From an uncultured Alistipes sp. (lineage in GTDB: Bacteria > Bacteroidota > Bacteroidia > Bacteroidales > Rikenellaceae): 58,706 nucleotides of DNA. The stretch covers positions 1 through 58,706 of the forward strand of contig CALUMM010000010.1 of assembly GCA_944321755.1 (NCBI GenBank), written 5' to 3'. The notes under the pieces are model-generated. The model searched no databases. It was not told the DNA's origin and saw only the letters and a program-made list of their open reading frames with translations. Each line of letters opens with the position of its first letter. Positions within the stretch are counted from its first letter, which is position 1. The position numbers and the translations under genes were made by a program. Below are positions 1 through 58,706 of this stretch, piece by piece.

Positions 1-1497
1 GGCTGGGGCAACGGCCACCACGACAAGGCGGACGTCATTTCGACGGTGCACCCGGCCTATATCTCGGCGATGACCGAGAAATACCCCCACGCCGAACTGC
101 GTACCGACGGTGAGAATGTCGGGTTACCCGATGGTCAGATGGGCAACTCGGAGGTGGGTCACCTCAATATCGGTGCCGGGCGTGTGGTTTATCAAGACCT
201 GGTGAAGATCAACCGGGCGTGCCGCGACAACTCGATTCTGAAGAATCCCGAGATTGTCAAGGCGTTCGAGTATGCGAAGGCGCAGGGCGTCGGTGTGCAC
301 TTCATGGGTCTGACGTCGGACGGCGGCGTACACTCGTCGTTCGAGCACCTCTTCAAGCTGTGCGACATCGCCAAGGAGTACGGTGTTTCGGATCGCACCT
401 ACGTGCACTGCTTCATGGACGGCCGCGATACCGACCCGCACAGTGGCAAGGGCTTCATCGCACAGTTGGAGGAGCACCTCTCGAAGACGGGCGGACGGAT
501 CGCCACGGTGATCGGCCGCTACTATGCGATGGACCGCGACAAGCGCTGGGAGCGTGTGAAGGTGGCCTACGACGCACTGGTCGAGGGCGTTGGCGAGCAC
601 GATACGGACCTGGTTGCCGCCGTGCAGAAGTCGTATGACGCCGACGTGACGGACGAGTTCATCAAGCCGATCGTGCATGTCGACGAGGCCGGGAAGCCGA
701 TGGGCCTGATCCGGGAGAACGACGTGGTGATCTTCTTCAACTACCGCAACGACCGCGCCAAGGAGCTGACGATCGTGCTGACGCAGCAGGATATGCCCGA
801 AGCGGGGATGCACACCCTGCCGCTGTACTACTGCTGCATGACGCCGTACGATGCGAAGTTCACGGGGCTGCACATCCTCTTCGACAAGGAGAACGTGCCC
901 GACACGATCGGCGAGTGGGTTTCGAAACAGGGACTGAAGCAGTTGCGCATTGCCGAGACCGAGAAATACGCGCACGTGACGTTCTTCCTGAACGGCGGCC
1001 GCGAGGATAAGTTCGAGGGTGAGGAGCGTATTCTGGTTGCCTCGCCGAAGGTTGCCACGTACGACCTGCAGCCCGAGATGTCGGCTCCGGAAGTTGCTGA
1101 CAAACTGGTTGCTGCGTTGGGCGAGCGGAAGTTCGACTTCATCTGCCTGAACTTTGCCAACGGCGACATGGTAGGCCACACGGGTGTCTACGATGCGATC
1201 GTGAAGGCCGTGAAGGCCGTAGACGGGTGCGTCGAGAAGGTCGTTGAGGCAGCGAAGGCCAACGGCTACGAGGTGGTGATGATCGCTGACCACGGCAACG
1301 CCGACAACGCGATCAACCCGGACGGCACGCCCAATACGGCACACTCGCTGAATCCGGTGCCCATCGTGGTGGTTTCGGATCGCGTGAAGGCCGTGCATAA
1401 CGGCATCCTGGCCGACGTTGCCCCGACGGTGCTGAAGCTGATGGGGCTTCCGCAGCCTGCGGAGATGACCGGCAAGGCGCTCGTCGAGATGAAATAA
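1..1497 (+). CDS. gpmI: 2,3-bisphosphoglycerate-independent phosphoglycerate mutase (5' partial)
   Basis: Interconverts 3- and 2-phosphoglycerate in glycolysis, in the cytoplasm. The frame is open from the first base, beginning [11 protein letters not shown], so the true start lies upstream; compared with a usual length of about 505 residues only around ten are missing. The alkaline-phosphatase-fold nucleophile is seen in [10 protein letters not shown] (Ser codon at 148-150). Metal ligands follow in the C-terminal half, as in [10 protein letters not shown] and TAHSLNPVP, which are typical of the iPGM family. The gene ends in TAA and a strong terminator follows directly, so it is the last gene of its transcript. 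Base composition matches the rest of the window. The family assignment is secure. Confidence 0.97.
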
Positions 1498-1515
1498 CTT
1501 TTCTGTAGTGGAATA

Positions 1516-1554
1516 AGATCCCCGGCCTTCGAAATGAGGCCGGGGATTTGTTTG
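1516..1554 (+). terminator. Rho-independent terminator of gpmI
   Basis: An 11-bp perfect stem (ATCCCCGGCCT paired with AGGCCGGGGAT) with a short loop is followed by TTTGTTTG, 18 bp after the gpmI stop codon. Confidence 0.85.
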
Positions 1555-1711
1555 TTACCTTTTCCGGATCGAGGATTGGCCAGTGGAATGAACAATGCGT
1601 ACATTCTCCCAATATGAAATAACATAATGTTGGGTCAATATTGATTTTCAGGAACATTTTGTCGAAATTTGTCTCTGCAACAGCCCGAAATGGAGACGAT
1701 GATTGTATTTT

Positions 1712-1743
1712 CCGAATAAGTTTTCTATTTTTGTGTCCACATA
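1712..1743 (+). promoter_or_regulatory. Bacteroidetes-type promoter for the CsgG-like gene
   Basis: ATTG (1712-1715) and TATTTTTG (1736-1743) are 20 bp apart, matching the TTTG/TAnnTTTG consensus of Bacteroidetes sigma-ABfr promoters. A start near 1750 would give a leader of about 238 nt before the ATG at 1988. The match is by eye only. Confidence 0.5.
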
Positions 1744-1784
1744 TTGAAAACACGGAAAGTGTAAGTTTATTCTCTCGAAGCGAA

Positions 1785-1904
1785 CGTAGGAAATTCGAAT
1801 CGAAGCAGGGGATAGCCAACTTCTCTCCGACGTCATGTACTTGTGTATGTGGCGTGGGGCTGTTGCTTATTTTGTGCTCAAAGGTTTCCTACGACCTGCT
1901 TCGA
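1785..1904 (+). other. Candidate structured 5' leader (possible pseudoknot)
   Basis: Within the 490-bp gap between gpmI and the CsgG-like gene, two perfect complementary pairs occur in crossed order. CGTAGGAAA (1785-1793) pairs with TTTCCTACG (1885-1893), and TCGAAGCAGG (1800-1809) pairs with CCTGCTTCGA (1895-1904). The crossed order means either an H-type pseudoknot or two alternative helices. The frame running through this stretch has no family resemblance and I treat the region as untranslated leader. Confidence 0.4.
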
Positions 1905-1987
1905 CGGAATAAGTCTTCGGCACCACGCTTTCTTTTTTTTATGCAACGCTTCTTCGGGTGTCGGGAAGCACCCAAACAGAATGTTTC

Positions 1988-3424
1988 ATGAAACGAATTC
2001 TATTTTTGTTGTGGTTGGGATTGTGGGTTTGCGGAGTCGAGGCGCAGAGCCGGACGTCGGGATACATTATTGGAATCGAAGAGGGCAAGGTTTATCTGGA
2101 TCTTGGAACAGGAAAGGTTGTTCCGGACATGATGTTGAACGTACTGTCGGGCGGAGGGTATTTTGTCCATCCGGTGACGAAGGAACGGATTGTGCGGGTT
2201 GCCGAGTCTGTTGGAGGGTTGAAGGTCGAGAAGGTTTTCGACTCGTATTCGGTGGCGGTGGCGGTCCCGGCCCAGTCGTTGCAGAAAATGGCTGTGGGAA
2301 TGCAGGTGCAGACGCCGGATCAAAAGGCGGAAGAGGCGGAAGATACGACGGTGAAAGGTTCCGATGTCGATCGGGTTTCGGTATTTGTGGCCCCTGCACA
2401 GGTGAACGATATTGTAGGAGTCGGTTATTTCGGGACTTATGTCTCAGATATTCTGATGGAGCAGTTGATGCTTTGCGACCGAGTTCGTCTTTTGGATCGT
2501 ACGGTTTTGGGGGCACAACTGGAGGAGTCCGATTTGACGGGTGCTTATATCGATTCCAATACGGCGATCCAGCGGGGGAAGATTGCGGGAGCACAGTATG
2601 TCATTCAGGTGACGATGCAGAAACCGGATGTGGTCAATATTCGGACGGGTATTCCTTTGGCTTCGATCATGGGCGCGGTCCAGAGTGTCGCGGGAACGAA
2701 TATCGGAGCGCAATACGCCTCCAACATGCAAGTGGAGCAGTTGAAGGCATCTGTGAGTCTTTCGGCGCGGGTGGTCGACCTGCAGACGGGCGAGGTTGTG
2801 TTTATGAGCAGCGGTACGGGCAAGGCGGAGGGTAAATCCCAGTTGTCGATGGAGTATGGGGCATTGAGCGGAGCGGAGCTGAACGGAGGGGCTGACGGGT
2901 TCAAACAGACGGTGACGGGTCAGGCGATTCAGAAGGCCTTTGTTCCGATCGGGCGCAATCTGAACAAATTTTTCAATGGAGAGACGACGGAGCGGGTGAT
3001 GGGCAGCGCGAGCGGTTTCGGCAACTACGGGGATGAACTGAAGCGTCGCGGCGCACGGCTCTATATGGGAACCGACCAATTGAAGATGGAGGATGTGAAA
3101 ATGCTTTTTGTCGACACGCCGCAGCGCTTTTTCCAGTATCGTTCGGCCAAGAGAATGAATGGCTTGTCTACGGCTCTTTTTGTGATGGGGGCTGGAGCTT
3201 TTATCGTTGGTATATTTCAGGAAACCGAAATTGGAGATATATCGGGGCCTCTTTGTTTAGGGGGTGGAGCGGTTTTTATAACCGGAGGTATAATTATGCG
3301 CGTTTCGTCGCGTAAAAAGATCCAGAATGTGGTGGATGGCTACAATGCGGGCAACCGGCGGTTGGCTTCGACGTGGAGTATCGTGTCTGACCGCAACGGA
3401 ATCGGATTGCGGCTGACCTTCTGA
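1988..3424 (+). CDS. Secreted CsgG/LpoB-family protein with two C-terminal hydrophobic segments
   Basis: The chosen start is the ATG at 1988, because it begins a clear signal peptide (MKRILFLLWLGLWVCGVEAQ); an in-frame GTG at 1958 would place ten polar residues ahead of it. The central part (about residues 125-330), with VFVAPAQV, GTYVSDILMEQLMLCDRVRLLDR and ARVVDLQTGEVVF, resembles the CsgG fold found in curli secretion and peptidoglycan-synthase activators. Two hydrophobic stretches at about residues 393-411 and 420-437 may be membrane segments. There is no lipobox Cys, unlike CsgG itself. The gene is monocistronic with a long leader, and its composition is more AT-rich than its neighbours. 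A role in envelope assembly is inference; the CsgG relationship is moderately secure. Confidence 0.75.
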   Translation: MKRILFLLWLGLWVCGVEAQSRTSGYIIGIEEGKVYLDLGTGKVVPDMMLNVLSGGGYFVHPVTKERIVRVAESVGGLKVEKVFDSYSVAVAVPAQSLQKMAVGMQVQTPDQKAEEAEDTTVKGSDVDRVSVFVAPAQVNDIVGVGYFGTYVSDILMEQLMLCDRVRLLDRTVLGAQLEESDLTGAYIDSNTAIQRGKIAGAQYVIQVTMQKPDVVNIRTGIPLASIMGAVQSVAGTNIGAQYASNMQVEQLKASVSLSARVVDLQTGEVVFMSSGTGKAEGKSQLSMEYGALSGAELNGGADGFKQTVTGQAIQKAFVPIGRNLNKFFNGETTERVMGSASGFGNYGDELKRRGARLYMGTDQLKMEDVKMLFVDTPQRFFQYRSAKRMNGLSTALFVMGAGAFIVGIFQETEIGDISGPLCLGGGAVFITGGIIMRVSSRKKIQNVVDGYNAGNRRLASTWSIVSDRNGIGLRLTF

Positions 3425-3439
3425 CGGATTCCAGAGATA

Positions 3440-3474
3440 CCCCCCCCCGACCTTCATGCGAAGACCGGGGGCGT
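3440..3474. terminator. Hairpin between convergent genes, with a C9 tract
   Basis: A nine-C run (3440-3448) opens a stem of CCCCCG against CGGGGG, enclosing an inner CTTC/GAAG pair. It lies between the convergent CsgG-like and proX genes and could end both transcripts, though no clear T-tract follows. Confidence 0.45.
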
Positions 3475-3500
3475 GAATTGCCGGAGTTTGTTCGTCCCGG

Positions 3501-4025
3501 TCAGTAAAGTTCGATGTACTCGTAGGAGTTCCCGACGGCTTCGAGAAATCTCGAAAACTCCTCCTGCGTGATGACCACCGTGGCGCGGTTGTCGTTGGGG
3601 TGGAACGAGAGGGCGGGCCACTCCCGGAGCCGGGCGTCGAGGAAGAGGTGGACGTGGTTCGCCGGGTCGTTGATCAGCCCGAAAGGCGAGACCGATCCGG
3701 GCCGCAGCCCCAGCCAACGCTCCATGCGCTGCTCCGAGGCGAACGACAGCTTGCCCTGATGCAATCGGTGTTCGAGGTCGTGAATGGCCATCGCCTGCTC
3801 GCAGTCGAAGCATACGAGGTAGTGGCGGTCGCCCTTGTGGTTGCGGAAGAAGAGGTTCTTGCAATGCTTCGAGCCGTCGTCGTGCCAGTATTGGCGGGCG
3901 ATCTCGATGGTCGGGGCCTCGGGGTGCTCGTACCACGTGTAGCGGATCGCGTGGGCGTCGAGCCAGTCGAAGACCCGCTGGCGGCGTTCGTCGGGTGTCA
4001 GCGGGGCGGTTTCGGTCGTCTCCAT
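3501..4025 (-). CDS. proX: Prolyl-tRNA deacylase (YbaK/ProX family)
   Basis: A 174-residue protein of the YbaK/ProRS-associated editing fold, which hydrolyses mischarged aminoacyl-tRNAPro (Ala- or Cys-tRNAPro) in trans in the cytoplasm. Family features are YTWYEHPEAPTIEIA near the N-terminus, KNLFFRNHKGDRHYLVCFD, the GSVSPFGLINDP segment with its conserved Gly-x-x-x-Pro, and HPNDNRATVVI near the end. The start METTETAPLTPDERR is chosen because longer forms run into the upstream gene's frame. The gene starts 2 bp after the stop of the dehydrogenase gene, so the two are probably co-transcribed. Which misacylated tRNA it prefers cannot be told from sequence alone. Confidence 0.9.
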   Translation of the reverse strand: METTETAPLTPDERRQRVFDWLDAHAIRYTWYEHPEAPTIEIARQYWHDDGSKHCKNLFFRNHKGDRHYLVCFDCEQAMAIHDLEHRLHQGKLSFASEQRMERWLGLRPGSVSPFGLINDPANHVHLFLDARLREWPALSFHPNDNRATVVITQEEFSRFLEAVGNSYEYIELY

Positions 4026-4027
4026 GG

Positions 4028-4966
4028 TCAGTTGTTTTTCCAGTTTTCGCGGATGTTGCGGGCGATGCACTCGACGAGCACCTCGACGGCCTCGACGGGT
4101 GACCAGGCGTTGTGGGGCGAGAGCAGCAGCCGGTCGGGTTCGCGGACGGCGAGCAGGGGATTCCCCACTTCGAGGGGTTCGTGGACAAAGACGTCGAGGG
4201 CGGCTCCGGCCAGCCGCCCGGCATCGAGGGCTGCGGCCAGGGCCGCCTCGTCGACGATCCCGCCGCGTGCGACGTTGATTACGAGGGCCGAGGGTTTCAT
4301 GAGCGACAACTCGCGGGCTCCGATCAACCCGCGGGTGCGGTCGGTCAGCGGACAGTGTACCGACACGATGTCGGCCCAGGCCAACAGTTCGTCGAGCGGC
4401 ATGAGGGGATAGGGCTCCTCGCGCCCGACGCCCGAGGTGGAGGTATAGGCCACCTCGCAGCCGAGGGCTTCGGCGACGCGGGCGACGCTGTGTCCGATGT
4501 TTCCGAGCCCGACGATTCCCCAGCGGGATCCGTAGAGCTGGTGGGTCGTGCGGCCGAAATGGAACTGGCGGTCGGCTCCGGCGTAATGTTCTTTGGTGTA
4601 GCGGTCGTAGTAGACGACCTGGCGCAACAGGGCGATTGCGGCGCCGATGGTGGTTTCGGTGACGGCGTGTGTCGAGTATCCGACGGCATTCTTCACGGTG
4701 ACGCCGCATTCGGCTGCTGCCGCGAGGTCGATGTGGTTCATGCCGGTTGCGGCGATGCAGATCAGCCGCAGGCGGGGCAGGGCGCGGAGCGTCGCGGCAT
4801 CGAATGGCACCTTGTTGGTGATGACGATATCGGCCTCGCGGCAGCGGCCGACGACCTCCTCGGGACGGGTCGTTTCGTAGCTGGTGTAGTTGCCGAGCGA
4901 GCGGATGGCCGAGAGGTCGGCGCCTCCGAGCGAGTATTCATCCAGAAAGACGATATTGGGTTTCAT
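4028..4966 (-). CDS. D-2-hydroxyacid dehydrogenase (glycerate dehydrogenase-like)
   Basis: A 312-residue NAD-dependent D-isomer 2-hydroxyacid dehydrogenase. The Rossmann motif is GLGNIGHSVARVAEALG at about residues 150-167. The catalytic Arg is in NVARGGIVDEAAL (about 232), and the catalytic His in LSPHNAWSP (about 284). It most resembles hydroxypyruvate/glycerate dehydrogenases that interconvert glycerate and hydroxypyruvate, but substrate choice within this superfamily cannot be read reliably. It is the first gene of a pair with proX. A start at MKPNIVFLDEYS fits the usual family N-terminus. Confidence 0.88.
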   Translation of the reverse strand: MKPNIVFLDEYSLGGADLSAIRSLGNYTSYETTRPEEVVGRCREADIVITNKVPFDAATLRALPRLRLICIAATGMNHIDLAAAAECGVTVKNAVGYSTHAVTETTIGAAIALLRQVVYYDRYTKEHYAGADRQFHFGRTTHQLYGSRWGIVGLGNIGHSVARVAEALGCEVAYTSTSGVGREEPYPLMPLDELLAWADIVSVHCPLTDRTRGLIGARELSLMKPSALVINVARGGIVDEAALAAALDAGRLAGAALDVFVHEPLEVGNPLLAVREPDRLLLSPHNAWSPVEAVEVLVECIARNIRENWKNN

Positions 4967-5122
4967 GTGAACGTTTTTGTTTGGTCGTATGACGTTGCCG
5001 CCGGGGGCCGGGGCCTGTGTGCGGCGGTCCCTACAAAGATAGCGGCTTTTGGCTCTCGTTCGCCGGGATCACTCTTTTTTCATTGTATTAACCGCACTTT
5101 TTTATACTTTTTAGGCAACTTC

Positions 5123-5320
5123 CCGGTCGTCGGATTAGCCGCTTTTTGAGTCGGCAAAAAGCGGCGCAAAAACCGCCCGGCGTGCGAAAAAGCGCGGAAA
5201 GAGTGCGTTCCTTCATGGCGCCGGGCGACTTCGCGGGTTTGCAAGCAAACCGTCCCCGGCGCTCGTATTCCGGTACGTGCTCTTTCTTTTTCGCGTTTTT
5301 CGCAGAGCCGGAATCCCTTT
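5123..5320 (+). repeat. Intergenic repeat A, copy 1
   Basis: About 198 bp nearly identical to 5651-5850, differing mainly in a short patch near 5262-5290. It begins with an 11-bp perfect inverted repeat (5138-5165, GCCGCTTTTTG/CAAAAAGCGGC). Confidence 0.8.
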
Positions 5321-5489
5321 ACTTTTACCTGCTCTGTTTCTTGCTTTTGCGCGTAAAAAATTCCACCGCATTCTCGCGTTGCGCGGAAAAAGGTCCGGCA
5401 GGCGTCCCCGCGCCCGGAGCGGGAGGAAGGATAGGCGAAGATCTTCCTTCGCCCGCTCAGCGGGAACGACGGCCGGAACCCGCGCAAGG

Positions 5490-5592
5490 CGACATGCGGA
5501 TGGTTTTGGTGGCACCTTTTGCCATCAACCGGCTTAAGAAGCCGGTTTTAGAAGGCGAAAGGAAGCATATCACGAATCGGCTCCCATTCTGC
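5490..5592 (+). repeat. Intergenic repeat B, copy 1
   Basis: About 103 bp nearly identical to 5901-6003. It contains the CCGGCTTAAGAAGCCGG hairpin (5529-5545) followed by TTTTA. A second copy of the hairpin follows the C9 tract at 5599-5615. Confidence 0.8.
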
Positions 5593-5650
5593 CCCCCCCC
5601 GGCTTAAGAAGCCGGTTTTAAAGTCGGCAAAAAGACTTTCTCCGACCGTT

Positions 5651-5850
5651 CCGGTCGTCGGATTTAAGCCGCTTTTTGAGTCGGCAAAAAGCGGCGCAAA
5701 AACCGCCCGGCGTGCGAAAAAGCGCGGAAAGAGTGCGTTCCTTCATGGCGCCGGGCGACTTCGCGGGTTTGCAAGCAAACCGTCCCCGGCGCTTGCATTC
5801 CGGTCCGCGCTCTTTCTTGATCGCGTTTTTCGCAGAGCCGGAATCCTTTT
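5651..5850 (+). repeat. Intergenic repeat A, copy 2
   Basis: Second copy of the 5123-5320 repeat, offset by 528 bp. It keeps the same 11-bp inverted repeat at 5668-5695. Confidence 0.8.
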
Positions 5851-5900
5851 ATATGCGCAAAATTTATATGTGTAGAATTACCTCCGCATTTCCGCGCAAC

Positions 5901-6003
5901 GCGACATGCGGATGGTTTTGGTGGCACCTTTTGCCACCAACCGGCTTAAGAAGCCGGTTTTAGGGGGCGAAAGGAAGCATATCACAAATCGGCTCCCGTT
6001 CTG
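5901..6003 (+). repeat. Intergenic repeat B, copy 2
   Basis: Second copy of 5490-5592, with the same hairpin at 5941-5957. A fourth hairpin copy follows at 6007-6023, about 35 bp downstream of the tcdA stop codon in the tcdA reading direction. Confidence 0.8.
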
Positions 6004-6056
6004 CGCCCGGCTTAAGAAGCCGGTTTCAGGGGGCAAAGGGAATACAAGGGAAAACC

Positions 6057-6779
6057 TTATTCCAGTTCGCCGATCAGGCCGCGGATAACCACCGAGGCGC
6101 AGGTGATTCCGAATGCCGCCGGGATGTAGGAGATGGTTCCGACGTTGGATTTCTTGTTCTGCTCCTCGCAGAGGATCATCGCCCCTTCGCGGATCGGCTC
6201 GGGCGAGAAGACGGCCCGGAAGCCGCTGTGAATCCCGAGTTTGTGGAGCCGTTTGCGGAGCATGTGGGCCAGCGGGCAGTGGTGGGTCTTCGCGATGTCG
6301 GCAATCTCGATCCGCGTGGGGTCCATCTTGGCCCCGGCGCCCATCGAACTGACGAGCGGCAGGCGGCGTTCGAGCGCCGCGGCAATGAGGGCGAGTTTCG
6401 GGGAGAGGGTGTCGATGGCGTCGACCACGTAGTCGTAGCGGGCTGCATCGAGCAGCCGGTAGGTCTCCTCGTCGCGGATGTAGCGGTTGACGACCGTGAG
6501 GTCGATTTCGGGGTTGATGTCGCGCAGGCGTTCGGCCAAAATGTCGGCCTTCTGCCGCCCGACGGTCGAGTGCAGGGCGACGAGCTGGCGGTTGATGTTC
6601 GTGGTGTTCACGGCATCGGCATCGGCAATGGTCATCGTCCCGACGCCCGCGCGGGCCACCATCTCGGCGGCATAGGCTCCCACGCCGCCCAGTCCGACGA
6701 CCAGGACATGGGCCTGTTTCAAACGGGCGAGTTTCTCCTCGCCCAACAGCAGTTCCGTTCTCTCCAGCCAGTTATCCAT
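6057..6779 (-). CDS. tcdA: tRNA threonylcarbamoyladenosine dehydratase
   Basis: A 240-residue E1-like (ThiF/MoeB fold) enzyme that makes the ATP-dependent cyclic form of t6A at position 37 of ANN-decoding tRNAs. The nucleotide-binding loop is HVLVVGLGGVGAYAAEMVAR at about residues 24-43. The family features DADAVNTTNINRQL, DAIDTLSPK and SSMGAGAKMDPTRI are all present, and the protein lacks the C-terminal rhodanese or sulfur-carrier parts of ThiF/MoeB enzymes. Its start overlaps the end of the upstream tatD-like gene by 8 bp, so the two form an operon. It is distinct from the thiF gene at 53.0-53.7 kb. Confidence 0.92.
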   Translation of the reverse strand: MDNWLERTELLLGEEKLARLKQAHVLVVGLGGVGAYAAEMVARAGVGTMTIADADAVNTTNINRQLVALHSTVGRQKADILAERLRDINPEIDLTVVNRYIRDEETYRLLDAARYDYVVDAIDTLSPKLALIAAALERRLPLVSSMGAGAKMDPTRIEIADIAKTHHCPLAHMLRKRLHKLGIHSGFRAVFSPEPIREGAMILCEEQNKKSNVGTISYIPAAFGITCASVVIRGLIGELE

Positions 6780-7725
6780 TTTGTGTTTCGAATAGTCGTT
6801 TGTAATTTTCGAGGGTGGCGCGTTGCAGCTCCTCCACCGGACGGCCCAACGCTTCGGCCGCCCGGGCGTAGATCTCCTCGATGGTCACCTCGGCGTCGTC
6901 GGTCTCGAAGAAGAGCTGCCCGAGGGGTGTTTCGTGCAGGGCCCGGAGGGTTTTGGGCGACGCGAAGGCGCGCGCTCCGAACGAGAGGTAATAACCTCTC
7001 CGCAGGGCCTGCCGGGCCTGTTCGGGGGAGCCGATGAATCCGTGGAAGATCACGGCCCGGGGCTGGCAGGCATCGAGTTCGCGCATCAGCGGCTCGAAGG
7101 CCCGCACGCAGTGCAGCACGACGGGCCGTCCGGTGCGGCGGGCCAGGGTGAGTTGTGCGCGCAGGGCGGCGAACTGGGCTTCGCGGGAGACAGGACAGGC
7201 GAAGTCGAGTCCGGTTTCGCCGATGGCCTGCACGCCGGCGGCTCTTTTCCCGGCGGCTCTTTTCCCGGCGGTCGCGGCCCCGACAATCTCGTTCTCGACA
7301 AGCCCCGCTCCGGCGGTCGCGGCCCCGACAATCTCGTTCTCGACAAGCCCCGCTCCGGCGGTCGCGGCCCCGACAATCTTGTCCCCGACAAGCCCCGCCC
7401 CGGTGGTCGCGGCCCTGACAACCCAGGCCTCGACATTCCCGGTCTTGGCGGCTCCGCCCCCGACATCCCCACACCCGACATCCCCGCCTCCGACATTTCC
7501 GTCCCCGGCGGTCGCGGCCCCGGCAATCTTGCCCCCGACATATCCGTCCCCGGCGGTTGCGCTTCCGGCAACTTCGGTTCCGGAGTTTCCATCCTTGTCG
7601 GCGAACCGGGCGGCAAAGGCCTCCACATCCTGAGAATCAGCCTCCCAGGGGTGTATGCCCGCGGTGCGGAGTTCGATTCCGCGGCCTGTGGGGCGGTGGG
7701 TGTGTATGTTTACATAAGGGAGCAT
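6772..7725 (-). CDS. TatD-family metal-dependent hydrolase with an internal Gly/Ala-rich repeat insertion
   Basis: A 317-residue TIM-barrel hydrolase of the TatD DNase family. Metal ligands are seen in NIHTHRP (HxH, residues 7-10), GETGLDF (Glu), VVLHCVRAF (His), VIFHGFIGS (His) and LFFETDD (Asp). Between GIHPWEA and GETGLDF, where family members normally have a short loop, lies about 110 residues of Gly/Ala/Val/Thr repeats with a 15-residue period (VGAATAGAGLVENEI). Without it the protein would be about 205 residues, close to a compact TatD. The start MLPYVNIHTH is chosen because the metal motif normally follows within ten residues; the longer upstream frame looks untranslated. It is the first gene of the operon with tcdA. 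Substrate is unknown. Confidence 0.85.
   Translation of the reverse strand: MLPYVNIHTHRPTGRGIELRTAGIHPWEADSQDVEAFAARFADKDGNSGTEVAGSATAGDGYVGGKIAGAATAGDGNVGGGDVGCGDVGGGAAKTGNVEAWVVRAATTGAGLVGDKIVGAATAGAGLVENEIVGAATAGAGLVENEIVGAATAGKRAAGKRAAGVQAIGETGLDFACPVSREAQFAALRAQLTLARRTGRPVVLHCVRAFEPLMRELDACQPRAVIFHGFIGSPEQARQALRRGYYLSFGARAFASPKTLRALHETPLGQLFFETDDAEVTIEEIYARAAEALGRPVEELQRATLENYKRLFETQNG
7267..7446 (-). repeat. In-frame 45-bp minisatellite inside the TatD-like gene
   Basis: Four consecutive 45-bp units begin at 7267, 7312, 7357 and 7402. The first two and most of the third are almost identical; diverged relatives extend on both sides (about 7247-7590). The 45-bp period keeps the reading frame. 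Confidence 0.9.
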
Positions 7726-7733
7726 CGGAGAAG

Positions 7734-7741
7734 CAAAAATA
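7734..7741 (-). promoter_or_regulatory. Probable -7 element for the tatD-tcdA operon
   Basis: On the minus strand this reads TATTTTTG, matching TAnnTTTG. It lies only 8 bp before the ATG at 7725, implying a very short leader or leaderless mRNA. The -33 element is weak. Confidence 0.35.
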
Positions 7742-7785
7742 GGAATTTTAAGTAAATTTAAGAAATAATGCTTCGCGGGATGGCT

Positions 7786-7811
7786 TTTGTCGGAAAAATT
7801 TTGTACTTTCG
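7786..7811 (+). promoter_or_regulatory. Possible promoter for the nqr operon
   Basis: TTTG (7786-7789) and TACTTTCG (7804-7811, one mismatch to TAnnTTTG) precede nqrA by about 135 bp. The 14-bp spacing is shorter than the usual 19-21, so the -33 assignment is doubtful. Confidence 0.35.
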
Positions 7812-7946
7812 CACGCGAAATAATTGTTAGTCTGCTAACAGCCGACGCTCCGAATCGATGTTTGTTTCGCGAGCGTATGTCATGTGCGGACCCCGATGTG
7901 TTGAAACCGGAAACCAAACACACAAAATAATTCAAACTCTTTAACC

Positions 7947-9302
7947 ATGTCGAAAATCATTACATTACGCAAGGGTTTAGACATCAATCTGGTGGGCAAA
8001 CCCCAGGAGTCGCTGGCGGAAGCGCCGATGGCTTCGGAGTATGCCCTCTCGCCCCTGGATTTCGAGGGAGTGACACCGAAATTGCTGGTTAAGGTGGGTG
8101 ATCGGGTGAAGGCCGGTACGGCGTTGTTCTTCAACAAGTTCAACGAGCGCGTACTCTTCACGTCTCCCGTCAGCGGCACGGTGTCGGCCATCAATCGGGG
8201 CGAGAAGCGCAAGGTGCTTTCGGTGGCTGTGACCCCGGACTCCAGGCAGGAGTACGAGCCGTTCACGGTTCCGAGCCTCGAAAAGGCCTCGCGCGAGGAG
8301 ATAGTCGAACTTTTGCTCCGTTCGGGCCTGTGGCCGATGGTCGTTCAGCGGCCTTACGGCATCATTGCGGATCCCGCGGACACGCCGAAGTCGATTTTTG
8401 TTTCGGCGTTTGATTCGGCGCCCCAGGCTCCGGACTACAATTTCGCGCTGAAAGGCGAACAGAAGAACCTCCAGACGGGTATCGAGGTGCTCCGCAAGCT
8501 CACTCCGGGGAAGGTTCACCTCTCGGTTCGCGCGAAGAGCGAAGGTCAGATGCCCCAGCTCAAGGGTGTCGAGTTGCACACCTTTGCCGGGAAACACCCC
8601 GTGGGTAACGTGGGCGTGCAGATCCACCACATCGACCCGATCAACAAGGGCGATCTGGTCTGGACGGTGAACATCCAGGATCTGGCGATTATCGGCCGCC
8701 TGTTCAACGAGGGGCGTGTCGACCGGACGAAGACGATCGCCGTAGCGGGCTCGGAGATCGAGCACCCGCAGTACGTGCGCGTCATCGACGGCGCGAAGGT
8801 CGATTCGATCGTCAAGGGCAATGTCAAGGCGCAGCAGGAGGGCGACTCCGTGCGTTTCATTTCGGGGAACGTGCTGACCGGCACGAAGACGTCGCTCGAC
8901 GGCTTTCTGGGCTTCTATGCCCACCAACTGACGGCCATCCCCGAGGGCGACAAGTACGAGCTGCTGGGCTGGGCGATGCCGCGCTTCAAGAAGTTCTCGG
9001 TATCGCGGGCCTACTTCTCGTGGCTGTGCCCGCGCAAGGCCTACGATCTGGATACGAACCTGAACGGCGGTGAACGTCCCTTCGTGGTGACGGGCCTCTA
9101 TGAGCAGTATCTGCCGATGGACATCTACCCGATGTACCTGCTGAAGGCGTGCCTGGCGGGCGACATCGAGAAGATGGAGAACCTGGGCATCTACGAGGTC
9201 ACGGAGGAGGATTTTGCGCTGTGCGAGTTCGTGGATCCCTCGAAGATCGAGATCCAGCAGATCATCCGCGACGGTATTAACTTAATGATCAAGGAGGCTT
9301 AA
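7947..9302 (+). CDS. nqrA: Na+-translocating NADH:quinone reductase subunit A
   Basis: The 451-residue cytoplasmic subunit of Na+-NQR, which couples NADH oxidation by quinone to sodium export. It starts ITLRKGLDINLVGKPQ, the characteristic NqrA opening, followed by a barrel-sandwich-like segment (VGDRVKAGTALFFNKFNER). Later family segments include GGERPFVVTGLYEQYLPMD and the end EIQQIIRDGINLMIKEA. It is the first of six tightly packed genes, nqrABCDEF, with 2 bp to nqrB. The length is normal. Confidence 0.96.
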   Translation: MSKIITLRKGLDINLVGKPQESLAEAPMASEYALSPLDFEGVTPKLLVKVGDRVKAGTALFFNKFNERVLFTSPVSGTVSAINRGEKRKVLSVAVTPDSRQEYEPFTVPSLEKASREEIVELLLRSGLWPMVVQRPYGIIADPADTPKSIFVSAFDSAPQAPDYNFALKGEQKNLQTGIEVLRKLTPGKVHLSVRAKSEGQMPQLKGVELHTFAGKHPVGNVGVQIHHIDPINKGDLVWTVNIQDLAIIGRLFNEGRVDRTKTIAVAGSEIEHPQYVRVIDGAKVDSIVKGNVKAQQEGDSVRFISGNVLTGTKTSLDGFLGFYAHQLTAIPEGDKYELLGWAMPRFKKFSVSRAYFSWLCPRKAYDLDTNLNGGERPFVVTGLYEQYLPMDIYPMYLLKACLAGDIEKMENLGIYEVTEEDFALCEFVDPSKIEIQQIIRDGINLMIKEA

Positions 9303-9304
9303 AG

Positions 9305-10465
9305 ATGGGACTTCGCAAATTCATGGATAAAATCAAGCCCACGTTCTCGAAAGGCGGGAAACTGGGCTTCCTGGAGTCGACGTTCGATGCGTTCGAAACG
9401 TTCCTCTTCGTGCCGAACACGACGACCGTGAAGGGCGCGCACATCCGGGACTGCAACGACATGAAACGCACGATGATCATGGTTGTTCTGGCCCTGATGC
9501 CGGCGTTCCTGTTCGGTTGCTGGTGGACCGGCGCACAGGTGGGTCTGGAAGGATTCCGGGCCTTCTTCTACGGACTGGTGCGGGTGCTGCCGATGGTGTG
9601 CGTGTCGTACATCGTGGGTCTGGCCATCGAATTCTATTTCGCACAGGTGCGCGGGCATGAGGTCAACGAGGGCTTCCTCGTGACGGGACTTCTCATTCCG
9701 ATGATCTTCCCCGTTTCGACGCCGCTGTGGATGGTGGGCCTCTCGACGGCCTTTGCCGTGATCTTCGGCAAGGAGGTCTTCGGCGGTACGGGCATGAACG
9801 TCTTCAACCCGGCGTTGCTGGCCCGTGCGTTTGCCTTCTTCGCCTATACGCCCTCGATGTCGGGCGAGGCGGTCTGGTACTCGAACTGGACGATGATGGG
9901 CGCACAGGTCGACGGCATCACGGGCGCTACGGCCCTCGAACGGCTCGCCTCCTCGAATGCTGACGTGCTGGCCGGCAAGATCGACGTGGCAAGCATGGGC
10001 TATTCGCCGCTGGATGCCTTCCTGGGCATGATCCCGGGGTCGTTCGGCGAGACCTCGACGCTGGCGATCCTGATCGGCGGCGCCATCCTGCTCTTCACGG
10101 GCATCGCCTCGTGGCGGACGATGGTTTCGGTCTTCGTCGGCGGACTGGCGATGGGTTATCTGTTCCAGGCGCTGGGCGTGACGACGTATCCGGCCTGGTG
10201 GCATCTGATCGTGGGCGGCTTCGCCTTCGGTGCGGTCTTCATGGCTACGGACCCCGTGACCTCGGCCCAGACCAACAAGGGCAAGTACATCGTGGGTCTG
10301 ATGACGGGCGCCCTGGCGGTTCTGATCCGCGTGGTGAACCCGGCCTACCCGGAGGGTATGATGCTTTCGATCCTCTTCATGAACGCGCTGGCACCGCTTG
10401 TAGACTACTTCGTGGTCGAGGCGAACATTTCGCGGCGCAAGAAACGTGTGAAACTCGCAAAATAG
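9305..10465 (+). CDS. nqrB: Na+-translocating NADH:quinone reductase subunit B
   Basis: A 386-residue polytopic membrane subunit related to RnfD, carrying covalent FMN and taking part in quinone reduction and sodium transfer. The FMN-attachment Thr is expected in GITGATALERL, equivalent to the SGAT motif of Vibrio NqrB. About ten hydrophobic helices are visible, for example MIMVVLALMPAFLFGCWW and LAILIGGAILLFTGIASW. The gene starts 2 bp after nqrA and ends 7 bp before nqrC. Confidence 0.96.
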   Translation: MGLRKFMDKIKPTFSKGGKLGFLESTFDAFETFLFVPNTTTVKGAHIRDCNDMKRTMIMVVLALMPAFLFGCWWTGAQVGLEGFRAFFYGLVRVLPMVCVSYIVGLAIEFYFAQVRGHEVNEGFLVTGLLIPMIFPVSTPLWMVGLSTAFAVIFGKEVFGGTGMNVFNPALLARAFAFFAYTPSMSGEAVWYSNWTMMGAQVDGITGATALERLASSNADVLAGKIDVASMGYSPLDAFLGMIPGSFGETSTLAILIGGAILLFTGIASWRTMVSVFVGGLAMGYLFQALGVTTYPAWWHLIVGGFAFGAVFMATDPVTSAQTNKGKYIVGLMTGALAVLIRVVNPAYPEGMMLSILFMNALAPLVDYFVVEANISRRKKRVKLAK

Positions 10466-10472
10466 GGGAACC

Positions 10473-11348
10473 ATGGCAACGAAAAGATTCAAATGCAACG
10501 TTTGCGGCTATATCCACGAAGGGGATGCCGCACCCGCAACGTGTCCCGTTTGCGCGGCTCCGGCATCGGAGTTTACCGAACTGAAGGAGTCGGCCGACGC
10601 GGCGGCTCCGAAGAAGAAGGGGCTGTTCAGCGATACGAACAACAACGCCTATATTGTTCTCTACTCGACGGTGATGGTGGTGATCGTGGCGGTTCTGCTG
10701 GCCGTGGCGGCTCTGGCGCTGAAGCCGCGTCAGGATGCCAACGACCTGAACGAGAAGAAACGCAACATCCTCGCATCGCTGTCGGCCGAAGGCGAGACCT
10801 ACGACCGGTTCATCGACGCCTATGTGGTCGACGCAGAGGGTCAGCGCACCGACGGTGACGTCTTCGCGCTGCTGAACGACCTGCCGACGGCCTTTGCCGA
10901 AGGCAAGTACCCGATCTTCGAGGCGAAGGACGGCCGCGTGGTGATCCCGGTGACGGGAGCAGGCCTGTGGGGGCCGATCTGGGGCTACGTGGCCCTGGAG
11001 AAGGACATGAACACGGTTTCGGGCATCATCATGGCGCACAAGGGTGAGACCCCGGGTCTGGGCGCCGAGATCGCCACGGCGAAGTACCAGTCGAAATTCG
11101 TCGGGAAGACGATTTTCGAGGGTGACGAGTTCGTGTCGGTGACGCTTCGCAAGGGCGGGGCGAAGGACCCTGCGCACGAGGTGGATGCCATTACGGGCGG
11201 CACGAAGACTTCGGACGGAGTGACGGCGATGCTCCGCAACAGTCTGGAGAACTACCTGCCGCTGCTGGAGTCGAAGCGGGCCGCCGCGGAGACGGGGGCT
11301 GCGGCCGGGGAAGTGTCTAACGAAGAAAATGCAGAAAGCCATGAGTAA
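10473..11348 (+). CDS. nqrC: Na+-NQR subunit C with an N-terminal rubredoxin-like domain
   Basis: A 291-residue protein in the nqrC position. Residues 1-35 form a rubredoxin-like zinc/iron ribbon with two CxxC pairs (C8/C11 and C24/C27; [10 protein letters not shown] and [11 protein letters not shown]), similar to the C-terminal domain of rubrerythrins. A linker of about 20 residues leads to one membrane helix at about residues 58-83. The periplasmic FMN-binding domain follows, with the flavin-attachment Thr expected in [11 protein letters not shown]. Ordinary NqrC starts directly at the membrane helix. The extra domain would face the cytoplasm, near the NqrF redox centres. NqrC identity is secure from context and FMN domain; the function of the added domain is unknown. 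Confidence 0.93.
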
Positions 11349-11967
11349 CAACATGAAATATCTGACGGGTCCGTTCTCTGCGAACAACCCGGTGATCGTT
11401 CAGATTCTGGGAATCTGCTCGGCACTGGCCGTAACCGTCCAGCTCAAGCCCGCGATCGTGATGGCGCTGAGCGTGACGGTGGTGACGGCCTTTTCGAACC
11501 TGGTGATGTCGCTGCTGCGCAACGGTGTTCCGGCGCGTATCCGCATCATCGTGCAGCTGGTGGTGATTGCGGCGCTTGTGATTCTGGTGGACCAGGTGCT
11601 GAAGGCCTACGTCTACGAGATTTCGAAGCAGTTGTCGGTCTACGTGGGTCTGATCATCACGAACTGTATCGTCATGGGCCGTGTGGAGGCCTTCGCCCTG
11701 GGCAACAAGCCGTGGGCGTCGTTCCTCGACGGTATCGGCAACGGCCTGGGTTACGGCATGATCCTGGTGATCGTGGCCTTTTTCCGGGAGTTGTTCGGCT
11801 CGGGGAGCCTGCTGGGCTTCCGGATCATCCCGGAGAGCTGGTACATGACCGAAGGGGGATTCTATTCGAACTGCGGTCTGATGCTCTTCCCGCCGATGGC
11901 GCTGATCATCGTGGGTTGCATCATCTGGGTGCACCGCTCGCGCAACAAGGACTTACAGGAAAAATAG
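11341..11967 (+). CDS. nqrD: Na+-NQR subunit D
   Basis: A 208-residue membrane subunit with about six helices, related to RnfE/RnfA, which helps form the sodium path and an iron-sulfur site in the membrane. Family segments are [20 protein letters not shown], with the conserved Cys, and [19 protein letters not shown]. The start [13 protein letters not shown] at 11341 overlaps the nqrC stop by 8 bp; an ATG four codons upstream (11329) is an alternative. It is followed 11 bp later by nqrE. Confidence 0.95.
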
Positions 11968-11978
11968 GAGGGTAGCAT

Positions 11979-12608
11979 ATGGAATCATTGAATATCTTCA
12001 TCCGGTCGATCTTTATCGACAACATGGTCTTCGCCTTCTTCTTCGGCATGTGTTCCTACATCGCCGTATCGAAGAGCGTGAAGACGGCCCTGGGCCTGGG
12101 TGCGGCCGTCACGTTCGTGATGGTGATGACCGTACCGCTGAACTACCTTCTTTATGAGTACATTCTCAAGCCGGGCGCGCTTCATGCGTGGATTCCTGCG
12201 GTTCCGGAGAGTGTGGATCTGAACTTCCTGTCGTTCATCGTCTTCATCGCGACGATTGCGGCGTTCGTGCAGCTGGTCGAGATGATCGTCGAGAAGTTCT
12301 CGCCGACGCTTTACAGCCAGCTGGGCATCTTCCTGCCGCTGATTGCGGTGAACTGTGCGATCATGGGCGGTTCGCTGTTCATGCAGCAGAAGGTCGACGC
12401 CGGGGAATTGGATACGCTGTGGCAGTCGATCGTCTACGGTCTGGGTTCGGGTCTGGGCTGGTGGCTTGCCATCGTGATGATGGCCGCGATTCGCGAGAAG
12501 ACGACCTATTCGCACATTCCCGCGGCGTTGAAGGGCCCGGGTATCGCCTTCATCATCACGGGTCTGATGGGTATCGCCTTCATGATCTTCTCGGGCATTC
12601 AGTTCTAA
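11979..12608 (+). CDS. nqrE: Na+-NQR subunit E
   Basis: A 209-residue membrane subunit homologous to NqrD and RnfA, with inverted topology. It starts MESLNIFIRSIFIDNMVFAF, and the conserved iron-sulfur Cys positions are in FFGMCSYIAVSKSVKTALG and LIAVNCAIMGGSLFM. About six hydrophobic helices are visible. It lies between nqrD (11 bp) and nqrF (20 bp). Confidence 0.96.
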   Translation: MESLNIFIRSIFIDNMVFAFFFGMCSYIAVSKSVKTALGLGAAVTFVMVMTVPLNYLLYEYILKPGALHAWIPAVPESVDLNFLSFIVFIATIAAFVQLVEMIVEKFSPTLYSQLGIFLPLIAVNCAIMGGSLFMQQKVDAGELDTLWQSIVYGLGSGLGWWLAIVMMAAIREKTTYSHIPAALKGPGIAFIITGLMGIAFMIFSGIQF

Positions 12609-12628
12609 TCTAAGAAGAATTCGCAACA

Positions 12629-13891
12629 ATGACTACAACGATTTTAATAGCGATTGCGGCCTTTCTGGTCATCACGCTGGTGCTTGTGGCGCTGCTTTTG
12701 TACGCGAAGGCGAAGCTGACGACGTCGGGGGCCGTTACGATCGACATCAACAACGGCGAGAAGGTCATTACGACGGAGAGCGGCTCGACGCTTCTGTCGA
12801 CGTTGGCCAACAACAAGGTCTTTCTTCCTTCGGCGTGCGGCGGGGGCGGTTCGTGCGGGATGTGCAAGTGCCAGGTTCTGGAGGGCGGTGGCGACATTCT
12901 GCCCACGGAGACGGGCTTCATCACGCGGAAGATGGCCAAGGACCACTGGCGGCTGGGTTGCCAGGTGAAGGTGAAGAACGACCTGAAGATCCGGGTTCCG
13001 GAGGCTGTTCTGGGCGTGAAGAAGTGGGAGTGCACGGTGGTTTCGAACCGCAACATCTCTACGTTCCTCAAGGAGTTCGTGGTGAAGCTTCCGGAGGGTG
13101 AGAACCTGAAGTTCCGCAGCGGCGGCTACATCCAGATCGACATTCCGAAGTACGATGCGATCAAGTTCTCGGACATGGACGTGGACGAGAAGTTCCGTGC
13201 CGACTGGGACAAGATGAAGATGTGGGATCTGGTTACGACGAACCCCGAGCCGACGTTCCGCGCCTATTCGATGGCGAACCACCCGGCCGAAGGGAACATC
13301 ATCATGCTGAACATCCGTATTGCGACACCTCCGTTCGACCGGGCCACGGGCACGTTCATGAAGGTGAACCCGGGTATCTGCTCGTCGTACATCTTCTCGC
13401 GCAAGCCGGGCGACAAGGTGACGATTTCGGGACCTTACGGGGAGTTCTTCCTGCCGGACAACCTGCCCGACACGCAGGAGCTGATCTTCATTGGCGGAGG
13501 TGCCGGTATGGCACCGATGCGTAGCCACATCATGCACCTGTTCAAGACGGAGAAGACGAAGCGTCCGGTCTCGTTCTGGTACGGTGCGCGCGCCATGAAG
13601 GAGGCTCCCTACCTGCACGAGTTCCACGAGATCGAGGAGCAGTTCCCGAACTTCAAGTTCAACCTGGCGCTGGACCGTCCGGATCCGGAGGCCGATGCGG
13701 CAGGTGTTCCCTACACGCCGGGCTTCGTGCACAACGTGCTCTACGAGAACTACCTGAAGCACCATCAGGCACCGGAGGACTGCATCTACCTGATGTGCGG
13801 ACCCCCGATGATGATCTCGTCGGTGGTGAAGATGCTCGATTCGCTGGGCGTACCGCCGGAGAACATTCTCTACGACAACTTCGGCAGTTAG
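12629..13891 (+). CDS. nqrF: Na+-NQR subunit F, NADH-oxidising
   Basis: The 420-residue electron entry subunit. One N-terminal membrane helix (TTTILIAIAAFLVITLVLVA) is followed by a 2Fe-2S ferredoxin domain with the CGGGGSCGMCKC cluster motif and a fourth Cys in RLGCQV. A ferredoxin-reductase module then has the FAD motif RAYSMANHP and the NADH-binding segments FIGGGAGMAPMRSH and YLMCGPPMM. The length and order are standard. It is the last gene of the operon; a strong hairpin follows 26 bp later. Confidence 0.97.
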   Translation: MTTTILIAIAAFLVITLVLVALLLYAKAKLTTSGAVTIDINNGEKVITTESGSTLLSTLANNKVFLPSACGGGGSCGMCKCQVLEGGGDILPTETGFITRKMAKDHWRLGCQVKVKNDLKIRVPEAVLGVKKWECTVVSNRNISTFLKEFVVKLPEGENLKFRSGGYIQIDIPKYDAIKFSDMDVDEKFRADWDKMKMWDLVTTNPEPTFRAYSMANHPAEGNIIMLNIRIATPPFDRATGTFMKVNPGICSSYIFSRKPGDKVTISGPYGEFFLPDNLPDTQELIFIGGGAGMAPMRSHIMHLFKTEKTKRPVSFWYGARAMKEAPYLHEFHEIEEQFPNFKFNLALDRPDPEADAAGVPYTPGFVHNVLYENYLKHHQAPEDCIYLMCGPPMMISSVVKMLDSLGVPPENILYDNFGS

Positions 13892-13917
13892 CCGGAGGGG
13901 TCCGGAAGGACGGAAAA

Positions 13918-13949
13918 GGGGCCGGGATTCGAAATTCGAATCCCGGCCC
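13918..13949 (+). terminator. Terminator hairpin after nqrF
   Basis: A near-continuous inverted repeat (GGGCCGGGATTCGAA with its complement) ends 58 bp after nqrF and is followed by TTCGTTTTG. Confidence 0.8.
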
Positions 13950-13978
13950 TTCGTTTTGCGGCGGGCGGGGCAGGAGGG

Positions 13979-14092
13979 CCGAACCGAACCGAGCTGAACC
14001 GAGCCGAACCGAGCCGAACCGAATCGGGCTGAACCGAGCTGAACCGGGCTGAACCCGGGCCGAACCCGGGCCGGACCCGGGCCGGACCGGGT
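13979..14092 (+). repeat. Tandem array of about 10-bp units
   Basis: About eleven units of the type GAACCGAGCC, drifting to an 11-bp GAACCCGGGCC form at the right-hand end. The array fills the gap between the convergent nqrF and mgtE genes and ends within 10 bp of the mgtE stop codon. Confidence 0.85.
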
Positions 14093-14098
14093 TGGTTT

Positions 14099-15481
14099 TC
14101 AGAGCAGCTTTCCGCTGAGGAAGAGGGCTGCGACGGAGAAGTAGATGATCAACCCGGTAACGTCGGCGAGTGTTGCGACGAAGGGAGCCGAGGCGGTTGC
14201 GGGGTCGAGTCCGAGTCGTTTGAGCAGCAGGGGGATCATGGCACCGGCAAACGTTCCCCAGAGGACGATGAAGAGCAGCGACACGGCGACGCTGACGGCG
14301 ATCCAGATCCAGAACACCCCGTAGTCGTAGATTCCGCAGAGTTGCCAGACGAGGATGCGGATGAATCCGATGGTGCCGAGGATGGTGCCGAGCAGAAGTC
14401 CCGAGAGGAGTTCCTTGCGGAGGACGTACCAGCCGTTCCGGATCGATATTTCTCCGAGCGCCAGGGCGCGGATGATGAGGCTTGCGGCCTGGGAACCGGA
14501 GTTTCCGCCGCTGGAGATGACCAGCGGGACGAAGAGTGCGAGGACGACGGCCCGGGCTATTTCGTCGTCGAAGTATCCCATGGCCAAAGCGGTGAGCATT
14601 TCGCTCAGGAAGAGGATGACGAGCCATCCGGCGCGTTTTTTCACGAGCCCCGGGAGCGGGGTCCGGGTGTATGAGAGTTCGAGTTCTTCGGATCCTCCGA
14701 ACTTCTGGAAATCCTCGGTGGCTTCGGTCCGTTCTATTTCGCGGATTTCGTCCAGGGCGACGATTCCGAGGAGACTGCCTGCGGAATCGGTTACGGGGAG
14801 CAGGGCGGGTCCGCCCTCCTGGAAGGCTGCGGCGACATGCTCGCGGTCGTCGAGGGCCCGGATTGTCTGAAACCCCGCTTTTCCGAACTCCGCGACGTGT
14901 TGTTTCGGGTCTGCGAGCAGCAGTTCCCGAATTCCGACCGTGCGGATCGGGCGCCAGTTTTCATCCACGACGTAGAGTACGTCGATCGACTCGGCTGCGG
15001 CTCCGTATTTGCGGATTCGTGCGAGGGCCTCTTCGGCGGTGGATCCGGGGCGCAGGGCGACGAATCCCGGGGTCATGCTCCGGGCGATGGCGTCGGGGGG
15101 ATATCCCAGGAATCGGAACAGGGCTTCGCGCGCCTCGGCGGGCGTTCGTTCGAGCAGTCGTCTGACGACGCATCCGGGGAGTTCCGCGGCGGGATCGGGA
15201 TATTCGCAGTCGGAGGGCGGCTCCGGCCGTCGGGCTTCGGCGCGGAGTTGCGCGACGATTTCGTCGATGAAACGTTCCTGCTCCTGCGGGTCGAGATCGC
15301 GGAACGCGGTTTCGGCGGAAGCCGCAGGGAGGTTTCGGAAGAGGATTATCCGCTCCGCCTCGCGGGTTTCGCGGATGATTTTCGCCGCCCGAACCGGGTC
15401 CAAAGCGGCGAGTTCCTGCCGGAGCGCCTCCAGATTGTGCGCAGCGAGCAGGAGCGACAGATGCCTTTTGAGTTCTTTCAT
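14099..15481 (-). CDS. mgtE: Magnesium transporter MgtE
   Basis: A 460-residue Mg2+ channel/transporter of the inner membrane. It has the canonical order: an MgtE N-terminal helical domain (residues 1-125, with ALDPVRAAKIIRE and FRDLDPQEQERFIDEI), a CBS pair that senses Mg2+ (about 130-260, including VLYVVDENWRPIRTV and LLPVTDSAGSLLGIVALDEI), and about five membrane helices. The membrane part has the conserved PLVISSGGNSGSQAASLIIR and a terminal LADVTGLIIYF. It is transcribed alone, convergent with nqr. I see no recognisable Mg2+ riboswitch upstream. Confidence 0.95.
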   Translation of the reverse strand: MKELKRHLSLLLAAHNLEALRQELAALDPVRAAKIIRETREAERIILFRNLPAASAETAFRDLDPQEQERFIDEIVAQLRAEARRPEPPSDCEYPDPAAELPGCVVRRLLERTPAEAREALFRFLGYPPDAIARSMTPGFVALRPGSTAEEALARIRKYGAAAESIDVLYVVDENWRPIRTVGIRELLLADPKQHVAEFGKAGFQTIRALDDREHVAAAFQEGGPALLPVTDSAGSLLGIVALDEIREIERTEATEDFQKFGGSEELELSYTRTPLPGLVKKRAGWLVILFLSEMLTALAMGYFDDEIARAVVLALFVPLVISSGGNSGSQAASLIIRALALGEISIRNGWYVLRKELLSGLLLGTILGTIGFIRILVWQLCGIYDYGVFWIWIAVSVAVSLLFIVLWGTFAGAMIPLLLKRLGLDPATASAPFVATLADVTGLIIYFSVAALFLSGKLL

Positions 15482-15820
15482 GGCATGATCTCCTTATGGT
15501 ATCCGCAAGGAGACCGTAGCCGGATCCTTACGGATTCGTGAATAAATCGGTGAATTCGCAGTTTTGATCCGGGCCTTCGTCCATGATTTTTGGTTTTTAG
15601 GGTTTGTTGATTGATCCCGGCCGACCGGGTTTCGGGGGCAAAAATAGTTTTTTTGTCCGGAACCGCCATATTTTGGGGTTTGTTTCTTCGGTTTGTGGGA
15701 CATTTCGGAGGATAAAACCGGAATTTTGGGCGACAAAACGGTGAAAACGGCGGTCTGGATATCGGATTTTGGCGGGAATTTTTTATATTTGTCCAATTGC
15801 AACCTAAAATACTCGAAATT
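15482..15820. promoter_or_regulatory. Divergent promoter region of mgtE and hppA
   Basis: A 339-bp gap, more AT-rich than the flanking genes. CAAAAATA at 15639-15646 reads TATTTTTG on the minus strand and may be the mgtE -7 element. TATATTTG at 15784-15791 is a good -7 element for hppA, 30 bp ahead of its ATG. The -33 partners are poor. No other structure was seen. Confidence 0.45.
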
Positions 15821-18037
15821 ATGAACATTCCAACGATTTTCTGGGTCGTACCTGCGGCATCGATCGTAGCATTGGCCTTTGCGTGGGCTTTCTACCGGCT
15901 GATGAAGCGCGAGGACGAAGGTACGGAGCGTATGCGTGAAATTGCAGCGCACGTGCGCAAGGGAGCGATGGCCTACCTGCGCCAGCAGTACAAGGTCGTG
16001 GGCATCGTCTTCGTCGTGCTGGCGTTGTTTTTCGCCTACCTGGCCTATGGTGCGGGGGTGCAGAACGAGTGGGTTCCCTTCGCCTTTCTGACGGGCGGTT
16101 TCTTCTCGGGTCTGGCCGGTTACTTCGGCATGAAGACGGCGACCTACGCCTCGGCCCGCACGGCCAATGCGGCGCGACAGTCGCTGGACCGCGGTCTGAA
16201 GGTAGCGTTCCGCAGCGGTGCGGTGATGGGTCTTGTGGTCGTGGGTCTGGGACTGCTGGACATTTCGTTCTGGTACATCATCCTGAACGCCTTCGTCGAC
16301 GTGTCGGGACCCCAGAAACTCGTGATCATCACCACGACGATGCTGACCTTCGGAATGGGTGCTTCGACGCAGGCGCTTTTCGCACGTGTCGGCGGCGGCA
16401 TCTATACGAAGGCTGCGGACGTGGGAGCCGACCTGGTTGGCAAGGTTGAGGCCGGGATTCCGGAGGACGACCCGCGCAACCCGGCGACGATTGCCGACAA
16501 CGTGGGCGACAACGTGGGTGACGTGGCCGGCATGGGTGCCGACCTCTACGAGAGCTACTGCGGGTCGATTCTGGCCACGGCGGCCCTGGGCGCTGCGGCG
16601 TTTGCCGCGGCGGGGAACGAGACCCTGCAGCTGAAGGCGGTGCTGGCTCCGATGCTTATCGCGGCGGTGGGCATCGTGCTGTCGATCCTGGGCATCTACC
16701 TCGTCCGCACGAAGGAGGGGGCCACGATGCGCCAGTTGCTCCGCTCGCTGGGCGTGGGTGTGAACTTCAGTTCGGCGCTGATTGCCGTGGTGACGTTCGG
16801 GATTCTCTACCTGCTGGGGATCCAGAACTGGGTGGGTCTTTCCTTCTCGGTGATTACGGGACTCGTGGCGGGCATCGTGATCGGCCAGGCCACGGAGTAC
16901 TACACCTCGCATTCGTACAAACCGACGCAGAAGATCGCCGAGAGCTCGCAGACGGGGCCTGCGACGGTGATCATCTCGGGCGTCGGGTCGGGCATGATCT
17001 CGACGGCCATTCCGGTGGTGACGATCGGTGTGGCGATTATTCTGGCCTACCTGTGCGCCATCGGCTTCGACGTGAAGAACATGCTGGCACCGCAGAATCT
17101 CTCGCTGGGGCTCTACGGCATCGGCATTGCGGCGGTGGGAATGCTCTCGACGCTGGGCATCACGCTGGCCACGGACGCCTACGGTCCGATTGCGGACAAT
17201 GCGGGCGGCAATGCGGAGATGAGCGGCCTGGGTCCGGAGGTCCGCAAGCGCACCGATGCGCTCGACGCCCTGGGCAATACGACGGCAGCTACGGGCAAGG
17301 GTTTCGCGATTGGCTCTGCCGCATTGACGGCTTTGGCCTTGTTGGCCTCGTACATCGAGGAGATCCGCATCGGGCTGCTGCATAACGGGGTGACGATGCT
17401 CGATCTGCCGAGCGGAGCGACGCGCTTCGTGCAGGACGCCTCGATTCTGGACTTCATGGACTACTACCATATTTCGCTGATGAATCCCACGGTGCTGATC
17501 GGCATCTTCATCGGAGCGATGATGTCGTTCCTGTTCTGCGGACTGACGATGAATGCCGTGGGTCGTGCCGCGGAGAGCATGGTGCAGGAGGTTCGTCGCC
17601 AGTTCCGCGAGATCAAGGGGATCCTCACGGGCGAGGGTACGCCGGACTATGCGCGGTGCGTGGCCATCTCGACGCGCGGGGCACAGCGTGAGATGCTGTT
17701 CCCGAGCCTGCTGGCGATCATCGTTCCGGTAGCTGTCGGGCTGATCTTCGGCGTGGCGGGCGTGATGGGCCTGCTGGTCGGCGGATTGAGTTCGGGCTTC
17801 GTGCTGGCGGTCTTCATGGCCAACGCGGGCGGTGCGTGGGACAACGCCAAGAAGATGATCGAGGAGGGGCATTTCGGCGGCAAAGGCTCCGATTGCCACA
17901 AGGCCACGGTCGTGGGCGATACGGTGGGCGATCCGTTCAAGGATACGTCGGGTCCGTCGCTGAACATCCTCATCAAGCTGATGTCGATGGTTTCGATCGT
18001 CATGGCCGGTTTGACGGTGGCGTGGCACCTCTTCTGA
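15821..18037 (+). CDS. hppA: K+-dependent membrane-bound pyrophosphatase (ion-pumping)
   Basis: A 738-residue integral membrane enzyme that uses pyrophosphate hydrolysis to pump Na+ and/or H+. The substrate/Mg2+ site is seen in DVGADLVGKVEAGIPEDD (from about residue 200), with DNVGDNVGDVAGMGADL after it. The segment GNTTAATGKG (about residues 485-494) has Ala where K+-independent enzymes have Lys, which places it in the K+-dependent class. Members of that class pump Na+, H+ or both. The start at ATG 15821 is preferred over a TTG at 15797 because family members begin with the membrane segment at once. The gene is monocistronic and ends at a strong terminator. Confidence 0.96.
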   Translation: MNIPTIFWVVPAASIVALAFAWAFYRLMKREDEGTERMREIAAHVRKGAMAYLRQQYKVVGIVFVVLALFFAYLAYGAGVQNEWVPFAFLTGGFFSGLAGYFGMKTATYASARTANAARQSLDRGLKVAFRSGAVMGLVVVGLGLLDISFWYIILNAFVDVSGPQKLVIITTTMLTFGMGASTQALFARVGGGIYTKAADVGADLVGKVEAGIPEDDPRNPATIADNVGDNVGDVAGMGADLYESYCGSILATAALGAAAFAAAGNETLQLKAVLAPMLIAAVGIVLSILGIYLVRTKEGATMRQLLRSLGVGVNFSSALIAVVTFGILYLLGIQNWVGLSFSVITGLVAGIVIGQATEYYTSHSYKPTQKIAESSQTGPATVIISGVGSGMISTAIPVVTIGVAIILAYLCAIGFDVKNMLAPQNLSLGLYGIGIAAVGMLSTLGITLATDAYGPIADNAGGNAEMSGLGPEVRKRTDALDALGNTTAATGKGFAIGSAALTALALLASYIEEIRIGLLHNGVTMLDLPSGATRFVQDASILDFMDYYHISLMNPTVLIGIFIGAMMSFLFCGLTMNAVGRAAESMVQEVRRQFREIKGILTGEGTPDYARCVAISTRGAQREMLFPSLLAIIVPVAVGLIFGVAGVMGLLVGGLSSGFVLAVFMANAGGAWDNAKKMIEEGHFGGKGSDCHKATVVGDTVGDPFKDTSGPSLNILIKLMSMVSIVMAGLTVAWHLF

Positions 18038-18072
18038 CCGGAGGGGCGGGTAAAGGATGGCCCGGCTGATGC

Positions 18073-18109
18073 AACGGGACGGTTCCTACGGGGAGCGTCC
18101 CGTTTTTTT
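18073..18109 (+). terminator. Rho-independent terminator of hppA
   Basis: ACGGGACG pairs with CGTCCCGT and is followed by an uninterrupted T-run, 35 bp after the hppA stop codon. Confidence 0.88.
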
Positions 18110-18139
18110 GTGTCCGGGGGAGTGGAAAGCCTGCGAAAA

Positions 18140-18171
18140 TTTGCTTCTGCGGCGTCTGTGCCGTATCTTTG
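18140..18171 (+). promoter_or_regulatory. Bacteroidetes promoter for the HAD gene
   Basis: TTTG (18140-18143), 20 bp, then TATCTTTG (18164-18171): a full consensus match. The ATG at 18192 gives a leader of about 15 nt. Confidence 0.7.
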
Positions 18172-18191
18172 CAGCCGTGAAAAGTGAGACC

Positions 18192-18779
18192 ATGAAGAAT
18201 ATCGTTTTCGATCTGGGCGGCGTGCTGTTCGCCCGCGACAGGAAGAAGTGCGACCCGGAGCTGCTGGAGTTTTTCGGATTTCTGCGGGCTCCGCAGATGC
18301 CGCGTTTCTGGGAGGAGTACGACCGGGGCACGAATACGCTGGAGTCGGTGACACAGACCCTTGTGGAGATGACGGGTCGCCCGTATGAGCGATGTGCGGA
18401 GGTGCTGCAGCAGGCCATCGACCTGCAGGAGCCGATTCCGGCGACCGAGGCGCTGGTGCGCGACCTGAAGGCGGCGGGCTACCGGCTTTACGTGCTTTCG
18501 AACATGGCGCATGAATTCATTGCGCATCTGCGTCGCTTCCCGGTTTACAGATTGTTCGACGGCGAGGTTGTTTCGTGCGAGGAGCTGACGGTGAAGCCCG
18601 AGCGCCGGATCTATGAGATTCTGCTCGACCGCTACGGCCTGGCCCCGGCGGAGACGCTGTTCGTCGACGATCGTGCGACGAACATCGAGGCGGCCGGGGC
18701 GCTGGGGATCCGGGGGTTCCTGTTCGACCATCGGGATCCGGCCGGGGCCTGTGCCGTGCTGCGGGAGCGCCTGCTCTGA
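18192..18779 (+). CDS. HAD-superfamily phosphatase (YihX-like)
   Basis: A 195-residue cytoplasmic HAD hydrolase. Motif I is VFDLGGVLF (nucleophile Asp7, in the DLGxV form used by YihX relatives). Motif II is YVLSNMAHEF, motif III lies in VKPERRIYE, and motif IV is LFVDDRATNIEAA. The small alpha-helical cap between motifs I and II agrees with sugar-phosphate phosphatases of this subgroup, but the substrate is unknown. The start at 18192 is fixed by motif I and by the consensus promoter 20 bp upstream; the longer open frame reads through the hppA terminator. Confidence 0.88.
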   Translation: MKNIVFDLGGVLFARDRKKCDPELLEFFGFLRAPQMPRFWEEYDRGTNTLESVTQTLVEMTGRPYERCAEVLQQAIDLQEPIPATEALVRDLKAAGYRLYVLSNMAHEFIAHLRRFPVYRLFDGEVVSCEELTVKPERRIYEILLDRYGLAPAETLFVDDRATNIEAAGALGIRGFLFDHRDPAGACAVLRERLL

Positions 18780-18849
18780 CCGACACTCTTTTCGGCTTCT
18801 CTCTGAAATGCGTTCCGGACCCTCGCGGCCCGGAGCGTCTGTTTTTGGG

Positions 18850-18965
18850 CGGCCCGACCGGACATCCGTTTCTTGCTGCGGCCCGACCGGACATCCGTTT
18901 CTTGCTGCGGCCCGACCGGACATCCGTTTCTTGCTGCGGCCCGACCGGATATCCGTTTCTTGCGG
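18850..18965 (+). repeat. 29-bp tandem repeat, four units
   Basis: Units start at 18850, 18879, 18908 and 18937, with only a base or so of difference until the last unit ends. The period is not a multiple of three, so the array is not a coding repeat. It lies between the HAD gene and the permease gene. Confidence 0.9.
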
Positions 18966-19024
18966 TCTGTTTTCCGTTTCGGCGGCGGGGTTTGCGGCAC
19001 GTTCCTTGCGCATGGCGGGGAGAT

Positions 19025-20047
19025 ATGTTGTCGATCCGGGAGAAATACGGGCGTTATTCGCTTTTCGTCCTGATCGTGGGCCTTGGCGTCACGATTTTCG
19101 TGGAGATTCTGCCGTTTCTGGGGGGATTGCTGGGTGCCGTGACGATCTACGTGCTGCTGCGGCGCCAGATGCGCCGACTGACCGAACACCGGCAGTGGCG
19201 GCGCAGCATGGCGGCGGCGGTGCTGCTGGCCGAGGCGGTTGTCTGTTTTCTGATTCCGATCACGCTGATCGGCTGGATGATTGCCGTCAAGATCCAGGCC
19301 GTGGTTGCGAATCCGCAGCCGGTGGTGGTTGCGGTGAAGCACCTGATGCTGCTCATCGAGGAGCGGACGGGCTACGATCTCTGGTCGGAGGTGAATCTGC
19401 GCTCTTTTCTGAGTTACGTTCCGCGGGTCGGGCAGTGGCTGGTGGGCGGGATTGCGGATTTTGCGATCAACCTCGTGGTGCTGCTCTTCGTGCTTTACTT
19501 CATGCTGGTCGGGGGCACGCGGATGGAGGCCTACTGCAGCGATCTGCTGCCTTTCGACCGGCGGGTTTCGCGCACGGTGCTGCATGAAATCCACCTGATC
19601 GTGCGTTCGAATGCCATCGGGATTCCGCTGCTGGCCGTGGTCCAGGGGTTTGTGGCCTACGGGGGTTACCTGATTTTCGGGGCGCCGAGTCCGTTGTTCT
19701 GGGGTGTTCTGACGTGCTTTGCCACGATTATCCCGATAGTCGGCACGGCGCTGGTATGGGTTCCGCTGGCGGGATACATGGCGATGAGCGGGTCATGGGC
19801 TCCGGCGATCGGGCTGGCGCTTTACGGCACGCTGGTCGTGACGCACGTGGACAACGTTGTCCGCTTCGTGGTCCAGAAGCGCATGGCGCACACGCACCCG
19901 CTCATCACGATTTTCGGGGTTTTCATCGGGTTGTCGCTGTTCGGGTTTATCGGTGTGATTTTCGGGCCGTTGCTTTTGGCGATGTTCGTCTATTTCGTGG
20001 ATCTTTTCAAGTGCAAGTACCTCGACCGGAACCGGTTTTGTCCGTAG
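19025..20047 (+). CDS. AI-2E family permease (YdiK/PerM-like)
   Basis: A 340-residue membrane protein with about eight hydrophobic segments, of the AI-2E transporter family. Recognisable parts are the paired N-terminal helices (LFVLIVGLGVTIFVEILPFL), a central amphipathic region, and the C-terminal half with FWGVLTCFATIIPIVGTALV, HVDNVVRFVVQKRM and HPLITIFGVFIGLSLFG. Members export small molecules or, in some cases, exchange ions; the substrate here is unknown. The ATG at 19025 is chosen because the open frame upstream of it is encoded by the 29-bp tandem repeat. It has no clear operon partner. Confidence 0.87.
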   Translation: MLSIREKYGRYSLFVLIVGLGVTIFVEILPFLGGLLGAVTIYVLLRRQMRRLTEHRQWRRSMAAAVLLAEAVVCFLIPITLIGWMIAVKIQAVVANPQPVVVAVKHLMLLIEERTGYDLWSEVNLRSFLSYVPRVGQWLVGGIADFAINLVVLLFVLYFMLVGGTRMEAYCSDLLPFDRRVSRTVLHEIHLIVRSNAIGIPLLAVVQGFVAYGGYLIFGAPSPLFWGVLTCFATIIPIVGTALVWVPLAGYMAMSGSWAPAIGLALYGTLVVTHVDNVVRFVVQKRMAHTHPLITIFGVFIGLSLFGFIGVIFGPLLLAMFVYFVDLFKCKYLDRNRFCP

Positions 20048-20150
20048 GGGGTCGATGGTATTTTGGGGAGGTTTGGGGTGTGGGCGAGGCCCGGATTTTT
20101 ATGAAAAGCGGGGATTTCGGCAACTTTTTGTAAAAAAAAGCGGTAAAAAA

Positions 20151-20181
20151 ATTGTAAATTCGAAGTGCTTTATTACCTTTG
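20151..20181 (+). promoter_or_regulatory. Promoter for the oadA-like gene
   Basis: ATTG (20151-20154), 19 bp, then TACCTTTG (20174-20181), a full -7 consensus. The predicted start of transcription falls inside the palindromes that follow. Confidence 0.65.
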
Positions 20182-20220
20182 TTATTGTAATAACAGTAAA
20201 GTTATTGTAATAACCGTAAA
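20181..20220 (+). promoter_or_regulatory. Two tandem palindromic operator-like sites
   Basis: Two copies of GTTATTGTAATAAC (a 6+6 palindrome around GT) begin at 20181 and 20201, each followed by a GTAAA-type spacer. They are exactly 20 bp apart and directly abut the -7 element, a position suited to repression. The regulator is unknown. Confidence 0.6.
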
Positions 20221-20232
20221 ATCGAATTACAA

Positions 20233-22086
20233 ATGGCAAGAAATCTCAAAATCAGGGATCTTACGTTGCGCGACGGGCAGCAGTCGTCGTTTGCGACTCG
20301 TATGAACCAGGGGCAGATTGACCGCTGCCTGCCGTTCTACAAGGATGCGAATTTCTATGCGATGGAGGTTTGGGGAGGCGCAGTGCCGGACTCGGTGATG
20401 CGTTATCTGAACGAGAGTCCGTGGACGCGGCTGGAGACGATCTACCGGGCCGTAGGCAATGTTTCGAAGCTCACGGCATTGTCTCGGGGGCGTAATCTTT
20501 TCGGTTATTCGCCCTATACGGACGAGATCATCGACGGATTCTGCCGCAATTCGATTGAGAGCGGTCTGGGGATCATGCGTATTTTCGATGCGTTGAACGA
20601 CGTCGACAACGTGAAATCCACGGTGAAATACGTGAAGCAGTACGGTGGGATCGCGGACTGTGCGGTTTGCTATACGGTGGACCCGAAGTACCCGGAGTTG
20701 AGCCTTTGGGACAAGTTGAAGGGGAAGAAGAATCCGGCTCCGGTCTTCACGGATGCCTACTTCCTGGACAAGGCGAAGCAGATGGCGGCTTTGGGTGCGG
20801 ACATGATCACGATCAAGGATATGTCGGGACTGATCCCGCCGCGGCGTGTGGCCACGCTGGTCAAGCTCTTCAAGCAGCATCTTTCGATTCCGGTGGATTT
20901 CCACACGCACTGTACGCCGGGTTACGGCCTGGCATCGGTTTTGGCGGCGATTGTTGCGGGGGTGGATATCGTGGATACGAACTGCTGGTATTTTGCCGGT
21001 GGGACGGGGGCTCCGGCCATCGAGCTGGTCTACGTTTTCTGCAAGAAGCTGGGCATCGACACGGGCGTGAACATGGAGGCGGTTGCGAAGATCAACACGC
21101 AGCTTCGTGAGATCCGCAAGGAGCTGAACCAGTCGGTCTTCGGGACGGAGAAACCCGAGCCGAAGGCGTTCAATCCGCTGACGGACGAGCTTCCGGCGGA
21201 GGTTGACGGGCTGTTCGATCGTGCGATCAAGGCCGCGGAGGCGGATGACGAGGCGGGGACGATCGATGCCTGCCGTCGGATCGAGGCGTGGTTTGGGTTC
21301 CCGGCTCCGAACGAGTTGGTTCAGAAGGCCGAGATTCCGGGCGGCATGTATTCGAACATGGTAGCACAGCTCAAGCAGCTGAAGGCGGAGGAGATTCTTC
21401 CGCGGGCGATGGAGTTGATACCGACGGTTCGTTTGGCTGCGGGGCTTCCGCCGCTGGTTACGCCGACGTCGCAGATCGTGGGGGCACAGGCCGTGAACTG
21501 TGCTTTGGATGAGAAGGCCGGACGTCCGATGTACACGAACAAGTCGTCGCAATTTGTGGGACTGGTGAAGGGCGAGTACGGCAAAACGCCGGTGAAGATT
21601 GATCCGGAGTTCCGGTTCAAGATCTGCGGGGTGCGTGAGGAGACTCCTTACGATACGTCGAAATACCAGATGCAGCCGAATCCGGAGCTTCCGGAAGCCG
21701 GAGGAGTGAAGTTGGCGGCTAACGAGAAGGAGGTGCTGTTGCTGGAGCTGTTCCCGCTGGTAGCGAAGACCTTCCTGACGAACGAGAAGGTGAAGGCCTA
21801 CGAGGCTTCGAAACCGGCTGTTGCGGCCGAGGAGCAGGCCGCCGCCGAGGAGGAGGCTCCGATTACGATTACGGGTCAGGCCGTTACGGCGCCGCTTCCG
21901 GGTCGTGTGATCGAGGTGAAGGTGAAGGTCGGAGACCGGGTGAAAGCCGGGGATGAGGTTGTGATTTTGGAGGCGATGAAGATGGAGAACGCCATTACGA
22001 CGGATTATGCCGGAGAGGTGAAACAGATCTTCGTCAGCGAGGGCCAGAATGTGGCTACGGACGCGCCGCTGGTTGACATCGGTTGA
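20233..22086 (+). CDS. Biotin-dependent carboxyltransferase (oxaloacetate decarboxylase alpha / pyruvate carboxylase subunit B type)
   Basis: A 617-residue protein with an N-terminal TIM-barrel carboxyltransferase domain (LTLRDGQQSSFATRM, metal-binding VDFHTHCTPGYG, ITIKDMSGL), a conserved carboxylase domain in the middle, an Ala/Glu-rich linker at about residues 530-550, and a biotinyl domain with the biotin Lys in EAMKMEN (K583, 34 residues from the end). It moves CO2 between biotin and pyruvate/oxaloacetate. Neither the Na+-pumping beta/gamma subunits nor a biotin carboxylase lies beside it, so whether it acts in a decarboxylase pump or a split carboxylase cannot be settled here. It is transcribed alone. 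Confidence 0.92.
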   Translation: MARNLKIRDLTLRDGQQSSFATRMNQGQIDRCLPFYKDANFYAMEVWGGAVPDSVMRYLNESPWTRLETIYRAVGNVSKLTALSRGRNLFGYSPYTDEIIDGFCRNSIESGLGIMRIFDALNDVDNVKSTVKYVKQYGGIADCAVCYTVDPKYPELSLWDKLKGKKNPAPVFTDAYFLDKAKQMAALGADMITIKDMSGLIPPRRVATLVKLFKQHLSIPVDFHTHCTPGYGLASVLAAIVAGVDIVDTNCWYFAGGTGAPAIELVYVFCKKLGIDTGVNMEAVAKINTQLREIRKELNQSVFGTEKPEPKAFNPLTDELPAEVDGLFDRAIKAAEADDEAGTIDACRRIEAWFGFPAPNELVQKAEIPGGMYSNMVAQLKQLKAEEILPRAMELIPTVRLAAGLPPLVTPTSQIVGAQAVNCALDEKAGRPMYTNKSSQFVGLVKGEYGKTPVKIDPEFRFKICGVREETPYDTSKYQMQPNPELPEAGGVKLAANEKEVLLLELFPLVAKTFLTNEKVKAYEASKPAVAAEEQAAAEEEAPITITGQAVTAPLPGRVIEVKVKVGDRVKAGDEVVILEAMKMENAITTDYAGEVKQIFVSEGQNVATDAPLVDIG

Positions 22087-22119
22087 CCGGCCTTGTAAGT
22101 TTGTAAGCATGTGAAGAAA

Positions 22120-22152
22120 TCCGCCCGCAACGATGCTGCGGGCGGATTTTTC
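22120..22152 (+). terminator. Probable terminator of the oadA-like gene
   Basis: AAATCCGCCCG and CGGGCGGATTT form a stem enclosing the short sequence CAACGATGCTG, with a T-run after it, about 35 bp past the stop codon. Confidence 0.75.
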
Positions 22153-22240
22153 GTGGTGTTCATATCTCCTTCCTCGTGTTTTTCGCTCTCTTTTCCTCTT
22201 GCTCTGTTCTTTTGCTCTGTCCTCTTACCCCCCCCCTCTG

Positions 22241-22320
22241 TCTGCCCGCCAACTTGTTTGTCTGCCCGCCAACTTGTTTGTCTGCCCGCCATCCATTTTG
22301 TCTGCCAGCAAGTCTGTTTG
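22241..22320 (+). repeat. 20-bp tandem repeat, four units
   Basis: Units of TCTGCCCGCCAACTTGTTTG begin at 22241, 22261, 22281 and 22301. The first two are identical and the last two diverge. A CTCA repeat follows immediately. Confidence 0.9.
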
Positions 22321-22356
22321 CCTGCCTCACTCACTCACTCACCCTCCTTGTCTCAA

Positions 22357-22389
22357 CAAAAAAAGGGCCGAATTGGAATTCGACCCTTT
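22357..22389 (-). terminator. Terminator of the tRNA-Met gene
   Basis: On the minus strand, AAAGGGTCGAATT and AATTCGGCCCTTT form a stem followed by TTTTTTT, starting a few bases after the tRNA 3' end. Confidence 0.88.
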
Positions 22390-22391
22390 CG

Positions 22392-22465
22392 TAGCGGGAG
22401 AGAGACTTGAACTCTCGACCTCATGATTATGAATCATGCGCTCTAACCAGCTGAGCTATCCCGCC
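22392..22465 (-). tRNA. tRNA-Met (CAT)
   Basis: A 74-nt cloverleaf on the minus strand: acceptor GGCGGGA paired with TCCCGCT plus discriminator A, D-arm AGCTCAGCTGGTTAGAGC, anticodon loop TTCATAA closed by CATGA/TCATG, and T-arm GAGAGTTCAAGTCTCTC. The anticodon is CAT. The first acceptor pair is G-T, and the form looks like elongator tRNA-Met, although tRNA-Ile(CAT), which is modified by TilS, cannot be excluded from the anticodon alone. CCA is not encoded. Confidence 0.93.
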
Positions 22466-22482
22466 ATTGCTGAAAGCGTGTG

Positions 22483-22513
22483 CAAAGGTAATCGAAAAAT
22501 CCGAACCTGCAAA
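22483..22513 (-). promoter_or_regulatory. Promoter of tRNA-Met
   Basis: On the minus strand, TTTG (22513-22510), 19 bp, then TACCTTTG (22490-22483), ending 17 bp before the tRNA 5' end. A full Bacteroidetes consensus match. Confidence 0.72.
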
Positions 22514-22599
22514 ATATTCGGGCGAAAAAACGCGGGAAAAACTTTCGGTGTCGGGTTGTGGCATTGATTTTGAGACCTCTGCGCGAAAAATAAAATCCA

Positions 22600-23298
22600 A
22601 TGGCCCCATCCGAATCCTCACACTCCCAATTGACCGACACCCTGGGAATCCTGAAACTTCTGGCCGGCATTACGCTGCTTGTGGCCCTCTCGTGGGAAAT
22701 TCTCGCCGGGGACCACACCCATTTATCCGGCACTTACCAGACGATCCAGTTTTTCGTCTGCATGATTTTTCTCTACGATTTCCTGTTTCGGCTGATCCAG
22801 TCTGCGCGGAAACTTCGTTTTTTCATACAACATCTGTTTTATCTGTTGATATCGATTCCCTATCTGACGCTGCTGTCGTGGATGGATCTCCGCATGACCC
22901 ACGACTGGGGGATCCTGGTGGGTCTGATTCCGATGCTGCGGGCTTTTTTGGCGATGTTCATCATCGTGCAGTGGATGGCGCGGGGAAACCGGATGCAGTG
23001 GTTGTTTGGGGCCTATCTTTTCACGGTTGTGACCTTCACTTACCTCTCGGCACTGGTGTTCTACGACTACGAAGTGCTGGTGAACCCGAAACTCCACGGC
23101 TTCGGGAACGCCTTGTGGTGGGCGTGGATGAACGTCACGACGGTCGGAACTGCGATATTTCCGGTTACGACTGTCGGTAAGGTGGTATGCGTGCTGCTGC
23201 CGTCGTTAGGGATGATGTTCTTCCCGATCTTCACGACCTACATTCTCCAGGAGTACGCCACGAAAAAGGACGCTGACGATACGCCGTCGGAGGTTTGA
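22600..23298 (+). CDS. Potassium-channel-like membrane protein with an atypical selectivity filter
   Basis: A 232-residue protein with about five or six hydrophobic segments and a pore region LWWAWMNVTTVGTAIFPVT near residue 180, followed by a final helix (VVCVLLPSLGMMFFPIFTTY). The pore-helix/filter layout is that of voltage-gated-like K+ channels, but the filter reads TVGTA (residues 181-185) instead of TVGYG. There is no RCK or cyclic-nucleotide domain. The start at 22600 is the first Met of the frame and precedes a polar N-terminus. It converges on the sulfatase gene with a shared terminator. Ion selectivity is uncertain; family assignment is moderately strong. Confidence 0.78.
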   Translation: MAPSESSHSQLTDTLGILKLLAGITLLVALSWEILAGDHTHLSGTYQTIQFFVCMIFLYDFLFRLIQSARKLRFFIQHLFYLLISIPYLTLLSWMDLRMTHDWGILVGLIPMLRAFLAMFIIVQWMARGNRMQWLFGAYLFTVVTFTYLSALVFYDYEVLVNPKLHGFGNALWWAWMNVTTVGTAIFPVTTVGKVVCVLLPSLGMMFFPIFTTYILQEYATKKDADDTPSEV

Positions 23299-23354
23299 CG
23301 CCTTGCCTGATCGAAGAGCGCCGCGTCTGACAACCGAATTTCCTTCCGATCGCC

Positions 23355-23395
23355 AAAAAGCCCTGCGCCGGAACAGGTCCGGCGCAGGGCTTTTT
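23355..23395. terminator. Bidirectional terminator
   Basis: A perfect 18-bp inverted repeat (AAAAAGCCCTGCGCCGGA and its complement) around an ACAGG loop, with A-run and T-run flanks. It serves the channel gene on plus and the sulfatase on minus. Confidence 0.9.
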
Positions 23396-23436
23396 CGGAA
23401 GGCGAAGTGCCGACCTGTCACTTCGTCAATAATCCA

Positions 23437-24819
23437 TCATTTGACTTGCTGCGGATTGGCGTCGTAGAAGCTCTTGTAATCACCGTGCCGCGGGGCCCCG
23501 GGCTTGTCGGGATACCAGTCGGGCATTTCGTCGACCTTGGCCTTGAGTTTGGCGTAGAGCTCCTGCACCTCGGGCGCACACTCCGCCACATCGAGCGGGT
23601 GCTGCTCCATGGGGTCCTCGGAGAAGTGGTAGAACCGCCCGTCCCAATAATACTTGTATTCGGTATTGAAGGCGCAGCGGGCGGCTCGCGGATAGGGCTT
23701 GTGGGGCCACAGGGGATTGAAGTGCACGAGGGTGAATTCCCGCTGGAGGGGTTCGAGCCCGCAGAGTTCGGGATAGAGCGAGATGCCGTCGATGCGCCAC
23801 TCCTCGGGGACTTTGATCCCCATGGCGTCGGCCATTGTGGGCATGAAGTCGGTCATGTCGACGAGCCGTTCGCTGACGCGCCCGGACTTGATTTTGTCGC
23901 CCCAGGCGATCAGCAGGGGAACGTGCGTGCCGTTTGAGGTTGCATTTCCCTTTCCGCCCTTGATTTCGCGACCGTCGCTCATTTTCGAGACGACCTGCTC
24001 CATGGTTCCGTTGTCACCGACGAAGATCAGAATGGTATTGTCCCAAAGGCCGTCGGCCTGGAGTTTGTCGACGAATTTCCCGACCTGCTTGTCGAGGTAG
24101 GCGACCATGTCGGGGAAGTGTCGGGTGTCGTGAATGAACCGGGTTTCGGGGTTGTCGGTCCAGCACTCGGAGTCGGGGGTGGGGACGTGGGGCGTATGGA
24201 CGAGGGGTGTGGGGTAGTAGAGCAGGAATGGTTTTCCGGCTGCTGCCTGGCGGTCGATGAAGTCGAACGCATAGCGCAGGGCATCGTCGGGTCCGTAGTA
24301 GCTGAAATCGTAGCGTCCGTTGTTGTCGAGGTAGGAGAAAGCATAGCGGTCGGTAGCCTTGTCTCCGGCGAGTTCCTTGTAGATTTCGAGCTGGCAGAGG
24401 CACCATTCGTCGAAACCGAGTTTGGAGACCATCTCCCGGGAACGTCCGAGCTGCCATTTCCCGACGATAGCCGTGGAATACCCGGCCTGTTGTGCGAGGT
24501 GGGCGAAGGTGTGCTCGTCGTCGTTCATGTATCCGAAATTGACGTAGTTTCGGTCGTTGTAGATTCCGGTCATGAGTTGCACGCGCGAAGGGGTGCTGAG
24601 GGGCATGGCGTGCATGTTTTCGAAGCGGATGGCCTGCCGGGCGAGAGAGTCGATGCAGGGAGTCTGGTAACTGACTCCGCCGTAGCAGCCGATACATTCG
24701 CTTCCGAGGTCGTCGGCGAGGATCAGGATGATGTTGGGTCGTTGAGGTTCCTGCTGGGAGCAGGCGGTTGACGCGAGTGCCAGTACGCCGATTCCGGCGG
24801 CTTTGATCGGGCTCTTCAT
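23437..24819 (-). CDS. Sulfatase lipoprotein, Ser-type active site
   Basis: A 460-residue type I sulfatase (alkaline-phosphatase fold) that removes sulfate esters, probably from host or dietary glycans. A lipoprotein signal ends in ASTAC (Cys20). Metal-binding DD is at residues 36-37 (LADDLGSE). The formylglycine motif C/S-x-P-S-R is STPSR at residues 75-79, so the modified residue is Ser75, which needs an anaerobic (AtsB/anSME-type) maturase; none is in the window. Further conserved parts are IVGKWQLG, HTPHVPTP and FVGDNGTMEQ. The gene is monocistronic. Its exact substrate is unknown. Confidence 0.93.
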   Translation of the reverse strand: MKSPIKAAGIGVLALASTACSQQEPQRPNIILILADDLGSECIGCYGGVSYQTPCIDSLARQAIRFENMHAMPLSTPSRVQLMTGIYNDRNYVNFGYMNDDEHTFAHLAQQAGYSTAIVGKWQLGRSREMVSKLGFDEWCLCQLEIYKELAGDKATDRYAFSYLDNNGRYDFSYYGPDDALRYAFDFIDRQAAAGKPFLLYYPTPLVHTPHVPTPDSECWTDNPETRFIHDTRHFPDMVAYLDKQVGKFVDKLQADGLWDNTILIFVGDNGTMEQVVSKMSDGREIKGGKGNATSNGTHVPLLIAWGDKIKSGRVSERLVDMTDFMPTMADAMGIKVPEEWRIDGISLYPELCGLEPLQREFTLVHFNPLWPHKPYPRAARCAFNTEYKYYWDGRFYHFSEDPMEQHPLDVAECAPEVQELYAKLKAKVDEMPDWYPDKPGAPRHGDYKSFYDANPQQVK

Positions 24820-24847
24820 GGCTTTCGGTTTTAAGGGTTATCTTTCG

Positions 24848-24879
24848 CGAAAATAACTTTTTATTTCGTAAAAATCAAT
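24848..24879 (-). promoter_or_regulatory. Candidate promoter for the sulfatase gene
   Basis: On the minus strand, ATTG (24879-24876), 20 bp, then TATTTTCG (24855-24848), one base off TAnnTTTG. About 28 bp before the start codon. Confidence 0.45.
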
Positions 24880-24926
24880 TTCGAAAGCCAATTTATTTTC
24901 GAACGGAATGTTTTACATTTTGAAAT

Positions 24927-24959
24927 GAAAATCCGGCCCTGCGGACGCAAGACCGGATT
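24927..24959 (-). terminator. Terminator of mscL
   Basis: On the minus strand, AATCCGG pairs with CCGGATT around an internal TTGCG/CGCA pairing and is followed by TTTTC, 27 bp after the mscL stop codon. Confidence 0.7.
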
Positions 24960-24986
24960 CTACTGATTCCGAGCAGGTTGACTCGA

Positions 24987-25463
24987 TTATTTCCGCTGCT
25001 CTTTCAGCAAATCGCGGATTTCGGTCAGGAGCAGCTCCTCTTTCGAAGGGGCGGGGGGCGCAGGCGGCGTCTGGGCCTTTTTGCGCATGAGGCGGTTCAT
25101 GAGTTTGACCATGAGGAAGACGCAGAAGGCGAGGATGATGAAATCGACACATTGCTGGATGAATGCGCCGTAGTTCCAGTAAATGGGCTCCACGGGAGCC
25201 GCCTGGGCCGCCGCGTCGGTTCCGCCGACCAGCCCCTCGACGGAGTGCATGGCTCCGGATGTGACGTCGCGGACCTTCGAGATGTCGATCCGGAGCTGCG
25301 AGAAGTCGGTGTTTCCGATCAGCGCTCCGATCGGGGGCATGAGGATGTCGTTCACGAGCGAGGAGACGATCTTTCCGAATGCGCCTCCGATGATCACGCC
25401 GACGGCCATGTCCATGACATTGCCTTTCATGGCGAATTCCTTGAATTCCTTGAAGAAAGCCAT
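24987..25463 (-). CDS. mscL: Large-conductance mechanosensitive channel
   Basis: A 158-residue MscL, which opens under membrane tension to release solutes during osmotic downshock. It begins [20 protein letters not shown], the conserved N-terminal helix and TM1, with [23 protein letters not shown] after it. TM2 is [23 protein letters not shown], and the cytoplasmic helix ends [16 protein letters not shown]. The periplasmic loop is longer than in E. coli. The start at 25463 is fixed by family alignment; longer upstream frames come from repetitive leader sequence. Confidence 0.96.
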
Positions 25464-25548
25464 ATTTTTCGAGTTTTGGTTTTGGTTTTGGGATCGTTCC
25501 GTTTTTCTCCGCAGGCAGGAAGCGGCGGGCACCCGACGGCCTGCGGCC

Positions 25549-25612
25549 CGACGACTCCGACAGATCCGACGACTCCGACAGATCCGACGGCTCCGACGGC
25601 TCCGACGGCTTC
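25549..25612 (+). repeat. 9-bp tandem array
   Basis: About seven units of TCCGACGAC, TCCGACAGA or TCCGACGGC in alternating order. Confidence 0.82.
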
Positions 25613-25760
25613 CCTCCCGTTTTCGGTAAAGATACGGAAAAACCCCGAATTGTGAACTTTCCGGGCAAGATGCGTGCCTTTTCGGTCGGGAATCTGCAGA
25701 CGTCGTGTTCTCCCTTGCGGGGAATGATCCGCCGGGAGCACACAATTCCGAGGTTTTTCG

Positions 25761-25768
25761 TATCTTTG
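25761..25768 (+). promoter_or_regulatory. -7 element for the symporter operon
   Basis: TATCTTTG matches the consensus fully; no convincing TTTG lies 19-21 bp upstream. It would give a leader of about 85 nt. Confidence 0.5.
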
Positions 25769-25858
25769 CCGACGTATGTACCGTGCGGGGGACGCCGAGT
25801 GCCGCCTGCTTGCCGGGCGGCGGGGCCCTTCCCCGCACCGAAATCCGAAGAATCCGCC

Positions 25859-27310
25859 ATGACACCCGTTGCCGTCATCTGTACCGTTTTGGGCTATATC
25901 GCCGTGCTGTTCGCCGTTGCGTGGCTCTCGGGCCGGCGTGCCGACAATGCGGGTTTCTTCACCGGGAACCGCCGCACGCCGTGGTATATGGCGGCTTTTG
26001 CGATGATCGGAGCGGCGATGTCGGGCGTGACCTTCATCTCGGTGCCGGGTTCTGTGGCCGCGGACTCCTTCTCCTACATGCAGATGGTTGCGGGCTTTAC
26101 CGTGGGCCAGCTTGTCGTGGCCTACGTGCTGATCCCGACCTTCTACCGCCTGCGGGTGGTGTCGCTCTACGAATATCTGGACGACCGCTTCGGCGTGGCC
26201 TCGCACCGCACCGGGGCGTGGTTCTTCTTCATCTCGAAGATGCTGGGCGCAGCGCTGCGGGTCTACGTGGTCTGTGCGGTGCTGCAGCTGCTGGTCTTTG
26301 CGCACTACGGCATTCCGTTCTGGGCCAATGCGCTGGTGACGATGGCCTTCGTGTGGCTCTATACGCACCAGGGGGGCGTGAAGTCGCTGATCTGGACCGA
26401 TACGCTCAAGACGCTGTGCCTGGTCGGGAGCCTCGTGCTGTCGATTCTCTTCATCATGCAGGCCCTAAACCTTTCGGTGACGGAGACGGCGCGCGAAGTG
26501 GCAGCCTCTCCGATGTCGCGGATCTTCTTTTTCGACGACCCTTCGTCGGAGCGCTACTTCTGGAAGATGTTTGCGGCGGGGATCGTGCTGCTGGTGGCCA
26601 TGACGGGACTCGACCAGGACATGATGCAGCGGAACCTGAGCTGCGCCACGCCGCGCGATTCGCAGAAGAACATCGTACTGACGGCCGTGAGCCAGATCTT
26701 CGTGATCTTCCTCTTCCTGGTGCTGGGGGTGCTGCTCTACCTCTACGCGGCGCGGACCGGGATGGCGCTCCCGGAGAAGAGCGACCAGGTTTTTTCGCTG
26801 GTGGCGGTTGAAGGCGGACTTCCGCTTGTAGTTGGCATTCTGTTTGTTGTGGGGCTTATCTCAAGCACCTATTCGGCTGCGGGATCGGCGCTCACGGCCC
26901 TGACGACCTCCTTCACGGTGGACATCCTCGAAGGCCCGAAACGCATGGACGACGTGCGCCTGACACGCCTGCGCAAGGGGGTGCATGTGGGGATGGCGCT
27001 GGGGATGGCAGCCGTGATCCTAGCCTTCGAATACTGGGCCGACGACAGCGTCATCAACCTGGTCTACAAGGTGGCCAGCTACACCTACGGTCCGATCCTC
27101 GGAATGTTTGCCTTCGGGATGGTGACGCGCCGCCGGGTGCGTGACCGCTGGATCCCGCTGGTGGCGGTTTTGGCTCCGGTTCTGAGCGCCCTGCTGCAGA
27201 CATGGGCCCGCGAGGCGTGGGATTACCAAATCGGTTTCGAACTCCTGATCTACAATGCCGCCTTTACGATGATCGGCATGTGGATACTATCGCAAAAGAA
27301 TGAAAAATAA
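25859..27310 (+). CDS. Sodium:solute symporter (SSS family)
   Basis: A 483-residue inner-membrane carrier with about 13 helices. Typical SSS features are an N-terminal [52 protein letters not shown], and in the second half [21 protein letters not shown], which includes sodium-site Ser/Thr residues. Solute identity cannot be read. The ATG at 25859 begins directly with the first helix. The gene overlaps the following amidase-like gene by 11 bp, so both are one operon; a link to cell-wall or sugar uptake is therefore plausible but inferred. Confidence 0.9.
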
Positions 27311-30305
27311 ACTGTTATATCTCCTTATCTCACTTTTTGCATTAAGTGAAGTCTCGGCTGCGGAGATCGGCTCCGCGACGCGGGCCGAAATTGCCCGGAC
27401 GCTTTCGCGGATCGTCTCGCGCGAGGTGTCGGGCGGCTACCAGAAGGCGGAGCCGATTCCGGTGCGGGTGCAGGGCGTGAAGGCTTCGCGCCGCACGGTG
27501 CGGATCTACGCCTCGATCGGACTTTCGTACTATCCTTTCCGCGAGGCGAATACGCGGGCGATGCGCGATTCGGTGCGGGCGCTGCTCCCGGCGGAGTTCC
27601 GCAAGGCGCAGATCGAACTCTACACCGATAACCGCGAGGTCTCGGAGCTGATCCCGTTGGCGTGCCGCGATGCGTCGCAGGTGCGGCGGCTGGTCGAGAA
27701 GCGGAAACTCGTCCTCTTCACCAACCGCTCCCGCCTGTCGGAGCGTCCGCTGGTGACGTGCCTCTCGACGGCCGTGCCGACGCCGACCGCGGGGCTTGCG
27801 GGACGCCATATCGCCGTGTGGCAGAGCCACGGACGCTATTTCGACCAGCCGGAGAACCGCTGGCGGTGGCAGCGTTCGGCGCTGTGGCAGACCTGCGAGG
27901 ACCTCTATACGCAGAGTTACGTGCTGCCGTACCTGGTTCCGATGCTCGAAAACGCCGGGGCGTGCGTGCTGCTGCCGCGCGAACGCGACGTGCAGCGCCA
28001 CGAGGTGCTGGCCGACAACGATGCCGGCCGGGAGTACACGGAACAGGGGGCCTGGGGCCCGGGCGGTGCGGGCTTTGCCCACCGCCGACAGGTCTATCTG
28101 ACCGGCGAAAACCCCTTCCGGGAGGGTACGACGCGCCGGATCCGGAGCGTCACGCACCGCCCTTCGGGGCAGGCCGAATGGCGGGCCACGATCCCCGAGC
28201 GGGGTGAATACGCCGTCTACGTGAGTTACGAATCGACCCCGGAGAGTGTTGACGATGCCCGCTATACGGTGCACCACCTGGGCGGCGAGACCGAGTTTGC
28301 CGTCAATCAGACGATGGGCGGCGGAACGTGGATCTACCTGGGACACTTCGCATTCGCCCCGGGTGAGCAGTCGATCGTGACGCTGACGAACCGTTCGCGG
28401 CGCGCCGGACGGCTGGTTTCGGCCGATGCCGTGAAGGTGGGCGGCGGCTTCGGGAACGTGGCCCGCACGCCGGTCGACTCGCTGCGGCGGCCCGACCGGG
28501 AGTATGTGGCCGAGACGAGCGGCTACCCGCGTTTCTGCGAAGGAGCCCGCTACTGGCTGCAATGGGCCGGATTCCCCGAGGAGGTCTACTCGCCGAAACA
28601 CCATAAGGACGACTACAAGGACGACTACATGTCGCGGGCCCATTGGGTCAACGCCCTGCTGGGCGGTTCGGAACGCCTGCCCGATTCGACGGGCCTGCAC
28701 ATCCCGCTCGACATGGCCCTGGCGTTCCATTCGGATGCCGGGGTGCGCGACGGCGACGGGATCGTCGGGACGCTGGGCATCTGCTATACGCGGGAGCACG
28801 GCGGGAAGTTCGAGGGCGGAGCCGACCGCTACCGCTCGCGCGACCTGACGGACCTCGTGCAGACGCAGGTCGTGGAGGATATCCGCCGCACCTGCGAACC
28901 CGGCTGGCAGCGGCGCGGGATCTGGAACCGCGCCTACTACGAAGCGCGGGTCCCGGGGGTTCCGACCATGCTGCTCGAACTGCTTTCGCACCAGAATTTC
29001 GCCGACATGCGCCTGGGTCAGGACCCGCGTTTCCGGTTCCTCGTGAGCCGGGCCGTTTACAAGGGTATCCTGCGCTATGTCAGCTCGCAATACGGATTAT
29101 CTGAAGTGGTGGTTCAACCGCTTCCGGTGTCGTCGTTCGCCGCGGAGTTCACCCCCGACAACCGGGTGCGGCTCTCGTGGCAGCCCACGACCGACCCGCT
29201 GGAACCTTCGGCCGCCCCGACGGCCTATGTGGTCTACACGCGGCGCGATGACGGGGGATTCGACAACGGCCGCCGGACCGACCGCCCCGAGTTGACCGTC
29301 GAACAGGAGCCCGGACACGTCTACAGCTACCGCGTGACGGCCGTCAATGCCGGCGGGGAGAGTTTCCCGGGCGAGACCCTGGCGGTGTGCCGCGTGGCCG
29401 AGGAAAGGGGCCGCGTGCTGGTGGTCAACGGATTCGACCGCGTGAGCGGTCCCGAGAGCGTGCGGTGCGACTCGCTGGCGGGATTCCGTATGGACCTCGA
29501 CGGCGGGGTCCCCGACCGCATGGATATCTCGTTCATCGGCCCCCAGCGGGTCTTCGATCTCGCCCAGGCGCGTTGCAACATCGACAGCATCGCCCTCGGG
29601 GCCTGCGACCGCAGCTACGAGACCGACGTGATCGGCGGCAATACGTTCGACTATCCGGCCCTGCACGGCCGTTCGATCGCCGCGGCGGGCTACTCGTTCT
29701 GTTCGGCGTCGGCGCGGGCCGTCGAGGAGGGGCGCGTCGCGCTGGAGGGTTATGGTGCGGTCGATCTGATTCTGGGCAAGCAGCGCACCACGCCGATGGG
29801 CCGCGGGCTCGGCGAACCTTCGTTCACGGCCTTCCCGAAGGCCCTGCAGGGGCGTTTGCGCCGCTATCTGGCCGATGGCGGGGCCTTGTTCGTCTCGGGG
29901 GCCTACGTCCTTTCGGACCTTGCGGGGAACGCTGAGGCGGAGTCCGTCGGGCGGGCCTTTGCCGAAGAGGTGCTGCGCTGCCGGCTGGATACCTGCAGCG
30001 AATCGGGGACGGGGCGCATCCGCGTCGTGACGGCTCACCCGGGATTCTCGCGCGGCGAGTACCGTTTCAATACGCTCTACCGCCCCGATTGCTACGTCGT
30101 CGAGCGGCGGGATGCCCTGCGTCCGACCGGGGACGAAGCATTTGCCGTAATGCGCTACGACGATGACGGAGGTACGGCCGCCGTGGCGTGCGAAACCCCC
30201 GGAAGGACCTTTGTGGCGGGCTTCCCGTTCGAGACGATCCGCGACGGCGTGCAGCGCGACCGTTTGATGCGCGACGTATTGGATTTTCTCGTCATGAAGG
30301 AATAG
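27300..30305 (+). CDS. Secreted amidase_3-type protein with golvesin-like and fibronectin type III domains
   Basis: A 1001-residue exported protein with a signal peptide (LLYLLISLFALSEVSAA). An N-acetylmuramoyl-L-alanine-amidase-like zinc fold appears split in two: its first part contains VWQSHGRYF (His) and LPRERD (Glu), and its second part contains ALAFHSDAG (His) and TMLLELLSHQNFADM (Glu). Between them, about residues 265-385, lies a golvesin/xanthan-lyase-type beta domain (EYAVYVSYEST, GGGTWIYLGHF). A fibronectin type III-like segment (about 620-700) and a C-terminal GATase-like alpha/beta region (SGAYVLSDL, VAGFPFETI) follow. Such proteins are often annotated xanthan lyase or golvesin-domain protein. 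A peptidoglycan substrate is inferred from the zinc motifs. Confidence 0.78.
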   Translation: MKNKLLYLLISLFALSEVSAAEIGSATRAEIARTLSRIVSREVSGGYQKAEPIPVRVQGVKASRRTVRIYASIGLSYYPFREANTRAMRDSVRALLPAEFRKAQIELYTDNREVSELIPLACRDASQVRRLVEKRKLVLFTNRSRLSERPLVTCLSTAVPTPTAGLAGRHIAVWQSHGRYFDQPENRWRWQRSALWQTCEDLYTQSYVLPYLVPMLENAGACVLLPRERDVQRHEVLADNDAGREYTEQGAWGPGGAGFAHRRQVYLTGENPFREGTTRRIRSVTHRPSGQAEWRATIPERGEYAVYVSYESTPESVDDARYTVHHLGGETEFAVNQTMGGGTWIYLGHFAFAPGEQSIVTLTNRSRRAGRLVSADAVKVGGGFGNVARTPVDSLRRPDREYVAETSGYPRFCEGARYWLQWAGFPEEVYSPKHHKDDYKDDYMSRAHWVNALLGGSERLPDSTGLHIPLDMALAFHSDAGVRDGDGIVGTLGICYTREHGGKFEGGADRYRSRDLTDLVQTQVVEDIRRTCEPGWQRRGIWNRAYYEARVPGVPTMLLELLSHQNFADMRLGQDPRFRFLVSRAVYKGILRYVSSQYGLSEVVVQPLPVSSFAAEFTPDNRVRLSWQPTTDPLEPSAAPTAYVVYTRRDDGGFDNGRRTDRPELTVEQEPGHVYSYRVTAVNAGGESFPGETLAVCRVAEERGRVLVVNGFDRVSGPESVRCDSLAGFRMDLDGGVPDRMDISFIGPQRVFDLAQARCNIDSIALGACDRSYETDVIGGNTFDYPALHGRSIAAAGYSFCSASARAVEEGRVALEGYGAVDLILGKQRTTPMGRGLGEPSFTAFPKALQGRLRRYLADGGALFVSGAYVLSDLAGNAEAESVGRAFAEEVLRCRLDTCSESGTGRIRVVTAHPGFSRGEYRFNTLYRPDCYVVERRDALRPTGDEAFAVMRYDDDGGTAAVACETPGRTFVAGFPFETIRDGVQRDRLMRDVLDFLVMKE

Positions 30306-30344
30306 TGGAAATAAATCGTTTTACTTGCTAAAATTCAAAAATTT

Positions 30345-30794
30345 ATGTCGTTGGAACAGCAGATTTCGAAAGGAATCATGGAGGCCATGAAGGCCAAGGA
30401 TACGGTGCGTCTGAGTGCGCTCCGCAACGCCAAAAAGTACATCATCGAAGCCAAGACCGCCGGTCCCGAGGTAGCCGAACTCCCCGATGCCGACGTGCTG
30501 AAGATCATCTCGAAACTCGCCAAGCAGGGCACGGACTCCGCGGCGATCTTTACCGAACAGAACCGGCCCGATCTGGCCTCGGAGGAGTTGGCCCAGGTGG
30601 CCGTCTATCAGGAGTTCCTCCCCAAGCAGCTCACGCCGGAGGAGCTGACCGCCGAGGTGAAGGCCATCATCGCCGAGGTCGGCGCCACGTCGATGAAGGA
30701 GATGGGCAAGGTGATGGGTGTGGCCTCGAAGCGCCTGGCCGGGCGTGCCGACGGCAAGGAGATTTCGGCCAAGGTCAAGGAACTCCTCGCATAA
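30345..30794 (+). CDS. GatB/YqeY domain protein
   Basis: A 149-residue helical protein of the YqeY family, related to the tail domain of the amidotransferase GatB. It begins LEQQISKGIMEAMKAKDTVR and has LRNAKKYIIEAKT, YQEFLPKQLTPEEL and a C-terminal GKEISAKVKELL, all typical. The role is poorly known; a tRNA-related function is assumed from the GatB resemblance. It is followed 1 bp later by the BASS transporter gene, so they are probably co-transcribed. Confidence 0.9.
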   Translation: MSLEQQISKGIMEAMKAKDTVRLSALRNAKKYIIEAKTAGPEVAELPDADVLKIISKLAKQGTDSAAIFTEQNRPDLASEELAQVAVYQEFLPKQLTPEELTAEVKAIIAEVGATSMKEMGKVMGVASKRLAGRADGKEISAKVKELLA

Positions 30795-30795
30795 G

Positions 30796-31731
30796 ATGCA
30801 TCTGATCGAACAATTGCACCGCAACGTGAGGACCATCGCCATGCCGTCGGCCATGGTGGTGGGGGCGCTGCTGTGCCGCCCGATCGCGGCCCTCGAAACC
30901 GCAAGCCATCAGATGATCACCCCGACGCTGATCTTCCTGATGCTCTTCGTCACCTTCTGCCGCGTCAGCCCCAAACAGATGAAACCCTCGATGCTGCACG
31001 TCTGGCTGCTGCTCTTTCAGGTAGTGGTCTGTCTGGGTGTCTACCTGGTGCTGCACCCCTTCAATGAAATCGTAGCCCAGGGCGCCATGATCTGCATCCT
31101 GGCCCCCGTGGCGATGGCCGCCGTGGTCATCGGTGGAATGCTCGGCGCAAACGTCGCCACAATGGCTACCTACAGCCTCATCTGCAACATGGCAATCGCC
31201 CTGGTGGCACCCGTCATCCTGACCTTCACCGGAACGGGTGAATGCACCTTCGCGCAGATCCTCGCCCGGATCGCCCCGCTGCTCGTCGGACCCTTCGCCG
31301 CCGCGCAATTTTTCCGCTTCGTCTTCCCGAAACTGGCAAAATGGATCGGAGACCACGGCCAGATCTCCTTCTACATGTGGCTCATGTCGCTGCTCGTGAT
31401 CATCGGACGCACGACCTGCTTCATCATCGACCTCCACAACGCTTCGGTCTCCACGGAGTTGTGGCTGGCCTTTGCGGCACTGGTGATCTGTCTGGTGCAG
31501 TTCAAGGTCGGACGCACGATCGGACGCCGTTACGGCGATCCCCCCGCCGGAGGCCAGTCGCTCGGTCAGAAAAATACCGTGCTGGCCGTCTGGATGGCAC
31601 AGTCGTTCCTGAATCCCGTCTCCTCGATCGCCCCGACAGCCTACATCGTCTGGCAGAACTTCGTAAATTCCTATCAGATTTACCGCAAGGATCAGGAGAA
31701 ACTGAAAAATCAACCCCGCGGGGCCGAATAA
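30796..31731 (+). CDS. Bile acid:sodium symporter-family (BASS) transporter-like protein
   Basis: A 311-residue membrane protein with nine or ten hydrophobic helices resembling the BASS/arsenite-permease clan. Visible features are CILAPVAMAAVVIGGMLGAN, similar to the crossover helix of BASS carriers, and LVQFKVGRTIGRRYGD with AQSFLNPVSSIAPTAYI near the end. A sodium-coupled organic-anion role is expected from the family, but no substrate can be assigned. The start at 30796 follows the yqeY stop by 1 bp. No terminator was found until the repeats downstream. Confidence 0.72.
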   Translation: MHLIEQLHRNVRTIAMPSAMVVGALLCRPIAALETASHQMITPTLIFLMLFVTFCRVSPKQMKPSMLHVWLLLFQVVVCLGVYLVLHPFNEIVAQGAMICILAPVAMAAVVIGGMLGANVATMATYSLICNMAIALVAPVILTFTGTGECTFAQILARIAPLLVGPFAAAQFFRFVFPKLAKWIGDHGQISFYMWLMSLLVIIGRTTCFIIDLHNASVSTELWLAFAALVICLVQFKVGRTIGRRYGDPPAGGQSLGQKNTVLAVWMAQSFLNPVSSIAPTAYIVWQNFVNSYQIYRKDQEKLKNQPRGAE

Positions 31732-31758
31732 CGGACATCGGGGCGAATAACGGACCGA

Positions 31759-31902
31759 AATGCTGGCTGCGGGCCGGATTATAGGCTGAACAGCAGGCTG
31801 CGGACCGGATTCATAGGCCGAACAGCCAACAGCAGGCCGAGTTATAGGCTGAACAGCAGGTGCGGGCTGGATTATAGGCCGAAATGCAGGCTGCGGGCCG
31901 AT
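31759..31902 (+). repeat. Degenerate tandem array of about 31-36-bp units
   Basis: Four to five imperfect copies built from GGCTGCGGGCCGGATTATAGG and CTGAACAGCAG or CCGAAATGCAG pieces. Confidence 0.8.
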
Positions 31903-31926
31903 TCGGAAGGTCCGAACGGTATTTCC

Positions 31927-31956
31927 GGGAGCGGGAGGGTAATTCCTCCCGCTCCC
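31927..31956. terminator. Hairpin between the BASS and sigma-factor genes
   Basis: A perfect 12-bp stem, GGGAGCGGGAGG with CCTCCCGCTCCC, around GTAATT. There is no T-run on either side, so termination is possible but not certain. Confidence 0.5.
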
Positions 31957-32039
31957 GTCGTATCGGGCCGGTGGTATTGAACGGGTAAGGGTGGAGCCGT
32001 GCCGCGCGGGCAATCTCCGATATCCCTCTCCCTCTCGGC

Positions 32040-32624
32040 CTACGATTTGTCGAGAAAGTGCGGGAACAGCAGCGTGGCAAGCGGAAGGTAGTCGCCCAGG
32101 TCCTCGCGCAGCAGTTTCAGGCAGCGTTGGATCTCCCGCGTGACCTTCCGGACCGAAACCTGGTACTCCTCGGCAATCTCCTGGTAGGTCCGCTCCTCGA
32201 ACCGGCTCGCCATGAAGATCCGCGCCGAAAGCTCCGGCATCTCCGACAACCGCCGCCGGAAAATCTCCTCCACCTCCGCCCGGAAAAGCGTCTTCGCCAG
32301 GTCGCACTCCTCAAGGGCCGCCAGGTTCTCGCGGATGTTCCGCAGCCCCAGCTGGTAGATTTGCTGGTGCGTCTGCAGGTGCTGCTGCTTCGCGCGCAGG
32401 GCGTCGATACATTTGTGGCGGATGATCCCCAGCAGGTAGGCCGGGATGTTTTCCGTCACGCTGCCGATCTCCCGACGTCGCTCCCAGCAGTGCATGAAGC
32501 AGTCTGTCACAAGATCCTCGGCCTGCGCACGGTCCCGAAGGTAGGAGCACGCAATGAGCACGAACCGAGGCTTGTACTCGGCGTACAGCCGGTCGAATTC
32601 CTGCATATCCATCTGCTGAAACAT
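32040..32624 (-). CDS. ECF RNA polymerase sigma factor
   Basis: A 194-residue sigma-70-type factor of the Bacteroidetes ECF group that pairs with FecR-like anti-sigma factors. Region 2 is seen as YLRDRAQAEDLVTDCFMHCW followed by IPAYLLGIIRHKCIDALR, and region 4 as the helix-turn-helix EERTYQEIAEEYQVSVRKV. It is transcribed away from the fecR gene, with 223 bp between them, and most likely directs expression of the susC operon when released. A consensus housekeeping promoter lies upstream. Confidence 0.93.
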   Translation of the reverse strand: MFQQMDMQEFDRLYAEYKPRFVLIACSYLRDRAQAEDLVTDCFMHCWERRREIGSVTENIPAYLLGIIRHKCIDALRAKQQHLQTHQQIYQLGLRNIRENLAALEECDLAKTLFRAEVEEIFRRRLSEMPELSARIFMASRFEERTYQEIAEEYQVSVRKVTREIQRCLKLLREDLGDYLPLATLLFPHFLDKS

Positions 32625-32652
32625 CGGGGGTCGTCTGCTTTTTTTGTGTCGT

Positions 32653-32685
32653 CAAAGTTAAGATTTATTCCGCGAAAAAAACAAA
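32653..32685 (-). promoter_or_regulatory. Promoter of the ECF sigma gene
   Basis: On the minus strand, TTTG (32685-32682), 21 bp, then TAACTTTG (32660-32653), about 28 bp before the start codon. Confidence 0.6.
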
Positions 32686-32847
32686 ATCAAATTTGCGAAT
32701 TTTTCAAACGTCTGATAATTGGAATGTTGGATATTTGTAAAATTTTAAGGAAATTCTCGAAAATATTTATTTGACGAAATTCCGCCGAAACGGGGGTAAA
32801 CCGACCCGCGCTCAACCGACTATATAATAAACCGGAAAGTGAAGATC

Positions 32848-33801
32848 ATGGATCAGGAACTTTTATTCAGCTATTTTCGGGGCGAAACCACCCCGCAGGA
32901 GGAGGAGCGCATCCTCACCTGGATCGAAGCCTCGGAGGACAACCGCCGGGAATTCCGCAAGGCCCACGTGCTGTTCGCCGGATTGGCGCTCTATGCTCCG
33001 CGACCGGAGTCCGCACGACCCGCGGTGCCGCTGGGCCGCCGGATCGGGCGTCAGGTGCTCCGTCATGCCGTCCGGGCCGCCGCCGTGGTGCTCCTGGCCG
33101 TCGGGGCCGCCTATTTCGGAAAGAGTTATTACCGGCATTCGCTGGCCGGATGCGAGACGGTGATCTCCGTACCCGCCGGGCAGCGGATGCAGATGACCCT
33201 GGCGGACGGCACCCGCGTGCGGCTCAATGCCGGAACGACCCTCGAATACCCGGTCGTGTTCGCCCGGGAGGCCCGCCGGGTGAAACTCTCCGGCGAAGCC
33301 TTCTTCGAGGTCGCGCACGATGCGAAGCACCCCTTCGTGGTCGAGACCTTCGCCTCCGACATTCGGGTCCTCGGTACGACGTTCAATGTCCAGGCCGACG
33401 AGGAGCGCGCCAGCTTCTCGACCACGCTGGTCGAAGGAAAGGTGCAGGTCACCAGCCGCATCGACCCCGCCGAGTCCATCGTCATGCAGCCCAACGACAT
33501 GGTTGTCCTGGAGAACGGACGGCTCTACAAGGAGCGCGTGGCCGATTTCGCCGACCTGTGCTGGACCGAAGGGCTGATCCATCTGAAGAAGATGCCCTTC
33601 GAGGAGCTGATGCAGACCTTCGAACGCGCCTTCGACGTGCAGATCCGCATTGAACGACAGACCATGCCGCAGATCGACGTGATGAGCGGCGAAATCCGCA
33701 TCTCGGACGGCGTGGAGTATGCCTTGCATGTGCTGCAGCAGGTCTGCTCCGAATTCTCCTACACCCGCGACGAAAAGAGCAATGTCATCGTGATCCGCTG
33801 A
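32848..33801 (+). CDS. FecR-family anti-sigma factor
   Basis: A 317-residue transmembrane regulator. Its cytoplasmic N-terminal part (residues 1-70) includes SYFRGETTPQEEERILTWIE, the usual sigma-binding opening. One membrane helix lies at about residues 72-90. The periplasmic FecR domain has SVPAGQRMQMTLADGTRVRL and the RVKLSGEAFFEVAHD motif, and a C-terminal domain (DLCWTEGLIHLKKMPFEEL) resembles STN. It is expected to hold the ECF sigma factor inactive until the TonB-dependent receptor signals. ATG at 32848 is preferred over GTG at 32839 because a GGAAAG sequence sits nine bases before it. Confidence 0.92.
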   Translation: MDQELLFSYFRGETTPQEEERILTWIEASEDNRREFRKAHVLFAGLALYAPRPESARPAVPLGRRIGRQVLRHAVRAAAVVLLAVGAAYFGKSYYRHSLAGCETVISVPAGQRMQMTLADGTRVRLNAGTTLEYPVVFAREARRVKLSGEAFFEVAHDAKHPFVVETFASDIRVLGTTFNVQADEERASFSTTLVEGKVQVTSRIDPAESIVMQPNDMVVLENGRLYKERVADFADLCWTEGLIHLKKMPFEELMQTFERAFDVQIRIERQTMPQIDVMSGEIRISDGVEYALHVLQQVCSEFSYTRDEKSNVIVIR

Positions 33802-33917
33802 CGAAAACGTTGGCCGCGAACATCCATATCCTTGAAGTCATACCTGCTAACCCCGTTCTGCCTATGAGAAAATAACGATCGCATACCTCCAACCTGCCGA
33901 CCGTTATCGAAAAAAAT

Positions 33918-33946
33918 GGTCTGCGAATCCACCCAATTCGCAGACC
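33918..33946. other. Hairpin in the susC leader
   Basis: A perfect 11-bp stem, GGTCTGCGAAT with ATTCGCAGACC, about 60 bp before susC. A run of seven A lies on its left side, so it would be a terminator only for minus-strand transcription; on plus it may be an attenuator or mRNA stabiliser. Confidence 0.45.
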
Positions 33947-34002
33947 GCAGATAATGGTCAACCTGAAACTCAGTAACCTATTATCCTTAATTCTGCAAAA
34001 GT

Positions 34003-37000
34003 ATGGAAAAAACAGGATTCACCCAAAAAATCGGGAGACTGTTTCGACTTGCCTTGCTTGTTTGTTTGAGCGGCGCCGTACTCCCGGCCGAAGCTCAGAC
34101 GGCCCGCGTCTCGCTCGACCTCCGGGATGCCTCGCTGGAACAGGCCATGAACGAGATCAAAAGGCAGACCCGCTACCTCTTCATCAACCGCGATGTCGAG
34201 GACCTGAACCGACACAAGGTAAGTATCAATGTTTCAAACGAATTGATTACTACGGTGCTGAACCGTATTTTCCCGCCTTTCGGCATCGACTATTCGATTG
34301 ACGGGAAGAGCATCATCCTCTCCAAACGCCAGCAGCCCGTCTCCGAACCGGTCGAGGTCCGGGGCCGCGTGACCGATGCCAAGGGACAGCCCGTCGTCGG
34401 CGCCTCGGTCATCATCCGCGGCACCACCCAGGGCGTCTCGACCGATGCCGAGGGGCGTTTCGCACTGCGGGTCCCGCCTCCCGTCGCAACGGCCCAGCTG
34501 GAGATCAACTACCTGGGATATGAACCGGTGATCGTCTCCGTGGGCAGCCGGACGTCGTTCGACGTCACGCTCGAAGAGGCCGCCGCCGAAATCGAATCGG
34601 TAGTTGTCACGGCCCTCGGCATTCAGCGCGAGGAGAAGGCCCTCTCGTACAACGTCCAGCAGATCGACGCGGCGGACATCACCACCGTGAAGGATGCCAA
34701 CTTCATGAATTCGCTCGCGGGCAAGGTCGCCGGTGTGACGATCAACGCCTCGTCGTCGGGCGTCGGCGGCGCCACGAAGGTCGTCCTCCGCGGCAACAAG
34801 TCGATCTCGCAGTCGTCCAACGCCCTCTATGTCATCGACGGCATCCCGATGTACAACTTCGGCGGAGGCGGCGGCACGGAGTTCGATTCGAAGGGTGCCA
34901 CGGAGGCCATCGCCGATCTGAACCCCGAGGACATCGAGTCGATTTCGGTACTGACGGGCGCCGCAGCCGCAGCCCTCTACGGTTCGAATGCCGCAAACGG
35001 TGCCGTGATGATCACCACGAAGAAGGGGCAGTCCGGGGCGCTGAAGGTGACCCTTTCGAGCAACACGGAGTTCCTGAACCCCTTCGTTTTGCCGGAGTTC
35101 CAGAATCGCTACGGCACGGGGTTGAATGGCTCAAGTTCCGGTTCTGCCGTCTACAGCTGGGGCGCGAAACTCTCCCCGGCAGCCCAAACCGGCTACACTC
35201 CGGAGGATTTTCTTGAAACGGGCCATGTCTATACGAATGCCGTGACGGTCTCGGGCGGTACGGACAAGAACCAGACCTACTTTTCGACCGCCGCGGTCAA
35301 CTCCGACGGCATCATCCCGAACAACACCTACGACCGCTACAACTTCACCTTCCGGAACACCTCTTATTTTCTGAAGGACAAGCTGCGTCTGGATGCTTCG
35401 GCCAGCTACATCTACCAGCAGGATCAGAACATGACCAACCAGGGTGTCTATTCGAACCCGCTGGTCCCGGCCTACCTCTTTCCGCGGGGGACGGATTTCG
35501 ACGCCTACCGGATCTTCGAGCGTTACAATCCCGCCTCGAAGCTGATGGAGCAGTTCTGGTCGTCGGACCTCGAAGGCGGTGACCTGCGGATGCAGAATCC
35601 CTACTGGATCGCCTACCGCAACCTCCGAAACACGGACAAGAAACGCTACCTGCTCTCCTTCTCGGCGTCGTATGACATCCTGCCGTGGCTGAATGTCGCC
35701 GGGCGCGTCAGGATCGACAACGCCAATTCGCTCTATACGCAGAAGCTCTATGCTTCGTCGAACACCACGATCACCGACGGCGGCGCGAACGGACACTACA
35801 CCGAACAGCGCGAATACGATACGCAGACCTATGCCGACGTGATGGTCAATATCAACAAGACCTTCGGCGACGACTGGTCGCTGCAGGCCAACGTCGGCGC
35901 CTCGATCAACAATGTCAAGACCGACATGCTGTCATACCGGGGGCCGATTCAGGAAAACGGCCTTCCGAACGTCTTCAATGTCTTCGACCTCGACGATTCG
36001 AAGAAACGCGCCGAGAAGTCGGGCTGGCAGGAGCAGACCCAATCGATCTTCGCCTCGGTGGAGGTAGGGTGGAAGCAGATGCTTTACCTTACGGTGACGG
36101 GCCGCAACGACTGGGCCTCGCAGTTGGCCGAATCGCCCGAATCGTCGTTCTTCTATCCGTCGGTGGGCCTTTCGTGGGTGCCTACCTCGCTCTGGGACAT
36201 GGGTCGTGCGCTGACCTATCTGAAGATCCGCGGTTCGATTGCCTCGGTGGGTATGCCTTTCCCGCGGCATCTGACCATCCCCACCTACGAATACGACGCC
36301 ACGAACAAGGTCTGGACCGCCAAGACCCACTATCCGATCGGCGACCTCTACCCGGAGCGGACCCGCACCTACGAGGTGGGTCTCGACGCCCGGCTGTGGA
36401 AGCATGTCAGCCTCTCGGCATCGTGGTATTGGGCCGACACCTACAACCAGACCTTCGACCCGCAGATCTCCGTATCGTCGGGCTACTCGACCATTTACCT
36501 CCAGACGGGCCACGTCCGCAATACGGGTGTCGAGCTCTCGGCCGGGTATGACAATACCTGGGGCGACTTCCGCTGGGGGACGAACTTTACCTTCTCGTGG
36601 AACAAGAACGAAATCGTCGAACTGGTTCACAACTACGTCCATCCCGAGACCGGCGAGCTGATCTCGAAGGACCGCCTGGAGATCAAGGGCCTCGGCAAGG
36701 CGAAGTACATCCTCAAGCCGGGCGGTACGCTGGGAGACCTCTACACCAATTCCGACCTGGTCTACAACCGCGAAGGTTTCATCGAGGTGGACAAGAGCGG
36801 CAACGTGGCCGTCAAGGACGACTACATGGAGGACATTTATCTCGGGTCGGTCTTCCCGAAATACAATCTCGCCTGGCGCAACGACTTTTCGTGGAAGGGC
36901 GTGAATCTCGGCGTGCTCTTCACGGGCCGCATCGGCGGCATCTGCTACTCCGCCACGCAGGCCAACATGGACCTCTACGGCGTTTCGGAGGCTTCGGCCG

Positions 37001-37350
37001 CGGCGCGCGATGTCGGAGGCGTCCTGATCAACGGACGTCAGACGATCGATGCCCAGAAGTGGTATCAGGCCATCGGTGCGCAGTCGGGGTTGCCGCAATA
37101 TTACACCTATTCGGCCACGAATTTCCGCCTGCAGGAGCTTTCGTTAGGCTACACGCTCCCCGCAAAGTGGTTCCGCGACAAGATGCGCATGACCGTCTCG
37201 TTCGTCGGCCGCAACCTCTGGATGATCTACTGCAAGGCACCCTTCGACCCCGAGGCCGTCGCCTCGACGGGGCTGAACTACCAGGGCATCGACTACTTCA
37301 TGATGCCGTCGCTGCGCAGCCTGGGCTTCAACGTCAAATTCCAATTCTAA
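34003..37350 (+). CDS. SusC/RagA-type TonB-dependent outer-membrane transporter with STN signalling domain
   Basis: A 1115-residue receptor. A signal peptide (LALLVCLSGAVLPAEAQ) is followed by an STN domain (about residues 35-105, VSLDLRDASLEQAMNEIKRQ), which contacts FecR-type anti-sigma factors. A carboxypeptidase-like domain (VRGRVTDAKGQPVVGASVII, about 118-190), a plug (VVVTALGIQREEKALSY to AVMITTKKG) and a long beta-barrel ending LGFNVKFQF follow. It imports oligosaccharides bound by its SusD partner, driven by TonB. The STN domain together with the adjacent sigma/anti-sigma genes indicates trans-envelope autoregulation. The susD gene starts directly after its stop codon. Confidence 0.96.
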   Translation: MEKTGFTQKIGRLFRLALLVCLSGAVLPAEAQTARVSLDLRDASLEQAMNEIKRQTRYLFINRDVEDLNRHKVSINVSNELITTVLNRIFPPFGIDYSIDGKSIILSKRQQPVSEPVEVRGRVTDAKGQPVVGASVIIRGTTQGVSTDAEGRFALRVPPPVATAQLEINYLGYEPVIVSVGSRTSFDVTLEEAAAEIESVVVTALGIQREEKALSYNVQQIDAADITTVKDANFMNSLAGKVAGVTINASSSGVGGATKVVLRGNKSISQSSNALYVIDGIPMYNFGGGGGTEFDSKGATEAIADLNPEDIESISVLTGAAAAALYGSNAANGAVMITTKKGQSGALKVTLSSNTEFLNPFVLPEFQNRYGTGLNGSSSGSAVYSWGAKLSPAAQTGYTPEDFLETGHVYTNAVTVSGGTDKNQTYFSTAAVNSDGIIPNNTYDRYNFTFRNTSYFLKDKLRLDASASYIYQQDQNMTNQGVYSNPLVPAYLFPRGTDFDAYRIFERYNPASKLMEQFWSSDLEGGDLRMQNPYWIAYRNLRNTDKKRYLLSFSASYDILPWLNVAGRVRIDNANSLYTQKLYASSNTTITDGGANGHYTEQREYDTQTYADVMVNINKTFGDDWSLQANVGASINNVKTDMLSYRGPIQENGLPNVFNVFDLDDSKKRAEKSGWQEQTQSIFASVEVGWKQMLYLTVTGRNDWASQLAESPESSFFYPSVGLSWVPTSLWDMGRALTYLKIRGSIASVGMPFPRHLTIPTYEYDATNKVWTAKTHYPIGDLYPERTRTYEVGLDARLWKHVSLSASWYWADTYNQTFDPQISVSSGYSTIYLQTGHVRNTGVELSAGYDNTWGDFRWGTNFTFSWNKNEIVELVHNYVHPETGELISKDRLEIKGLGKAKYILKPGGTLGDLYTNSDLVYNREGFIEVDKSGNVAVKDDYMEDIYLGSVFPKYNLAWRNDFSWKGVNLGVLFTGRIGGICYSATQANMDLYGVSEASAAARDVGGVLINGRQTIDAQKWYQAIGAQSGLPQYYTYSATNFRLQELSLGYTLPAKWFRDKMRMTVSFVGRNLWMIYCKAPFDPEAVASTGLNYQGIDYFMMPSLRSLGFNVKFQF

Positions 37351-38955
37351 ATGAACAGCAAGACCATGAAAACTACGAAACATAACGTGCAGCGGCTGCT
37401 GCTGGCGGTCGTGCTGCTCCTGGCGGCCTGTACGGGCGACTTCGCGGACATCAACCGAAATCCCAACGAAGTGACCGACGAACAGTTGCAGGCCAACAAC
37501 TACAAGATCGGTACGAACCTCAAAACCCTGCAGGGACTTGTCGTCCCGACGCAGGAGCACATGTATCAGTTCCTGGAGAGCCTCGTCGGAGGTCCCTATG
37601 CGGGTTATATCGGCGCCACGGTCGACACCTGGCAGAACAAGTTCGAGACCTTCAATGCCTCGGCCGACTGGCGCAAGTGGCCCTTCGTGAACGTCATCAG
37701 CGAAACCTACCCGGCCTACCGCGCCATCGTCAACGGCACGGACGACGTGACGGCTCACGCCTTGGCCGCCATCTGCCGCATAGCGATCATGCAGCGCGTG
37801 ACGGACTCTTACGGCCCGATCCCCTACACGCAGATCATGGCCGACAAGACCGAATCGCTTGAGGTGGCCTACGATACGCAGCAGGAGGCATACATGGCGA
37901 TGTTCGGGGAGCTCGATGCGGCGATTGCCTCGCTGGAGGACAACCTCACGCTGCCGTCCGATGCCTTCGGCCGCTACGACGGAGTCTATGCGGGCAATAT
38001 CGCGCAGTGGCTGAAATTCGCCAACTCGCTGAAGTTGCGCATGGCGATGCGCCTGACCTACGCCGACGAGGCGACGGCCCGCACGAAAGCCGCCGAAGCG
38101 ATTGCCGGGGGCGTCATCACGGCCAATGCCGACAATGCGCGGATGCAGACGGCGGACAACCGCATGACGCTGATCTACAACGACTGGGGCGACCACCGCG
38201 TCGGGGCCGACATCATCAATTACATGAACGGCTACAACGACCCGCGGCGTGAGAAGATGTTCACGACCGTGCGGCTCGTCTCGGGTGGGCAGGAGACCCA
38301 GGGCTACGCCGGGATCCGCATCGGCATCAGCGTCACGAGCAAGGCTACGGCCGTCTCCTCCTATTCGAACATGCTCATCACGGGGTCGGATCCCTACCTG
38401 TGGATGAATGCCGCGGAGGTTACCTTCCTGCGCGCCGAATACGAACTGCGCTGGGGCTCGGCTGCCGAGGCCAAGGCGCTCTACGAGGAGGCCATCCGGC
38501 TGTCGTTCGAGGAGCGGGGTGCCAACGGTGCCGACGCCTACATCGCCGATGCCACGAGCACCCCGGCGGCCTATGTCGATCCGATCGGCAAGAACTCGGT
38601 TTCGACGCCGCAGAGCAGCGTGACGATCGCCTGGGACGACAAGGCCACGGACATCGAGACGAACCTCGAAAAGATCATCACCCAGAAGTGGATCGCCATC
38701 TTCCCGCTGGGGACCGAGGCGTGGTCCGAACACCGCCGCACGGGCTATCCGCGGCTGCTGCCGGTGGTTGAGAATGCCAGCGGCGGGACGGTGGATTCGT
38801 CGCTCGGGGCGCGGCGCCTGACGTACCCCGTGGAGGAGTACACCGAGAACCCGACGCACCTCCAGGCGGCCATCGCCGACCTGAACAGCGAATCCGTCAA
38901 CGGCGGGGGCGACACGCAGGGAACCCGCGTGTGGTGGGACCGCAAAAACCTTTAA
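37351..38955 (+). CDS. SusD/RagB-type glycan-binding lipoprotein
   Basis: A surface lipoprotein of up to 534 residues that caps the SusC transporter. The signal ends in LLLAAC (Cys27 if translation starts at 37351; MKTTKHN at 37366 is an equally good start). Family features include the TPR-like helices ending RVTDSYGPIPYTQIM, the LKFANSLKLRMAMRLTYAD helix and LITGSDPYLWMNAAEVTFLRAE. The C-terminus has ITQKWIAIFPLGTEAWSEHRRTGYPRL. The pattern is that of the SusD-like group often found with GH18-containing loci. It abuts susC and is followed 11 bp later by the next lipoprotein gene. Confidence 0.94.
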   Translation: MNSKTMKTTKHNVQRLLLAVVLLLAACTGDFADINRNPNEVTDEQLQANNYKIGTNLKTLQGLVVPTQEHMYQFLESLVGGPYAGYIGATVDTWQNKFETFNASADWRKWPFVNVISETYPAYRAIVNGTDDVTAHALAAICRIAIMQRVTDSYGPIPYTQIMADKTESLEVAYDTQQEAYMAMFGELDAAIASLEDNLTLPSDAFGRYDGVYAGNIAQWLKFANSLKLRMAMRLTYADEATARTKAAEAIAGGVITANADNARMQTADNRMTLIYNDWGDHRVGADIINYMNGYNDPRREKMFTTVRLVSGGQETQGYAGIRIGISVTSKATAVSSYSNMLITGSDPYLWMNAAEVTFLRAEYELRWGSAAEAKALYEEAIRLSFEERGANGADAYIADATSTPAAYVDPIGKNSVSTPQSSVTIAWDDKATDIETNLEKIITQKWIAIFPLGTEAWSEHRRTGYPRLLPVVENASGGTVDSSLGARRLTYPVEEYTENPTHLQAAIADLNSESVNGGGDTQGTRVWWDRKNL

Positions 38956-38966
38956 CGACTGACACC

Positions 38967-39887
38967 ATGAAAAACAACATCATAACCAAACTGTTCCGCT
39001 GCATGGCGGTCATGCTGCCCGCATTGGCGGCCGCTGCGTGCAGCGACTGGACCGAGACGGAGGCTGTCGAACGGCAGGTCCAGCGGCCCGCCAATCAGGA
39101 CCCGGCCCTGTGGGCGGAGTACACGGCCGCACTGCGCGCCTACAAGCAGAGCGAGCATTTCCTGACCTACGCCCGGCTCCATAACTCGCCCGTGCCCTCC
39201 GCGAGCGAGAAGGACTACATGCGCTGCCTGCCCGACTCGCTGGACATCGTGTCGCTCACCAATGCCGACAACTTTTCGCAGTTCGACGCCGAGGATATGG
39301 CCACGATGCACGAAAAGGGAACCCGGGTCCTCTACCAGGTGGACTACGCGGCCCGCAAGGCGGATTTTTCGGGAGAAGCGGCCCTCAAAACCTACCTCGA
39401 CGGCGTAATCGCCGCGGTCCGCACGCACGGCCTCGACGGCTATTCATTCACCGCCGACCCGCTGGATGCTGCGGCGACGGCTTCGGTCGTTGCGACGCTC
39501 GCGGCAGCCAAAACCGACGGCCAGCTGCTCGTCTATGAGGGCAATCCGGTCTTCGTGGCCGCGGCCGACCGCGCGAAACTGGACTACGTGGTCCTCGATA
39601 CCGAGGCGACGACCGACATCACGACGCTGAAACTCCAGGTCGCCAACGCCACGGACTACGCGGGCATCGCGCCCGGACGGCTGCTGCTGGCCGCTGCGGC
39701 CGGGGCACCGCTCTACGACGAGGAGGTCGTCGAACATGCCGCCCTGACGGAGATGGCCGAACGGGTCGTGTCGCTGGGTCCGCTGGCGGGGCTTGCGGCC
39801 TACGACATCGACAACGACTACTACGACGCCGAACGCAACTACCCGCTGCTGAGCGGCGCCATCCAACTGTTGAACCCTTCCAAATAA
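38967..39887 (+). CDS. GH18-like surface lipoprotein, probably catalytically inactive
   Basis: A 306-residue lipoprotein (lipobox AAAAC, Cys25) with a GH18-like TIM-barrel pattern. The segment where GH18 enzymes have DGxDxDxE reads GLDGYSFTADP (about residue 155), so two of the three Asp and the catalytic Glu are absent. The C-terminal LAAYDIDNDYYD...LLSGAIQLLNP resembles the last strands of ENGase-type GH18 proteins. This matches the surface glycan-binding role proposed for GH18-like proteins in Bacteroides N-glycan loci. The start at 38967 is fixed by the signal peptide. A binding role is inferred; absence of hydrolysis is a prediction from the motif. Confidence 0.75.
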   Translation: MKNNIITKLFRCMAVMLPALAAAACSDWTETEAVERQVQRPANQDPALWAEYTAALRAYKQSEHFLTYARLHNSPVPSASEKDYMRCLPDSLDIVSLTNADNFSQFDAEDMATMHEKGTRVLYQVDYAARKADFSGEAALKTYLDGVIAAVRTHGLDGYSFTADPLDAAATASVVATLAAAKTDGQLLVYEGNPVFVAAADRAKLDYVVLDTEATTDITTLKLQVANATDYAGIAPGRLLLAAAAGAPLYDEEVVEHAALTEMAERVVSLGPLAGLAAYDIDNDYYDAERNYPLLSGAIQLLNPSK

Positions 39888-39894
39888 AAGAGCC

Positions 39895-41259
39895 ATGAAA
39901 ACGCTGAAACATACGCTGTTGCTGGCCTGTATGGCGCTGCTTGCGCTCCAGACGTCCTGCACCGACTACTCGGCCGACGACCACAAGTTCGGCAACGTGG
40001 TCTACCTCGACGTGGCGGAGACCTCCGACATGCAGGCTGCGACGATCAAAAACACGCTCGACACTTACGATCGTACCTTTACGGCAACGCTGGCCTATCC
40101 CTCGGACCGCGACGTGACACTCACCGTGACGGTCGATCCGTCGCTCGTCGAGCGCTACAACGCACGCTACGGCACCGCATGGACGATGCTCGACACCCGG
40201 TATTATACGCTCTCGGCCGAAACCGCCACCATCACCGCGGGCAAAACCACCTCCGAGACGCTCACGCTCCATCTGCAGAACCTGCTGGGCGAGGGTGCCG
40301 AACAGGCCGGGGCTCTGCCGCTGGACGAAACCTACCTCGTGCCGGTGACCATCTCGCAGTCGTCGGTCCCGACGCTGGCGACCTCCGCGACGGCCTATTA
40401 TGTCGTCAAACGCTCGTCGAACATCACCACCGCCGCGCAACTCGGCTCCGGGAACTGGATCAACTTCCCGACCCTCGACAAGTACGGCGACCAGAGCAAG
40501 GCGTGGAACGGACTGACGGCCATGACCTACGAGGCGCTGATCTATCTCGACCAGTTCGCCACCTCGATCGTTAACTCCAGCGGGAACACCGATAAAGTGA
40601 GCATCTCCTCGGTAATGGGTGTCGAACAGTACCTCCTGCTGCGTATCGGCGACACCAATTTCGAGCGGCAGCAACTGCAGTTCGACGGTTCGGGCAGCGG
40701 CTCGCAATTCGGCAAGTTCCCCGGGAGCGACGCCTCGAAGAACCTTTCGGCCGGGCGGTGGTACCACGTGGCCTGCACCTACGACCAGATGACGCAGACC
40801 GTGCGTATCTATGTCGACGGCAAGATCCAGAGCGAGGAGACCGGCGTGGGCATCTCCACACCCACCGAGGACAACCGCATCAATCTTGCCATGCGGGCCC
40901 TCTACGACTACTATCTGAAAAATCCGACCCCCGACAACGAGAAGAAGTACGGCGGTTTCGGCGATGCCTACCAGTTCTTTATCGGCAAGTCCTACGACAA
41001 TTACCGTCCGCTGAACGGCAAGATCGCCGAGGCGCGCGTCTGGTCCGTGGCGCGGACCCCCGAACAGATCTGGGAGAACATGTACGAAATTGCCGATCCC
41101 GCGAGCGACCCGACCCTCTTGGGCTACTGGAAATTCAACGAGGGGGCCGGAAATACCGTCAAGGACTACTCGATGTACGGCAATGACGGCGAGGCCGAGA
41201 TCGACCTTGTTTGGCCCGACGGGATCGAGATTCCGAAAATCAACGAAACGGAGGAGTAA
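39895..41259 (+). CDS. DUF1735/LamG-domain surface lipoprotein
   Basis: A 454-residue lipoprotein (LALQTSC, Cys22). Residues about 30-150 form a BT_3987-type N-terminal domain (DUF1735; for example VTVDPSLVERYNARYGTAW and LPLDETYLVPVTI). Residues about 190-430 form a concanavalin-like laminin-G domain, with AGRWYHVACTYDQMTQTVRI, VYVDGK-type strand YVDGKIQSEE, GKIAEARVWSVARTPEQI and LLGYWKFNEGAGNTVKDYS. It probably binds glycan at the cell surface, working with SusD. No catalytic domain is seen. It starts 7 bp after the previous gene and ends 3 bp before the next. Confidence 0.87.
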   Translation: MKTLKHTLLLACMALLALQTSCTDYSADDHKFGNVVYLDVAETSDMQAATIKNTLDTYDRTFTATLAYPSDRDVTLTVTVDPSLVERYNARYGTAWTMLDTRYYTLSAETATITAGKTTSETLTLHLQNLLGEGAEQAGALPLDETYLVPVTISQSSVPTLATSATAYYVVKRSSNITTAAQLGSGNWINFPTLDKYGDQSKAWNGLTAMTYEALIYLDQFATSIVNSSGNTDKVSISSVMGVEQYLLLRIGDTNFERQQLQFDGSGSGSQFGKFPGSDASKNLSAGRWYHVACTYDQMTQTVRIYVDGKIQSEETGVGISTPTEDNRINLAMRALYDYYLKNPTPDNEKKYGGFGDAYQFFIGKSYDNYRPLNGKIAEARVWSVARTPEQIWENMYEIADPASDPTLLGYWKFNEGAGNTVKDYSMYGNDGEAEIDLVWPDGIEIPKINETEE

Positions 41260-41262
41260 ACC

Positions 41263-42867
41263 ATGAAAACGCAAATCAAGATGAAAAATATCCCGAAAAT
41301 TCTCCTGGCAACGGTGTTGGCGGCGGGCCTTGCGGCCTGCGACGCCGATCCGGTGGATACGACGCGGGGCACCCTGCCCGACGGCGGGGAGCTCGGTGCG
41401 ACCTACGGCATCCTGCGCAGCGCCGTATCGGCCGACAATACGGTGGCCGTGGCGCTGACCGTCGGGGCGGACCCCGCGGTGCAGCAACTCTATTTCGAAC
41501 AGACGCAACCCGCTGCTGCCGCTGCAAGCGTGACGCTGCGTGTCGACGAGGAGTTGGTCGAAGCGTTCAACGCGGCGAATGAAACCGCGTGCGAGGTGCT
41601 TCCGGCAGCCAACTACGCCTTCCCGGACGGTACGACGCTATCCGTGGCGGCGGGCAAGCAGCAGAGCGACCCGCTGCGGATTTCGCTCCACGCCGACGGA
41701 CTCGACGCCGGGACGTACCTGCTTCCCGTGACGGCCGCAGCAGCAGGGGAGAGCGACGCCAGCCAGACCGTTTATTACGTGGTCTCGGTCCGCGAACCCT
41801 ACACCGATCCCAATGGATACGATCTGCACGACGGCAGCGATTTCTTCTTTGTTTTTTATGTCAACACGAAGGATTACCAGCCGTTGCTTGCGCAAGATTA
41901 TATCATGTATAAAATGAATGGTGCAACCTCTGAATTCGAATGGTATAATACGATTGGTAATATTATCAATCTGCGGACGGTAACGATCAAATATAGCGAA
42001 TCGACGGGCCGGGCGCTGCTCGATTTGGGGACGGATATGACTTATGTATTGGAACATACTTCAAAATACATTCGGCCGTTGCAGGAAGAGGGACGCAAAG
42101 TCTGCATCAGTCTGGAGGGCGGCAACACGGGCCTCGGCTTCTGCAATCTTTCGGACGAACAGATCGCCGATTTCGTGGCGCAGGTCAAGGCGGTGGTCGA
42201 CGGTTACGACCTCGACGGTATCAATCTGTGGGATCGCAATGCCGGTTACGGGACGGTGGAGGGAATGCCGGAAACGAATACCACTTCCTATCCGAAACTG
42301 ATCAAGGCAATGCGCGAAGCCCTCGGGACAGACAAACTGCTGACCTTGACCGTCTACGAGGAGCCGACCGCGACCTTCTGGGATACCGAAGCAACGGGTG
42401 GAATCGTCGTAGGGGAATACCTCGACTATGCCTGGTCGGGTTATGACAAAAATACGGAGGCCGTGCAATTGCTCGATCCGTGGCATCCCGACGAATCGTA
42501 TGTTTCGGCCTATACCCAAAAACCGATTGCCGGGCTCGATCCTTCAAAATTCGGTTGTATTAATTTCCCGATGTGTTCTCAACAAAGTGGTGATTTATCG
42601 GGTGATGCCATGACAATGCTCATGAGTTGGGTAATGGCTGAATATAAGCCCAACAATATAGTCGTTTTTGAAGATTTACGCACTAATTTGCAAGATGAGT
42701 ATGAAACCGTTTGGGATATGATTATTCCAATATTTTGTACGCTTGTAGCATCAGATAGTATGTTCTATGATTATGTAAACATGTATATGTATATGTTTGA
42801 TAATAGTAGAATTTGGGAACTTCCAACAGGAGGATCTGGTTATGGCAAATGGCTGAAAGACTGGTAG
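41263..42867 (+). CDS. DUF1735 + GH18-like lipoprotein with altered active-site motif
   Basis: A 534-residue lipoprotein (GLAAC, Cys26; a start at 41281 is also possible). An N-terminal DUF1735 domain (about 30-175) is followed by a GH18-like barrel, the architecture of endo-beta-N-acetylglucosaminidases such as BT_3987. The motif expected as DGxDxDxE reads DGINLWDRN (residues 318-326), so Asp to Asn, Asp to Trp and Glu to Arg; hydrolysis is not expected. The 3' third and a patch near 41.8-42.06 kb are visibly more AT-rich than the neighbours, suggesting a recombinant origin. Last gene of the locus, ended by a strong terminator. A binding role is inferred. Confidence 0.78.
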   Translation: MKTQIKMKNIPKILLATVLAAGLAACDADPVDTTRGTLPDGGELGATYGILRSAVSADNTVAVALTVGADPAVQQLYFEQTQPAAAAASVTLRVDEELVEAFNAANETACEVLPAANYAFPDGTTLSVAAGKQQSDPLRISLHADGLDAGTYLLPVTAAAAGESDASQTVYYVVSVREPYTDPNGYDLHDGSDFFFVFYVNTKDYQPLLAQDYIMYKMNGATSEFEWYNTIGNIINLRTVTIKYSESTGRALLDLGTDMTYVLEHTSKYIRPLQEEGRKVCISLEGGNTGLGFCNLSDEQIADFVAQVKAVVDGYDLDGINLWDRNAGYGTVEGMPETNTTSYPKLIKAMREALGTDKLLTLTVYEEPTATFWDTEATGGIVVGEYLDYAWSGYDKNTEAVQLLDPWHPDESYVSAYTQKPIAGLDPSKFGCINFPMCSQQSGDLSGDAMTMLMSWVMAEYKPNNIVVFEDLRTNLQDEYETVWDMIIPIFCTLVASDSMFYDYVNMYMYMFDNSRIWELPTGGSGYGKWLKDW

Positions 42868-42891
42868 GTTAATGAGCATTCTTTAAAGCGG

Positions 42892-42931
42892 AGCATCCGG
42901 TCGGGACACAATGCCCGGCCGGATGCTTTTT
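42892..42931 (+). terminator. Terminator of the susCD locus
   Basis: AGCATCCGGTCGGG and CCCGGCCGGATGCT form a stem around ACACAATG, followed by TTTTT, 25 bp after the last stop codon. Confidence 0.9.
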
Positions 42932-42969
42932 CCTGTTGGACCTCTGTTCTTACTCGCTCTCTCCGACGC

Positions 42970-45777
42970 TTACTCCATGACAAAATGTTTTACCTGCTGA
43001 AGCCCTCCCGTCGGAACCTCCTCTCCCGAAAACAACGGACACAATACCGTCTTCTCCGTACTCTGCTTGCCGTCGATGTCAATCGCCCCGTTGATCACCA
43101 ACTCCAGAAATCGCGCCTCCGAAAGCTTCTCCTCGTACATCCGATCCGCAAGTTGACGACACTCCTTCAGTACCGCATTCCCCTGCTTCACCAACTTGCC
43201 GTAGGACAACGCCCGGAAACCTAATCCCGGAAGACCTACGGCTGCCCCAGCCTGCGCCCGAACCGCTTCACCCAATAACCCCTTCAAACTTTCCAACTGC
43301 TTCAAAATACTGATGCACGCCCGGTGCTCCGCAAACACCGACGAATAATTCTCTCCCCGCAACGGCTTCAACTTCACAGCCTTGCAGACCTCCCCAGCCT
43401 CCGTCTCCAAATAGTAACTGTGAATCTCGTATCCCGGCTCCGCCTTCTTGAGCATCTCCGCAGTCTTCGAATAACCGTTCGATACATCCATCAAATACGT
43501 GTCGACCTCCCGCTGACCCGACGACTTCGGTCGCTCCCACTCCCCAGTCAACGCCTTCGGTGTCCATGCCGGATGCGTGACGACCGCCTCCGACAACCGC
43601 GCAGCCTTCGGAATGTCCAACGCCAACCGCTCCTTCGTCAACCGAATGTCGTAGAATATGTACTGACCCGACCAGTTGTCCGTGTTCGCCAGCCAGAACA
43701 TCAACTGATGACACCCGTCAATCGGTACCGTAACCGTCTGCGGCTCCATCGTCTCGTATACCGTCAACTGCGCTACTACCTTCTGATCCGCTCCAATCAA
43801 CAGCGTCTCCTTGTAATCGTCCGCCCGAAGGTACGGATGACAGCACGCTACCGTGAAAGTCACACTGTTGTATGCCCCGTAGGTGTTGAACGCCGCACAC
43901 GAATTCTCCATAGCCTCGCCTCCCGCCGCCAACATCAAAAACGCCGCCGCCCCAATCAACGTGCTCCCTACAACCGCTCCGCCTACCGCAACTCCTCCCG
44001 CAACAAACGCCGACCCTACAGCCGCCCCGCCCAATGCGCCCGCTACAGCCCCGTCCGTCCCCGATAGAACCCCGTGGTCAAGCGAAAAATGAACACTCGT
44101 CTGTAGCATGAAACCCTTGTAGATCCGCTGCCCGTTCAAATCGAAATAGTTCCGCTGCGTGCTCCCGTCGTAGAAGATCTTCTCCTTCGAATCCTTCATC
44201 GGACTCACGTAGTGGATGTACGGCGCACCCAGGTCGATCAGATCCACCGTCGGCGGACAATCCGGGACCGGATGCACAAATAGATCGTTCGCTACAGGCT
44301 CGCCCCGGTAAACCACAATGTCCGCAATCCCGTAGGCCGCCACGTCAAGCGTCCCCGAACCCTTGTTCTCAAACCGAAGCTTCCGGCAACGGTGCAGCGG
44401 AACGGTGTAATCCCGGTTGGGGTAGGTCGCCTGCAACGGCGCTTCGAGTACCAACTCTTCGTCCGCGTACACCCGAAGCACATCGTTGTTCATCGCCCCG
44501 CTCTTGCCAATGTAACCCGCCGTGAAACTGACGTAGTCAAACTCGTTCCCCAAATCGAATACCGCGTAGGACGATGTCTCGCCGCTCAGCACACTCGTCT
44601 TGTTGTACAGCACGATCCCCTCGCTGAACTTGACCCCGCCCATCGAAAAGGTGATGTAATCCGACGACCCGTCGTAAATCTGCTTCTGCGTCTGGGCCCG
44701 CGATGCGTAGGGCCGAATGTTCGATATCAACTTGCAGACGTCTGGCAACTCCTTCAACCGGGGATCGATCGTCGCATCCTTGCCATCATCCCCCTCGGGC
44801 CCCTCCCCCGCAGGATATACCATGATCCGCGCAAAACCCCCGTTGAGTGACCCCGACGACTGCTCCGAATGAAACGACAGCATCTCACACCCCGTGACGT
44901 CCAGCGTCACCTGCTGCGCTATGTCCTCCGACCCCAACTCCAACTCGTAGATGATCCGACCGTCCGCCTTCACCGTGAGCCAACCCGATCCCGACTTGTT
45001 GTCCGTCACGTCCAGCGGCCCCGCAATGAAACTCAGCGTCGAATACTGCCCCCGCAGATTGAAATAGGCCCAGCCTTCGTTCTTCCCGATAATCGCACGC
45101 TGCATGTAGGCCGACAAGCCACTGCCGTACTCCTGTCCGTTGATCTTCATGCTCTGTGTCCGCTCGTCGGCCGAAACACTGTTCAAACGGTTGTTCTGAA
45201 AATAGGGCTTCAGATCCTTGACCAACTCCAGCCGCCGTGCCGGACCCGTGATGAGATTGCCCGTCTCCTCCGGCGTCTGACCCTCCGCCCACAGCGTGGC
45301 CTCCGCTACCCCAATGGGACCCTCGCCCGTCACAAGCTGGAACTTCAATTCATCGACCCCGCGGACATCCAGCGTCATGCGCTTCGGAATCCCGTAAGGG
45401 TAGATCTTCTCGTCGGCGACCTTGCGGCCGTCCGCATAGATCGTGAAAATCCTCGCATCGGTGGAGATCCCCGTACCCCCGGCTCCCGTGGAAAAATTCT
45501 CGTGGCCGAGAACAAACTTCAACGTCGCGTATTTGCCGCCCAAACGGAATGTCGCATAACCGGGCGTGTAGGGTCCCTGGGTGTGCCCGATCGTGAATCC
45601 CCCGTACCACAGAAGACCCCCGCTCATGGCTATCTGTTTGGAGCCCGCACCCGTGTAGGGGTAGGGCGTATAACGGTACGAATCTACCGGCGTGTGCGTG
45701 TTGACAAGGTATGTCGGCGCGGCAGACGCTCCGAATCCAATACTCAAAATAAAAAACAGGGCTATAATCCTCTTCAT
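42970..45777 (-). CDS. Secreted multidomain NPCBM-type protein with a hydrophobic Gly/Ala-rich insertion
   Basis: A 935-residue exported protein (signal MKRIIALFFILSIGFGASA). It contains about four repeats resembling the NPCBM/NEW2 carbohydrate-binding domain, each with a pattern like YATFRLGGKYATLKFVLGHE...IYADGRKV (residues about 20-170, 185-330, 350-490, 510-720). Inside the fourth, residues about 569-622 (SGTDGAVAGALGGAAVG onward to AAFLMLAAGG) form a glycine-zipper-like hydrophobic segment not expected in this fold. The last 200 residues are helical and unassigned. Carbohydrate binding is inferred. The gene has its own promoter and a repeat-rich leader, and codon choice leans more strongly to C-ending codons than in its neighbours. 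Confidence 0.72.
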   Translation of the reverse strand: MKRIIALFFILSIGFGASAAPTYLVNTHTPVDSYRYTPYPYTGAGSKQIAMSGGLLWYGGFTIGHTQGPYTPGYATFRLGGKYATLKFVLGHENFSTGAGGTGISTDARIFTIYADGRKVADEKIYPYGIPKRMTLDVRGVDELKFQLVTGEGPIGVAEATLWAEGQTPEETGNLITGPARRLELVKDLKPYFQNNRLNSVSADERTQSMKINGQEYGSGLSAYMQRAIIGKNEGWAYFNLRGQYSTLSFIAGPLDVTDNKSGSGWLTVKADGRIIYELELGSEDIAQQVTLDVTGCEMLSFHSEQSSGSLNGGFARIMVYPAGEGPEGDDGKDATIDPRLKELPDVCKLISNIRPYASRAQTQKQIYDGSSDYITFSMGGVKFSEGIVLYNKTSVLSGETSSYAVFDLGNEFDYVSFTAGYIGKSGAMNNDVLRVYADEELVLEAPLQATYPNRDYTVPLHRCRKLRFENKGSGTLDVAAYGIADIVVYRGEPVANDLFVHPVPDCPPTVDLIDLGAPYIHYVSPMKDSKEKIFYDGSTQRNYFDLNGQRIYKGFMLQTSVHFSLDHGVLSGTDGAVAGALGGAAVGSAFVAGGVAVGGAVVGSTLIGAAAFLMLAAGGEAMENSCAAFNTYGAYNSVTFTVACCHPYLRADDYKETLLIGADQKVVAQLTVYETMEPQTVTVPIDGCHQLMFWLANTDNWSGQYIFYDIRLTKERLALDIPKAARLSEAVVTHPAWTPKALTGEWERPKSSGQREVDTYLMDVSNGYSKTAEMLKKAEPGYEIHSYYLETEAGEVCKAVKLKPLRGENYSSVFAEHRACISILKQLESLKGLLGEAVRAQAGAAVGLPGLGFRALSYGKLVKQGNAVLKECRQLADRMYEEKLSEARFLELVINGAIDIDGKQSTEKTVLCPLFSGEEVPTGGLQQVKHFVME

Positions 45778-45793
45778 GATGGGTGTTTTTTAG

Positions 45794-45895
45794 GGTTTTC
45801 GGGAGAACTTTTCGGGAGAACTTTTCGGGAGGGTTTTCGGGAGGGTTTTCGGGAGGGTTTTCGGGAGGGTTTTCGGGAGAACTTTTCGGGTTTTC
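45794..45895 (-). repeat. 12-13-bp tandem array in the 5' leader
   Basis: About eight units of CGGGAGGGTTTT or CGGGAGAACTTTT, lying within 20-120 bp upstream of the start codon at 45777 on the minus strand. Confidence 0.88.
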
Positions 45896-45989
45896 GGGGG
45901 TCTTCGGGTCCTTCGGGGTTATCCGAGCCTTCCGAGTCTTTGGGGGTATCCGAGCCTTCGGGACCTTCGGGACCGTATCCTATACTTTA

Positions 45990-45997
45990 CAAATATA
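45990..45997 (-). promoter_or_regulatory. -7 element for the NPCBM-type gene
   Basis: On the minus strand this reads TATATTTG, a full consensus match. It would produce a leader of about 205 nt that contains the whole repeat array. No good -33 element was seen. Confidence 0.45.
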
Positions 45998-46069
45998 AGG
46001 ATTTTATCCCAAATACAGTGCTGAAAAACAGATTATCATATCTCCCGTCTGCCGAATCTCTCCGAATGC

Positions 46070-47674
46070 CTATACCATGTCGTCTCCCGCCTTCGCGTAT
46101 TTCACCCGAATCGTCTTGTGGAAGGGTATGAACCGGGATATTACCGCTATCACCAACGCAAAAATCGTCAGCCAACCCAGGATCTCCTTCAGTGAAACCA
46201 GCAGACTCTGCTGTTGGAGCGACGTATACAAGGTGTTGGACGCCAGACGCGCCGCTTCGTCGTAGGCGTGACCCTGGGCCAGCGAAGCGTGCAACGTCGA
46301 CGTGTATTTGTCCGCTGCCAGCGGGTCGATCATCGAAAAGTGCTCCGCAAGCAAATTCATGTGCCGCTGCTGCAACCGGTACAGCACGTTGCCGTAAAAC
46401 GACGTCGCCAGAATCGGAGCCAGTACCGATCGACTTACTATCAGAAAAAAAGCATTGTAAATCAAATATCGGGGGTCCAACTCCTCGACGGCAAACAACG
46501 CAAAGGCAATGATCAGTACCAACATTCCTACCCCGCGGAGAAAAATCGGAAAATAAAGACTCTCGTAGGTGCTGTCGGGCGAGATGCCGAAATAGAGTAT
46601 GCCGAAGAAAAACGCAAAACAACTCATCCCTCCCGCAATCAGAAACCGAAAACGCCACCGTTGCCAGCGAAACCACCAGAAACAGACGATCGCCCCCAGC
46701 ACGTAACCCGGCAACAGATAGATGTAAAGCGTATAGGTGTGCGTGGCATCAACCCGCAAAATCGTGGTCATGTAGTTGGTCATCAGCGTCGTGGAGGTGC
46801 TGAAGAACATCACCAGCATCATGTAGAGGTAACCTACAATGGCTTTCGGCTGGTAGAGCGGTGCCAGATTCACGTATGGCGCTCGGGCATGGGACTGACT
46901 CCATAGAAAACAGGCGATCAACATCGGCGCCAAAACAATGTAAAGACATATCCGCGGTGACGACAGCCAGTCGAGAACCTTCCCGTAATTGAGTGCGTAC
47001 ATCAGCATCAGCAAACCCGCCGAAACGATGAACATCTCCCTGATGTGCAGATCCTCCAGCCGGATGCTGCGGTTCGGCCGGTCGTGACGGTAACACACCG
47101 CTACGAAAAGAAACGCCGAAAGCAACAACAGCATCATGAAGTAATACATGTATTTCCAGTCGTAGTGGTAGGCCAACTCCGCCGTGATGATCATCGAAAG
47201 CTGCCCGCAACCAAAAACCAACGGGTAAAAATAGGCGTAGAATTCACTCCGAATATCCTTTGGACTGAAAATCTTCTTGATGCGGCGAATGCACCACAAC
47301 ATCAGGAACCCCTTCAGAAAACCAATGAAAAAACTGCATGTGATCAACGTGTCGGCACTCTGCGAACGCGCACATATCCAGCTCAACAAAACCTGGAAAG
47401 CCAGGTCGATAAGCAACAGCGTCTTCGCGGAAAGCGCTCCGAGAAGACGCGGTACTATCGGGTAGGCAATGGCCATCCCGGCCGATGCCGCGTAGTAACC
47501 CATCGTAATGTCCTCGGTATTGGTCCCCAGGGTGCTCGACACTTCGAGCAGACTCCCCGTGTAGGAGCCGTTGAGCATCGTGACGGGGAGCAGCACCGCG
47601 AAGAGACTCACCACGCCCAGCCAGTCGGGAACCCATCGCCGCACGGGCAGTTCCAGTGTCGCCGACGTGATCAT
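46070..47674 (-). CDS. MFS drug efflux transporter (EmrB/DHA2-like)
   Basis: A 534-residue inner-membrane carrier with about 14 hydrophobic helices. It forms the inner-membrane part of a tripartite pump with the preceding membrane-fusion gene, whose end it overlaps by 4 bp (ATGA). DHA2-like features are VVSLFAVLLPVTMLNGSYTG in helix 1, EVSSTLGTNTEDITMGYYAA and the long periplasmic loop near the C-terminus (HMNLLAEHFSMIDPLAADKY), seen in EmrB relatives. The substrate is unknown; the linked MarR regulator suggests a drug- or phenolic-responsive pump. Confidence 0.9.
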   Translation of the reverse strand: MITSATLELPVRRWVPDWLGVVSLFAVLLPVTMLNGSYTGSLLEVSSTLGTNTEDITMGYYAASAGMAIAYPIVPRLLGALSAKTLLLIDLAFQVLLSWICARSQSADTLITCSFFIGFLKGFLMLWCIRRIKKIFSPKDIRSEFYAYFYPLVFGCGQLSMIITAELAYHYDWKYMYYFMMLLLLSAFLFVAVCYRHDRPNRSIRLEDLHIREMFIVSAGLLMLMYALNYGKVLDWLSSPRICLYIVLAPMLIACFLWSQSHARAPYVNLAPLYQPKAIVGYLYMMLVMFFSTSTTLMTNYMTTILRVDATHTYTLYIYLLPGYVLGAIVCFWWFRWQRWRFRFLIAGGMSCFAFFFGILYFGISPDSTYESLYFPIFLRGVGMLVLIIAFALFAVEELDPRYLIYNAFFLIVSRSVLAPILATSFYGNVLYRLQQRHMNLLAEHFSMIDPLAADKYTSTLHASLAQGHAYDEAARLASNTLYTSLQQQSLLVSLKEILGWLTIFALVIAVISRFIPFHKTIRVKYAKAGDDMV

Positions 47675-48738
47675 CGGCGGCGTGCTTCGGTTTCGACCAT
47701 CATCCCGGCCCGCAGCAGCTTCATCTCCTCCTCCGAGATGTCCACCAGGTCGATCCGCACGGGGATGCGCTGCTGGACCTTCACGAAATTCCCTGCCGAA
47801 TTGTCGGTCGGAACCAGTGCGTATTTCGATCCCGTGGCTTCGGAGATGGCCGTGACCCGACCCCGGAACTGGCGCCCCGGAAAGGCATCGACTTTGACGA
47901 TCACCTCCTGTCCGATGAAAATATGGGCGATCTGTGTCTCCTTGTAGTTGGCCGTGATGTACTTGTCGCGGTTGCGGACCAGGTAGGAGATCGTCTGCCC
48001 GGCCTGTACGTATTGTCCCGGTTCCAGGGTCCGGCGCCCGACATAGCCGTCATAGGGGGCTGTCAGCGCCGTATAGGAGAGGTTGAGCCGCGCCATGTCC
48101 AGGTCGGCTTCGCATCGCAGAATGTTGGCTTCGGCACCCACCGTGCGCCGGTTCGCTTCGGCGTATTGCGACTTCGCGGCCTCCTTCTGCGCCACGAGGG
48201 CCCGGTAACGCGCCTGGGCCGCTTCGTAGGAGGCTTTCGCCTGTTCGTACTGCTGCCCGGGGACCGATTCGTCGCGCATGAGCCGCTCGAACCGCCGGAA
48301 ATCCTGTTCCGTCTGCCAGAGTTTGGCCTTCGCTTCGGCGATGTTCGCATCCTGCACCGCGACGTTCGTCCGCGAGGTCTCGATGCCGGAGCGGATGACC
48401 CCCTGCGTTCCCCGGGCATCGAGCAGAGCCGCTTCGGCCTCCTTGACGCGGATCCGGAATTCGCGGTCGTCGAGGATCAGCAGCGTGTCGCCCTGGCGGA
48501 CGAACTGGTGCTCGGTGAAGCGTACTTCGCGGATGTAGCCCCCCACGCGGATGTTCAGCGGGGCAACGTACTGATCGATCGAGGCGTCGTTGGTCACCAC
48601 GTAGTTCAGGTGGCGGCGGAAATAGCCGACCGTCACCCAAACCCCCGATCCGGCCAGCAGAATGCAGACGATGTTCAGAACGATGTTCCGGTGACGCTGT
48701 TTCCTCAACTCCTTGTGTTTTTGATTCCAGTCTCCCAT
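47671..48738 (-). CDS. HlyD/EmrA-type membrane fusion protein
   Basis: A 355-residue periplasmic adaptor. One N-terminal membrane helix (NIVLNIVCILLAGSGVWVTVG) is followed by the lipoyl/barrel-sandwich motif (APLNIRVGGYIREVRFTEHQFVRQGDTLLILDD), a long alpha-helical hairpin rich in Ala/Glu/Arg (residues about 100-200), the return lipoyl half (ALTAPYDGYVGRRTLEPGQYV) and a beta-barrel (QEVIVKVDAFPGRQFRGRV). It links the MFS pump to the TolC-like channel. It starts 78 bp after the tolC-like stop codon. Confidence 0.94.
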   Translation of the reverse strand: MGDWNQKHKELRKQRHRNIVLNIVCILLAGSGVWVTVGYFRRHLNYVVTNDASIDQYVAPLNIRVGGYIREVRFTEHQFVRQGDTLLILDDREFRIRVKEAEAALLDARGTQGVIRSGIETSRTNVAVQDANIAEAKAKLWQTEQDFRRFERLMRDESVPGQQYEQAKASYEAAQARYRALVAQKEAAKSQYAEANRRTVGAEANILRCEADLDMARLNLSYTALTAPYDGYVGRRTLEPGQYVQAGQTISYLVRNRDKYITANYKETQIAHIFIGQEVIVKVDAFPGRQFRGRVTAISEATGSKYALVPTDNSAGNFVKVQQRIPVRIDLVDISEEEMKLLRAGMMVETEARRR

Positions 48739-48816
48739 AACTTTTTCCTAACCTTTCCTAACCTTTCTTTCCCTTGTCCCCGCTCTCCATCCCGGGAAGA
48801 GCCGCTTTTGTGCCCG

Positions 48817-50133
48817 TTATAACCGGCCGCACGCCCGCAACAGCTGGTAGTAGGTGTAGACCACCCGGGTGCGGGCTGCCGTGAGCTGCAGTTCCACGTC
48901 GAGGCGCACGCTGTTCGCATCGAGCAGGTCCGTCAGGATGGCCAGTTGGTTCATGTAGCGGTTCTGCATGATGCGGTAGTTCTCCCGGGCCTGACGCTCG
49001 GAGAGCTGCAGCGCCTCGACCTGCTGGACGGCTTCACGGTGGCGGAGCAGGGCCGTGCGCACCCGGATCCGGATGCGTTGCAACTCCTGCTCTTCGGCGT
49101 TGCGGCGCAAGGCAACGGCCAAGCGGTTCTCGCGGACCTTGTGGTTGTTCTTGTAAAGCGAGAAGAGTGGCACGCTGACCGACAGCCCGATATTCCAGTT
49201 GTTGTTGTAGAGGTCCTCCATCGTGCGGGCGATGGGGCGTGCCAGCGTGTTCGAGGCGTAGAGCGACACTTCGGGGCGCAGGGCCGAGCGCGCCAGATCG
49301 ATCTCCGTGCGGGCAATATCGGTCTGCATCCGCAGCCGTTTCATCGTCGGGTCGCCGCTGGCAGCCTCCTCCACGTAGCGGTCGTAGCTCTCCACGACAA
49401 CCGACCGATGGAGCAGCGTCGTGTCGGGTTTGAGCAGCACCTCCTCGTCCAGGCCCAGCAGAATGTCCAGTTGTTGCGAGACCAGCGTGATGTCGTTTTC
49501 GGTCTGTTGCAGGGCCAGCCGGTCGTCGGTCAACTGCATCTCGCTGCGCAGGACGTCGTTGTTCGTGATGAGCCCCTCCTCCTTCATGCGGCGGATGTCA
49601 TGGAGCCGACGCTCCGATTCCTCGATATTGCGGGTGAGGACCTTCTGCTGCCGGTAGAGGCAAAACAGCTGCAGGTACTCTTCCAGCAGATTCAGTTTGA
49701 GATCTGCGGCGTCCGCTTCGCTTTGCAGGGCCGCGAGCGAACGCTCCATACCCGCCTTGCGGATCGAGTGGCGGAGTTTCCCGCCCCGGTAGATCGGTTG
49801 CGAGAGGTCCACGGCGTAGTTCTGCGACCAGTCCGGGGCATCCGGGCGGTAGGGTTCGCGCAGGCCCTGGCGGAAAACCACGGGCTGTCCCACGAAACCG
49901 CCCCGCAATCCCACCGAGAGGTCCGGCAGCCGGTCGGCTCGGGCGCCTTGCTCGCGGATCCGGGCCGCATCCTCCTCCAGAGCGTCGGCCTGCAGCTGCA
50001 GGCTGTGCTGGATCCCCAGCTCGAAAAGCCGCTCCACGGGGAGAAATAGCGTGTCGTTCTGGGCGGCAGCCGGCAGAAAACCCGGCAGAAGCCATAATGC
50101 GAGGATGAGGACTCTACATTTTTTCCAGTTCAT
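48817..50133 (-). CDS. TolC-family outer-membrane efflux protein
   Basis: A 438-residue outer-membrane channel with a signal peptide (VLILALWLLPGFLPAAAQ). Two related halves with long helices and the TolC-type strand motifs YAVDLSQPIYRGG and WNIGLSVSVPLFSLY are visible, along with RLDVELQLTAARTRVVYTYYQLLRACG at the end. It provides the exit duct for the HlyD/MFS pair. Its start overlaps the end of the marR gene by 20 bp, showing that regulator and pump are one transcript. Confidence 0.94.
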   Translation of the reverse strand: MNWKKCRVLILALWLLPGFLPAAAQNDTLFLPVERLFELGIQHSLQLQADALEEDAARIREQGARADRLPDLSVGLRGGFVGQPVVFRQGLREPYRPDAPDWSQNYAVDLSQPIYRGGKLRHSIRKAGMERSLAALQSEADAADLKLNLLEEYLQLFCLYRQQKVLTRNIEESERRLHDIRRMKEEGLITNNDVLRSEMQLTDDRLALQQTENDITLVSQQLDILLGLDEEVLLKPDTTLLHRSVVVESYDRYVEEAASGDPTMKRLRMQTDIARTEIDLARSALRPEVSLYASNTLARPIARTMEDLYNNNWNIGLSVSVPLFSLYKNNHKVRENRLAVALRRNAEEQELQRIRIRVRTALLRHREAVQQVEALQLSERQARENYRIMQNRYMNQLAILTDLLDANSVRLDVELQLTAARTRVVYTYYQLLRACGRL

Positions 50134-50557
50134 CGTGCATACGCATTAGATTCGACGACATGCTGCAGAGGAGGTCCGGGCCGAAACGCTCCTCGAACCG
50201 GGCATAGAGCCCGTTGAGGATCGGGAGGATTTTCCGCCAGATGCGTTCGCCTTCGGGGCTCAGAAAAACCCGTTTGTTGCGGCGGTCGGAGAGTTCCGCT
50301 CGCCGTTCGACATAGCCGCGCTTTTCAAGCGTGTTCATCAGGCTGCTCAGACTTGCCTTGCTTTTGAGGGTGCGTTCCGCCAGGGCCTGTTGCGTGGCGC
50401 CCGGCTGGTGCCACAGGCAGTGGAGAACCTGCAGCATCTCGAAGGTTACGTGGATGTCCTCTCTTTTGAGGGTGCGTTGCAGGCATTGCCGGAATGCCGT
50501 GCGCATCTGCAGCATCTGCAACAAAAAATCCCGAAAGTTTTCTCCTCCTTCTGCCAT
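50114..50557 (-). CDS. MarR-family transcriptional regulator
   Basis: A 147-residue winged-helix dimeric repressor. The DNA-binding part has VLHCLWHQPGATQQALAERT, then LKSKASLSSLMNTLEKRGYVERR and the wing SDRRNKRVFLSPEGERI, which are characteristic. It heads the efflux operon and probably represses it, with relief by small phenolic ligands as in other MarR systems. The start at 50557 follows a consensus promoter by 18 bp; a longer frame upstream would run through the promoter. Confidence 0.92.
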   Translation of the reverse strand: MAEGGENFRDFLLQMLQMRTAFRQCLQRTLKREDIHVTFEMLQVLHCLWHQPGATQQALAERTLKSKASLSSLMNTLEKRGYVERRAELSDRRNKRVFLSPEGERIWRKILPILNGLYARFEERFGPDLLCSMSSNLMRMHDELEKM

Positions 50558-50575
50558 GATCTTCGATTTCGGCTG

Positions 50576-50614
50576 CAAAGATAGCTCTTTTTCGATGACG
50601 GTCAAACTTTTGAC
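50576..50614 (-). promoter_or_regulatory. Promoter and palindromic operator of the marR-efflux operon
   Basis: On the minus strand, TTTG (50606-50603), 19 bp, then TATCTTTG (50583-50576). GTCAAACTTTTGAC at 50601-50614 is a perfect 6+6 palindrome covering the -33 element, a natural site for MarR autorepression. Confidence 0.65.
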
Positions 50615-50667
50615 TAATTTTCTCCTCTTCGGATCCGGAAGCCTGCGCTTTGATAGCCGCTTGAATG

Positions 50668-50717
50668 CCGCAGGCCCGGGGTACGGAAGCAGTCGTTTCC
50701 GTACCCCGGGCCTGCGG
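50668..50717. terminator. Long hairpin after thiD
   Basis: A perfect 21-bp inverted repeat (CCGCAGGCCCGGGGTACGGAA and its complement) 28 bp after the thiD stop codon. There is no T-run, so termination may be by another route, or the hairpin may protect the mRNA end. Confidence 0.6.
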
Positions 50718-50744
50718 GAGAGGCGGGTTTCCCGGCGTGGCCGG

Positions 50745-51572
50745 TTATTCCCAGAAGCGGTGGAAGTGGTGTACGGGGCCGTGGCCGTGGCCGATCTCGT
50801 ATGCCGCACCCGCTTCGATAGCCGCTGCAATATACGCTTTGGCCTGCGCCGCCGCCTCGTTCAGCTCGAAGCCCCGCGCCAGAAACGCCGCCAGGGCCGA
50901 CGAGAGCGTACAGCCCGTGCCGTGGGTGTTGCGTGTGGCCAGACGCCGCGAACGCAACGGAACAATCTCATCCTTCTCGGCATTGTAGAAGATGTCGACG
51001 AGCTCCTCGTCGGTGAGGTGCCCGGCCTTCAGAAAGACCGAGACACCTCCGCCGTTGCGCGAAAGTTCGCGGGCCGCCTCGGGCAGCGATTCCTGGTTGT
51101 CGATTTTCCGCCCCAGGAGCAGTTCCGCTTCGGGGATGTTCGGCGTGATGACCCGCACCGTGGGGATCAACTCGTCGCGCAGCGTTGCGACGGCCTCCTC
51201 CTGCAGCAGGGCGTCGCCCGACGTGGCCACCATCACCGGGTCGAGCACCACGTTGCGCAGGCCGTAGGGTGCCAGCGTGTCGCGCACGGCGCGGATCAGC
51301 TCCGAGGAGTGCAGCATTCCGATCTTCACGGCGTCGGTGCCGATGTCGTCCAGCACCGAGCGGATCTGTCCCGTGACAAAATCAACCGGGATGGGGTGCA
51401 CGCCCGTAACTCCCACCGTATTCTCGTCCACAACGGCCACGATGGCCGATGTCCCGAAGCATCCGCACGCCGAAAAGGTCTTCAAATCGGCCTGGATGCC
51501 TGCGCCGCCGCTCGGGTCACTGCCCGCGATGGTCAGTGCGCGTTTGTAGTGTTTTTTCGTTTCGTTGTTCAT
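50745..51572 (-). CDS. thiD: Hydroxymethylpyrimidine/phosphomethylpyrimidine kinase
   Basis: A 275-residue ribokinase-fold enzyme that phosphorylates HMP and HMP-P to HMP-PP for thiamine synthesis. The N-terminal LTIAGSDPSGGAGIQADLKT is diagnostic, and GTGCTLSSALAAFLARG holds the anion hole and catalytic Asp region (here TRNTHGTGCT). The family DPVMVATSGDALL is also present. It is the last gene of the thi operon, overlapping tenA by 4 bp (ATGA). It probably completes pyrimidine salvage with TenA. Confidence 0.96.
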   Translation of the reverse strand: MNNETKKHYKRALTIAGSDPSGGAGIQADLKTFSACGCFGTSAIVAVVDENTVGVTGVHPIPVDFVTGQIRSVLDDIGTDAVKIGMLHSSELIRAVRDTLAPYGLRNVVLDPVMVATSGDALLQEEAVATLRDELIPTVRVITPNIPEAELLLGRKIDNQESLPEAARELSRNGGGVSVFLKAGHLTDEELVDIFYNAEKDEIVPLRSRRLATRNTHGTGCTLSSALAAFLARGFELNEAAAQAKAYIAAAIEAGAAYEIGHGHGPVHHFHRFWE

Positions 51573-52297
51573 ATTTTCCAGTTTTCGAGATTCCAGGCGC
51601 TCTCCCAGAAAAGCCACTCCATCCGGGTGCAGCGCACGAACAGCTCCGTCATCCGGCTGCGGGTCTCCGCTCCGGCCGCGGCGGCCAGCTCGTCGCAGAT
51701 CCGCGTGGCCAGCTCCGAAGAGGCCGCAAAGGCCGGGTCGGCATAGGTCTCGATCCATGCCCGATAGGGATTTTCGAGGAGAGGGGTGTCGGTATGCTCC
51801 GGGGTCTCCGCGGTGGGGGAGGGGGCTGCGTTTGGGGCCTCCGCGGCCCGGGCCCGCGCGAGGATCGCCTCGCCGACCCGCTGGTAGACCACGAAGCACG
51901 GCAGCACGGCCGCCGCTTCAACCTCGATGGGCGCCGTGGCCTGCGCCTCCAGCACCGAGGTATACAACAGGCACGTCGGGCTCATCTCCCCGGGCGCCGG
52001 CCGTTCGCCCGCGAGGAACTGCGCGTGAAGGGCCCGTTCGACGGTGATGCCGTCCAGGGCGAAGCGCAGGAAGGCTTCCGTCTGCTCCTTGCGGGGCAGT
52101 CGTGCGGCCACGTGCGCCAGCCGTCGGGCGTAACCGTCCAGATAGAGGGCGTCCTGGCGGATGTAGAACCGGAAGCGTTCCGCCGGAAGCGTTCCGGCGG
52201 CCAGCGCCCCGACAAACGGGTGGCTGAGAATCTTTTCGAAGGTCGGGAGGGCTGCCTCCCACGCCTCGTCGCTCCAGCGTTTCATCGTTGCGGACAT
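51569..52297 (-). CDS. tenA: Thiaminase II / aminopyrimidine aminohydrolase (TenA)
   Basis: A 242-residue helical enzyme that frees HMP from degraded thiamine products, feeding salvage. Active-site segments are ALHAQFL, VLPCFVVYQRVGEAIL with the conserved Cys, and RMEWLFWESAWNLENW with the conserved Glu. About 20 residues of low-complexity Ala/Pro/Thr sequence (EAPNAAPSPTAETPEHTDTP) are inserted near residue 165, making it slightly longer than the usual 220. The start may be at MSATMKRW (52297) or MKRW four codons later. It abuts the methyltransferase gene. Confidence 0.92.
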   Translation of the reverse strand: MSATMKRWSDEAWEAALPTFEKILSHPFVGALAAGTLPAERFRFYIRQDALYLDGYARRLAHVAARLPRKEQTEAFLRFALDGITVERALHAQFLAGERPAPGEMSPTCLLYTSVLEAQATAPIEVEAAAVLPCFVVYQRVGEAILARARAAEAPNAAPSPTAETPEHTDTPLLENPYRAWIETYADPAFAASSELATRICDELAAAAGAETRSRMTELFVRCTRMEWLFWESAWNLENWKI

Positions 52298-52999
52298 TTA
52301 GCGTTTATAGGCCGTGACGGCCACGTAGTCGCCCTTGCCGTACCCCTCCGAGGGTTGTTCCTCCTCGTCGTTCGACGTCAGCGGGTGCGAGGTCAGCGTC
52401 TGCGCGAACTCCAGGTCGGTGAAGCCCGCCTCGCGGAGCAGCGCAACCTTCTCGGCCGTCGTGCGCCAGGCAGCCACCTCGACGAACTCGATCGGGTAGG
52501 GGTTTGGCGGGTAGCACCCTTCGAGCAGCGGGTGGTCCCACGTCCCGACCGCTTTGGCCAGGTTGTAGAGCAGTCCGTAGGAGCTCTCCTTCGGGACGTC
52601 GATCAGAATGATCCGGCCCCCGGCGGGCAGTGCCGCATAGGCCTTGTGCACGACCCCCCTGAGGTCGCCGATATAGCTCGGCGTGCCGTTGAAGAGCAGC
52701 GTGTCGTAGTCGCCGTTGCCGAAATCGGCCGCCTCGGCCGTCGTGACGGTGACGTTCATGCCCCGTTTGCGGGCGATGGAGGCCATTCCCTCCGAAGGCT
52801 CGATGCCGTCGGTGACGGTGATGCCGTATTCGTCGCGCAGGATCTTCTCGAAGAGACCGCTGCCGCAGCCTACCGAGAGCACCCGCCCGGCTCCCTTGAG
52901 TGTCGAGGCCACGAGGTTGACCTCCGAATAGAGTACGTTCCGGTTGTCGAGGAACCACGCATCGTAGGCCGATGCGTACTGGTCGAAACCTTTTCCCAT
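52298..52999 (-). CDS. Class I SAM-dependent methyltransferase in the thiamine operon
   Basis: A 233-residue cytoplasmic methyltransferase. The SAM-binding loop is VLSVGCGSGLFEKIL (about residues 40-54), with DGIEPSEGMASIA as motif II-like Glu/Asp and DTLLFNGTPSYIGDL further on. The substrate is unknown; it is not a known step of thiamine synthesis. It lies between thiF (10 bp) and tenA (abutting), so it is expressed with the pathway under the TPP riboswitch. It may act on a pathway by-product or simply be carried along. Confidence 0.85.
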   Translation of the reverse strand: MGKGFDQYASAYDAWFLDNRNVLYSEVNLVASTLKGAGRVLSVGCGSGLFEKILRDEYGITVTDGIEPSEGMASIARKRGMNVTVTTAEAADFGNGDYDTLLFNGTPSYIGDLRGVVHKAYAALPAGGRIILIDVPKESSYGLLYNLAKAVGTWDHPLLEGCYPPNPYPIEFVEVAAWRTTAEKVALLREAGFTDLEFAQTLTSHPLTSNDEEEQPSEGYGKGDYVAVTAYKR

Positions 53000-53009
53000 A
53001 TTTTTCGTG

Positions 53010-53714
53010 TTAAAATTCGATCGTTTCGGTTTGCATGGTTTTCAGGTCGAGGGTCAGCAGCCGCCCGTCGAGCGGTTCGCCGAAGCCCACGAGCCATTTG
53101 ATCGCCTCGGCGGCTTCGAGGGCCCCGATGACCCCCGGGGTCGGCCCGATGACCCCCGAAGCGGCGGGCGGCAGGGCGCACAGCGCTGCGCGGTCGGGGT
53201 AGAGCTCCGTGTAGCGGCGCCCGCCGGGTCCGTTGAAGAGGCTCACCTGCCCGTGGAACGCCCCGATCGAGCCGTAGACCCACGGCCGACCTACGGCTGC
53301 GCACGTCTCGTCGAGGAGGTAGCGCGTCGCGAAGTTGTCGCAGCAGTCCACCACCAGGTCGCAGGCCGCGACCAGTTCGCGGGCATTCGCGGCGGTCAGC
53401 CCCTCGGGGTAGAGGTCGAAGCGCGTCGATGACGACAGGGCCGCCAGTCGTTCGCGGGCCGCCTCCGGCTTCGGGCGTCCGATCTGCGATTCGGTGTAGA
53501 GCGTCTGGCGCGGGAGGTTGCTCGCCGAGACCCGGTCGGGGTCGGCCAACCCGAGGCGGCCCACTCCGGCCCCCGTCAGGTAGGGCGCTACGGCCGAGCC
53601 CAGCCCTCCGAGCCCGACGATCAGCACCGACGAGGCGGCCAGCCGCCGCTGCCCCTCCTCGCCGATCTCCGGCAGCATGGTCTGCCGCGCGTAGCGTTCG
53701 TCGCGGGAGACCAT
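53010..53714 (-). CDS. thiF: ThiS adenylyltransferase ThiF
   Basis: A 234-residue E1-like enzyme that adenylates the C-terminal Gly of ThiS. The ATP-binding loop is SVLIVGLGGLGSAVAPYL and the conserved DPDRVSASNLPRQTLY follows. CDLVVDCCDNFATRYLLDE contains the metal/nucleotide-site Asp, and VYGSIGAFHGQVSLF is typical of ThiF/MoeB. The C-terminal sulfurtransferase extension is absent, as in E. coli ThiF. The usual zinc-binding CxxC pairs of MoeB are not evident (ALCALPPAASG is seen in that region). Its start overlaps the thiH stop by 1 bp. Confidence 0.92.
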   Translation of the reverse strand: MVSRDERYARQTMLPEIGEEGQRRLAASSVLIVGLGGLGSAVAPYLTGAGVGRLGLADPDRVSASNLPRQTLYTESQIGRPKPEAARERLAALSSSTRFDLYPEGLTAANARELVAACDLVVDCCDNFATRYLLDETCAAVGRPWVYGSIGAFHGQVSLFNGPGGRRYTELYPDRAALCALPPAASGVIGPTPGVIGALEAAEAIKWLVGFGEPLDGRLLTLDLKTMQTETIEF

Positions 53715-54823
53715 CAGTCGAAGATTTTGTCCCAGTCCTTCCAGACCACTTCGTAGCCTTCGCGGCGGATCGCCGCTTCGACCTCCGCCGGGGTGCGCTC
53801 GTCGCTCACGGCGAACTGTTCGAGCGACGAGGGGTAGACGCGGTAGCCGCCCGGATCGGTCTTCGATCCGGCGCTCATCGACGTCACGCCGAGCGTCGCC
53901 ATGTGGTTGCGGAACTCGGCCCGCTCGCGCGTCGAGTACGAAATGTCGACATCGTGGTCGAAGATCCGGAAGGCGAAGGTCACCTGTGCCAGTTCGCGGT
54001 CGCTCATCACGACGTTGGGCTGGAAATGGCCCTCCGAGGGGCGCATCCGCGGGAAGTTGACGCTGTAGCGCGTCTTCCAGTAGTGGCGGCGCAGGTATTG
54101 CAGGTGCAGGGCCATCATCGTGACGTCCGTGCGCCACTCTTCGAGCCCGATCAGCACGCCCATGCCGATCTTGTGCACCCCGGCCTGGCCCATGCGGTCG
54201 AAACCGTTCACCCGCCACTCGAATTTCGATTTCATGCCCGCCGGGTGGTAGATGTTGTAGTTCCTGCGGTTGTAGGTCTCCTGGAAGCAGACCACGCCGT
54301 TCAGACCTGCGTGCGTGAGCCGCTCGTACTCCTCGGCCGCCAGGGGCATCACCTCGATGGTGAGGTTGTTGAACCACGGGCGGCAGATGTGCAGCGCCTG
54401 TTCGATGTAGTCGACGCCCGCGGCCCGCGGGTTCTCGCCCGTCACGAGCAGCAGGTTCTCGAAAGGCCCCAACTCGCGGATCGCCCGGCACTCCTCCTCG
54501 ATCTGCTCCGCCGTGAGGATCACGCGCGGAATGGCATTGTGGCGGTTGAAACCGCAGTAGACGCACGAATTCGTGCAGGAGTTGGTGATGTACATCGGAA
54601 TGTACATCGAGACGGTCTTTCCGAAGCGCTCCTGCGTGTAGCGGCGGCTCAACTGCGCCATCGGCTCCAGGTAGGCCGCCCCGGCGGGCGAGACCAGCGC
54701 CATGAAGTCGTCGAGCGTCAGGTGCTCCTTGCCGAGGGCTGTCTCCACATCGGCGGCCGTTTTGGAGAGGATCCGTGCGGTGGTCTCCTCCCAGTCGTAT
54801 TTCGCTAATTCCTCTGAAAACAT
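53714..54823 (-). CDS. thiH: 2-iminoacetate synthase ThiH (radical SAM)
   Basis: A 369-residue radical-SAM lyase that cleaves tyrosine to dehydroglycine (2-iminoacetate) for the thiazole ring, the oxygen-independent route. The cluster motif CxxxCxxC is CTNSCVYCGF. Other family parts are LLLVTGENPRAAGVDYIEQA, EVMPLAAEEYERL, GVVCFQETYNRRNYNIYHP and the C-terminal SAGSKTDPGGY. The length is normal. It lies between thiG (12 bp) and thiF. Its presence instead of glycine oxidase ThiO fits an anaerobic gut lifestyle. Confidence 0.96.
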   Translation of the reverse strand: MFSEELAKYDWEETTARILSKTAADVETALGKEHLTLDDFMALVSPAGAAYLEPMAQLSRRYTQERFGKTVSMYIPMYITNSCTNSCVYCGFNRHNAIPRVILTAEQIEEECRAIRELGPFENLLLVTGENPRAAGVDYIEQALHICRPWFNNLTIEVMPLAAEEYERLTHAGLNGVVCFQETYNRRNYNIYHPAGMKSKFEWRVNGFDRMGQAGVHKIGMGVLIGLEEWRTDVTMMALHLQYLRRHYWKTRYSVNFPRMRPSEGHFQPNVVMSDRELAQVTFAFRIFDHDVDISYSTRERAEFRNHMATLGVTSMSAGSKTDPGGYRVYPSSLEQFAVSDERTPAEVEAAIRREGYEVVWKDWDKIFD

Positions 54824-54835
54824 CTCCGTGTGCGA

Positions 54836-55603
54836 TTAATCGAGGAACGAGGTCAGCGGGCTGCTCGCCTCGGCGTGGCGCGCCGTGGCCCCCAGTCCCG
54901 ATTCGTAGGCTTCGCGCCCCGCCTCGACGGCCCGCGCAAAGGCTCGGGCCATCCGCTCGGGGTCGCCCGCCACGGCAATCGCCGTATTGACCAGCACGGC
55001 GTCGGCCCCGAGTTCCATGGCCGCTGCGGCGTGTGACGGAGCGCCCAGTCCGGCATCCACCACCACGGGAACGTTGCTCTGTTCGATGATGATTTCGAGC
55101 ATCTCGCGCGTCACGAGCCCCTTGTTGGTGCCGATCGGCGCCGCAAGCGGCATGACGGTGGCGGCACCGGCCTCTTCGAGCCGTTTGCACAGCACCGGGT
55201 CCGCCTGGATGTAGGGCAGCACCACGAAGCCCAGCCGGGCCAGCTCCTCCGTGGCGCGCAGCGTCTCGACGGGGTCCGGCAGCAGGTATTTCGGGTCGGG
55301 GTGGATCTCCAGCTTGATGAAGTTCGTGCCGAAGGCCTCGCGGGCCAGCTGCGCCGCCAGGACGGCCTCTTCGGCGTTGCGCACGCCCGAGGTGTTGGGC
55401 AGCAGCTGGATCCCCGGACGGCGGATGTGGGTCAGCAGGTCGTCCTGCGGGTTGGCCATGTCGACCCGTTTCATGGCCACGGTGACCATCTCGGTCTCCG
55501 AGGCGGCGATGGCACGCGACATCAGCTCGTTGGAGCTGAACTTGCCCGTGCCGACGAACAGACGCGAACGGAACGTCCGTCCGCCGATTACCAATTCGTT
55601 CAT
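54836..55603 (-). CDS. thiG: Thiazole synthase ThiG
   Basis: A 255-residue TIM-barrel enzyme that joins dehydroglycine, deoxyxylulose phosphate and ThiS thiocarboxylate to form the thiazole phosphate. It begins [19 protein letters not shown], the family opening. The catalytic Lys is in [17 protein letters not shown], and [14 protein letters not shown] and [20 protein letters not shown] bind phosphate. The start overlaps the thiE stop (ATGA). Confidence 0.96.
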
Positions 55604-56226
55604 AGTTTGTGATGATTTAGGATTTGCATGATTTTGCGGGTCTCCTCCGCCGGGTCTTCGGCCCCGAGGAGCGCCCCCGAAAGGGCAATGCCCGTGGCTC
55701 CCGTGGCGAGGATCGCTGCGACGTCCGCAGCCGTGATCCCCCCGATGGCCACCGTCGGAAGCGTGATCCCCGCCTCGCGACACCGTTCGAAGATCTTCCG
55801 GTAGCCCTCCAGCCCGAGGATCGGGCTCAGGTTGCGTTTGGTTTCGGTGAAGCGGTAGGGGCCCAGTCCGATGTAGTCGGCCCCGGCCGCCGCGGCCCGC
55901 TCGATGTCCTCGAACGTATTGGCCGTCGCGCCGATGAGCGTCCCGGCGGGCAGCAGCCGGCGGGCTTCCGCTACGGGCATGTCGTGCTTGCCGAGGTGCA
56001 CGCCGTCGGCCCCGAGTTCGGCGACCAGATGCACGCGGTCGTCTACGAGAAACGTTGCACCGAAAGCCCGGCACATCCGTCCCACCTCGCGCCCCACGCG
56101 CAGGAACTCCGCGTCCGGGGCATCCTTCATGCGGAGCTGCACCCAGCGGCAGCCCCCTTCCAGTACGGCGCGTGTCCCGGAGATCTCGTCGTAACGGTCG
56201 TTGCGGTGTGTGATAAATTGAAGCAT
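55600..56226 (-). CDS. thiE: Thiamine-phosphate synthase ThiE
   Basis: A 208-residue TIM-barrel enzyme that couples HMP-PP with thiazole phosphate to give thiamine monophosphate. Diagnostic parts are VQLRMKDA (pyrophosphate/pyrimidine binding), [45 protein letters not shown] and [11 protein letters not shown]. The start [14 protein letters not shown] fits the family. It is 4 bp downstream of the TenI/ThiE-like gene, and retains all substrate-binding segments, unlike its neighbour. Confidence 0.93.
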
Positions 56227-56230
56227 GGTG

Positions 56231-56827
56231 TTATTCCTTTCTGTATTTGTCGATCTCCGCCAGCGTGCGCCGCAGTCCCGCCGCCGAGGTGTCGCGCCAG
56301 ATGCAGCCCAGCAGCGCTGCACCCCCGAATCCCCACGCCCGGACCTGTGGCAGGCGGGAGGGACTGACACCCCCGAGCGCCAGCGTCCGCGTGTCGATGA
56401 CGCCCCGTGCCGCGGCATCCCGCAGGTCGGTTTCCGAAAAGGCCGCGCGGTAGCCGCTCTTCGAGATGCTGTCGAAAATCGGACTCAGAAAACGGTAGCC
56501 GGTCGTCGGGGCCGCGGCTTCGAGCTCCGCCAGCGAGTGGCACGAACGGCTGACCACTCCCCGGAACTCGGCGGGCGGCATCGGATTGCGGCCGTTGAGG
56601 TGCACGCCTCCGAGCCCGTACTCTGCGGCCAGCGGCAGGTGGTCGTGGAGGCTCAGGTGCGGGTAGCACGCCGCGGGCAGCGACTCGATCAGGCGCCGCA
56701 GCTCCGGTTCCGTTGCTGCGGGCTTGCGCAGGTGGATACGGTCAATCCCGCCGTCCAGCAGGCGGAGGATCGTCTCCGGCTCCTCGGCCGTAAACGCCTC
56801 CCGGGTGATGACGACGAGCCGCATCAT
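56231..56827 (-). CDS. TenI/ThiE-like protein (possible thiazole tautomerase)
   Basis: A 198-residue protein of the ThiE/TenI fold beside a complete ThiE. It keeps IHLRKPAATEPELRRLIES, LSLHDHLPLAAEYGLGGVHL, RSCHSLAELEAA, FLSPIFDSISKSGY and LALGGVSPSRL, but lacks the RxK pyrophosphate-binding residues of true ThiE. In B. subtilis, TenI acts as a thiazole tautomerase, so a similar helper role is likely here. Start codons at 56827 (overlapping the thiS stop as ATGA) and 56824 are both possible. Alternatively it is a second coupling enzyme. Confidence 0.82.
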   Translation of the reverse strand: MMRLVVITREAFTAEEPETILRLLDGGIDRIHLRKPAATEPELRRLIESLPAACYPHLSLHDHLPLAAEYGLGGVHLNGRNPMPPAEFRGVVSRSCHSLAELEAAAPTTGYRFLSPIFDSISKSGYRAAFSETDLRDAAARGVIDTRTLALGGVSPSRLPQVRAWGFGGAALLGCIWRDTSAAGLRRTLAEIDKYRKE

Positions 56828-57024
56828 CCCCCGCAGACGGCTCGGATGACGGTGATCTTCATGCCCTCCTCGACGGGCGTCGCGGCCCACTCGCCGCGCG
56901 GCACCACGCGGTTGTTCACCGCCACGGCAACCCCTTCCGCCGGGATGCCCTCCCGCGTCAGCAGCTCAGCAAGGCTCATCGGGGCCTCGACCCCGACCGG
57001 TTTGCGATTGATGAATACTTCCAT
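56824..57024 (-). CDS. thiS: Sulfur carrier protein ThiS
   Basis: A 66-residue ubiquitin-like sulfur carrier. It starts MEVFINRKPVGV, has VAVAVNNRVVPRGEWAAT, and ends in the obligatory Gly-Gly (IRAVCGG), which ThiF adenylates and which becomes the thiocarboxylate used by ThiG. First gene of the operon; its start lies 8 bp from a hairpin in the leader, so its translation is probably riboswitch-controlled. Confidence 0.95.
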   Translation of the reverse strand: MEVFINRKPVGVEAPMSLAELLTREGIPAEGVAVAVNNRVVPRGEWAATPVEEGMKITVIRAVCGG

Positions 57025-57031
57025 ACGGATT

Positions 57032-57068
57032 CCGTAATTTGCAGAGATGTGCCCGTGAGAAATTACGG
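57032..57068 (-). promoter_or_regulatory. Expression-platform hairpin upstream of thiS
   Basis: CCGTAATTT (57040-57032 complement) and AAATTACGG form a 9-bp stem ending 8 bp before the thiS ATG. It has no T-run, so it suits control of translation start more than termination. Confidence 0.5.
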
Positions 57069-57079
57069 TCTATGAACAA

Positions 57080-57195
57080 GTCCTTTCGTCGGTGTTGCCC
57101 GCATCAAGTTCATAGGGTATGATCTCAGCCTTTTCGTGGCGAACGCACCGACACCGTTTCCGGATCGGCGCCCCTTTTCTCCAAGGCACCCCTCT
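57080..57195 (-). promoter_or_regulatory. TPP riboswitch (THI element)
   Basis: Read on the minus strand, the conserved blocks appear in order: AGGGGTGCC, then GGCTGAGATCATACCC (57130-57115), then TTGATGCGGGCAACACCG and GAAAGGAC, matching the TPP-binding aptamer with an enlarged P3 arm. GTTCATAG at 57108-57115 is complementary to CTATGAAC at 57070-57077, allowing an alternative helix that would compete with the aptamer. It controls the nine-gene thi operon. Confidence 0.9.
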
Positions 57196-57207
57196 TGTGT
57201 GTTGCGA

Positions 57208-57215
57208 CAAATATA
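57208..57215 (-). promoter_or_regulatory. -7 element of the thi operon
   Basis: Minus-strand TATATTTG lies about 13 bp ahead of the riboswitch. A convincing -33 element is not seen. Confidence 0.5.
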
Positions 57216-57400
57216 CGCAAAAAAAACGTTCGCTGAACCGGCGCCGTGAAAAAACCGCCGTGAAACCTCCGACCTTCCGTAATTCGAGTAGGAAAATCCG
57301 GGATTCGTCTACCTGTTTTCCCGTTTTTCTTTCGATCTTTGCAACGGTGGAGGCTCCGGCCGGTTTTCTTTCGTTCCGGGACGAACGGCCTCCCGGACAT

Positions 57401-57479
57401 GAAGCCCCGAAGCCCGAAGCCTGAAGCCTGAAGCCCCGAAGCCCCGAAGCCCAAAACCCAAAACCCAAAACCCAAAACC
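57401..57479 (+). repeat. 7-bp tandem arrays directly upstream of the hydrolase gene
   Basis: Two families run on from each other: GAAGCCC/GAAGCCT-type units (57411-57451) and then about four CCCAAAA units (57450-57479), ending 8 bp before the ATG at 57487. Confidence 0.88.
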
Positions 57480-57486
57480 ACGACCC

Positions 57487-58500
57487 ATGAAACAAAAACC
57501 GCTATTGACCCTGTTTTTATTGTTTGCAACCATGAATCATTCCCTCCAAGCCCAACAGAACGACCGCACCTTTGCCCCGAGCGGGCAGGTCACCGTCGAA
57601 CGCGTGCATTTCCGGACCCGTTTCGGCACAACCCTGGCCGCCGACCTCTACAAACCCCGACACGCGGACGGGAAATTGCCCGCACTGGCGGTCTGCGGAC
57701 CTTTCGGAGCCGTCAAGGAGCAGGCCTCGGGACTCTATGCACAGACTATGGCCGAACGGGGCTTCGTGACCGTGGCCTTCGACCCTTCGTTTACCGGCGA
57801 AAGCAGCGGCGAACCCCGTTACGTGGCGTCGCCCGACATCAATACGGAGGATTTCTCCGCGGCAGTCGATTACCTCGTCCTGCGCGACGACGTCGATCCC
57901 GAACGGATCGGCATCATCGGTATCTGCGGATGGGGCGGTCTGGCACTCAACGCCGCGGCCCTCGATACGCGGATCAAGGCTACCGTAGGCGTGACGATGT
58001 ACGACATGAGCCGCGTGACGGCCTGCGGCTATTTCGATTCGCTGGATGCCGATGCCCGCTACGAACTCCGCCGCCAACTCAATGCCCAGCGCACCGAGGA
58101 TGCACGCAACGGCTCTCATGCACTGGCCGGCGGGGTGGTTGACCCGCTTCCCGCAGATGCTCCGCAGTTCGTCCGGGACTACTACGACTACTACAAAACC
58201 CCGCGCGGATACCATCCCCGTTCGCTCAACTCCAACGGTGGATGGAACCGTACGTCGGCACTCTCGTTTCTCAATACGAAACTGCTCTCCTACAGCGGAG
58301 AGATCCGTTCGGCGGTACTTCTGATTCACGGGGAAAAGGCCCATTCGCGTTACTTCAGCGAGGATGCCTTCCGCCAACTCCGGGGTGACAACAAGGAACT
58401 TCTGATTATTCCCGGGGCGAGCCATGTCGATCTGTACGATCGGATGGAGATTATTCCTTTCGCCCGGATCGAAGCTTTTTTCCGCGGGAATCTGCGGTAG
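57487..58500 (+). CDS. Secreted alpha/beta hydrolase with Cys nucleophile
   Basis: A 337-residue exported hydrolase (signal MKQKPLLTLFLLFATMNHSLQA) of the YcjY/dienelactone-hydrolase-like group. The nucleophile elbow reads GICGWGG, so Cys147 stands where most members have Ser; a His near the end (GASHVDLYD) and an Asp/Glu complete the expected triad. Other family parts are LPALAVCGPFGAVKEQASGLYAQ and FDPSFTGESSGEPRY. The substrate is unknown. The start codon directly follows a 7-bp repeat array, and a good terminator follows the gene. Confidence 0.88.
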   Translation: MKQKPLLTLFLLFATMNHSLQAQQNDRTFAPSGQVTVERVHFRTRFGTTLAADLYKPRHADGKLPALAVCGPFGAVKEQASGLYAQTMAERGFVTVAFDPSFTGESSGEPRYVASPDINTEDFSAAVDYLVLRDDVDPERIGIIGICGWGGLALNAAALDTRIKATVGVTMYDMSRVTACGYFDSLDADARYELRRQLNAQRTEDARNGSHALAGGVVDPLPADAPQFVRDYYDYYKTPRGYHPRSLNSNGGWNRTSALSFLNTKLLSYSGEIRSAVLLIHGEKAHSRYFSEDAFRQLRGDNKELLIIPGASHVDLYDRMEIIPFARIEAFFRGNLR

Positions 58501-58526
58501 CCTGCCTGCAGGTCCCGATTACGACA

Positions 58527-58560
58527 ACGGAGCGGTGAAAGAACCGCTCCGTCGTTTTTT
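58527..58560 (+). terminator. Terminator of the hydrolase gene
   Basis: ACGGAGCGG pairs with CCGCTCCGT around TGAAAGAA and is followed by CGTTTTTT, 27 bp after the stop codon. Confidence 0.88.
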
Positions 58561-58601
58561 GGGGACCGTCTGAAAACCCGGCCGCGCCGCCATATCCGGC
58601 C

Positions 58602-58706
58602 GCGCCAGCCGCCAACCGCCAGCCGCCAGCCGCCAGCCGCCAGCCGCCAGCCGCCAGCCGCCAGCCGCCGGCCCGCAACCAGCCGCAACCGCCGGCCCGC
58701 AACCAG
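58602..58706 (+). repeat. 7-bp tandem array running to the end of the window
   Basis: About eight consecutive AGCCGCC units (58621-58670), flanked by related CAACCGC/CGCAACC pieces. The array may continue beyond the window. Confidence 0.9.

Follow-up and report, generated by a model that had tools for sequence, protein, structure and literature searches.

An N-terminal rubrerythrin-type rubredoxin domain on the NqrC subunit of Na+-NQR in Alistipes and other Bacteroidales

The NqrC subunit of Na+-NQR is known from V. cholerae and P. bryantii, where the latter protein is described as 210 amino acids long (PMC6560451). V. cholerae NqrC is described as a periplasmic subunit with one helix that touches helix 3 of NqrD and helix 1 of NqrF (PMC9325719), and it is reported to shift during turnover (PMC10739449, PMC12174285, PMC10643135). 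Rubredoxin domains are found in two other relevant systems. Reverse rubrerythrins have an N-terminal rubredoxin domain followed by a C-terminal diiron domain; for those of C. difficile, the available text of PMC11481553 states that the partners remain to be identified. The same source describes class F flavodiiron proteins, which carry flavodiiron, rubredoxin and NADH:rubredoxin reductase portions in one chain, with NADH electrons travelling via the fused reductase-rubredoxin module. Rubredoxin-dependent oxygen metabolism and rubrerythrin peroxidases are also reported for B. thetaiotaomicron (PMC13252398, a preprint; PMC5210497).

We analysed a 58,706-nucleotide stretch of DNA (hereafter, the window) from an uncultured Alistipes sp. 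It contains a complete nqrABCDEF operon in which nqrC is the third gene, between nqrB and nqrD:

7947..9302, plus strand: nqrA (TIGR01936, NF003761)
9305..10465, plus strand: nqrB (TIGR01937)
10473..11348, plus strand: nqrC with N-terminal rubredoxin-like domain, 291 amino acids (Pfam, NCBIfam)
11329..11967, plus strand: nqrD (TIGR01939); the listed ORF overlaps the end of nqrC
11979..12608, plus strand: nqrE (TIGR01940)
12629..13891, plus strand: nqrF, with 2Fe-2S, FAD and NADH sites (TIGR01941, Pfam)

The nqrC gene begins with an ATG 7 bases 3' of the nqrB stop codon. In an NCBIfam scan, its product scored 174.1 bits against the TIGR01938 nqrC model (cut-off 144), and all RnfG models fell under their own cut-offs. 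The protein resembles known NqrC in its single helix, its FMN domain with a conserved threonine and the position of its gene in the operon, and differs from it by a rubredoxin domain added before the helix. Its parts are as follows:

10485..10580, plus strand: rubredoxin-like domain, residues 5-36 (PF21349, PDB matches, conservation, dN/dS)
10494-10496, 10503-10505, 10542-10544 and 10551-10553, plus strand: cysteine codons of the rubredoxin-like domain
10581..10643, plus strand: variable Ala/Lys linker, residues 37-57 (alignment; dN/dS 0.35)
10644..10724, plus strand: single membrane helix, residues about 58-84 (hydropathy, peaking over about 57-87, and NqrC homology)
10962..11249, plus strand: periplasmic FMN-binding domain, residues 164-259 (PF04205 FMN_bind)
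11202-11204, plus strand: predicted FMN threonine T244 (by analogy with T225 of V. cholerae)

T244 is invariant in the aligned NqrCs and is the predicted site of FMN attachment.

An earlier note on this DNA had proposed that a rubrerythrin-type rubredoxin domain precedes the single NqrC helix, and profile searches bear this out. C8, C11, C24 and C27 are spaced as C-x2-C-x12-C-x2-C, and residues 6-34 match PF21349 (RUBY_RBDX) with 52.8 bits, well above the cut-off of 26.5 (E 2.5e-14). This rubrerythrin rubredoxin family is the sole Pfam match of the N-terminal region at E values up to 0.001. When residues 1-46 alone were searched against the PDB, rubrerythrins and rubredoxins were matched, with 1ryt the best (E 9.7e-8); across NCBIfam and the PDB, the region matched rubrerythrins, nigerythrin and rubredoxins. 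The profile scores, together with the conservation described below, rule out a chance CxxC motif. PF02915, the C-terminal diiron domain, gave no match in the Pfam scan of NqrC, so the protein is not itself a reverse rubrerythrin: the two share a like-spaced N-terminal domain that is at most 80% identical over 35 positions, but NqrC has a membrane anchor and FMN domain in place of the diiron domain. Translation starting beyond the CxxC pairs, which the earlier note had named as evidence against the domain, can be rejected. Among the first 100 codons, the first in-frame ATG, GTG or TTG after M1 is at residue 67, inside the helix; no start codon lies between the domain and the helix, and a later start would therefore cut into the membrane helix. 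A frameshift or assembly artefact is ruled out by the identical single-ORF architecture in independent genomes and named records. We conclude that this NqrC is an ordinary Na+-NQR subunit to which a rubrerythrin-type rubredoxin domain is fused in one ORF. The domain probably binds iron.

An alignment of 41 fused NqrCs drawn from several families shows C8, C11, G12, Y13, G17, P21, C24, P25, C27 and F34 to be invariant; the four cysteines were the rule by which these sequences were selected, and the other six residues were not. Zinc ribbons have CxxC/CxxC knuckles as well, which counts towards a structural or docking module, with iron or zinc, that would hold NqrF, fumarate reductase or another partner without transferring electrons. 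Such a role would also suit a domain that is optional and patchy in its distribution, and the NQR of P. bryantii is described as interacting with fumarate reductase through menaquinone (PMC10739449). We consider a docking module unlikely, however: the N-terminal region matches rubrerythrins, nigerythrin and rubredoxins only (Pfam, NCBIfam and PDB), and the G-Y and C-P knuckle residues, which are typical of rubredoxin, are invariant.

Among the segments of NqrC, the rubredoxin domain has the lowest dN/dS (0.093, versus 0.352 for the linker, 0.181 for the helix, 0.282 for the stalk, 0.176 for the FMN domain and 0.354 for the tail; Nei-Gojobori estimates pooled over 131 non-independent within-family pairs, with pS up to 0.53 and no significance test). 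As a check free of the circularity introduced by the cysteine selection rule, we searched unfused NqrCs with the domain profile. From 211 NqrC rows we obtained 197 distinct bodies, 60 of them fused with four intact cysteines and 137 unfused, and none of the 137 contained a decayed remnant of the domain (best E 1.1). Thus, in our sample the domain is either intact or absent, and it is under purifying selection. These two results, a dN/dS of 0.093 and no decayed copy in 137 unfused NqrCs, make it very improbable that the domain is a neutral passenger kept by chance, even though the tree requires many gains or losses and at least one group bears a likely scar of loss.

To follow the fusion among relatives, we scored an NqrC as fused if its match to the window's NqrC query started at residue 1-5; in the genus and family samples, which overlap in genomes, any match better than 1e-20 was called NqrC, partial ones included. 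The genus sample comprised 101 genomes, of which 96 matched and 84 had NqrC, fused in 21. In the family sample of 150 genomes, 30 of the 137 with NqrC had the fusion, 23 of them inside the genus and 7 from four other genera. Among the matches listed for the order sample (295 genomes), at least five fused NqrCs besides the window's own were found, in three other families; two doubtful rows (G350 and G450) proved unfused. Outside the order, the domain was matched in none of 87 matched genomes of the class sample (247 genomes, 94 matched); 15 of these, among them every one with a partial or doubtful N-terminus, were read as ORFs and none was fused, and the other 72 were judged from the match table alone. 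Finally, a scan of named-species genomes yielded fusions, read as ORFs, in 20 of 80 among the loci listed, a proportion skewed to fused loci by the use of the domain as one of two search patterns. The fused records include Alistipes, Tidjanibacter, Parabacteroides (among them P. distasonis An897), Bacteroides sp. Marseille-P3684, a Phocaeicola-labelled MAG, Segatella paludivivens, Prevotella, Prevotellaceae, Paludibacter, Paludibacteraceae, Dysgonamonadaceae and Bacteroidaceae.

The survey of NqrC N-termini that the earlier note had called for thus places the fusion in Rikenellaceae and in several other Bacteroidales families. The note's view that NqrC normally lacks such a domain agrees with the papers on the V. 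cholerae and P. bryantii enzymes but needs qualifying for Bacteroidales, where the fusion is common and hence a recurrent variant rather than the oddity of one genome. In the open-licence literature we found no rubredoxin-bearing NqrC, although this architecture may already be displayed in protein databases. The word "rubredoxin" is absent from the main text of seven papers (PMC10739449, PMC12174285, PMC10979944, PMC6560451, PMC4014512, PMC10643135 and PMC9325719), and the available text of PMC5924567, on Clostridium ultunense, mentions rubredoxin and NQR in unrelated sections. The fused NqrC is a real, conserved and widespread architecture, and as a variant of a known enzyme it has, as far as we have searched, gone unremarked.

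The fusion is patchily distributed. A quick tree of distinct NqrC bodies, from which the domain was omitted, requires at least 19 changes of the trait, 11 of them forced by starred branches; searching with a fused query biased the sample, and a tree made quickly is less reliable. When the junctions of 19 loci were aligned, the domain proved present or absent right behind the nqrB stop codon. The unfused NqrC of Tidjanibacter begins MSKKGFLGGKNSNAY where its fused counterparts have AKKGFLGGKNSNAY, and it looks as though the domain was lost there and the linker left behind. In six loci of this genus (L078, L079 and L194-L197; genus code g20), the unfused NqrC carries a KKxFLGG linker like the stretch behind the domain of its fused relatives, likely a scar of domain loss. 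Elsewhere, the nqrC of one genome (G182; locus L015, about positions 1700-2100) contains a tract of about 400 bases, from helix to stalk, that is 92-98% identical to the G066 lineage and only 38-82% identical to the window, while the rest of the locus is mostly 92-100% identical to the window; we read this tract as intragenic recombination or gene conversion.

As to origin, we inspected 21 rubrerythrins of the family, chosen by similarity to the NqrC domain, and all carry the domain at their N-terminus. Mean domain identity is 0.70 between NqrCs, 0.75 between rubrerythrins and 0.57 between the two (maximum 0.80), and the NqrC domains of the family have a mean identity of 0.65 to NqrC domains from other families and of 0.59 to family rubrerythrins. 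In a domain tree with the 21 family reverse rubrerythrins, the NqrC domains fall on one side of a branch with an SH-aLRT of 87; when 24 rubrerythrins from other families were added, 6 changes were needed and 1 was forced, on 32 columns that are too few to settle origins. The simplest story is that a reverse rubrerythrin gene donated its 5' end to nqrC and that the domain was then repeatedly lost; alternatively, there may have been several captures.

The earlier note had placed the domain on the cytoplasmic side, next to NqrF. By analogy with known NqrC, the domain ahead of the helix would lie in the cytoplasm, close to the ferredoxin domain that is tethered in NqrF. This agrees with the V. cholerae structure as described (PMC9325719) but gains no support from a charge count: 3 Lys or Arg in the 20 residues preceding the helix and 5 after it do not favour an N-in orientation, so the topology stands on homology. 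If the N-terminus is cytoplasmic and adjoins the NqrF helix, the domain could dock to NqrF, the presumed source of its electrons.

We tentatively propose, at somewhat less than an even chance, that the domain is a tethered rubredoxin near NqrF that passes NADH electrons to rubrerythrin-type peroxide or oxygen reductases. A rubredoxin domain with mononuclear iron, like the one with which reverse rubrerythrins begin, joined to NqrC via a flexible linker, would dock from the cytoplasm to the mobile 2Fe-2S and FAD domains of NqrF, accept single electrons originating from NADH and hand them to soluble diiron peroxide or oxygen reductases, rubrerythrins first; NQR would thereby gain a second, non-pumping outlet for NADH under oxygen stress. 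Here we infer iron over zinc, the cytoplasmic side, reduction by NqrF and delivery to rubrerythrin. Such an outlet is plausible: the profile and PDB matches, the invariant residues, the lowest dN/dS and the remnant-free unfused NqrCs argue for it, as do the similarity of the domain to rubrerythrins, the presence of rubrerythrin in 80 of 80 genomes and the helix contact between NqrC and NqrF described for V. cholerae. A class F flavodiiron protein likewise tethers rubredoxin beside an NADH-oxidising flavoenzyme (PMC11481553); it has its terminal oxygen reductase in the same chain, whereas the fused NqrC would need a separate protein and its reductase would be a membrane complex.

The geometry would equally permit rubredoxin-level electrons to enter NQR through the domain. 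Rubredoxin potentials, however, are about 0 to +200 mV, higher than those of the centres in NqrF and NqrD/E, and electron entry would therefore run uphill into the normal chain, so we give it very little credence. Another reading, which we regard as improbable, is a redox sensor or gate: oxidation of the tethered iron by O2 or peroxide would alter docking to NqrF or the swing of NqrC and throttle the pump, with no main electron flux. The domain is optional across the NqrC tree, and V. cholerae NqrC is described as repositioning between states together with its helix, which lies near NqrD and NqrF (PMC10739449, PMC10643135, PMC9325719). Against a gate stands the closeness of the NqrC domain to the rubrerythrin module. 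The role of the rubredoxin module in rubrerythrin is electron transfer.

Reverse rubrerythrin is a peroxidase of these genomes, and PF21349 occurs at four places in the window's assembly:

10473..11348 of the window, plus strand: nqrC
G000:C30: reverse rubrerythrin
G000:C51: conventional rubrerythrin with the domain C-terminal, its gene cut by the contig end
G000:C96: free rubredoxin, below the cut-off

The free rubredoxin could serve rubrerythrin without NQR, which counts against an outlet through NqrC. Among 80 genomes out of a set of 103 (38 with fused and 42 with unfused NqrC), fused and unfused sets did not differ in PF00301 rubredoxin (35 of 38 versus 36 of 42), rubrerythrin (PF02915; 38 of 38 versus 42 of 42, and hence all 80) or cytochrome bd I (20 of 38 versus 20 of 42). 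These three families thus single out no partner, and unfused relatives manage without the domain; the lack of a co-occurring partner gene in the 80 genomes also speaks for a gate.

If NqrC does provide an electron outlet, respiratory NADH would be spent on removing peroxide instead of on conserving energy, and the domain may let the sodium pump pass electrons to peroxide- or oxygen-destroying enzymes. More broadly, and more doubtfully, NQR in many Bacteroidales might be branched: in addition to menaquinone reduction coupled to Na+ export, it would work at the membrane as an NADH:rubredoxin reductase, supplying rubrerythrins as well as rubredoxin-dependent oxygen reductases via a portable domain that reverse rubrerythrin had provided. 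A rubredoxin domain within NQR offers a direct link that is open to deletion, and one genus contains relatives with and without it, making comparison possible.

Other rubredoxin arrangements were seen in these genomes. A superoxide dismutase (SOD) with a C-terminal canonical rubredoxin is encoded as a single ORF in the window's assembly (G000:C8:5737-6459, minus strand) and in loci L160 and L240. A full-length match without stops is present in 13 of 80 family genomes, all with fused NqrC; when mapped on a tree of NqrD from 69 genomes, the SOD-rubredoxin fusion needs only 3 changes, and the independent-pair test has no power, with only 4 pairs on starred branches. That it acts as a superoxide reductase is speculation. 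SOD and free rubredoxin genes adjoin on one strand in at least five genomes (G007, G060, G084, G192 and G214).

Upstream of the operon in the window, two minus-strand ORFs (5080-5487 and 5664-5927) have GTVCLQTREVARRHEGTHSFRAFSHAGRFLRRFLPTQKAA in common, so that a stretch of at least about 120 bases recurs within the region from 5.1 to 5.9 kb. A further minus-strand ORF (6772-7935), whose ends we take to resemble a TatD-type hydrolase, contains a long repetitive Gly/Ala/Val insert with AATAGAGLVENEIVG repeats.
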